A DNA stretch of 33,167 nucleotides from Desulfobacteraceae bacterium (GTDB taxonomy: Bacteria; Desulfobacterota; Desulfobacteria; Desulfobacterales; ETH-SRB1): assembly GCA_013792055.1 (NCBI GenBank), contig VMSQ01000081.1:1-33167 (forward strand), written 5' to 3'. The position numbers and the translations under genes are program-made. The notes beneath the pieces are model-generated. The model saw only the letters and a program-made list of their open reading frames with translations. It did no database searches and was not told the origin of the DNA. Every line of letters starts with the position of its first letter. Position 1 is the stretch's first letter. This document shows positions 1-33,167 of the stretch, piece after piece.

Positions 1-90
1 AGCCACTGTTTTCTTTGCTGTTGTTTTTTTGGCTGCTGGTTTCTTAGCCACTGTTCTCTTTGCTGTTGTTTTTTTGGCTGCTGGTTTCTT
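1..90. repeat. 45-bp in-frame tandem repeat, two copies
   Basis: Positions 1-45 and 46-90 are the same 45-bp unit with one mismatch (T at 11, C at 56). The unit encodes 15 residues, so copy-number change keeps the reading frame of the Lys/Ala-rich protein. The array may continue to the left of the window. Confidence 0.85.
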
Positions 91-120
91 AGCTGTTGTT
101 TTTTTCTTCGCAATTGCCAT
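1..120 (-). CDS. Lys/Ala-rich histone H1-like protein, N-terminal part (runs off the left edge)
   Basis: The minus strand reads M-A-I-A-K-K-K-T-T-A-K-K-P and then a Lys/Ala/Thr repeat of period 15 residues (KKPAAKKTTAKRTVA-like) with no stop before the window edge. The start is the ATG at 120-118, with a GGAGG ribosome-binding site at 126-130 five bases upstream. The composition is that of bacterial histone H1-like tails (AlgP/Hc1-like), which bind DNA non-specifically in the nucleoid; this is a compositional inference, not a domain match. It is transcribed divergently from the HU gene at 302 across 181 bp, so two nucleoid-associated genes may share a control region. It could instead be a Lys/Ala-rich linker of a larger protein. 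Confidence 0.6.
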   Translation of the reverse strand, partial: MAIAKKKTTAKKPAAKKTTAKRTVAKKPAAKKTTAKKTVA

Positions 121-301
121 GGAAACCTCCCTCGATGTTTAATATATTAAGAACATAGCCCTTCAGTTTAGAAAATAATATTAGCTTAAACCATACATTC
201 TGTATTATGATTTAGATATGCTACAATATACAGTATGTCAAGCTTATTAATGAATCTTTATTTTTTTCGGACCTATAAACAATAATAAGGAGAAAAAAAA
301 C

Positions 302-571
302 ATGAACAAAGGAGATTTAGTCAACGAGGTTGCTAAGGTCGTAAAAACCAAAAAGGATGCTCAGGCGGTTGTGGACCGTGTTCTTTTAAGCATTACCAAG
401 GCATTGGCAAATGGAGACTCTGTATTATTGGTTGGATTCGGCACATTTAAGGTGGCCGAAAGGAAGGCTCGTAAAGGCAGAAATCCTCAGACAGGTAAAG
501 AGATAAATATTGCAGCAAGTAAGGTGCCAAAGTTTGTTGCAGGAAAGGCTTTGAAGGAAGCTGTGAAATAA
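302..571 (+). CDS. hup: HU-family DNA-binding protein
   Basis: An 89-residue protein, the usual HU length. It starts [11 protein letters not shown], has the DNABII signature around residues 46-65 ([19 protein letters not shown]) containing the DNA-clasping beta-arm with the RNPQTG tip, and ends [15 protein letters not shown] dimers bend and compact DNA in the nucleoid. The ATG at 302 follows AAGGAG at 287-292. A possible -10 TACAAT lies at 222-227, without a clear -35. It stands alone, divergent from the histone-like gene. HU and IHF subunits share this fold; the length and lack of terminal extensions favour HU. Confidence 0.95.
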
Positions 572-607
572 TTTAATATTCCTAAGAGACCAGTGCAGCT
601 TACTGCT

Positions 608-802
608 GAGACTGTCGAAAAAGGTTCAACTTACAAGCATATTCCTTACTTATTTTTGATTCTTTCCATTTCATTTTACTTTTCAATAAACTGTTTTCTA
701 CAGTAGCGATAATTCTCACAATATATAGAAAAATATTGTGAGGGTCCAAAAAAATCCATCGGGCCAATGAGGTTGTTAACAAATGGCTTTTTCGACAGTC
801 TC
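608..802. repeat. 195-bp MITE-like element with 15-bp perfect terminal inverted repeats
   Basis: GAGACTGTCGAAAAA at 608-622 is exactly complementary to 788-802. Inside is a second hairpin, CTCACAATAT (715-724) with ATATTGTGAG (733-742) around an 8-nt loop. There is no credible coding frame. This layout fits a non-autonomous inverted-repeat element; no cognate transposase is in the window. The remainder of the gene-free stretch 572-1008 shows nothing else recognisable. Confidence 0.6.
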
Positions 803-1008
803 GCTATCTATACGCTAATCCAAGCGCCTTAGAAAATGTTATGATATAGGTTTCATATATTCAATTCAATGGGTCTGGCCGTGCTCACGGGCAGCGCCCG
901 AAGATAGCTTGTCCAAATATTGCCTGATATGTTTTTTCATAATCACGCCAAAGGAACCCTGTTATCATGTTTCTCAACGCCTACTATGGTTACATTCCCT
1001 TGAACAAA

Positions 1009-2268
1009 TTATCCTGTTAACATAAGAAAATTACTTGCTGGAATTACAATACAATTCCCGGGAAATGCTTCAACTTTTTCGGCATTGCGCACAATCTGGT
1101 AGAGCGGAATGTTGAGTTTTTCGCCAAAAAACCTTCCAGGTTTACTAATATCAGTATCGCTTTCCTTTGCTTCAAACAGGCAAACAGGCTGATTGTCTTT
1201 TACCAGAATAAAATCGACTTCCCGTTTTTCCCTGTCACGGATATATTGGATTTCAAAATTCCCCTGACCGGTTTCTGTCATCCTTGCTGCCATACGGATT
1301 AGGCTGACGGCAATGAGGTTTTCAAAAACAACTCCTGGCTCAGACAACAGCGACCAGTCTAAGAAATAGAGTTTTTTCTCCTTTTTTATTGCCCGCGCTA
1401 TTTTTTTATGCCAGGGACGCAAAGTAAAAACCAGATAGAGGCCCTGTAATATATCTATCCAGTTCTTTATGGTATCGTATCTTTTTCCCAAGTCCTCGCT
1501 CAGTGACGGAATGCTAAGCTGAGAACCGACTTTTGTGGGGAGAATTTCCACCAGTGTCTCAAGGCCTTTAATGTCTGCAATCCGTGAGAGATCACGTACG
1601 TCTTCTTTTGTCAGCAGGTTCTTGTAATCAGTCTGCCATCTACGGTGAAACTTTTCTGTACCCTTTAGAAACGGCTCGGGAAAACCTCCAAATTTCAACA
1701 GGTTTTCAAGAGTCTCATCTGCCTCCTGTATTTTGACTTCCCGCGCACGACCTGCAAAAAGGTTGGCGTCAGCAAAAATATCTCCGTCGTCGAGGATATA
1801 AGAAAAGTCACCCAAAGCCTCTGCAAGTCCCAAAGGAAAAAGCTGGTAAGAGAAGTAACGGCCTACCAGTGAGTCTCCAGACTTTTGAAAATAGCCGAGT
1901 CTGGCAGAGCCTGTAACAAGAAGCTGCATTTTTTCGCGATTAATGTCATAAAAGCCTTTAAGAATATTCCTCCACTCCATATGCTTATGGATTTCATCAA
2001 ACACTAATGGAACGGGAGAACCCTTGAATTTCTCATCAATAATGTTTCGAAAATATAGCGGATTCTTCTTGTATTCCGCAATCAATGATGGGTCATCCCA
2101 GTTAAAGTATGTGTCTTCCGATCCGGCGGATTCAAGCCACTTCTGAGCGAAAGTAGTCTTTCCCACCTGTCGGGGACCGGTCAGGGAAATCATTTTTCCT
2201 GCTGTCATTTCAGGGTCAAATATATATGAACTAATTAATCGTTCCATGATGACCATTATCCATATCAC
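1009..2268 (-). CDS. ATP-binding protein, AAA_14/DUF4143 family
   Basis: The protein has an N-terminal P-loop, LTGPRQVGKTT (about residues 29-39 of the long form), a Walker B-like strand LVFDEIH near residue 90, and LLVTGSARLG, typical of the AAA_14 ATPase domain. The C-terminal half, ending in the nuclease-like segment REVDFILVKDNQPVCLFEAKES, matches DUF4143. Such proteins are common, mobile, strain-variable ATPases of unknown role. The longest frame opens with GTG at 2268; ATG at 2256 or 2247 (MERLISSYIF) is equally plausible because no strong ribosome-binding site separates them. It is a single gene flanked by repeats and non-coding DNA, consistent with an acquired accessory gene. A palindrome lies just upstream (2283-2312). 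Confidence 0.85.
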   Translation of the reverse strand: MIWIMVIMERLISSYIFDPEMTAGKMISLTGPRQVGKTTFAQKWLESAGSEDTYFNWDDPSLIAEYKKNPLYFRNIIDEKFKGSPVPLVFDEIHKHMEWRNILKGFYDINREKMQLLVTGSARLGYFQKSGDSLVGRYFSYQLFPLGLAEALGDFSYILDDGDIFADANLFAGRAREVKIQEADETLENLLKFGGFPEPFLKGTEKFHRRWQTDYKNLLTKEDVRDLSRIADIKGLETLVEILPTKVGSQLSIPSLSEDLGKRYDTIKNWIDILQGLYLVFTLRPWHKKIARAIKKEKKLYFLDWSLLSEPGVVFENLIAVSLIRMAARMTETGQGNFEIQYIRDREKREVDFILVKDNQPVCLFEAKESDTDISKPGRFFGEKLNIPLYQIVRNAEKVEAFPGNCIVIPASNFLMLTG

Positions 2269-2282
2269 TGGAATATTGTCAA

Positions 2283-2312
2283 GACAATTTTCTATCGATA
2301 TGGAAAATTGTC
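2283..2312. promoter_or_regulatory. Palindrome upstream of the AAA/DUF4143 gene, operator-like
   Basis: GACAATTTTC (2283-2292) and GAAAATTGTC (2303-2312) are exact inverse complements around a 10-nt centre containing TATCGATA. A further TTGTC half-site at 2276-2280 makes a second small palindrome with GACAA. It lies 15 bp from the longest start of the ATPase gene, so it could be an operator or recombination site; no regulator gene is adjacent. Confidence 0.4.
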
Positions 2313-2734
2313 AACATAAACCATCCTCAAAAAGGTTCGATCCCTTCACGGTCTATAGTGTTTCTCAAAATAATATTCCTATTATGTTTAAATATAAGCG
2401 GTATTCGAGCTAACCATTTTGATAATTTTGTAAACGTTCTTGGCGAAGTGAAGAGTAAAAATTGAAGCTGTCTGAGTCCCGAAGCGAGGTCGAGTTCTTT
2501 AATTTTAGCGGAACAAGCATTAGAAAAGTTCAAAATGATCAAACGGTTAGCGAGGACATTGCTATATTTATTCAAAAGGAACATATTTATGAGAACTGCT
2601 ATATCAAGAAAAATAAAGGGTTTCAGAAAGTTGCGCCTAAAACCCTTTTTTTAGTTTTTCTCTATTTCTGTCTAAATTGTACTGACCCGTATTTCTCATG
2701 AACAAATCATAAAATAATGCATAACATAGGTGTC
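2313..2734. other. Gene-poor stretch, possible remnants of mobile DNA
   Basis: Open frames of 79 and 85 codons cross here on opposite strands, but neither has a recognisable domain and the plus-strand frame runs through a terminator-like hairpin. Sequence at 2664-2683 (ATTTCTGTCTAAATTG then TACT) recurs with one difference at 7948-7966. I see no supported gene. Confidence 0.35.
2615..2652 (+). terminator. Rho-independent terminator-like hairpin
   Basis: AAAGGGTTT (2615-2623) pairs with AAACCCTTT (2640-2648) around a 16-nt loop and is followed by a T-run through 2652. No convincing plus-strand gene precedes it, so it may be what is left of a deleted transcription unit. Confidence 0.6.
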
Positions 2735-2911
2735 TTATTGAAAGTTATAACTATCTCTGTCTTCTAAATTGTTTAACTGTTCAAAATCATTCGGGCTCAG
2801 CCTTATCAGGCTATTTTCATACACAACTGCCGATTTTATGTCCGGCCTTTCAGATAATGATCGAGACATTTTGTTAAAACTTTCGCCCACAAAATTCACG
2901 GGGTAGCACAT
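2735..2911 (-). CDS. Small hypothetical protein or gene remnant, 58 aa
   Basis: A minus-strand frame from ATG at 2911 to TAA at 2735 reads MCYPVNFVGESFNKMSRSLS, then a hydrophilic stretch ending LNNLEDRDSYNFQ. The composition is protein-like (mixed charged and hydrophobic residues, no low complexity). There is no ribosome-binding site before the ATG, and the frame stays open six codons further upstream before a stop. It could be the 3' end of a decayed gene. I do not recognise the family. Confidence 0.3.
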   Translation of the reverse strand: MCYPVNFVGESFNKMSRSLSERPDIKSAVVYENSLIRLSPNDFEQLNNLEDRDSYNFQ

Positions 2912-3067
2912 GCTTGATGTAGCCGTATCTTAGTTTTCCTGACGAAGTTCAATATGATCTTTACATAAAAAGAACCGCTTCACTGTCGCTTCTTCGTTAT
3001 TGATCAGCGCCACTATGATTTCACTATTTTGGGCTTACTGACGCGGTTCGCAAATCACGAGATCGCC

Positions 3068-3472
3068 CTAAAAAAGCTCATTGTCGAGAATCAACGAGGA
3101 AAGAGAAATCATACCGATAAGTTCCCCTCCATCCTCAACCGGAGCTCTTCGTATGCCGGACCGGTAAAGCAAACGGGCAACATAGCGTATGTCCATATCA
3201 GCCTGCACGGTGATAATAGGCTTTGTCATGATTTCATAGACACTCACCGCAGACGGAGAGCGACCGGGTATTATCACCCCTTTAATAAAATCCTGAACGA
3301 CCACTATGCCCCAGGCATCATCGATATGCCGTTTTTTGACAAGAAGAGACGGTACATTTTCAGAACGCATTTTAGCGGCAGCCTCCCTGGCTGTGGCCAT
3401 GCCGTCAATGGACACAATCCTCTTATGCATTATGTCTCTTGCCCGAATTATTGAAGCGCTGTCAGGTTCCAT
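3068..3472 (-). CDS. CBS-domain pair protein
   Basis: A 134-residue soluble protein made almost only of two CBS motifs: residues about 9-70 (RARDIMHKRIVSIDGMATAR onward, ending GIVVVQDFIKGVI) and about 77-130 (VYEIMTKPIITVQADMDIRY onward, ending LIGMISLSSLIL). CBS pairs bind adenine nucleotides and usually gate an attached or partner transporter or enzyme. The ATG at 3472 follows a strong GAGGGAG. It is the last gene of the minus-strand set that contains a P-II-like protein and two DUF1538 membrane proteins, 34 bp after the P-II gene. From this context it probably acts as a second energy-state sensor for the same membrane unit; that role is inferred. Confidence 0.85.
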   Translation of the reverse strand: MEPDSASIIRARDIMHKRIVSIDGMATAREAAAKMRSENVPSLLVKKRHIDDAWGIVVVQDFIKGVIIPGRSPSAVSVYEIMTKPIITVQADMDIRYVARLLYRSGIRRAPVEDGGELIGMISLSSLILDNELF

Positions 3473-3506
3473 AATTTTCTCCCTCTATAAAAATAAATGT
3501 CATTGA

Positions 3507-3854
3507 TTAAAAATAACTTTTCTGAACTTCTTCTTTAAATTTTTCCATCTGACTTTCCAGACCCACAACATGCTCAACTGGAACCACAAAGGCAATGCCT
3601 GTTCCGGGCTTATGGAATTCTCCCGCTTTTTTTATAGCGTCCAAAATTTTGTCAACAAGATGCTCTTCGACAAGGAGCAGGATAATGTCGGTCTGTGCCT
3701 CCAGAGAGAGGCCAAAAAAAGTTTTCGCCTCACGGATACCAGTTCCCCTGGCAGGTATGATTGTTGCCCCGGTGGCTCCAGCCCCTTTTGCCGCATCAAC
3801 AATACGGTCAGTGATATCTGGCTTTATCGTGGATAAAATTAGTTTAAAGCGCAT
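3507..3854 (-). CDS. P-II family (GlnB-like) regulatory protein
   Basis: A 115-residue protein starting [20 protein letters not shown], with the P-II ferredoxin-like pattern and a C-terminal GTGIAFVVPVEHVVGLE, equivalent to the P-II strand that closes the nucleotide site. The T-loop region (about residues 37-50) is RGTGIREAKTFFGL and lacks the tyrosine uridylylated in GlnB/GlnK, so control by GlnD is unlikely. P-II proteins are trimers that bind ATP, ADP and small effectors and touch a membrane or enzyme partner. The start overlaps the 3' end of the DUF1538 gene by 11 bp, indicating translational coupling and pointing to the DUF1538 proteins as the partner (inference). Confidence 0.85.
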   Translation of the reverse strand: MRFKLILSTIKPDITDRIVDAAKGAGATGATIIPARGTGIREAKTFFGLSLEAQTDIILLLVEEHLVDKILDAIKKAGEFHKPGTGIAFVVPVEHVVGLESQMEKFKEEVQKSYF

Positions 3855-4689
3855 TATTTTTCTCCGTTAATTTTATTTTGCGTTGAGTAGACCAGTGTAT
3901 TAACTGAGCATAGCCCATAACTGCTATAATTGGAAAAAGACTGGCAAAAGCAATAAGGCCAAAACCATCCAGGGCAGGATTTCGTCCAGGCACGGTGGCA
4001 GACAGTCCAAGACCAAGTGCCGCCACCAGTGGTACTGTCACTGTTGAAGTAGTGACCCCGCCCGAATCATACGCCAGAGCAATGATGCTTTTGGGGGCAA
4101 ATATGGTCTGCACAATAACAATCATATAGCCCACAAGAATGTAAAGATAAAGCGGGGTACCGGTGACAATGCGAAATGTTCCAAGGCTGATTCCAAAAGC
4201 GACTCCTATGGCCACAGTAATTCTTAGGCCCCATTGACTGATCGTGCCGGCTGATACCTCGCTGGCCTTATAAGCCACAGCTATGAGAGATGGTTCGGCA
4301 ATGGTGGTTGCAAAGCCGATCATGGCCGCAAAAAGATACACCCAGCCATACGCCTTCCAGTCCGCGTGGACAACAACTTCCCCTGTACCATAAATAAAGG
4401 CAGGATCAGACAACTGGGTTGCCATGATTTTTCCCAGGGGGAAAAGTGCTTTTTCAAGTCCTGCCAGAAACAGGGCAAGACCAATGACAACATAGATGCC
4501 ACCGACAACAAGACGACGCAGATGGGGAATTGGCTGGCGCAGTACCAGAAGCTGAAAACCGACAATAAGAATAATGATCGGCAGCACATCTCTACAGGTG
4601 GCAAGCAATATTTTGCTGAATTCATATATGAATTCCACGAAAACAGGCCCCTTTTTATCTAAAAAGGATAAGTCCGTAACCCATGACAA
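3844..4689 (-). CDS. DUF1538 membrane protein (second of a pair)
   Basis: An integral membrane protein with about seven hydrophobic helices and the DUF1538 hallmarks [21 protein letters not shown] and [15 protein letters not shown] in its C-terminal half. Function is unknown; the family resembles a transporter half. It is homologous to its upstream neighbour, which shares the [14 protein letters not shown] and [11 protein letters not shown] motifs. The longest frame (ATG 4689) overlaps that neighbour by 35 bp and has no clear ribosome-binding site. A GTG at 4638, preceded by AAGGGG and 17 bp after the neighbour's stop, is the better start and would remove 17 residues. The 3' end overlaps the P-II gene. 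Confidence 0.8.
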
Positions 4690-5389
4690 AGATCATAGGG
4701 AGAAGAGAAGCAAAAGCAATAAGACCAAAACCATCCACAAGAGGGCTTCGTCCTCTGATGGATGAGGCCAATCCTACTCCCAAAGCTGCAACCAAAGGGA
4801 CAGTGATGGTGGATGTGGTGACTCCGCCGGCATCATAGGCTATACCAATAATCTCTTTCGGGGCAATGATGGTCATCAGCATAACAAGAACATAACCGCC
4901 GATGATCAAATAATGAATAGGCCAGCCGCGGAGAATACGCATGACCCCGATAAGGATGGCAAGTCCCACGGAAAAAGCGACAGACATGCGAAGTCCAAAG
5001 GCATATTGAGTTAGAGATTCTTTGCTCGGGTCAATAAGGCCCCCCTGGCCGGCAATTTCTGCTGCTTCCCAAGCCACAGCTATAAGGGCAGGCTCTGCCA
5101 CAGTGGTTGAGAAACCCAGAGCAAAGGCAAAGCAGAGGAGCCAGAAGAGGCTGCCCTTCCTGGCTAAGGCATGGGCCATTGCCTCACCAATGGGAAACAG
5201 GCCCATTTCCAGCCCCTGAACAAACAGGGTAAGACCGGCCACCACAAGAAGAGCACCAAAAAGGACTTCTCCCATTTGCGGTAATGGCTGTTTCAGGACG
5301 ACAATCTGAAAAAAAGCAATAACCAGAATAATGGGCAGCAGATCCGTAAAAGCACTCTTAAGTTTTTGCAGGATTATGGAAATGATCAT
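4655..5389 (-). CDS. DUF1538 membrane protein (first of a pair)
   Basis: A 244-residue polytopic membrane protein. Visible elements are an N-terminal helix ([20 protein letters not shown]), a conserved [20 protein letters not shown] segment and the DUF1538 signature [21 protein letters not shown] followed by [14 protein letters not shown]. It is a close paralogue of the next gene. Members often occur as tandem pairs or fusions, so the two probably form one heteromeric transporter-like complex (inference). The ATG at 5389 is preceded by AGGGA. A 141-bp spacer separates it from the potassium-channel gene, so it may have its own promoter. The substrate is unknown. Confidence 0.8.
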
Positions 5390-5530
5390 TACTTTCCCTA
5401 ACTGTTGTAAAACATCATGATAGTTCTTATTGGTCTTGCCCTCAAAATGGGTTGCCTGGGGGAATTACAGGTTCCTTCGATTCCCACCTCACAATAAATT
5501 TTGCCCCAGACCCTTGCAATGGCTCGATGG

Positions 5531-7222
5531 TTATTGATAGATGTCCATAAGACGTTTTTCCGCATCGCTCGTCCCAATCAAGACCATTTCATCATGTTCC
5601 CCAAGAAGAATCGAGGGTTCGGGGTTTATATTCAATTTATTCTCTCTACCAATAGCTATTACGCTGCAGCCCGTTTGTTTCCGGATTTGACTTTCAGCAA
5701 GAGATTTGCCCGCAAGGGATGAGTGTACAGACGTGCGGAAGATGTTCAGTCCTTCTGCAATCATCAGTATTTTATTGGGTTTTAGAAGATTAATTATGGT
5801 ATTTGCTCCCAGGGAAGCATGTGACATGACAAGGTCTGCTCCAGCCCCGTGCAGTTTGGAAATATTTCGGTCCAGATTTGCCCTGCTGACAATCTGTATA
5901 TCGGATCGCAGTTTACGGCAATAGATGGTGAGATAAATATTCATGGAGTCATCATGAGTGGTAATAATGACAGATGGAGCTTCCCGTATGCCGGCCAGAC
6001 TCAAAGTATCAAAATCGGCAGCATTTCCTTGAATATACTTATTATTTTGAATGAATTTCGGATTCTTCTCCACAACCTTATAAACAACCTGTCGCTCTTC
6101 CAAAATCCGTGCCGCTGCACGCCCGACACGGCCGCCACCCAATATGAGAACAGGAGCATCGGTGTTGTGATAAACACGGCAAATAGAGAAAACCTCGTCA
6201 TATTTTTTGAGCTGTTCAGCCGAGCCGGCGAGTACGAGCACAGTCGTGGAATCGATTCGAGTCTGTGGCTGCGGAATTTCAAATCGGCCTCTCTCCCAAA
6301 GCCCGACAACTGTTGCGCCGGTTTTTTCTCGCAGATTGCTTTGAATGAGCGTTTTTCCCTCAAGTGGTGTTCGCATTGCAGGTGCTTCGGCGATGAGAAG
6401 TTGATCGAATCTTCCGATAACATTTGCCCCCATACTCATTCCGAGCGTTCTTCGCGCCAGGGATTCTCCAAGCATCTTCATAAACTGAAAGACATAAGTG
6501 CTGCCGGCAAGCTGCAGAATATCGATGGAATTATCCGCATCTGCATTAGTAACGATGGGTACTTTTTTAGAGATCTCCCTGACAGTAAAGGATATATTTG
6601 TGTTGGTCATATCATCGTTGTTGGCGACCAGCATGGCAGCACTTTGTATGCGGAGACGTTTATATGTTTCCGGATCACCCAGATCTCCCATGACCACCTT
6701 GAAGTCTAAATCATAAAGTTCTAACGCATGTTGCAAATCGGTGGCGATAATAGCATATTTATAATCATATTTCTTCAGTTTTTCTACGAGGTTTATGGTT
6801 ATGGGATCAAAGCTTGTCAGTATCACGTGTCCTGTTGTGCTTTCCGGCAATTCCCGTGGAGTTTTGGCCCTTGATTGAGCTTCAAGCCATGGGGCATAAA
6901 AAAATTGAATGAAGGTAAAGGGCAACATGATGAGAAGAAAAAGAATGCCGGACATGAGTACAAGCATCGTAAAAGCCTTGCCTAAATCACTCACAAAGGT
7001 GATATCACCGAAACCAAGCGTGGACATCACAGTGAGTGTCCAATAGAAACCTGTAATCCAGCTAAACTCCTTTTCTTCAAAAAGCATTATGAAATGAAAT
7101 AAAACGCTGTATATTACCACCAGCATTGTCAACGCCAAAAGGAACTTGAATAGAAGTTTGAAGTTCCTTTTAGTTGTTCTGCTTCGAGCAAAGTAAAGAA
7201 TTTGGGAGGGAATGAATTTCAT
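5531..7222 (-). CDS. Two-TM potassium channel with two C-terminal RCK (TrkA) lobes
   Basis: Residue numbers refer to the long frame from 7273. Helix 1 is about 42-63, a pore loop carries the selectivity-filter variant TLGFGD (85-90, in place of TVGYGD), and helix 2 is about 100-125. Then follow two TrkA-N/TrkA-C units. The first starts HVILTSFDPITINLVEKL and lacks the glycine-rich nucleotide loop. The second starts APVLILGGGRVGRAAARIL with an intact GxGxxG-type loop and a following acidic strand end (VVEKN). This is the layout of ligand-gated MthK/GsuK-type channels. I chose ATG 7222 (MKFIPSQILYF) because AAAGGT precedes it; the frame is open to 7273. Its neighbours are the DUF1538, P-II and CBS genes on the same strand, suggesting a shared ion or osmotic role. 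Confidence 0.88.
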   Translation of the reverse strand: MKFIPSQILYFARSRTTKRNFKLLFKFLLALTMLVVIYSVLFHFIMLFEEKEFSWITGFYWTLTVMSTLGFGDITFVSDLGKAFTMLVLMSGILFLLIMLPFTFIQFFYAPWLEAQSRAKTPRELPESTTGHVILTSFDPITINLVEKLKKYDYKYAIIATDLQHALELYDLDFKVVMGDLGDPETYKRLRIQSAAMLVANNDDMTNTNISFTVREISKKVPIVTNADADNSIDILQLAGSTYVFQFMKMLGESLARRTLGMSMGANVIGRFDQLLIAEAPAMRTPLEGKTLIQSNLREKTGATVVGLWERGRFEIPQPQTRIDSTTVLVLAGSAEQLKKYDEVFSICRVYHNTDAPVLILGGGRVGRAAARILEERQVVYKVVEKNPKFIQNNKYIQGNAADFDTLSLAGIREAPSVIITTHDDSMNIYLTIYCRKLRSDIQIVSRANLDRNISKLHGAGADLVMSHASLGANTIINLLKPNKILMIAEGLNIFRTSVHSSLAGKSLAESQIRKQTGCSVIAIGRENKLNINPEPSILLGEHDEMVLIGTSDAEKRLMDIYQ

Positions 7223-7305
7223 GATGATTAACCTTTCACTACCATCGAACCAGCAATGGAACCGTGCATTCATTAGTTCAACTTCGGTTGAGAAGGGCGT
7301 CGCTG

Positions 7306-7641
7306 TTACTTTGCTGCAGTCAGCTTTTCGGTTATCCTCTTGACTGTATTGGCATTTAGTTTTCTAGGAATTTTCGTCCAGTGTTCCGAGGTGCCCACGC
7401 CATCATCCCAAGCCATTATGGGCTCAGAGCCAGTTCCATAGAACTCATATTTGTTGTCAAGCGAAGCTGCACCCGCACCAAATCCTACTATTATCCGCGC
7501 CGCAGTGCTTCCCGGGTTATAACTTACGATTTTGACCGTAAGAAGATATCGACCGCTGCGCGCCTCAAATTCCTCTTTTGAATTGATGAGTGAAGCCTCA
7601 TATCCTGAATTTCCCAACCGCTTAATAAGATCGCGTTCCAT
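7306..7641 (-). pseudogene. 3' part of a frameshifted lipoprotein gene
   Basis: This frame carries RDLIKRLGNSGYEASLINSK, a Gly/Ala-rich stretch IIVGFGAGAASLDNKYEFYG, and a C-terminal KLNANTVKRITEKL. The pattern resembles the DUF4410-like envelope lipoproteins, where a glycine-rich strand follows the central region (tentative). The ATG at 7641 is internal and has no ribosome-binding site. Upstream the frame is open only to a TAA at 7668-7666, while the 5' part of the same protein sits in another frame. Joining the two at about 7640-7665 by a one-base shift gives a continuous protein, so this is half of a broken gene or of a sequence with an indel error. Confidence 0.6.
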
Positions 7642-7829
7642 ATATTGACCGATTCGATACGATACTTATACTGGCGTTCGGTCATTTCAGCAGGGTTGCC
7701 CCTGTCGCTTATGACCATGATCTCAATCTTCTGCCCCATATCGCTAAGCGGTGCTCGAGGTGCTCTCGCACATCCTGTAACCAACAGCATACATAAAACC
7801 AAATACATTACAATTGGATACTTTTTCAT
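7524..7829 (-). pseudogene. 5' part of the same lipoprotein gene, with lipobox signal peptide
   Basis: The ATG at 7829 follows AAGGAG with good spacing; the frame is open to 7874, but that longer start has no ribosome-binding site. The N-terminus MKKYPIVMYLVLCMLLVTGC is a lipoprotein signal peptide with lipobox LVTGC, so the product would be a membrane-anchored envelope lipoprotein. Sequence reads sensibly to about ERQYKYR and then becomes unlike protein until the stop at 7524. The missing C-terminal part continues in the 7306-7641 frame. No classical X-XXY-YYZ slippery heptamer is visible at the junction, so a mutation or assembly indel is likelier than programmed frameshifting. Confidence 0.6.
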
Positions 7830-7992
7830 ATCTGTTTCTCTCCTTCTGCTTATTTTTTTGTCTGCATTGAACATTAGTCCCTAAAATCCGCCTAACCAAT
7901 AATAATCTTACAAAATAATTTTATACAACAATTTCCTGTTTAATACAATTTCTGTCTAAATTGGACTAAAAATGGAGCGAAAAGGAACCTTG

Positions 7993-9843
7993 TTACCATG
8001 TTTCATTCGCTGTGACTTCGTAGATCATCTTGTCTTCCGAGCCGAAGTGTTTGCACAGAGTGTCGAAGATCTCAGAGCCATGCATGATAAAATAGCAGCT
8101 TTCAAAAACTTTGGGGTCCACCATCCCCTCAGATGTCAGGTGGTTGAGCCAGTCCTGAAGGGGCTTGTAAAATTCTCCTACAAATATTTGCGGCTTGTAG
8201 TGCCCAATGCCGAGCTTCTTCTTAACGAAAGTTATGGCATTTTCAAGGTTGGTCCCCACTCCGCCTTTAAAATAGATGTCTGCCTCAGTGGCTTCAGATA
8301 AGATTTCCTGTCTTTCCAGCAAATCATTTCGGGCCAAATACGCCGCAAAATCCACATGGGGATAAATATCCACCCCAGGGACCTTCCAGTACACGGCCCC
8401 GGATAGCATACCCAGAGAAGCCGTGCTTTCGGATACAAAGGACATGACACTTCCCGTGTTGCCACCTGTGAGAATGCCGCAAATGCCACCGTGGAAGTCC
8501 TTGAAGGACTTTATGCTGTCTACAATTTCTTTTTGTGTGTCGGCATCTACGTTCCCTGCTGTTCCATAAAACGCAGCAAGCTTTCTTGAGCTGAAGGCCT
8601 CGTTAAATGAGGGTATCACAGAAGACCTCATAAAGAATTGCTTGTACAAGACCAGATCCCCCTGTAAGGGGTTCTTCCAGTAAATCTCCACACCCATGTC
8701 CTGAAGCTTATTCATAAAGGCAAGGTCGTCTGACTTGAAAAAATATTCCTCCTCCGGGGCCCTCATAAAGGTCAGATCCCTGATGAGGCCAAGGTCAGCG
8801 GCTACAATTAGATAAGATGCAAGGAGTCGGTTAGGGAAGTCCTGGACTACCAGCGAGGTATAAGGCCATAGCTCATGTAAGAGTCGGTCGAACCGCTTGT
8901 TTAGCTCAATGAATTTTTGCTCTCCAGTATCACTGATGGCTGCGATGGTGTTTTCATCCACAGTACGCTCTTTGTAAAGTCTCTCCAAAAATGAGGATTT
9001 CAGGTCGATATAGAACTTTTTTTTCACACTGCGTTTTGCTGTAGCTGGTTTATAGACTTCTATATGGACCTTCTCCTTTACGATGTCCTTTTCTCCTCCC
9101 ACGAGTTCAAGATATATGATCCCGTTGGTGTATTTACTCCCTACCCTGGCATCTGTGTGTTCAGGATCGAGAATATAAATCTCGTTTTGCTGTGTAAAAA
9201 GGCTGGTATGCGATATTACCCCGCTTCCCGCCGGCACTATGACCTGGTCCACTTTTTGCTCAGGCTGAGCAAAATAGAAATCTTCACGAGGAATCATTTT
9301 ACCCACAGCAGACTTCAGATAATTGGGCGTTAAGACCATGGGATTGGGCAGATGGATAAAAGGCATAACCGGTACGGCAAGGATGCCTTCCTCCAGCACC
9401 CTGGTTCCCTTGGGAACAATGATGGTGCGGTTTGAAATGAGATTGATCAATTCCTCGGCAGAGTATTTGAGCTCAGGATTTTTCAAATAAATCTTGCCGA
9501 CTTCAAGGCCGGTTTTTATTAACTGGTCAATAGTAAGGCCTGCAGAATATTCTGGAATATAGAACCAGAATCTGGCTTCATAGGATATCTTGTTTCCTTT
9601 GAGTTCAAAAGGACTGAGTTTTTCCTGATTGATGCCGAGTCTTGCCTTTGTGCTATGCAAGTCTGTTGTCAGGCAATCTTTGTTGCGCAGGAAATACTGC
9701 ATCTGTTCGTCGTCAAGATGTACCGAGGCCCGTGCAACGACCTCAGAAGCATCTGCACGAATGATCTTCTCAATCTTACAGTCAGGGCTCTCATTCAGGG
9801 ACACAGCATAATCTCCAAAATTTGAAAGATGAACGTCCAACAT
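7993..9843 (-). CDS. Large protein with C-terminal LOG-like (lysine-decarboxylase-like) domain
   Basis: A 616-residue protein. The last 210 residues read as a Rossmann-like LOG/TIGR00730 domain: KLAAFYGTAGN, then GGICGILTGGNTGSVMSFVS, and a GGVGTNLE motif at 527-534 matching the family's GGxGTxxE nucleotide site. LOG enzymes are nucleoside 5'-monophosphate phosphoribohydrolases, but this N-terminal extension of about 400 residues is not one I recognise. It contains no membrane segment. The first ATG (9843) lies within a dispersed inverted repeat and codes MLDVH from repeat sequence, with no ribosome-binding site, so the true N-terminus may have been replaced or lost. The activity is unproven and the domain call is from motifs only. 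Confidence 0.65.
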   Translation of the reverse strand: MLDVHLSNFGDYAVSLNESPDCKIEKIIRADASEVVARASVHLDDEQMQYFLRNKDCLTTDLHSTKARLGINQEKLSPFELKGNKISYEARFWFYIPEYSAGLTIDQLIKTGLEVGKIYLKNPELKYSAEELINLISNRTIIVPKGTRVLEEGILAVPVMPFIHLPNPMVLTPNYLKSAVGKMIPREDFYFAQPEQKVDQVIVPAGSGVISHTSLFTQQNEIYILDPEHTDARVGSKYTNGIIYLELVGGEKDIVKEKVHIEVYKPATAKRSVKKKFYIDLKSSFLERLYKERTVDENTIAAISDTGEQKFIELNKRFDRLLHELWPYTSLVVQDFPNRLLASYLIVAADLGLIRDLTFMRAPEEEYFFKSDDLAFMNKLQDMGVEIYWKNPLQGDLVLYKQFFMRSSVIPSFNEAFSSRKLAAFYGTAGNVDADTQKEIVDSIKSFKDFHGGICGILTGGNTGSVMSFVSESTASLGMLSGAVYWKVPGVDIYPHVDFAAYLARNDLLERQEILSEATEADIYFKGGVGTNLENAITFVKKKLGIGHYKPQIFVGEFYKPLQDWLNHLTSEGMVDPKVFESCYFIMHGSEIFDTLCKHFGSEDKMIYEVTANETW

Positions 9844-10042
9844 CGAACATTGAACATTGAACGTCGAATAATGATGTCGCTCCGCTCCTCAAATTATTCC
9901 AACACCGAAGGTTCAACCACGCTTTGGCGTGGTTTCTTTTTAGTCGTTTTGATACTCGTAACGAAAATCTTAATTAATTCCTCTGTTTCTTCATCTTTTC
10001 TCATTCAACGTTCGATGTTGGACGTTCGATGTTCGATGTTCA
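9831..10042. repeat. 212-bp dispersed repeat with degenerate inverted ends
   Basis: Each end is built from alternating GAACGT/GAACAT-TGAAC/CGAAC words. The 24 bp at 9831-9854 is inverse-complementary to 10004-10027 with 22 matches. Near the middle, AACCACG (9915-9921) and CGTGGTT (9928-9934) form a hairpin followed by a T-rich run to 9941, like a plus-strand terminator. It separates the LOG-like gene from the P-type ATPase gene and supplies the annotated start codon of the former. No protein-coding content. Confidence 0.7.
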
Positions 10043-10063
10043 TTTCAGCACTTATGGGCAGAA

Positions 10064-12703
10064 TCACCCTGCGCGCTCTGTTGAATTAAATCTCTTAACA
10101 ATCTTAAAAATTTCATCAAACCATAGGACTGAACTTGAAACAAGAAGTATCATCATCCATTCAAATATTGGTAATGGATAAGTCTTGAATAATGTGTTCA
10201 TAAAAGGAACGTACAATACTATCATCTGAAGAATTATTGATAAGGCAACAGCGAGTATAAGCCACTTGTTATTAAAAAAAATCTTAAATACCGAGTGGAT
10301 ATTTGACTTACAGTTCAGAACGTTGAACATCTGAAACATCATCAATGTAGTAAACGCAACGGTTTGAGCATGCCTTAATCCTTCAAAGCCTCTGAACATA
10401 ATCAAAGTGCCGACCATCATGATTACAGCTATCGACAAAGTCCAGTATGTTGTGCGCTTATCAATTATACTTTCTTTGATACTTCTCGGCTTTCTTTGCA
10501 TTATATCATGATCAATCGGCTCAACACCCAATGCCAAAGCAGGAAGGCCGTCGGTCATAAGATTGATCCATAGCAATTGTATGGCTATCACCGGAAGGGG
10601 AAATCCTAAAATTATTCCTACGAAAATAGTAAATATTTCTCCGAGATTGCTGGAAATAAGAAATTTAACAAATTTTTTAATATTATCATATATGCCTCTT
10701 CCTTCTTCAATGGCACTAACTATGCTGGCAAAATCATCATTAGTCAGAATCATTTCACTCGCCTCTTTAGCGACATCTGTGCCGGAACCGACACAGATTC
10801 CAATATGAGAAGCCTTCAAAGCAGGAGCGTCATTTACCCCATCACCAGTCATTGCGACAATCTCACCTTTTTTATTCAAGGCTTCGATAATCTTCATCTT
10901 ATGCTCTGGATTAACCCTGGCAAAGATCGAAATCTTATCAACAATCTCTGATAAATCTTTTATTTCATCAAGCTCCTCTCCGCTTAAAGCATCGCCCTCG
11001 ATTCCTATTTCTTTTGCAATAGCTATAGCCGTTACTTTATGATCTCCGGTAATCATAACAACCTTAATACCAGCTTCATGGCATTTCTTTACGGCTTCAA
11101 TTGAACTTTTTCTAGGAGGATCAATCATTGCCTGTAATCCAACAAAAACCATATCTTTTTCTTCTTTTTTTTCTGTCTTTGCATATGCAAAACCCAATAA
11201 TCTTAAAGACTGTTTGGCAAACTCTTCATTTTGATCTGAAATCTTCTTTTTATCAGCAGGCAACAATTCTCTTTCCTCACCATTAATTAATATCTTAGAA
11301 CAAACCTTTAAAAGCTGGTCAGAAGCTCCCTTAGTATAAACAAATTTGTCTCCGTTAATCATGTGTATTGTGCTCATACGCTTTCTCTCAGAATCAAAAG
11401 GAATTTCATCTATTCTGGGGAATCTCTTGTTTAATTCATCATGTTCGATACCTGCTTTTTTAGCACTTGTGATAAGGCAAGCCTCTGTTGGATCTCCGAT
11501 TATTGAATAATTATCTTCTATAACAGCATCATTGCACAGAGCGCCTATCATTAGCATTTGCTTCAGTTCATAGTTCATTTCTGCAAAGTTTCCGTCAGGT
11601 TTATACCCAAGTCCGGAAACTTCTATTATCTTATTATTGACAAAAACCTTTCTTACAGTCATCTCATTCCTGGTTAAAGTGCCTGTTTTATCAGAACATA
11701 TGACAGTAGTGCTTCCCAGTGTCTCTACTGACGGAAGTTTTCTAATAAGAGCATGCTTCTTAACCATTCTCTGAACCCCTAAAGCAAGACATATCGTTAC
11801 AACAGCGGGCAACCCTTCCGGAATAGCAGCAACCGCAAGGCTAACAGATACCAGGAACATCTCAAACAATTCCATCCCGCTTAGCCAGCCTGTAAAAAAA
11901 ATTATAAAACATATAACCAATGTAGCCAAGCCAAGCCATCTGCCTAATTGCTCAAGCTTCTTCTGCAAAGGAGCCTCTTCTTTTTTTGTGGTCTGTATCA
12001 TTTCTGCAATTTTGCCGATCTCGGTGTTCATACCGGTTGCAGTGACGATAGCTTTTCCTTTTCCTTTTGTTATTATAGTCCCGGAAAAGACTGTATTCGT
12101 CTGTTCAGCAATCTGCACCTTATCCTTAATTTTAACTTCTAAATTCTTTTCTACAGGCGTGCTTTCCCCTGTCAAAGCGGCTTCTTGTGTCTCTAAGTTA
12201 CTAAGCTCGACCAGTCTTGCGTCAGCAGCAATCTTATCACCTGTTCGCAGAATAATAATATCTCCAGGCACAAGCTCTGTTGCATCAATTTTATCCTCTT
12301 TATTATCTCTTATAACCGTGGCCTTCAGTCCTGCGAGTTTCTTTAATGCCTCAATACTTTTTTCCGCCTTGAATTCCTGGATAAAGCCCAATACACCATT
12401 AAGTATAACAATTACCAATATAACAAGCGCGTCGGCCATATCCTCTAAAACTATATTTTCTACTCCCCTCTCCAGGATGGGAAGAACGGCAGATATAACC
12501 GCTGCAATTATCAGAATCCAAATAATAAGGTTCTTAAATTGGCTCAAAAAAATCTTAACAGAACTTATCTTTTCTTTTTCCTCAATTGTATTTAATCCAT
12601 ATTTATCTAACCTTAGCCTTGCTTCTGATTGGCTGAGACCCTTCTCGGCGGAAGTATTAAGTTCCTGTAAGACTTTATTGACCTGTTTTGAATAAAAATT
12701 CAT
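10064..12703 (-). CDS. P-type cation ATPase, Ca2+ (SERCA/PMCA-like) type
   Basis: The 879-residue length is usual for P2-type ATPases. In order: cation-ATPase N-domain (1-40), actuator motif TGES (178-181), M4 PEGLPA (295-300), phosphorylation loop DKTGT with acceptor D338, nucleotide-domain KGAS (458-461), hinge TGDGVNDAP (619-627), M5 SSNLGE (684-689) and M6 NLMTD (714-718). The M4 Glu, the M5 Asn and Glu, and the M6 Asn, Thr and Asp correspond to Ca2+ ligands of SERCA, so Ca2+ export from the cytoplasm is the likeliest function; Mn2+ is an alternative. The ATG at 12703 follows GAGG. It is a single gene, divergent from the ribosomal operon, and reads AT-richer than the LOG-like gene beside it. 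Confidence 0.93.
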   Translation of the reverse strand: MNFYSKQVNKVLQELNTSAEKGLSQSEARLRLDKYGLNTIEEKEKISSVKIFLSQFKNLIIWILIIAAVISAVLPILERGVENIVLEDMADALVILVIVILNGVLGFIQEFKAEKSIEALKKLAGLKATVIRDNKEDKIDATELVPGDIIILRTGDKIAADARLVELSNLETQEAALTGESTPVEKNLEVKIKDKVQIAEQTNTVFSGTIITKGKGKAIVTATGMNTEIGKIAEMIQTTKKEEAPLQKKLEQLGRWLGLATLVICFIIFFTGWLSGMELFEMFLVSVSLAVAAIPEGLPAVVTICLALGVQRMVKKHALIRKLPSVETLGSTTVICSDKTGTLTRNEMTVRKVFVNNKIIEVSGLGYKPDGNFAEMNYELKQMLMIGALCNDAVIEDNYSIIGDPTEACLITSAKKAGIEHDELNKRFPRIDEIPFDSERKRMSTIHMINGDKFVYTKGASDQLLKVCSKILINGEERELLPADKKKISDQNEEFAKQSLRLLGFAYAKTEKKEEKDMVFVGLQAMIDPPRKSSIEAVKKCHEAGIKVVMITGDHKVTAIAIAKEIGIEGDALSGEELDEIKDLSEIVDKISIFARVNPEHKMKIIEALNKKGEIVAMTGDGVNDAPALKASHIGICVGSGTDVAKEASEMILTNDDFASIVSAIEEGRGIYDNIKKFVKFLISSNLGEIFTIFVGIILGFPLPVIAIQLLWINLMTDGLPALALGVEPIDHDIMQRKPRSIKESIIDKRTTYWTLSIAVIMMVGTLIMFRGFEGLRHAQTVAFTTLMMFQMFNVLNCKSNIHSVFKIFFNNKWLILAVALSIILQMIVLYVPFMNTLFKTYPLPIFEWMMILLVSSSVLWFDEIFKIVKRFNSTERAG

Positions 12704-12823
12704 GCAGCCTCGTTTTTATCTATTAATTTTGTTTGCTTCATAAGCTTTTTTGACTTTAACATTGTATAATTTCGCATAAAAAGAAATGCAAGACAACATT
12801 TTGAGGTTTTCAGAAGGAAAATC

Positions 12824-12855
12824 TTGACAGCTGTGAGCTGCTTTGTTACTAAAAT
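12824..12855 (+). promoter_or_regulatory. Probable sigma70-type promoter of the rpsF operon
   Basis: A perfect -35 TTGACA lies at 12824-12829, with either TACTAA (12847-12852, 17-bp spacer) or the closer match TAAAAT (12850-12855, 20-bp spacer) as -10. It sits about 100 bp upstream of rpsF in the divergent spacer with the P-type ATPase gene. Confidence 0.5.
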
Positions 12856-12951
12856 AAATTTTTAATTCTTATCATTTACTTTTTTTATTTTTTAAATTTA
12901 TTCCTTGCTCTGAATTATTATTTCAGGGCTTAATATCCAAGAGGAGGTCTA

Positions 12952-13395
12952 ATGAGAAGGTACGAAACATTTATAATTATTGATCCTGATCTGTCAGATG
13001 AAGAACGGAGCCCTATTTTTGAAAAAGTAAAAGACTTAATCCAACAAGAGGAATGCCTTCTGGTAATGCTCAATGAATGGGGAGCCAGAAGGCTTGCATA
13101 TGAAATCAAAAAAAAATCTCGTGGGTATTATGTCCGTTTAGACTATTGCGGAACAGGAAAACTCGTTGATGAAATGGAACGCTTTTTCCGAATTGATGAC
13201 CGGGTCATGAAGTATATGACGGTCTTGCTTGACAAATATGCGGATATAGAACTTATTAAAGAAGAGATGGCCAAAGCTGAAATTAAAGAAATCGAGCCCG
13301 ATCAAAATAAATCCGATATCAAACAGAGCGCTCCTGATATCAATAATGCTGAAACGGCTGAGGATGAAACAACAAAAACAATGGAAAGTGAATAA
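12952..13395 (+). CDS. rpsF: 30S ribosomal protein S6
   Basis: Starts MRRYETFIIIDPDLSDEE and contains NEWGARRLAYEIKKKSRGYY and FFRIDDRVMKYMTVLLDK, all characteristic of S6. S6 binds S18 and the central domain of 16S rRNA in the small subunit. At 147 residues it is longer than a minimal S6 (about 95-100) because of an acidic, Glu/Asp-rich tail from about residue 100, a common variable extension. The ATG follows GAGGAGG. It opens the plus-strand operon with rpsR 14 bp downstream. Confidence 0.97.
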   Translation: MRRYETFIIIDPDLSDEERSPIFEKVKDLIQQEECLLVMLNEWGARRLAYEIKKKSRGYYVRLDYCGTGKLVDEMERFFRIDDRVMKYMTVLLDKYADIELIKEEMAKAEIKEIEPDQNKSDIKQSAPDINNAETAEDETTKTMESE

Positions 13396-13409
13396 ATTAG
13401 GAGAGAAAA

Positions 13410-13688
13410 ATGGCTGTTCCTTCAGATTCAACAAGAAATTCAAAAACTCCAGGTAAAAAAAGAGTATTTCATCGGCGAAAAATATGCCGTTTCTGCGCAG
13501 ATACAAGTCTTGCGATAAATTATAAGGACCCTAAAACACTCAAATATTTTGTTACTGAACGAGGCAAAATTATCCCGAGACGTATATCTGGAACATGCGC
13601 TAAACATCAGCGCGCTCTGACAAAAGCTATAAAGCAAGCCCGAACAATTGCACTTCTGCCTTACGTGGGGACGATTGACCATATTTAA
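13410..13688 (+). CDS. rpsR: 30S ribosomal protein S18
   Basis: A 92-residue basic protein with the S18 core: [49 protein letters not shown] and [11 protein letters not shown]. It partners S6 on the platform of the 30S subunit. Cysteines at CRFC and GTC are those of the zinc-binding (C+) form of S18, so growth may depend on zinc here. The ATG follows GGAGAG. It lies between rpsF and a DUF2232 gene, the usual order in this phylum. Confidence 0.97.
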
Positions 13689-13728
13689 CGTCATATAACG
13701 TCTGTTTTTCCCCAAGGAGAAGAAGATA

Positions 13729-14682
13729 GTGTCTCAAACTGTTCAAGGAAATATCTCAAAGGATATAATAAGCGGCGTAGCAATAATAGGACTTATATTT
13801 ACAGCTTCAATATATTTGCCGATCATAGGGTTTTTCTTTTCTTTGTTTATCCCTCTGCCGATTCTCTTTTATCGGTCAAAACTCGGGAGAACAACAGGAA
13901 TTATAGTCTATATCTTATCAATCATAATGATGATTATAATGACAGGCGGTATATCATTAGATATATTTTTCTTTGTTGAGTTGCTGCTGCTGGGTTTTCT
14001 CCTTAGTGAACTAATTGAGATGCATTTATCGATCGAAAAGACAATTAGTTATGCATGCGCCTTCGTTCTAATAACGGGGATTATTATCTTGTTCTTTTAC
14101 AGCAACTTGTCAAACACTGGAATTTACACCATGGTATCTGGATATATATCACGGAATCTCGACCTGACTATGGCGATGTATGAAAGCATAGGGGTCCCAG
14201 AAGAAAGCATAAACGTTATTTCGAATTCAATGGAAAAGATCCAGTACGTACTTATACGAATTATTCCTGCTATGCTTATATCTTTAACCTTATTTGTGTC
14301 ATGGGTCAGTCTGTTAATCGCAAAGCCCGTGCTTAAAGCTAAAAATATTTTTTCTCCTGATTTTGGCTCTCTAAAATTATGGAAAGCTCCGGAATTCATT
14401 GTCTGGATTTTTATAGGATGCGGTGTGACACTTATTTTGCCGGACAATACTTTTAAAATTTTAGGGTTAAACGGTCTGATTGTCCTTATGACAATATATT
14501 TTTTTCAAGGCATAGCAATTGTGTCTTTTTATTTTGAAAAAAAAAACGTTCCCCGTATATTCAGGATTTTCCTATACAGCGTCCTTGCTTTGCAACAGTT
14601 GGTTCTGCTTTCTGTTATAGGGCTTGGTTTTTTTGACATTTGGCTTGATTTCAGAAAATTAAGTATAAAAAAAGAAAGTTAA
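13729..14682 (+). CDS. DUF2232 (YybS-like) integral membrane protein
   Basis: A 317-residue protein, mostly hydrophobic, with about eight predicted helices (for example GVAIIGLIFTASIYLPIIGF, IIVYILSIIMMIIMTGGISL, and FIVWIFIGCGVTLIL). A loop near 140-165 holds the helical segment between helices 4 and 5. It matches the DUF2232 family, encoded between rpsR and rplI in many bacteria; its function is unknown. The start is GTG 13729 with AAGGAG upstream. The sequence is AT-rich and lacks charged residues in the helices. Co-transcription with ribosomal genes is inferred from 40-bp spacing. Confidence 0.8.
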   Translation: MSQTVQGNISKDIISGVAIIGLIFTASIYLPIIGFFFSLFIPLPILFYRSKLGRTTGIIVYILSIIMMIIMTGGISLDIFFFVELLLLGFLLSELIEMHLSIEKTISYACAFVLITGIIILFFYSNLSNTGIYTMVSGYISRNLDLTMAMYESIGVPEESINVISNSMEKIQYVLIRIIPAMLISLTLFVSWVSLLIAKPVLKAKNIFSPDFGSLKLWKAPEFIVWIFIGCGVTLILPDNTFKILGLNGLIVLMTIYFFQGIAIVSFYFEKKNVPRIFRIFLYSVLALQQLVLLSVIGLGFFDIWLDFRKLSIKKES

Positions 14683-14704
14683 AACTAAATTGTACACTAA
14701 AATA

Positions 14705-14810
14705 TATAGACTTTCAGATAAATAATTTCACAAAGCCAGAAGGAGGAAGGCGTATTAATTATACGTCGACGACTGATAACACAGCGAAATTATTTATCTG
14801 AAAGTCTATA
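14705..14810. repeat. 106-bp inverted-repeat element, copy 1 (perfect 25-bp ends)
   Basis: Positions 14705-14729 are the exact inverse complement of 14786-14810. The inner part contains GTCGACGAC and a GA/AG-rich stretch. The inverse complement of this element aligns with a second copy at 27126-27250, matching at both ends and at inner words such as GTTATCAGTC and CTTCTRGC. It sits in the spacer between the DUF2232 gene and rplI, so transcripts of the ribosomal operon must carry this long hairpin. Confidence 0.85.
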
Positions 14811-14837
14811 GCTATAAAGTTGTTTATGGAGGTTATA

Positions 14838-15281
14838 ATGAAAGTAATTTTGAAAGAAACTATAGGATCGATAGGCATAATCGGAAGCGAAGTTAATGTT
14901 TCCAAAGGTTATGCCCGCAATTATCTTTTGCCTCAGAATAAGGCTGTTCTGGACACACCTCAAAACCGCAAAATGCTGGAACAGCAGAAGGTTAAATTCG
15001 AACTTCAGATAGCCAAAGAAAAAAGCCTTGCTGAAGAAATGGCCAATAAACTTGAAGGAGTTATTTGCAAGATAGCTGCAAAGGTTAGTGAAGAAGACCG
15101 CCTGTATGGCTCGATCTCTGTGAAGGATATCATTGAAGCGCTTGCAAGCCAAGATATAGAAGTTAAAAAAAGAATGGTTCTGCTTAGTGAGCCCATAAAG
15201 AAAATCGGTACATTCAAGGTTCCTATACGAGTTTACAAAGGAGTTGAGCCTGAAATAACTGTTGAAATAGTTCCAGAATAA
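14838..15281 (+). CDS. rplI: 50S ribosomal protein L9
   Basis: A 147-residue protein with the L9 N-terminal domain MKVILKETIGSIG, GSEVNVSKGYARNYLLPQNK, a long connecting helix rich in Lys/Gln/Glu (about 45-80) and a C-terminal rRNA-binding domain (LYGSISVKDIIEAL, GTFKVPIRVYKGVEPEITVE). L9 binds 23S rRNA domain V and limits frameshifting and ribosome crowding. I chose ATG 14838 because GGAGG lies five bases upstream; the six-codon longer start at 14820 has none. It is followed by dnaB after about 100 bp. Confidence 0.96.
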   Translation: MKVILKETIGSIGIIGSEVNVSKGYARNYLLPQNKAVLDTPQNRKMLEQQKVKFELQIAKEKSLAEEMANKLEGVICKIAAKVSEEDRLYGSISVKDIIEALASQDIEVKKRMVLLSEPIKKIGTFKVPIRVYKGVEPEITVEIVPE

Positions 15282-15379
15282 AGTTATTATTTAAATTTAC
15301 GGAATAAATTATCATACTTCTACTTAAAAAATATTTATTAAAGACGTAGTCATTAGATTTTAGAATAAACATCAAACCA

Positions 15380-16750
15380 ATGGCCAATAGGCAGTTGCAA
15401 AACAAACAAGACCCCTCTCTTTATAAAATTCCCCCTCAAAGTATTGAGGCCGAGGAATCTTTACTCAGCGGAATCCTTATAGATAACAATACATTGCTTG
15501 ATATTATCGATATTCTTTCACCGGAGGATTTCTATAGATCCGCTCATCAAAAGATCTTTTCCGGTATTGTTGAACTCTTTTCAAAGAACGAACCTGTTGA
15601 CCTTGTTACGCTTAGCAATGCTCTCAAAGAAAGGGGGCATTTAGAAGAGATTGGAGGGGCAACATATTTAGCCACGCTTGTCGATACCGTCCCGCTTGCT
15701 GTAAATGCAAAACATTATGCTAAAATTGTTCATGACAAAGCAACATTAAGGCGCCTTATAGAAAAAACGAATGAAATCGCCAAAGAATGCTTTGAGGACA
15801 GGGGTAATGTTGACGAACTAGTCGATTTCGCTGAAAGTGTAATTTTCGAAATTTCAAAAAATAAGCATAAACAATCATTTTATCGTATAAGCGAATTAAT
15901 TGATGGCAATATTGAGACCATTGAAAAACGACAGGGCAATAAGACTCTGGTAACCGGCGTTCCAACAGGGTTTACCCGCCTTGATAATCTTACCTCGGGC
16001 CTGCAGAAATCAGAGCTTATAATTCTTGCCGCACGCCCAAGTATGGGAAAAACAGCCCTGGCCCTTAATATTGCCAGGAATGCCGCGGTTGATGCAAATG
16101 TACCTGTAGCCGTATTTTCCCTTGAAATGTCAAAAGAGCAACTGTCAATGCGTCTGCTCTGTTCTGAAGCGAGAATTGATTCATCTCGTTTAAGAGGAGG
16201 TTTTTTCAGCATGGAAGACTGGCGCAAACTGACAGATGCTGCCGGTGTCCTGTCTGATACTTCTATTTTTATTGATGATACTCCAAATATATCAGCTATG
16301 GAAATACGAGCAAAGGCCCGTAGATTAAAAATGGAAAAAAATATAGGCCTTGTCGTTATTGATTACCTCCAGCTTATGAAAAGCCGTATGTCTGCTGAAC
16401 GTCGAGATCTTGAAATCTCCGAAATATCAAGATCTCTAAAAGCTTTGGCCAAAGAACTTGACGTTCCGGTAATGGCTTTATCTCAGCTCAACAGAATGCT
16501 TGAGCAACGAAATGACAAGCAGCCAAGACTCTCAGATCTGAGAGAATCAGGGGCTCTTGAACAGGATGCAGATGTAGTAGCTTTTATATACAGAGACGAA
16601 ATGTACAATAGCGATGAAAACAATCCCAAAAAAGGTACGGCAGATATTCTGATTAGAAAAAATAGAAACGGCCCCACAGGAGAGGCAACATTAACGTTTT
16701 TAGCTAGTTACACGCGTTTTGAAAATATTGCATTTGAAAAATCAGAATAA
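15380..16750 (+). CDS. dnaB: Replicative DNA helicase DnaB
   Basis: A 456-residue, full-length DnaB. The N-terminal collar domain (20-130: PPQSIEAEESLLSGIL, PVDLVTLSNAL) is followed by the RecA-like helicase domain: Walker A ARPSMGKT (218-225), SLEMSKEQL (248-256), Walker B VVIDYLQL (325-332), QLNR and DLRESGALEQDADVV. It forms the hexameric ring that unwinds DNA at the fork. No intein is present. ATG 15380 has only a weak ribosome-binding site. The rplI-dnaB adjacency is typical. Confidence 0.97.
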   Translation: MANRQLQNKQDPSLYKIPPQSIEAEESLLSGILIDNNTLLDIIDILSPEDFYRSAHQKIFSGIVELFSKNEPVDLVTLSNALKERGHLEEIGGATYLATLVDTVPLAVNAKHYAKIVHDKATLRRLIEKTNEIAKECFEDRGNVDELVDFAESVIFEISKNKHKQSFYRISELIDGNIETIEKRQGNKTLVTGVPTGFTRLDNLTSGLQKSELIILAARPSMGKTALALNIARNAAVDANVPVAVFSLEMSKEQLSMRLLCSEARIDSSRLRGGFFSMEDWRKLTDAAGVLSDTSIFIDDTPNISAMEIRAKARRLKMEKNIGLVVIDYLQLMKSRMSAERRDLEISEISRSLKALAKELDVPVMALSQLNRMLEQRNDKQPRLSDLRESGALEQDADVVAFIYRDEMYNSDENNPKKGTADILIRKNRNGPTGEATLTFLASYTRFENIAFEKSE

Positions 16751-16771
16751 CAAAAAATATTCCAATTCAGT

Positions 16772-18409
16772 ATGAAAAGGCTTTTCGGAAATACATCCGG
16801 CTTAAAGGCAAATCAAATCCAAAGCCTTGAAAATTTCTACCGACACCGTATCCCCGATAAATTCCTCATCACACCCGGACTTGCTGCTGATATAAGCAGG
16901 CTTTCCCTCGAAATACGCCGCCAAATAGGTCTTCTTGTCAATCGGCAAGGCAGGATAGCATTTGTAATTGTAGGGAGCCACCATGGAATAGTCATACCTG
17001 ATATAAGTGAATACAGGGTCGCCCCTGGTCGTCTGAAGGGCTTGAGATGTATACATACTCATCTTAAAAAAGAGCCTTTAACAAACGACGATTTCAACGA
17101 CCTTGTCTTATTAAGGCTGGATATTATGGCTGTAATTACATTGACTAAAGATGGCCTCCCATATCAAGTTCATGCAAGCCATATTATTCCAACCAGTAAA
17201 GATGAAAAGCTTTATCAGATGTTAGGCCCGCTTAATCCCAATCAACTTGATATTGGATGTCTTGAACTTATACAGGCTCTCGAATCTGAACTCAGCCATG
17301 CAACGTCCTCATATAAAGCGAATCAAGGTGAAGAAAAAGCCCTTCTCGTAAGTGTGACAACTGCTTCCAGGCGTAAGGCAATTGACTCTTTAGAAGAGCT
17401 GAAAGAACTTGCTGCCTCAAATGGTATTGAAATAGCCGGAACTGTGCTTCAACAACGCAAAAAATCTGATTCAAGATTTCTCCTTGGTCCAGGCAAACTC
17501 CAGGAACTCACCATAGAAACACTTCAGAAGGGAGCGACACTTTTAATTTTCGATCAGGAATTGAACCCGTCACAAATTCGCTCCATTACAAATCATATAG
17601 ATTTAAAGGTCATAGACAGAACGCAGCTTATTCTGGATATTTTTGCTCAACGCGCTCAAACAAAAGAAGGAAAAATTCAGGTCGGGCTGGCTCAACTTAA
17701 ATATCTGCTTCCAAGACTGATTACAAAAAATACCGCCATGTCACGTTTGACCGGAGGTATTGGCGGACGCGGCCCTGGCGAGACCAAACTGGAAATAAAC
17801 AGAAGGCGTGTACGCGACAGTATAGCTCGCTTTGAAAAGGCTTTATTAAATATAAAAAAACAGCGTAAGCATCAAAAAGCAAAGCGCAGCAAAAAAGGAT
17901 TGCCTGTTATTTCAATTATAGGATACACCAATTCTGGAAAATCAACTCTATTAAACACACTTACAAAGAGCAATGTTTTAGCTGAAAGCCGGCTTTTTGC
18001 CACCTTAGACCCTTCCAGCAGGCGTCTTAAATTTCCTAAGGATACTGAAGTCATAATTACAGACACGGTGGGATTCATTAAAGATCTGCCAAAAGACCTT
18101 ATGGTTGCTTTTCGCGCAACTCTTGAAGAACTTGAAAGTGCCGACCTCCTGCTACATGTGATAGATATAAGCAGTCCGCGTTTTAAAGATCAGATCAAAT
18201 CCGTCGAAAAAATACTATCAGACTTAAATCTGCACAATATTCCATTAATTCGTGTTCTGAACAAACAAGATCTCGTTGACATGGAAACTATTAGCAGGCT
18301 CAGCATTGACCTTGATGGAACCCCGATATCGGCTATTAACAGATCAACTTTGATGCCGCTTATTGAAAAAATGGAAAATGCAATACAACATCTTAGAAAA
18401 TTTTATTAA
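16772..18409 (+). CDS. hflX: GTPase HflX with extra N-terminal domain
   Basis: A 545-residue protein. HflX proper begins near residue 188 and shows GGRGPGETKLE (331-341), the coiled segment with RRRVRDSI, G1 GYTNSGKST (384-392), G3 DTVGF (431-435) and G4 NKQD. HflX splits stalled or hibernating 70S ribosomes. The first 160-180 residues are an added domain found in some HflX proteins; it includes VIVGSHHGIVIPDI and HTH at 95-97 followed by Asp residues at 106-107, faintly like a JAMM metal site but without a full set of ligands. The gene starts 21 bp after dnaB and is followed by suhB. Confidence 0.93.
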   Translation: MKRLFGNTSGLKANQIQSLENFYRHRIPDKFLITPGLAADISRLSLEIRRQIGLLVNRQGRIAFVIVGSHHGIVIPDISEYRVAPGRLKGLRCIHTHLKKEPLTNDDFNDLVLLRLDIMAVITLTKDGLPYQVHASHIIPTSKDEKLYQMLGPLNPNQLDIGCLELIQALESELSHATSSYKANQGEEKALLVSVTTASRRKAIDSLEELKELAASNGIEIAGTVLQQRKKSDSRFLLGPGKLQELTIETLQKGATLLIFDQELNPSQIRSITNHIDLKVIDRTQLILDIFAQRAQTKEGKIQVGLAQLKYLLPRLITKNTAMSRLTGGIGGRGPGETKLEINRRRVRDSIARFEKALLNIKKQRKHQKAKRSKKGLPVISIIGYTNSGKSTLLNTLTKSNVLAESRLFATLDPSSRRLKFPKDTEVIITDTVGFIKDLPKDLMVAFRATLEELESADLLLHVIDISSPRFKDQIKSVEKILSDLNLHNIPLIRVLNKQDLVDMETISRLSIDLDGTPISAINRSTLMPLIEKMENAIQHLRKFY

Positions 18410-18448
18410 GTTGACTTCTAAAGAAAAATAATTATAACTTGAAAAGTT

Positions 18449-19237
18449 ATGGATCTGGAACTTGTAAAAAGAGTCGGCATCGCTGCTGCTTATAAAGGTG
18501 GAGCGATTCTTCGATCTCACCTTGGCAGGTTATCCGGTATTAACAAAAAAGGTGATATTGATCTTGTTACAGAAGCTGACATTGGGTCAGAAAAAATAAT
18601 AATTGAGACAATATTAAATGCATTTCCAGAGCATTCCATAATAGCCGAAGAAAGTGGTTTTAATAAAGGCAAAGCTGATTATAAGTGGATTGTTGATCCT
18701 CTCGACGGAACAACAAACTTTGCTCATCAGCTTAGTATGTTCTCCATATCCATAGCTTTTGCCTTGCAGGGAAATATAGTTCTCGGCATTGTCTTTAATC
18801 CGGCAACAGAAGAACTTTTTACCGCTGTAAAGGGAAAAGGAGCTGAATTAAATTGCAGGCCAATAAAAGTCTCAGGCTCAAAATCGGTTTCAGAAAGCCT
18901 GCTTGTGACTGGTTTCCCTTATGATTTTAAAAATATTGTTAACTCCTTAATGATCCGCTTTTCTAATTGCCTAAAAGCATCCCGGGGAGTTAGAAGGTTG
19001 GGGTCTGCGGCGCTTGATCTCTGCTTTGTGGCTTGCGGACGATTCGATGCTTTCTGGGAACAAAATCTGAAACCCTGGGACACAGCTGCAGGGGTCCTGA
19101 TTGCAAGTGAGGCCGGGGCTGTTATAACGGATTTTTCGAATGAGCTGTTTACGATCGACAAAAAGGAAATTCTGGCCACTAACGGAAAAATTCATGATGA
19201 AATGCTTAACTTGCTGGAGTTAAAGGACAACGTATGA
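18449..19237 (+). CDS. suhB: Inositol monophosphatase family protein (SuhB-like)
   Basis: A 262-residue Mg2+-dependent phosphatase. Metal-site motifs are IAEES (65-69), WIVDPLDGTTNFAH (80-93) and PWDTAAG with the following EAG. RRLGSAALDLCFVACGR is also characteristic. SuhB-type enzymes hydrolyse inositol-1-phosphate, and in gammaproteobacteria SuhB also works in rRNA antitermination; which applies here is not decidable from sequence, though the ribosomal operon context is suggestive. The stop codon overlaps the next small gene as ATGA. Confidence 0.93.
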   Translation: MDLELVKRVGIAAAYKGGAILRSHLGRLSGINKKGDIDLVTEADIGSEKIIIETILNAFPEHSIIAEESGFNKGKADYKWIVDPLDGTTNFAHQLSMFSISIAFALQGNIVLGIVFNPATEELFTAVKGKGAELNCRPIKVSGSKSVSESLLVTGFPYDFKNIVNSLMIRFSNCLKASRGVRRLGSAALDLCFVACGRFDAFWEQNLKPWDTAAGVLIASEAGAVITDFSNELFTIDKKEILATNGKIHDEMLNLLELKDNV

Positions 19238-19431
19238 AAAAAAAGCTAATTAATAATATCTCTTCTGATGATCATTTGGGATGTTTTAGTACTTTCAATG
19301 TCAATGATACTATATGTAAAAAATATTGTTCGCTAAGATTGCGTTGTTCTATAGAACGTGATCAAAATGCCAGACTGGAAATATTGAACGACCTTGTATC
19401 TTCAGATGTTATGTCTATGAAGATCCAATAG
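19234..19431 (+). CDS. Small four-cysteine protein coupled to suhB
   Basis: A 65-residue protein whose ATG overlaps the suhB stop (ATGA at 19234-19237), so translation is probably coupled. The core reads GCFSTFNVNDTICKKYCSLR then LRCSIERDQNARLEILNDL. Cysteines at 17, 28, 32 and 38 could form a zinc or iron-sulfur site. The C-terminal half is an amphipathic helix. There is no signal peptide. I do not recognise a named family. The ordered cysteine pattern and coupling argue for a real gene rather than a chance frame. Confidence 0.65.
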   Translation: MKKKLINNISSDDHLGCFSTFNVNDTICKKYCSLRLRCSIERDQNARLEILNDLVSSDVMSMKIQ

Positions 19432-19446
19432 GATTGAAAAAACATA

Positions 19447-19722
19447 GCCGTTCACGGCTTGAAACTTGAAATTGGAAAGTAGAAATTAGGGAGAGATTAA
19501 AATGGCAATTGAGAAGAACAGTACAAAAGCATGAAGACCAAATTTCCAATTTCTAATTTCAACGTTCCGAGACCTTTGAAAAATGTTCAATTTTGTTCAA
19601 GTTCAAGGAAGGCTAAAATTTTAAATGCAGGAATACATTGAGTATTTCGAGGCTTAAAATTTGAGTCTGACACAGAAATTGGGCAAAAGGGGGCGTTTTG
19701 CAAAGGTCTCGTTCCGTGAACG
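19447..19722. repeat. Nested inverted-repeat element in the convergent spacer
   Basis: Three nested pairs are visible: CGTTCACGG at 19449-19457 with CCGTGAACG at 19714-19722; CGAGACCTTTG at 19568-19578 with CAAAGGTCTCG at 19701-19711; and a looser pair of TTGAAATTGGAAA-like and AAATTTCCAATTTC words at about 19465-19560. It ends 8 bp before the stop codon of the FAD oxidase gene. It may be one element inserted in another, or a complex bidirectional terminator. No coding content. Confidence 0.6.
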
Positions 19723-19730
19723 CTTACATA

Positions 19731-21110
19731 TTAAGGAAAAATCTTACCAGGATTTAATACACCGTTCGGATCAAAAACTTTTTTTATTTTTTTCATAAGG
19801 CCAAGTTCTACGGCACCTATCTCTTTTTGAATATAAGGCGCCTTGGTTATACCGACACCATGTTCGCCTGAAATAGTTCCGCCAAGTTCAAGTGTATATC
19901 CAAACAGAGCTTCAACTGCGACTTCTGCCTTTTTAAGCTCTTCTTTATTCTTTTTATCAAGCATTATATTAAAATGAATATTTCCGTCACCAGCATGGCC
20001 GAAACTCACCATAAAAAGTCCGGTTTTTTTTCTTAATTCATCTATTTTTTTTACCATATCAGGGATTTTATTCCTGGGAACTACAATATCCTCATTAATC
20101 TTATCCGGACCATATCTAAACAAAGCCGGTGAAATCGCCTTTCGAGCTTTCCAGAGATTAGCGGCATCCTCTTTAGTTTTGGCCTTTTCCACACTCACAG
20201 CTCCCTGCAAGATACAAAGTTCTTCTATCTGATTTATCGCGATTTCAACCTCTTTTTCTTTTCCATCCACATCGATTAAAAGCAATGCCTCAGAATTAAC
20301 AGGCAATCCCATATTAAGATACTCTTCAACACATCTAATTGAAGCATTGTCCATATATTCTATGGTACGTGGTATTATTCCACATCTAATGATAGCTGAA
20401 ACCGCCATTGCAGCAGTTTCAATATTATTAAAAACAGCGGTCATAGTACTGACCGCCTCAGGAAGTGGTAAAAGCCTGAGAGTCATACGCGTAATTACTC
20501 CTAACGTCCCTTCTGATCCAACAAGAAGCCGGGTCAGATCATAGCCCACCACCCCCTTGGCTGTATTTACTCCGGTATTTATAATTTCTCCGGTCGGAAG
20601 AACCGCTTCTATCCCAAGCACGTAATCACGGGTAACCCCATATTTAACTGCACGGGGGCCTCCCGCGCATTCTGCCAGGTTGCCGCCCAGAGTGCAAAAT
20701 TCAGAACTCGAGGGATCAGGGGGATAAAAAAGATTTTCCTTTTCAACAGCTTCATGAAAACGGCCTGTAACAACACCCGGCTCAACACTGGCAATAAGGT
20801 TTTCCTTATCTATTTTCAAAATACGGTTAAAGCGGGTCATGGCAAGGATAATCCCCCCCCTTACAGCAAGAGATCCTCCTGTCATACCGGAACCGGCCCC
20901 TCTTGGGATAACAAAAAAACTATCTTTATTGGCAAGCTTTAAAACAGAAGATACTTGCATGGCATTTTGTGGAAACAGAACTGCGTCGGGCAGATAAGTC
21001 TGCGCAGTTGCATCATAAGCATAGCATACAAGATCTTCCTTAGCTCTGCTGAAATTGGCCTTGCCTGCTATATCTTTAAGCTTTTTGAAAGTTTTATCGC
21101 TAATTGCCAT
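19731..21110 (-). CDS. glcD: FAD-linked oxidase, GlcD/D-lactate dehydrogenase family
   Basis: A 459-residue protein. The PCMH-type FAD-binding domain contains PRGAGSGMTGGSLAVRGGII (about 62-81), PPDPSSSEFCTLGGNLAECA and VGYDLTRLLVGSEGTLGVIT. The C-terminal substrate domain contains FGHAGDGNIHFNIM and SGEHGVGITKAPYI, the histidines typical of GlcD and D-lactate dehydrogenases. It oxidises a 2-hydroxy acid (glycolate, D-lactate or similar). No GlcE or GlcF iron-sulfur subunit gene is adjacent, so the electron acceptor and exact substrate are open. The stop is at 19731, close to a repeat; the upstream neighbour on the same strand is the DnaA homologue. Confidence 0.9.
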   Translation of the reverse strand: MAISDKTFKKLKDIAGKANFSRAKEDLVCYAYDATAQTYLPDAVLFPQNAMQVSSVLKLANKDSFFVIPRGAGSGMTGGSLAVRGGIILAMTRFNRILKIDKENLIASVEPGVVTGRFHEAVEKENLFYPPDPSSSEFCTLGGNLAECAGGPRAVKYGVTRDYVLGIEAVLPTGEIINTGVNTAKGVVGYDLTRLLVGSEGTLGVITRMTLRLLPLPEAVSTMTAVFNNIETAAMAVSAIIRCGIIPRTIEYMDNASIRCVEEYLNMGLPVNSEALLLIDVDGKEKEVEIAINQIEELCILQGAVSVEKAKTKEDAANLWKARKAISPALFRYGPDKINEDIVVPRNKIPDMVKKIDELRKKTGLFMVSFGHAGDGNIHFNIMLDKKNKEELKKAEVAVEALFGYTLELGGTISGEHGVGITKAPYIQKEIGAVELGLMKKIKKVFDPNGVLNPGKIFP

Positions 21111-21157
21111 TAAAATTTAGTGTGATTAACCTGAAACTATGGGAAGAAACTAAGGAG

Positions 21158-22507
21158 TCAGAATTTTCCTGATTCAAGTTGCTTGCTAAGAATTTCCACC
21201 TGTCTATACAGAACTCCTTTTTCTTTTAGCTTTTGTTCAACGATGCCGATGGAATGAAGGGCTGTAGCATGATATCTGTTGAAACTTTTACCAATTGTCT
21301 GAAGAGGTGAATCCGTATATCTCCTCGAAAGATAAATCGCTATTTGTCTTGGACGAACAAAATTTTGTTTTCGCGAACTCGAAATAATATCTTTTATGGC
21401 AATATCGAAATGCTTGCAAACAAGTTTCCTGATAACATCTATTGTAATATTTTTACGTTGCCTGATTATATTCTGGGTTACACTTTTCGCAAGATCAAGG
21501 TCGATCGGCACTCCAAGAATTGATGACTTGGCTGCAACTCCTATAAGTCCGCTCTCAAGCTGCCTGACATCCGCTGTCAGTTCACTTGCTAAATACTCGA
21601 TTACTTCTCCAGGTAAATTATACCCATTATTGTTCGATTTTTTCTGTAATATTCTGACTCTTGTCCTGAAACTAGGAGGATCAATATTTGAAATAAGACC
21701 GTATGAGAACCGCGATACCAACTTTTCATTAAGTTTAGGAATGTCAGAAGGGAGGTAACAACCTGAAAAAATTATTTTTTTATCTGCCTCAAAAAGGTAA
21801 TCAAGAATTAATGCCAGCTCGATCTGCGTTCGCTCCTTCCCGGTCAAACACTGTACATCTTCAAGAAGCAATACGTCACATTCATTTCTGTATTTCTTTT
21901 TAAACTTATCAATTGAACCATTCCTAAAAGCATTAACCATTTCACTGGTAAAATCTTCAGCGGTTATATAACATACATGTTCTGTTGGATAATGAGACAT
22001 TATATGGTGACCTATCGCCTGAGAAAGATGGCTTTTCCCCATTCCCATCTTTGATAATAAAAATAAGGAATTTTGCTGCGAATTCTTTTTTGAAGCAAGG
22101 TCAAGTGCCGCCAAGTAAGCAAAGTCATTATTATTACCAACAACGAACTGATCAAAAGTAAAATCCCTTCTTAATAGTCGGCCATTATACGGACTCAAAT
22201 TAACCCCGGGCAGAGGGAGCTGAATACTATTATCCTTTTTAAAACCTGAGTTCTCTTTTTTACAGATTTTGCAGGAAACCTCTAAACCAAGATTGTAGTC
22301 TTTACCGGAAGTTCTTTTTATTTCTGTTTCTATAATTGAACCATAGTAATCAAGAACTCGTTTTTTTGAAAAAGTATTTGCACATGAAAGCACAATACAG
22401 TTTTCCTTGCATTCTATAAACTCCATGGGTTCAATCCACATTCTGTAGCTATGGCCTGGAATCTGTTTTTTAATTGATAATTTTACTTGTTCCCATATTT
22501 GTTTCAT
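21158..22507 (-). CDS. dnaA: Divergent DnaA-type replication initiator
   Basis: A 449-residue protein with all four DnaA domains: I (IWEQVKLSIKKQIPGHSYRMW), short linker II, AAA+ domain III (about 115-350) and helix-turn-helix domain IV. Several motifs depart from consensus. Walker A is LSKMGMGKSH (151-160) with Ser-Lys replacing the first two glycines. Walker B is LLLEDVQ with Glu for Asp. The DNA-binding signature is NRYHATALHS (410-419) instead of GRDHTTVLHA. The SRF arginine-finger box (265-267) and sensor-2 VRQLESG (314-320) remain. dnaN and gyrB are not neighbours. It may be a second DnaA paralogue with altered box recognition, or simply the lineage's DnaA. A 606-bp AT-rich spacer lies upstream. 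Confidence 0.88.
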   Translation of the reverse strand: MKQIWEQVKLSIKKQIPGHSYRMWIEPMEFIECKENCIVLSCANTFSKKRVLDYYGSIIETEIKRTSGKDYNLGLEVSCKICKKENSGFKKDNSIQLPLPGVNLSPYNGRLLRRDFTFDQFVVGNNNDFAYLAALDLASKKNSQQNSLFLLSKMGMGKSHLSQAIGHHIMSHYPTEHVCYITAEDFTSEMVNAFRNGSIDKFKKKYRNECDVLLLEDVQCLTGKERTQIELALILDYLFEADKKIIFSGCYLPSDIPKLNEKLVSRFSYGLISNIDPPSFRTRVRILQKKSNNNGYNLPGEVIEYLASELTADVRQLESGLIGVAAKSSILGVPIDLDLAKSVTQNIIRQRKNITIDVIRKLVCKHFDIAIKDIISSSRKQNFVRPRQIAIYLSRRYTDSPLQTIGKSFNRYHATALHSIGIVEQKLKEKGVLYRQVEILSKQLESGKF

Positions 22508-23113
22508 AGGGCATTACAATCCATATTCCAAAAAAAATAAGGTTAATTTATTAAAATAGAAGAGACGACTTTGTAAACTATAACAGATCAAACTGGTGGA
22601 AAAAATATTGTTAGTTAGAGAGTGTTTCAATTAAGAAGAATCGATTAAGAATTTAATAAGGTTCTTGTAAAACCCGAGTGAACTTTAACGGCTTAACTAA
22701 GCTATCAGAACTTTCCTGTCAAACCTGAAGGATAATGCTTTACGCCCGTTTATTAAAAAGTTATTAACAATTTATAGTTATCTGTTTTTATTGTTATATA
22801 TTTTAATCATGCAGACAACTGCTTCTAAATACAAACATTTTTGCAATGAGATCTTTCTTCAACTATTTTATGCAGATCCATCATTATCAGTATAATTTTT
22901 TACACTAATGTCCTATTCAAAAATCTTGCTAATGCTTCTATTATCTTTAATTTTCAAAAAAAATCACCTTGTGTCTCTGTTAAATAGAATTTCTTGAAAA
23001 TCATCATATAGTTAAATGCAATTTAATTAATTTGTTTGAAAATAATATGTGACATGTAATATATTAAAAATTTCGATTTTACCGGCAACCACTTTAATAT
23101 TAAGGTCATATAA
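22508..23113. other. 606-bp AT-rich spacer upstream of the DnaA homologue
   Basis: The spacer between divergent dnaA-like and pdxA genes is rich in A/T runs (for example around 22741-22810 and 22990-23090). One loose DnaA-box-like word, TTATTAACA, occurs at about 22761-22769; I found no cluster of TTATCCACA-type boxes on either strand. It presumably holds promoters for both flanking genes. No open frame or hairpin stands out. Confidence 0.4.
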
Positions 23114-24139
23114 ATGAATACTTATCGCCCCGTTATAGGTATTACCATGGGAGACCCTGTTGGTATCGGCCCTGAGATTATACTCAAGGCTCTCTCATCC
23201 CCTTCAATTTATAAAACCTGCAAACCTCTCATAATAGGAGACACAGGAGTGCTGAAACTTGCAAAAAAAAGTACATCAAGCGCTCTTAAAATAAAAGATG
23301 TTAAAATTCCTGTTTCAGGCATATATCAATCCGGACAAATTGATGTTTTATGCCTGTCTAAACTTAATAAAGATAAAATATCCTGGGGTAAACCCACACT
23401 TCAAACAGGAAAGGCAATGATAAAATACATAACAACCGCGATAGATATGGCAATCAAAGGAAGTATCGATGCCATTGTCACATGCCCTATAAATAAGGCA
23501 GCCATGCGGAAGGCAGGCAGCAAGTTCAGCGGTCACACAGAACTCCTTGCAGAGCATACTAAAACCGATAGTTTTGCAATGATGCTGGCCGGCAGAAAAC
23601 TTCGCGTTGTTCTTGCAACCATTCACATTCCCTTAAAAAATGTTTCAGCCGAACTTTCAAAAGAACGAATTCTTAAAACCATACAAATTACTTGGGACGC
23701 CCTTCATAATAAATTTGGTTTCAAAAAGCCCAGAATCGCTGTAGCAGGCTTAAATCCTCATGCAGGAGAAGAGAGAATGTTTGGAGATGAGGAAGAAAGA
23801 ATTATTTCGCCGGCAATAGATTCAGCAAGTAAGAAAGGATTAGATGTTTCAGGCCCCTTCCCTCCTGACACCGTATTTTATCACGCCGCAAACGGACGTT
23901 ACGATGCTGTTGTCTGCATGTATCACGATCAAGGGCTTATCCCGTTCAAGCTGCTGCACTTTACCGATGGAGTTAATACAACTCTCGGGCTGCCGATAAT
24001 CAGAACCTCTGTTGACCATGGTACTGCTTATGATATCGCAGGAACCGGAAAAGCAGATCCCGGCAGCCTTGTTGCAGCAATAAATATGGCGGCTGAACAT
24101 GCTATATATAAGCATAGTTTAAAGGTAAGTTCTCAATAA
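23114..24139 (+). CDS. pdxA: 4-hydroxythreonine-4-phosphate dehydrogenase
   Basis: A 341-residue protein. It has GITMGDPVGIGPEI at the N-terminus, CPINKAAM, SGHTELLAE, IHIPL, GLNPHAGE, MYHDQGLIPFK and RTSVDHGTAYDIAGTGKA near the C-terminus; the histidines in these motifs are the metal ligands of PdxA. It oxidises 4-phosphohydroxy-L-threonine, which after decarboxylation feeds pyridoxal phosphate synthesis with PdxJ. ATG 23114 follows AAGGT. uvrA lies downstream beyond a hairpin repeat. Confidence 0.95.
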   Translation: MNTYRPVIGITMGDPVGIGPEIILKALSSPSIYKTCKPLIIGDTGVLKLAKKSTSSALKIKDVKIPVSGIYQSGQIDVLCLSKLNKDKISWGKPTLQTGKAMIKYITTAIDMAIKGSIDAIVTCPINKAAMRKAGSKFSGHTELLAEHTKTDSFAMMLAGRKLRVVLATIHIPLKNVSAELSKERILKTIQITWDALHNKFGFKKPRIAVAGLNPHAGEERMFGDEEERIISPAIDSASKKGLDVSGPFPPDTVFYHAANGRYDAVVCMYHDQGLIPFKLLHFTDGVNTTLGLPIIRTSVDHGTAYDIAGTGKADPGSLVAAINMAAEHAIYKHSLKVSSQ

Positions 24140-24155
24140 GTTCGGGTAATAGCTC

Positions 24156-24227
24156 CTGGATTCCAGCCTTCGCTGGAATGACAATCTCGTCTAATCGTCA
24201 GTCATTCCAGCGAAGGCGGGAATCCAG
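24156..24227. repeat. REP-like 27-bp inverted repeat between pdxA and uvrA
   Basis: Arms 24156-24182 and 24201-24227 match at 26 of 27 positions around an 18-nt loop. The core word TTCGCTGGAATGAC belongs to a very common dispersed bacterial repeat (GGAATCC...TTCGCGGGAATGAC). It can form a strong RNA hairpin between the two genes and may end or stabilise the pdxA message. Confidence 0.8.
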
Positions 24228-24313
24228 AGAATAGTCGCAAAATATGATTTACCAGAGCTTGCTTATTGAGAAGTTACCTAAAATTTACTAAAGTATAAGA
24301 AATTATTCTTACT

Positions 24314-27130
24314 ATGAAATCCGAAAAAATAATAATACATGGCGCCAGGCAGCATAACCTGAAAAACATAGATGTTGAATTGCCCAGGAATAAATTAGTT
24401 GTGATAACAGGTCTATCCGGCTCAGGCAAATCAACACTTGCTTTTGACACCCTTTATGCGGAAGGACAGCGCAGGTATGTTGAATCTCTTTCTACTTATG
24501 CACGTCAGTTCTTAGAACGCCTGGATAAACCGGACGTCGACATGATTGATGGCCTATCGCCCGCAATTGCAATTGAACAAAAAACAGCCAGCCATAATCC
24601 CAGATCAACCGTTGGCACAGTTACTGAAATTTATGACTATCTCCGTCTTCTATTTGCCAGAACAGGTACGCCTCACTGTTATAAATGCGGGAAACCCATT
24701 ACTTCGCAAACGCTTGACCAGATCGTGGACAAAGTCATGTCAATGCCTGAAGGGACCAGAATCACTATTTTATCGCCTCTTATTGCCGGCCAGAAAGGAA
24801 CTCATGAAAAACTCTTAAAACATCTTAAAAGAGATGGTTTCGCTCGCATACGTATCAACGGCAAAACATTTGAAATAGAGGATATTGATAAGCTCGATAA
24901 AAACAAGAAACATACTATCGATGTTGTTGTCGATCGCCTGGTTGTTAAAGAAAATATTAAAAACAGGCTTGCGGATTCTTTAGAACTGGCCGTATCTCAG
25001 TCAGGCGGCATAGCTATGGTCGATGTTTCAGATAAAAAGCCTGTTCTCTTCAGCGAAAAAGCGGCATGTATAACTTGCGGCATAAGCTATCCTGAATTTA
25101 CGCCTGCCAGTTTTTCCTTTAATTCTCCGCAAGGCGCATGCCCGAAATGTGACGGTCTTGGCTCAACAAATGTATTTGACTCTGACCAGATAATTCCGAA
25201 TCCCGAATTATCTTTAAGAGAAGGCGCAGTTATCTTGTGGGCTAACAGAAATTCAGTTCATTTTTTTGAATTTTTAGACGCTCTGACCATGCATTATGGC
25301 GTTGACATCTATACCCCTTATAAAGATCTGCCGGATAATTTTAAAAATGTTCTTCTTTATGGATCAGGAGATGAACAGATATCTTTTTATATTGAACGGA
25401 ACAATCGCCGTTTTAACTACAGAAAACCATTTGAAGGCATAATACCAAAATTGGAACGGCGTTACCTGGAGACGGATTCTTACCGGGCAAGAGAGGAAAT
25501 TAAGTACTATATGAGTTTCCGTCCCTGCCCGGAATGCCAGGGGACAAGGCTAAATAAAGGGAGCAGGTCCGTAAAAGTCGGCGGGCTTACCATGTCTGAA
25601 ATAACAGCTTTTACTGTGACAAAAGCATATGCTTTTTTAAAAAAGCTGGAACTTTCCGGCAAAAAAAAGATCATTGCCAAAAGAATTCTAAAAGAAATTA
25701 TTGAAAGGCTTGGCTTTCTTGACAATGTGGGCCTGTCATATCTTACTCTTGCCAGATCAGCATGCACTCTTTCAGGCGGAGAAAGCCAAAGAATACGTCT
25801 TGCAACACAGATCGGATCAAAATTAACAGGAGTTTTGTATGTTCTGGATGAGCCCAGCATCGGCCTTCATCAAAGGGATAATCAGCGTCTTATTGGAACA
25901 CTTCTGCAAATGCGCGATTATGGCAATACCATTCTGGTTGTAGAACACGATAAAGAGACAATACTGTCTTCTGATTATGTAATAGATATGGGACCAGGCG
26001 CCGGTATTAACGGCGGGCAGGTAGTATTTTCAGGCACACCCAAAGAACTTCTAAAGGATAAAGATTCATTGACTGGCCAGTATTTTTCCGGCCGTAAAAA
26101 AATTGAGGTACCGGCAAAAAGACGCAAAGTTCAGGGAAAAGAGATAGTAATCAAAGGAGCCTCTGAAAACAATCTCAAGAATATTGATGTGGGATTTCCC
26201 CTTGGCTGTTTCATCTGCATAACAGGTGTGTCCGGCTCCGGAAAATCCACGCTTGTCCTTGAGACACTTTACCGCTCCCTTGCCCAGCGGATATATCACA
26301 GCAGGATACCGTCAGGGAAGCTCAAAGATATAGTTGGACTCGAACAAATCGATAAAGTGGTTAATATTGATCAGTCTCCAATTGGGAGAACGCCCCGTTC
26401 CAATCCCGGGACTTATACAGGTGTATTTACTTTTATAAGAGAACTTTTTTCAAAAACAGTTGAAGCAAGAATGCGTGGTTACAAATTGGGCCGTTTCAGC
26501 TTCAATGTTAAGGGCGGAAGATGCGAGGCATGTAATGGCGATGGCATAATAAAGATAGAAATGCATTTTCTGCCGGACGTTTATGTCGCATGCGATGTGT
26601 GCCATGGCAAAAGATACAACCGCGAAACCCTTGAAGTCAGGTACAAGGGCAAAAATATAGCGGATGTTCTCGATATGACCATAAATCAGTCTGTTAAGTT
26701 TTTTGAGAATATGACCAATATACGCTCAAAACTGCAAACACTTGTCGAAGTTGGCATAGGTTATATCCATCTCGGCCAGCCCGCTACAACTCTATCCGGA
26801 GGAGAAGCTCAGCGTATAAAACTGTCACGCGAACTCAGCAAAAAAGGTACCGGAAAAACAATATATATACTTGACGAGCCTACAACCGGCCTTCATATAG
26901 ACGATATAAAGAAACTTCTTAATGTGCTTAACAGGCTTGTGGATGCAGGCAATACAGTTATTGTAATTGAACACAACATGGATGTTATCAAGTCTGCCGA
27001 CCATATAATAGATCTTGGACCTGAAGGGGGCGATAAAGGGGGAAAAGTTATTGGATGCGGGACACCGGAAGAAATAGCTGAGATTGATGGATCTTATACC
27101 GGGCAATATCTAAAAAAATTCTTACTATAG
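24314..27130 (+). CDS. uvrA: Excinuclease ABC subunit A
   Basis: At 938 residues this is the normal UvrA length. It has two ABC ATPase modules, with Walker [10 protein letters not shown] near residue 34 and GVSGSGKST near 640, and ABC signatures [12 protein letters not shown] and [11 protein letters not shown]. Zinc-finger cysteines are in CITCG...CPKCDGLG and CEACNGDG...CDVCHGKRY. UvrA scans DNA for lesions and loads UvrB in nucleotide excision repair. ATG 24314 has no strong ribosome-binding site. The stop codon TAG (27128-27130) overlaps the end of an inverted-repeat element, so the last residues border inserted DNA although the protein looks complete. Confidence 0.97.
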
Positions 27131-27250
27131 ATTTCCAGATAAATAATTTCACTGCGTTATCAGTCAAAATCCTCGACGACGTACTATTCAGTACGACTTA
27201 CTCGGATTTTTCCTTCTAGCCTTGTTAAATTCTCTATCTGAAAATCTATA
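27126..27250. repeat. 125-bp inverted-repeat element, copy 2, overlapping the uvrA stop
   Basis: The ends 27126-27150 and 27226-27250 are near-inverse complements and match the perfect 25-bp ends of the element at 14705-14810. The inner part differs and includes a CGTAC/GTACG hairpin around 27180-27195. Its first five bases include the uvrA stop codon. It lies between the convergent uvrA and serC genes. Confidence 0.8.
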
Positions 27251-27346
27251 TAAATACCGATACCTGAAAAATTGACGAACTCGTAGAAAGTTAAAATTTC
27301 AATATTTCGATGGCTTCGCAAAAGCTATGTCTTAACAAAGCCATAA

Positions 27347-28432
27347 TTATCCGTTTTTCTTTTCAAAAGTCTTCATAAGGTCAGTTAAAGCCTTAACTGC
27401 CTCGATAGTTGTTGCATTGTATATAGATGCTCTGCAACCTCCGACTGAACGGTGCCCCTTAAGGCCATCCATGCCGTTCTCAAGTGCTTCCTGAACAAAA
27501 CGTTTTTCCAGATCTTCGTTCGGAAGACGGAAAGTAACATTCATTAACGATCTGCTGTCCGGTTCTGCAGTACCTTTATAAAAGCCACTTGAATCAATAA
27601 CTCTGTATAATAACTCAGCCTTTTTACGGTTTATTTTCTCCATCTTCCCCAATCCGCCGACTTCCTCTTCAAGCCATTTCATGACAAGCTGAATGGTATA
27701 AATAGCAAAACATGGAGGGGTATTATACATTGAATTCTTGGAAGAATAGGTTGTATAATCCAACATGGTGGGCAGATTATCCTGCACAAGTTCCAGCAAA
27801 TCATCATGAATTATCACCATGCAAACACCTGCAGGACCGATATTTTTTTGAGCCCCCGCATATATCAGGCCGAATTTGCTCATATCCAAAGGTCTGCTCA
27901 TAATATCAGAAGACATATCAGCTATTAGCGGTACACCGCCGGTATCGGGAAAAGATGCCCACTGGGTTCCCTTTATTGTGTTGTTTGATGTAATATGAAC
28001 ATAAACGCTGTCGCTGCTGAACTGGATATTGCGGGGTATATATGTAAAATTTTTATCTTCAGAAGATGCCACGATATTAACCTGTTTATACAGTATCACC
28101 GCTTCCTTTATTGCTTTGGTGGACCATGTGCCTGTATTAACATAATCTGCGACATCCTCTTTATTAAGAAAATTCATGGGAATCATGCAGAACTGCATAC
28201 TGGCTCCTCCCTGTATGAAAAGCACGTGAAATTTTTCATCCAGTTTTAATAGCCGCTCTATTCTTTCTATTGCATCATTAATTATGTCATCAAACCATTT
28301 CGATCTATGGCTAATCTCGGTAACGGACATTCCGGATCCGCCGTAATTTAAAAACGAATCCCTTATCTCCTCAAGAACGCTTAAAGGAAGGGCCGCTGGC
28401 CCTGCATTAAAATTATATATTCTGTTTCCCAT
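27347..28432 (-). CDS. serC: Phosphoserine aminotransferase
   Basis: A 361-residue class-V PLP aminotransferase. The N-terminus is YNFNAGPAALPLSVLEEI; other hallmarks are SHRSKWFDDII, FIQGGASMQF, and YAGAQKNIGPAGV with the PLP lysine at residue 196. The C-terminus has GLKGHRSVGGCRASIYNA. It converts 3-phosphohydroxypyruvate to phosphoserine in serine synthesis and can serve the PdxB-type route of B6 synthesis, which fits pdxA nearby. ATG 28432 with GGAG nine bases upstream is preferred over an upstream TTG at 28447. It is convergent with uvrA and divergent from hisD. Confidence 0.96.
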   Translation of the reverse strand: MGNRIYNFNAGPAALPLSVLEEIRDSFLNYGGSGMSVTEISHRSKWFDDIINDAIERIERLLKLDEKFHVLFIQGGASMQFCMIPMNFLNKEDVADYVNTGTWSTKAIKEAVILYKQVNIVASSEDKNFTYIPRNIQFSSDSVYVHITSNNTIKGTQWASFPDTGGVPLIADMSSDIMSRPLDMSKFGLIYAGAQKNIGPAGVCMVIIHDDLLELVQDNLPTMLDYTTYSSKNSMYNTPPCFAIYTIQLVMKWLEEEVGGLGKMEKINRKKAELLYRVIDSSGFYKGTAEPDSRSLMNVTFRLPNEDLEKRFVQEALENGMDGLKGHRSVGGCRASIYNATTIEAVKALTDLMKTFEKKNG

Positions 28433-28541
28433 GATGTTTTTCTCCAATATTTCTTCTATCTTTTATCATAGCCTTGCCCGACCGTTAAAAAATTTTATTT
28501 GTACAGATAGATATTAATATGTCAATCAGTATTTTACATTT

Positions 28542-28573
28542 GAAGATTCCCTGTCAAGCTACAGGGAATCTTC
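28542..28573. repeat. Hairpin repeat, 13-bp perfect stem
   Basis: GAAGATTCCCTGT (28542-28554) pairs with 28561-28573 around the loop CAAGCT. A related shorter hairpin, CCCCG/CGGGG with a CAGCAAGCTA loop, lies at 28614-28633, and another at 30064-30093 after hisD. All share the words AAGCTAC/AAGCTTC and GGGGAAT or GGGAAT. The 327-bp spacer between serC and hisD otherwise shows only presumed divergent promoters. Confidence 0.65.
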
Positions 28574-28759
28574 GACCGTAAGGAAGTTAGCCATTTTTAG
28601 ATTCGCTCGCTAACCCCGCAGCAAGCTACGGGGAATGCGCTCGCTATTGCGGTTCAAGAATTGCAAAAGTAAAAGTCCCTCCTAAGTTGACAAACAGTTA
28701 GATTATATTATAAATTAAACTATTTTCAACAACGCCAAAATCAAAACAAGGTAACTTTT

Positions 28760-30061
28760 ATGAAAATTTATACATACCCTTCTAAATCGGCTGAAAAAAG
28801 GATCGCATCTATTATAAACCGGGGACTTGGTTTTAAGAAAAAGGATTATGATCAAGTTGAGCAGATCCTTGAAGATGTCAGAAAAAATGGCGACAAAGCT
28901 CTCATTAAATACGTAAACGAATTTGACTCCCCCGGCCTTTCAATAAAATCAATCAAGGTAACGCCGGATGAAATTGAAGCTGCTGCAAAAAAAGTCGGAA
29001 TAACATTTATGCGCTCTTTAAACAGAGCAATAGTTCAGATCGAATCATTCCATAAACGTCAATTACGCAATTCATGGATTAATACAGATCGCCCCGGCAC
29101 ATTTCTTGGACAAATAGTTAATCCTGTTGACTCTGCCGGAGTTTACGTGCCCGGTGGGAAGGAAGGGAAAACCCCCCTTGTATCTTCTGTCCTTATGGGT
29201 GCGATTCCGGCAAAAATAGCCGGTGTAAAGTCAATAGCAATGGCTACCCCTCCCACAAAAGACGGAAGTATAAATCCCCATCTTCTTATTGCTGCAAAAA
29301 AAGTAGGCATAAAAGAAATTTACAAACTTGGAAGCGCATGGGCAATTGCCGCATTAGCATACGGAACCGAAACAGTTCCAAAAACCGACGTCATAGTCGG
29401 ACCCGGAAATATTTATGTTACTTTGGCTAAAAAAATTGTTTCAGGAACAGTCGGAATAGATATGATAGCTGGCCCAAGTGAAATACTGATAATCGCGGAC
29501 AGCACGGCAAACCCGGAATTCACAGCGGCTGATCTGCTTTCACAGGCAGAACATGACGCTATGGCATCCGCTATACTTGTAACAAATTCCGAAGAAACAG
29601 CAAGGGCGGTTGATATAGCAGTAGAAGAGCAGCTAAAATATCTGGACAGAAAAGATATAGCCGGAAAGTCTCTTGACAGCTATGGAGCAATTATAGTTAT
29701 GCTTGATCTCCAGGCCTGCTTTGAACTCGCCAACAGGATAGCTCCCGAACACCTTGAGCTTCACATAGACAACCCTTTTGAGCATATCGGAAAGATAAGG
29801 AATGCCGGTGCCATATTTGTCGGTGATTACACGCCGGAGCCTGTCGGCGATTATATGGCCGGGCCAAACCATGTACTTCCTACCGCAGGAGCAGCCAGGT
29901 TTGCGTCAGCCCTTTCTGTAGATAACTTTGTCAAAAAGACAAGCATAATCCATTATTCAAAAGAAGCCTTCAAAAGAGAAGCAAAAGACATCATCCGTCT
30001 TGCAGAAATCGAAGGACTTGATGCGCATGCGAATTCCATAAAGATACGACTAAAAATATAA
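28760..30061 (+). CDS. hisD: Histidinol dehydrogenase
   Basis: At 433 residues it has the usual length. Hallmarks are AGVYVPGGKEGKTPLVSSVL, KIVSGTVGIDMIAGPSEILI, LLSQAEHDAMASAIL (zinc ligand His) and APEHLELH, then VGDYMAGPNHVLPTAGAARF with catalytic-region residues. It catalyses the last two oxidations of histidine synthesis, histidinol to histidine, with NAD+ and zinc. ATG 28760 follows AAGGT. No other his gene is adjacent. It is the last core gene before the cassette-like region to its right. Confidence 0.96.
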   Translation: MKIYTYPSKSAEKRIASIINRGLGFKKKDYDQVEQILEDVRKNGDKALIKYVNEFDSPGLSIKSIKVTPDEIEAAAKKVGITFMRSLNRAIVQIESFHKRQLRNSWINTDRPGTFLGQIVNPVDSAGVYVPGGKEGKTPLVSSVLMGAIPAKIAGVKSIAMATPPTKDGSINPHLLIAAKKVGIKEIYKLGSAWAIAALAYGTETVPKTDVIVGPGNIYVTLAKKIVSGTVGIDMIAGPSEILIIADSTANPEFTAADLLSQAEHDAMASAILVTNSEETARAVDIAVEEQLKYLDRKDIAGKSLDSYGAIIVMLDLQACFELANRIAPEHLELHIDNPFEHIGKIRNAGAIFVGDYTPEPVGDYMAGPNHVLPTAGAARFASALSVDNFVKKTSIIHYSKEAFKREAKDIIRLAEIEGLDAHANSIKIRLKI

Positions 30062-30063
30062 TG

Positions 30064-30138
30064 AAATTCCCAGCAGCAAGCTTCGGGGAATTTAACCCAA
30101 TAACTCACGAAAATCTGTGTAATCTGCGTAATCTGTGG
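30064..30138. repeat. Hairpin plus 9-bp tandem triplet after hisD
   Basis: AAATTCCC (30064-30071) pairs with GGGAATTT (30086-30093), directly after the hisD stop. Then AATCTGTGT, AATCTGCGT and AATCTGTGG follow head to tail at 30112-30138. These are typical dispersed junk-like repeats of these genomes. The hairpin may act as the hisD terminator although no long T-run follows. Confidence 0.6.
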
Positions 30139-30219
30139 ATTAAAACAGCCGGAAATTTTGTCCTAAACATAGAGAATAACGCTCAGGAATCATCTGCTTC
30201 CTTCAGCCTATAGCCTTCA

Positions 30220-30292
30220 GTCTAACTACCTGAGTTGTTACCAATAATATCAAATATCGTTGAATTATTTCTTAACATTTAAATTGTTCGCC
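30220..30292 (+). other. Candidate attC site 0 (left border of cassette 1)
   Basis: R'' GTCTAAC (30220-30226, a perfect RYYYAAC), 5-nt spacer TACCT, L'' arm 30232-30248, 15-nt loop, L' arm ATTATTTCTTAACATTT (30264-30280), 5-nt spacer AAATT, R' GTTCGCC (30286-30292). The arms pair through TGTTA and AATAAT with unpaired bases between. Recombination would fall after G30286. The 158 bp between hisD and this site hold no gene, so the preceding cassette, if any, is empty or decayed. Confidence 0.5.
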
Positions 30293-30308
30293 CACGAAGG
30301 ATGAATAA

Positions 30309-31355
30309 TTGACAACTTCAGATGTTCGTTGGTCATGCACAGCCCAATTGGACCTCCTTGGATTCTCAAATCACCTTGCGGTGACAAATTGGGATATAAG
30401 AACCCAAACCGGAGTTCAGGCTATTGAGAGGCTGTCGTCGTTGGAAGAAGCCATACAACTTTTTGAGCAAGAGAAAGTTGAATTCCCCGAACTATATCCC
30501 AGCGGGCTACAATATATTCGTTTCAATGATGCTCTATTTCTTGGAATAGATGTCGAGTACCTTAACCCCCCACCTAGCCAAACCAATTTAACTGGCGGGT
30601 ACTCAATCGACCAATTGCGCAAAATACATCCCCAGGAAGGCCAAACAGCTTTTAAAGGAACAACGGCAGAATCAGGCGGTGATGTCGCAAAACTCCTTGG
30701 ACTGGTGGCAAGAATACATACCCACGTAAATGGGCGTGAAGCAGAAAAAAGCTTTCCCGGATGTCGTACTGTGGTAGCTTCCGGTATGCGTAAGTGTTTC
30801 GAAGACCGGAAAGGCGTTGACGATTTCTTTTCCGCGAACTTCTCAGTCTCGACCGCCTTTGAAGCAGAAAAGAAGGGTAATTCGGTAGGGTTAAAAGACA
30901 ACAACCTTTATGTCGAAGACGATGTTGCGATGGCTATTTCCTACTGTCAGCCTTGTCACGCTATCTTGGGGTTTTCCAAGTTTATTCGCACCGATTCGTC
31001 CCTTATCGACCCGTACTCATACCAGTGTGCCCAGAAGAACGCGATCTCTCTACCTCGCGTTTTTTATAGAGTTCTGGAGCCGATTGTTTTGGATATTATG
31101 AAGAAACGTCTTACCTTCAGACGCCTGGACCCAGCGGTCTTAACAAATCTTCAGCTATTCAAGGACTATCAACGATTCTCAACAGATCCAAAAGAAAAGG
31201 GCCAACTTGAAAAAGAGATATGTGATTCTCTTTTCGCTTCAACCCCGTCGCTCGACGAGGTAAACAAAAGACAGAAGATTATGGAGTATCCTTTCTTATC
31301 CCTGAGATTCAGCCTGGATAACGATTACTCCGAGTTCTTTGATGGGGAACGATGA
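30309..31355 (+). CDS. Hypothetical protein, possible divergent class III cyclase fold (cassette 1)
   Basis: A 348-residue soluble protein starting at TTG 30309, with AAGGA at 30297-30301. I do not recognise a named family. Three segments resemble the order seen in cyclase-like proteins: LDLLGFS (14-20, compare D-x-x-GF metal motif), RFNDALFLGID (71-81, compare F-S-D-S strand) and CRTVVASGMR (152-161) followed by NFSVSTAFEAEKKGNSVGL. If right, D15 and D74 would be metal ligands. The C-terminal 130 residues are charged and helical. No signal peptide or membrane helix. It lies between attC-like sites 0 and 1 and is the first gene after hisD. The cyclase idea is an inference from short motifs only. 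Confidence 0.6.
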   Translation: MTTSDVRWSCTAQLDLLGFSNHLAVTNWDIRTQTGVQAIERLSSLEEAIQLFEQEKVEFPELYPSGLQYIRFNDALFLGIDVEYLNPPPSQTNLTGGYSIDQLRKIHPQEGQTAFKGTTAESGGDVAKLLGLVARIHTHVNGREAEKSFPGCRTVVASGMRKCFEDRKGVDDFFSANFSVSTAFEAEKKGNSVGLKDNNLYVEDDVAMAISYCQPCHAILGFSKFIRTDSSLIDPYSYQCAQKNAISLPRVFYRVLEPIVLDIMKKRLTFRRLDPAVLTNLQLFKDYQRFSTDPKEKGQLEKEICDSLFASTPSLDEVNKRQKIMEYPFLSLRFSLDNDYSEFFDGER

Positions 31356-31362
31356 ATGAATG

Positions 31363-31433
31363 GGCTAACCCGGCAGTCCACCTGACAGGTGTTACGCTGC
31401 GCTTCACACCTGCCGGTAACTTCATCGCTATCT
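31363..31433 (+). other. Candidate attC site 1
   Basis: R'' GGCTAAC (31363-31369), spacer CCGGC, L'' arm AGTCCACCTGACAGGTGT (31375-31392), loop TACGCTGCGCTTC, L' arm ACACCTGCCGGTAACT (31406-31421), spacer TCATC, R' GCTATCT (31427-31433). The arms pair as AGT, ACC and CAGGTGT blocks, with two extra bases in the left arm, as in known attC sites. R' departs from GTTRRRY at two positions. Both spacers are 5 nt. Confidence 0.6.
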
Positions 31434-31461
31434 TTTTATAAAATAAATGTGGAGACATAAA

Positions 31462-32445
31462 ATGATTTTTGAACGCCAAGATTCCCACTATCTAAGTCGA
31501 TATGTAGGTAACTATAATAATTGGCTTGCAAAAAATGTTGATGATCCAGTAAGAACAATATTGAGCGTAAGACCTAAGGAACTAGTAGAAATTTTTGAGG
31601 ATATTAAATTGTTAAGGGATGATTTATCGAAAACTCCGTCTGATTTTATTGAATCAAGATTGTTCCCTCTTTTAAAAAAAGCAATTATACATACAAGACG
31701 CTCTGAAGCTTATAATATTGAACAGAGAAGTGGCTTTACGTTTAATCATAATTTAAGAATCAAATTAGAGAATGAATTGACACCTTTTAACAATTTAATG
31801 AGCCACGATTGGTTTAAAAATACTAAATTACCTCGTTTTCCAAAACTCACAGATTTTATTTCTATTCAACATGCTGAAACCTATCTTATAGAAAATAAAA
31901 AATTATCATTATATAAAAGAATCTATGATGAAAAATTTCATATCTTAAATGCACCTTCATTATTTCTTCCTGATTTAAGTTATTATCGCATTACTTGTGA
32001 ATTAAGGGATTTATCTCTCTGTGTTGCTTATATTGATATCGATGATTTTAAACAATTTAATACAGAATTTGGTGAACCGATAGTAGATAGGGATATCCTA
32101 CCTTCCTTTATGAGTGCTTTAGAGGCTCATGTATACCTTCGTGGACATGCTTATCGCTATGGAGGAGATGAATATGTGGTATTACTTCCTAATATGTCAT
32201 CTTTACAAGCCTGCCAATTCCTAGAATCTTTTCAAAATAAACTAGAAAGCTTAAAATTTTTTAAAATTAATAAGCAGTTAGAGGTTTCGATTGGCATCCT
32301 TGAAGTATCTGAAAATGATATTGAAACCGATCGGGAAATTGAAGAAAAGGCAGCGAAAGCAAAAAATTTTGCTAAAGACAATAAAAAGAATTGCATTGCT
32401 TTTTATAAGGGACAAGAGATTTCTATATATCCAGACAAAAGCTAA
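31462..32445 (+). CDS. GGDEF-domain protein (cassette 2)
   Basis: A 327-residue protein from ATG 31462, chosen because GGAG precedes it; an ATG at 31447 has none. Long-form numbering: residues 1-185 are a charged, mainly helical region with no recognised domain or membrane helix. The GGDEF domain begins at about 190 with AYIDIDDFKQFN (194-205) and has the active-site loop RYGGDEYVVLLP (237-248), so metal and GTP residues are present. The usual GHxxGD helix is replaced by GEPIVDRD. It could be a diguanylate cyclase or a GGDEF-related nucleotide polymerase with a different product. No EAL domain is attached. The stop codon lies inside the R'' box of attC site 2. It is AT-rich relative to hisD. 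Confidence 0.85.
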   Translation: MIFERQDSHYLSRYVGNYNNWLAKNVDDPVRTILSVRPKELVEIFEDIKLLRDDLSKTPSDFIESRLFPLLKKAIIHTRRSEAYNIEQRSGFTFNHNLRIKLENELTPFNNLMSHDWFKNTKLPRFPKLTDFISIQHAETYLIENKKLSLYKRIYDEKFHILNAPSLFLPDLSYYRITCELRDLSLCVAYIDIDDFKQFNTEFGEPIVDRDILPSFMSALEAHVYLRGHAYRYGGDEYVVLLPNMSSLQACQFLESFQNKLESLKFFKINKQLEVSIGILEVSENDIETDREIEEKAAKAKNFAKDNKKNCIAFYKGQEISIYPDKS

Positions 32446-32511
32446 CCACAGCATTCACTTGATGCCAATTCCGCTATCGCTTTATTGGTGTTGGTTATGC
32501 AATCGTTATAA
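32440..32511 (+). other. Candidate attC site 2
   Basis: R'' AGCTAAC (32440-32446, including the stop codon of the GGDEF gene), spacer CACAG, L'' arm CATTCACTTGATGCCAAT (32452-32469), 14-nt loop, L' arm ATTGGTGTTGGTTATG (32484-32499), spacer CAATC, R' GTTATAA (32505-32511). CAT and CCAAT pair cleanly with the right arm; the middle is poorly paired. This is the weakest of the four by stem, but spacer lengths and box positions fit. Confidence 0.4.
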
Positions 32512-32532
32512 CTCAAATAGGAATAAATTATC

Positions 32533-33015
32533 ATGGATAGCTTAACCATCGTAGGTACAATAATCGGAAGCGCTGCATTCGGGGCAGTCGCTGGTAAATT
32601 GCTGGATGCGTTTATCCTCTCTCGGATCAGTGATAAATATGAAAGGAAGAAATGGCTTCGTCAAACCAAAATTGAAGCCTTTACTCAACTTACTGAACAA
32701 ATGCTGTCTCTTGGTATAAAAGGACAATTGCATGATGATCCATGGCGATTTCGTGCTTTAGCTGCAAAAGCAATTCTGTTATTAGACGATCCAATATTAA
32801 TCAAAAATATTCATATCTTCATAGACGAGCTATACAAAATAAATACTGGATTATCTGCTGCAATTTCGAATCTTCCTGAAGATTTTTCTATAGAATTACC
32901 CAGCGGAGCAAAAGCTACTAAGAAACATTTTGAAAAGATTTTCGCTTTAAATGAAATGGAAAAGCAAGCCATTAATATCGCAAATAAGTTAGGCGAAAAT
33001 TTAAGGAAATCTTAA
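32533..33015 (+). CDS. Hypothetical protein with N-terminal membrane helix (cassette 3)
   Basis: A 160-residue protein from ATG 32533, with AGGA about 10 bases upstream. Residues about 3-30 (LTIVGTIIGSAAFGAVAGKL then LDAFIL) form one hydrophobic helix with small residues, followed by a positively charged stretch (SDKYERKKWLRQTK) that should stay in the cytoplasm. The remaining 120 residues are predicted helical and soluble. No named domain is recognised; the layout (one TM plus helical bundle) is frequent among small cassette and defence-island proteins of unknown role. It is AT-rich and sits between attC-like sites 2 and 3. Confidence 0.7.
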   Translation: MDSLTIVGTIIGSAAFGAVAGKLLDAFILSRISDKYERKKWLRQTKIEAFTQLTEQMLSLGIKGQLHDDPWRFRALAAKAILLLDDPILIKNIHIFIDELYKINTGLSAAISNLPEDFSIELPSGAKATKKHFEKIFALNEMEKQAINIANKLGENLRKS

Positions 33016-33023
33016 AAACATAA

Positions 33024-33086
33024 TCATAACGAATAAGGATAGATTGTGTGAGCGCAGCGAACCACAATCTTATCCGGTTGTTGGAC
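33024..33086 (+). other. Candidate attC site 3 (right end of cassette 3)
   Basis: R'' TCATAAC (33024-33030), spacer GAATA, L'' arm AGGATAGATTGTG (33036-33048), loop with GAGCGCAGCGAA, L' arm CACAATCTTATC (33063-33074), spacer CGGTT, R' GTTGGAC (33080-33086, a perfect GTTRRRY). The stem is strong with a one-base bulge. Its loop word GCGCAGCG is the inverse of CGCTGCGC in site 1. A frame open from GTG 33048 to the window edge crosses this site and is not called as a gene. Confidence 0.6.
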
Positions 33087-33167
33087 AAGCTCGGTGTATC
33101 TGCATATTCTGTATATAAGGAAATATCTTTTTTTGAACAAGGGGTAGGAAGTGCGGTTTTAAAAAGC

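Follow-up and report, generated by a model that had tools for sequence, protein, structure and literature searches.

How does an array of gene cassettes come to lie beside a housekeeping gene in a genome in which no integron integrase is visible? The question is raised by the window analysed here, which is the whole of contig C211 (33,167 bp, ending at 33167) from a draft Desulfobacteraceae genome of 340 contigs (3.17 Mb, 95.8% complete). The flank upstream of the array carries a class-V aminotransferase gene and hisD, the nearest named matches of the latter (87 to 70%) being from Deltaproteobacteria and Desulfobacterales metagenome-assembled genomes. Downstream of hisD lie three same-strand open reading frames (ORFs) with palindromic spacers between them, just where the first-pass annotation, made from the letters alone, had placed them. 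An Rfam scan of the window gave no matches. The features are collected in Table 1.

Table 1. Features of the hisD-proximal cassette array (window coordinates; attC sites and cassettes as predicted from sequence)
Feature	Coordinates	Strand	Remarks
hisD (histidinol dehydrogenase)	28760..30061	+	Pfam PF00815, E 1.5e-169; last chromosomal gene before the array
attI remnant (solo, without adjoining intI)	30242..30287	+	attI model R2, E 1.3e-7, model positions 63-108
Cassette 1	30287..31427	+	ORF 30309-31355, 348 aa, TTG start; left boundary GTTCGCCC against R'' GGGCTAAC at 31362, 4/5 match beyond the core
attC of cassette 1	31362..31434	+	degenerate; R'' GGGCTAAC, R' GCTATCTT, core GCT instead of GTT; fold z -1.6
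Cassette 2	31428..32505	+	ORF 31447-32445, 332 aa, GGDEF-domain protein; left boundary GCTATCTT against R'' AAGCTAAC, 4/5 match
attC of cassette 2	32439..32512	+	weak; R'' AAGCTAAC, R' GTTATAAC; fold z -0.3
Cassette 3, left part	32506..33030	+	ORF 32533-33015, 160 aa; boundary match 3/5; R'' box ATCATAAC at 33023-33030
IS91-like + tyrosine-recombinase element, left end	33031..33167	-	lodged in R'' of the cassette 3 attC; continues to the contig end

Evidence for a cassette array

A genuine cassette begins, just past the crossover, with bases (TTRRRY) that complement the R'' box at its far end. Ten predicted units were compared in this respect, and 39 of their 50 variable positions match, compared with a permuted mean of 21.0 and a maximum of 37 in 200,000 permutations. 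Because the R'' boxes were picked by eye the agreement is inflated, and one of the units (c4) later proved to be the IS91-like element. For the window's three cassettes by themselves the count is 11/15, the highest among just six pairings. This boundary complementarity is the decisive evidence for the array, and structure alone is not. With a small HattCI-like scorer, clear attC sites rank high and background matches lie near 27-30; among the window's four palindromes a high structure score was obtained only at 33023-33087 (28.2). A score of 28 is not decisive by itself because the background reaches similar values, both in six shuffles (highest 30.5, next 23.2) and in the upstream 30 kb (27-29). 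The bottom-strand folds of the sites at 31362 and 32439 are both weak (Table 1), while the attC of cassette 3, once its flanks are rejoined across the element that interrupts it, adopts the classic bottom-strand fold of an attC (-15.9 kcal/mol, z -5.66).

These findings bear out the proposal that the region is a set of gene cassettes. The array is real, and the middle two of the four palindromes that had been taken for attC sites are degenerate attC sites; the leftmost is an attI remnant and the rightmost the end of an element lying inside an attC, as set out below. By eye, the arms of the site at 31362-31434 resemble those of the attC of an OXA-21 cassette in locus L067 (AACCCGGCAGTC and GCCGGT-ACTTC).

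An ordinary three-gene operon with chance or REP-type palindromes is the least probable of the readings weighed here. The sites at 31362 and 32439 fold hardly better than shuffled sequence, if at all, and simple palindrome scans return much background, as that reading would have it; the boundary complementarity, the very good fold of the rejoined attC and the continuation of the array into a further contig (C175) speak against it. So does the distribution of the cassette-1 protein, which was found in one of 291 genomes of the order, namely its own. The fixed operon in orthologous genomes that the first-pass annotation had named as its refutation is thus not what is seen: this protein is absent from the 290 other genomes, and the neighbours of hisD are not the same in relatives.

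Functions for the cassette genes, all three of which had been called unknown, emerged in one case. The cassette-2 protein carries a GGDEF domain (PF00990, E 9.4e-17; TIGR00254, E 1.7e-17), and the description stands for the other two: searches of Pfam, PADLOC and NCBIfam gave no match for the cassette-1 protein, and no significant family match was obtained for the 160-aa protein of cassette 3. PADLOC assigned none of the window's three proteins to a defence family.

An IS91-like element inside the attC of cassette 3

The attC of cassette 3 is interrupted in its R'' box, and the remainder of the site lies beyond the inserted element, on C175. The right end of the window and the end of this 8-kb contig share 141 identical nucleotides, a common word length in assembly. 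The C211-C175 join is likely rather than certain, because 133 nt of the 141-nt overlap are also found at the end of contig C164; compared by eye, the R'' box of C164 makes a poorer fit to the rejoined attC than does the window's. The repetitive end of the element probably broke the contig. On C175 there are more small ORFs, most of them co-oriented with the array, and clear attC sites (among them GTCCAACAAGACGCTTCAGTGG...CCACTGAGCTCCCCGTTATAT, CGCTAACAATGGGATGAACCCGG...CCGGTTATCCCAAACGGTTATGC and GAATAACAAACCCAATTCAGCCG...CGGCTGATTAGTAATGTTATAT; positions of clear sites in the joined sequence are 35334, 39370 and 39912), as the first-pass annotation had anticipated in looking for further sites at the right. 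One C175 cassette (L020:175-906) encodes a CAP12/Pycsar-type TIR effector (PF10137, E 4.5e-21), beside which no adjoining cyclase was seen.

The element is approximately 2.3 kb long, and its genes lie on C175 (L020:5860-7816) on the minus strand relative to the array. It belongs to the IS91 family, its Y2 transposase having the zinc-binding domain of that family (NF033538, 383.6 bits; also PF04986 and PF14319); a tyrosine recombinase is split between two frames at an A-run. A 92% copy of the element with the same two ends lies inside a different attC (G002:C16). Matches to the element end number 28, in 7 of the 8 genomes of the genus. Of 18 different sites of insertion within the genus, 15 have AAC immediately next to the left junction, and in three cases the right end runs into an attC body.

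The clear hairpin at 33023-33087, with its attC-like boxes, is the terminal hairpin of this element. The alternative in which the hairpin is the attC of a cassette and the element is that cassette was rejected, the G002:C16 copy having fixed the element ends. The element end nevertheless reads as an attC on the element's own strand, on which the element begins with G^TTGGAC and ends with GTCCAAC...hairpin...G^TT; the element may therefore itself be cassette-like. At two other loci (L074 and L076), the cassette position immediately next to attI is taken by a gene for an IS91-family transposase, and a matching R'' is found 1.5-1.8 kb downstream.

An attI remnant at the left end of the array

The leftmost palindrome, 30220-30292, has AAC/GTT boxes and some symmetry. 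As an attC it scores 23.6 and its DNA fold has a z of -1.1; this assignment was rejected, since bases 30242-30287 are an attI remnant. They were recognised with a sequence-only attI model (R2) built from 20 copies, the window copy being left out. The remnant comprises 46 of the 109 model positions, ends in TTGAATTATTTCTTAACATTTAAATTGT, and places the attI crossover G^TT between 30286 and 30287. It is 96% identical over its 46 nt to a copy on contig C258 of the same genome.

In two genomes of the same genus (G006:C427 and G007:C183), the counterpart of these 46 nt has an intact intI on one side and the first cassette on the other, and the family consensus occupies this position in five genomes (these two together with G012:C55, G016:C185 and G068:C91). 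Because the consensus adjoins intact intI even in G068, which lies outside the family and in which attI again directly adjoins a full intI, the sequence at 30242-30287 is assigned by homology to the attI of one IntI lineage (the G006:C427 type), of which the window copy is a partial homologue. In G006, contig C104 carries an attI-derived copy approximately 1 kb 3' of hisD, and immediately behind hisD a deleted attI can be made out by eye.

This homology bears on whether a trans-acting IntI put the cassettes into a non-classical genomic site (attG). Such insertion has been described, as discussed in PMC12901181 and PMC12444791, and an array without intI that adjoins a housekeeping gene is in keeping with it; a boundary homologous to a known intI-adjacent attI makes a generic site unnecessary, and we regard this explanation as highly improbable.

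Solo attI copies across the family

The same attI recurs far beyond this locus. A search with the attI model found 78 copies in 16 of the 17 genomes of the family, with up to 11 in a single genome; among the 146 genomes of the order the sequence is otherwise nearly absent, G068 excepted. Four of 64 copies examined stand beside a full-length cognate intI, and approximately 15 of the 64 show only short N-terminal intI matches, mostly of 40 aa or fewer and several of them weak. The solo unit consists of attI and 0-40 codons of the intI 5' end. Many copies have an identical truncated left part, with 60-180 nt in common, at unrelated loci across three genera, and tblastx gave no match between the farther flanks of these copies; a few pairs of copies are orthologous loci. 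Because the same left part recurs amid unrelated flanks, the sequences argue that the truncated units have been multiplied as units.

Cassettes accompany some of these sites. Copies that have a GTT boundary and sufficient sequence, and so could be tested, number 35; in 11 of them an R'' box within 3 kb matches the attI-side boundary exactly, where permutation gave a mean of 1.6 and a maximum of 6 in 1000; exact matching was adopted after a mean-score test for attC behind solo attI had proved weak (6.55 against 6.05-6.40). Contig C75 of the genome studied here carries one solo attI with a matching R''. At the matched sites the cassette boundaries start exactly at G^TT, as putative IntI recombination would produce.

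On one contig, L136 (G007:C243), three solo attI copies lie within 4622-8470. They separate what by eye are an ATPase-RloB-like pair, a toxin-antitoxin-like pair and a further gene, and a 178-nt repeat is common to the left flanks of two of them.

Loss or absence of the integrase

At the hisD locus no intI stands beside the attI, and the array is not a complete integron. The observation that no integrase is visible extends to the genome: no TIGR02249 match exceeded the cut-off, and no intI match was found at E<1e-20. As the genome is a draft, the missing intI may reflect an assembly gap. On C258 a broken intI start is found at the contig end. Two similar broken intI-like pieces, with upstream sequence in common, occur at different loci of the same genome, on C317 (L018 4191-4507) and C15 (L019 3610-3711). 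Cognate intI genes (89% identity or more) are present in 4 of the 17 genomes (G006, G007, G012 and G016), and many of the solo attI sites may for that reason be relics.

The main rival explanation is an ordinary decayed integron, in which a complete intI-attI-cassette set after hisD lost its integrase in place. Other attI copies retain 17-40 intI codons, the broken pieces on C317 and C15 fit such a history, and CALINs have been proposed to be degraded integrons (PMC9024848). Between hisD and 30242, however, no intI remnant was recognised, and no intI of intermediate length, such as a pseudogene caught partway in decay, was found beside attI in the 64 copies examined. The same truncated units at unrelated loci and in different genera, which separate decay events would not be expected to produce, argue against local loss of intI, and we consider it unlikely.

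The best reading is instead that solo attI units are scattered landing pads for cassettes, which an integrase from elsewhere serves or once served. For the locus itself we favour, with a probability of roughly three in four, a cassette array anchored at a solo attI downstream of hisD, captured by an IntI from elsewhere and later invaded by the IS91-like element. This attI being a scattered short copy without intI, the integrase would have reached it from another place in the cell, at present or formerly. In the standard integron reaction IntI would cleave the folded bottom strand of an attC and join it at the attI G^TT (30286/30287), and capture of cassette circles in this way would leave cassettes 1, 2 and 3, and probably those of C175, in one orientation. 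Later, the IS91-like/tyrosine-recombinase element would have entered the cassette 3 attC at its R'' box. The sequences themselves show the identity of the attI, the boundaries of the cassettes, the attC that is interrupted and the solo copies across the family; the action of IntI in trans and the manner in which solo attI units multiply and spread are the inferred parts of this model. A wider and more tentative proposal, to which we give somewhat less than even odds, is that solo attI is a non-autonomous repeat family, the integron counterpart of a MITE, which turns scattered chromosomal loci into landing pads, so that one integrase acting in trans would run a distributed integron extending over many sites in the genome.

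Relation to known systems

The array is a CALIN by definition (PMC9024848), having at least two attC sites (those at 31362 and 32439 by boundary logic, together with the clear sites on C175), same-strand cassettes and no integron integrase nearby; the first-pass annotation was right to see a CALIN-like edge here. It differs from the CALINs of IntegronFinder (PMC9024848) in starting at a recognisable attI, which also stands alone at dozens of loci. CALIN counts are inflated by draft genomes, and IntegronFinder detects attI for class 1 only (PMC9024848), so that solo attI sites of the present kind would be missed.

Truncated attI sites that have moved elsewhere and remain usable by IntI are known from the Delta-attI-type cassettes of class 1 and 2 integrons (PMC12901181). 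Those fragments are mostly short (14-18 nt for attI1) and replace attC at the 3' end of a cassette inside an array, whereas here approximately 107 nt of attI with the start of intI lie upstream of cassettes at scattered chromosomal loci. The Xanthomonas CALINs away from the ilvD integron likewise occupy fixed, conserved places in the chromosome at a distance from intI; the passages of PMC12444791 consulted report no attI there.

The inserted element invites comparison with IS elements that target attC, such as the IS1111-attC group. It shares with them a position inside attC and a sequence preference, but has an IS91-family HUH transposase and a partner tyrosine recombinase, enters at R'' and bears a terminal hairpin whose opposite strand can be read as an attC. 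Elements targeting attC are frequently observed, according to PMC12444791.

No description of dispersed solo attI was found in the open-licence papers searched. An integron is usually described as a single platform that unites the array with an integrase gene and the attI belonging to it. In this family, attI has been multiplied without the integrase: there are 78 copies among 17 genomes, and roughly one in three of the testable copies has a matching cassette. Were the system active, some of the CALINs now counted could be anchored at attI, since current software seeks attI in class 1 only, and one integrase could bring about cassette capture, and possibly expression, at many places in the chromosome.
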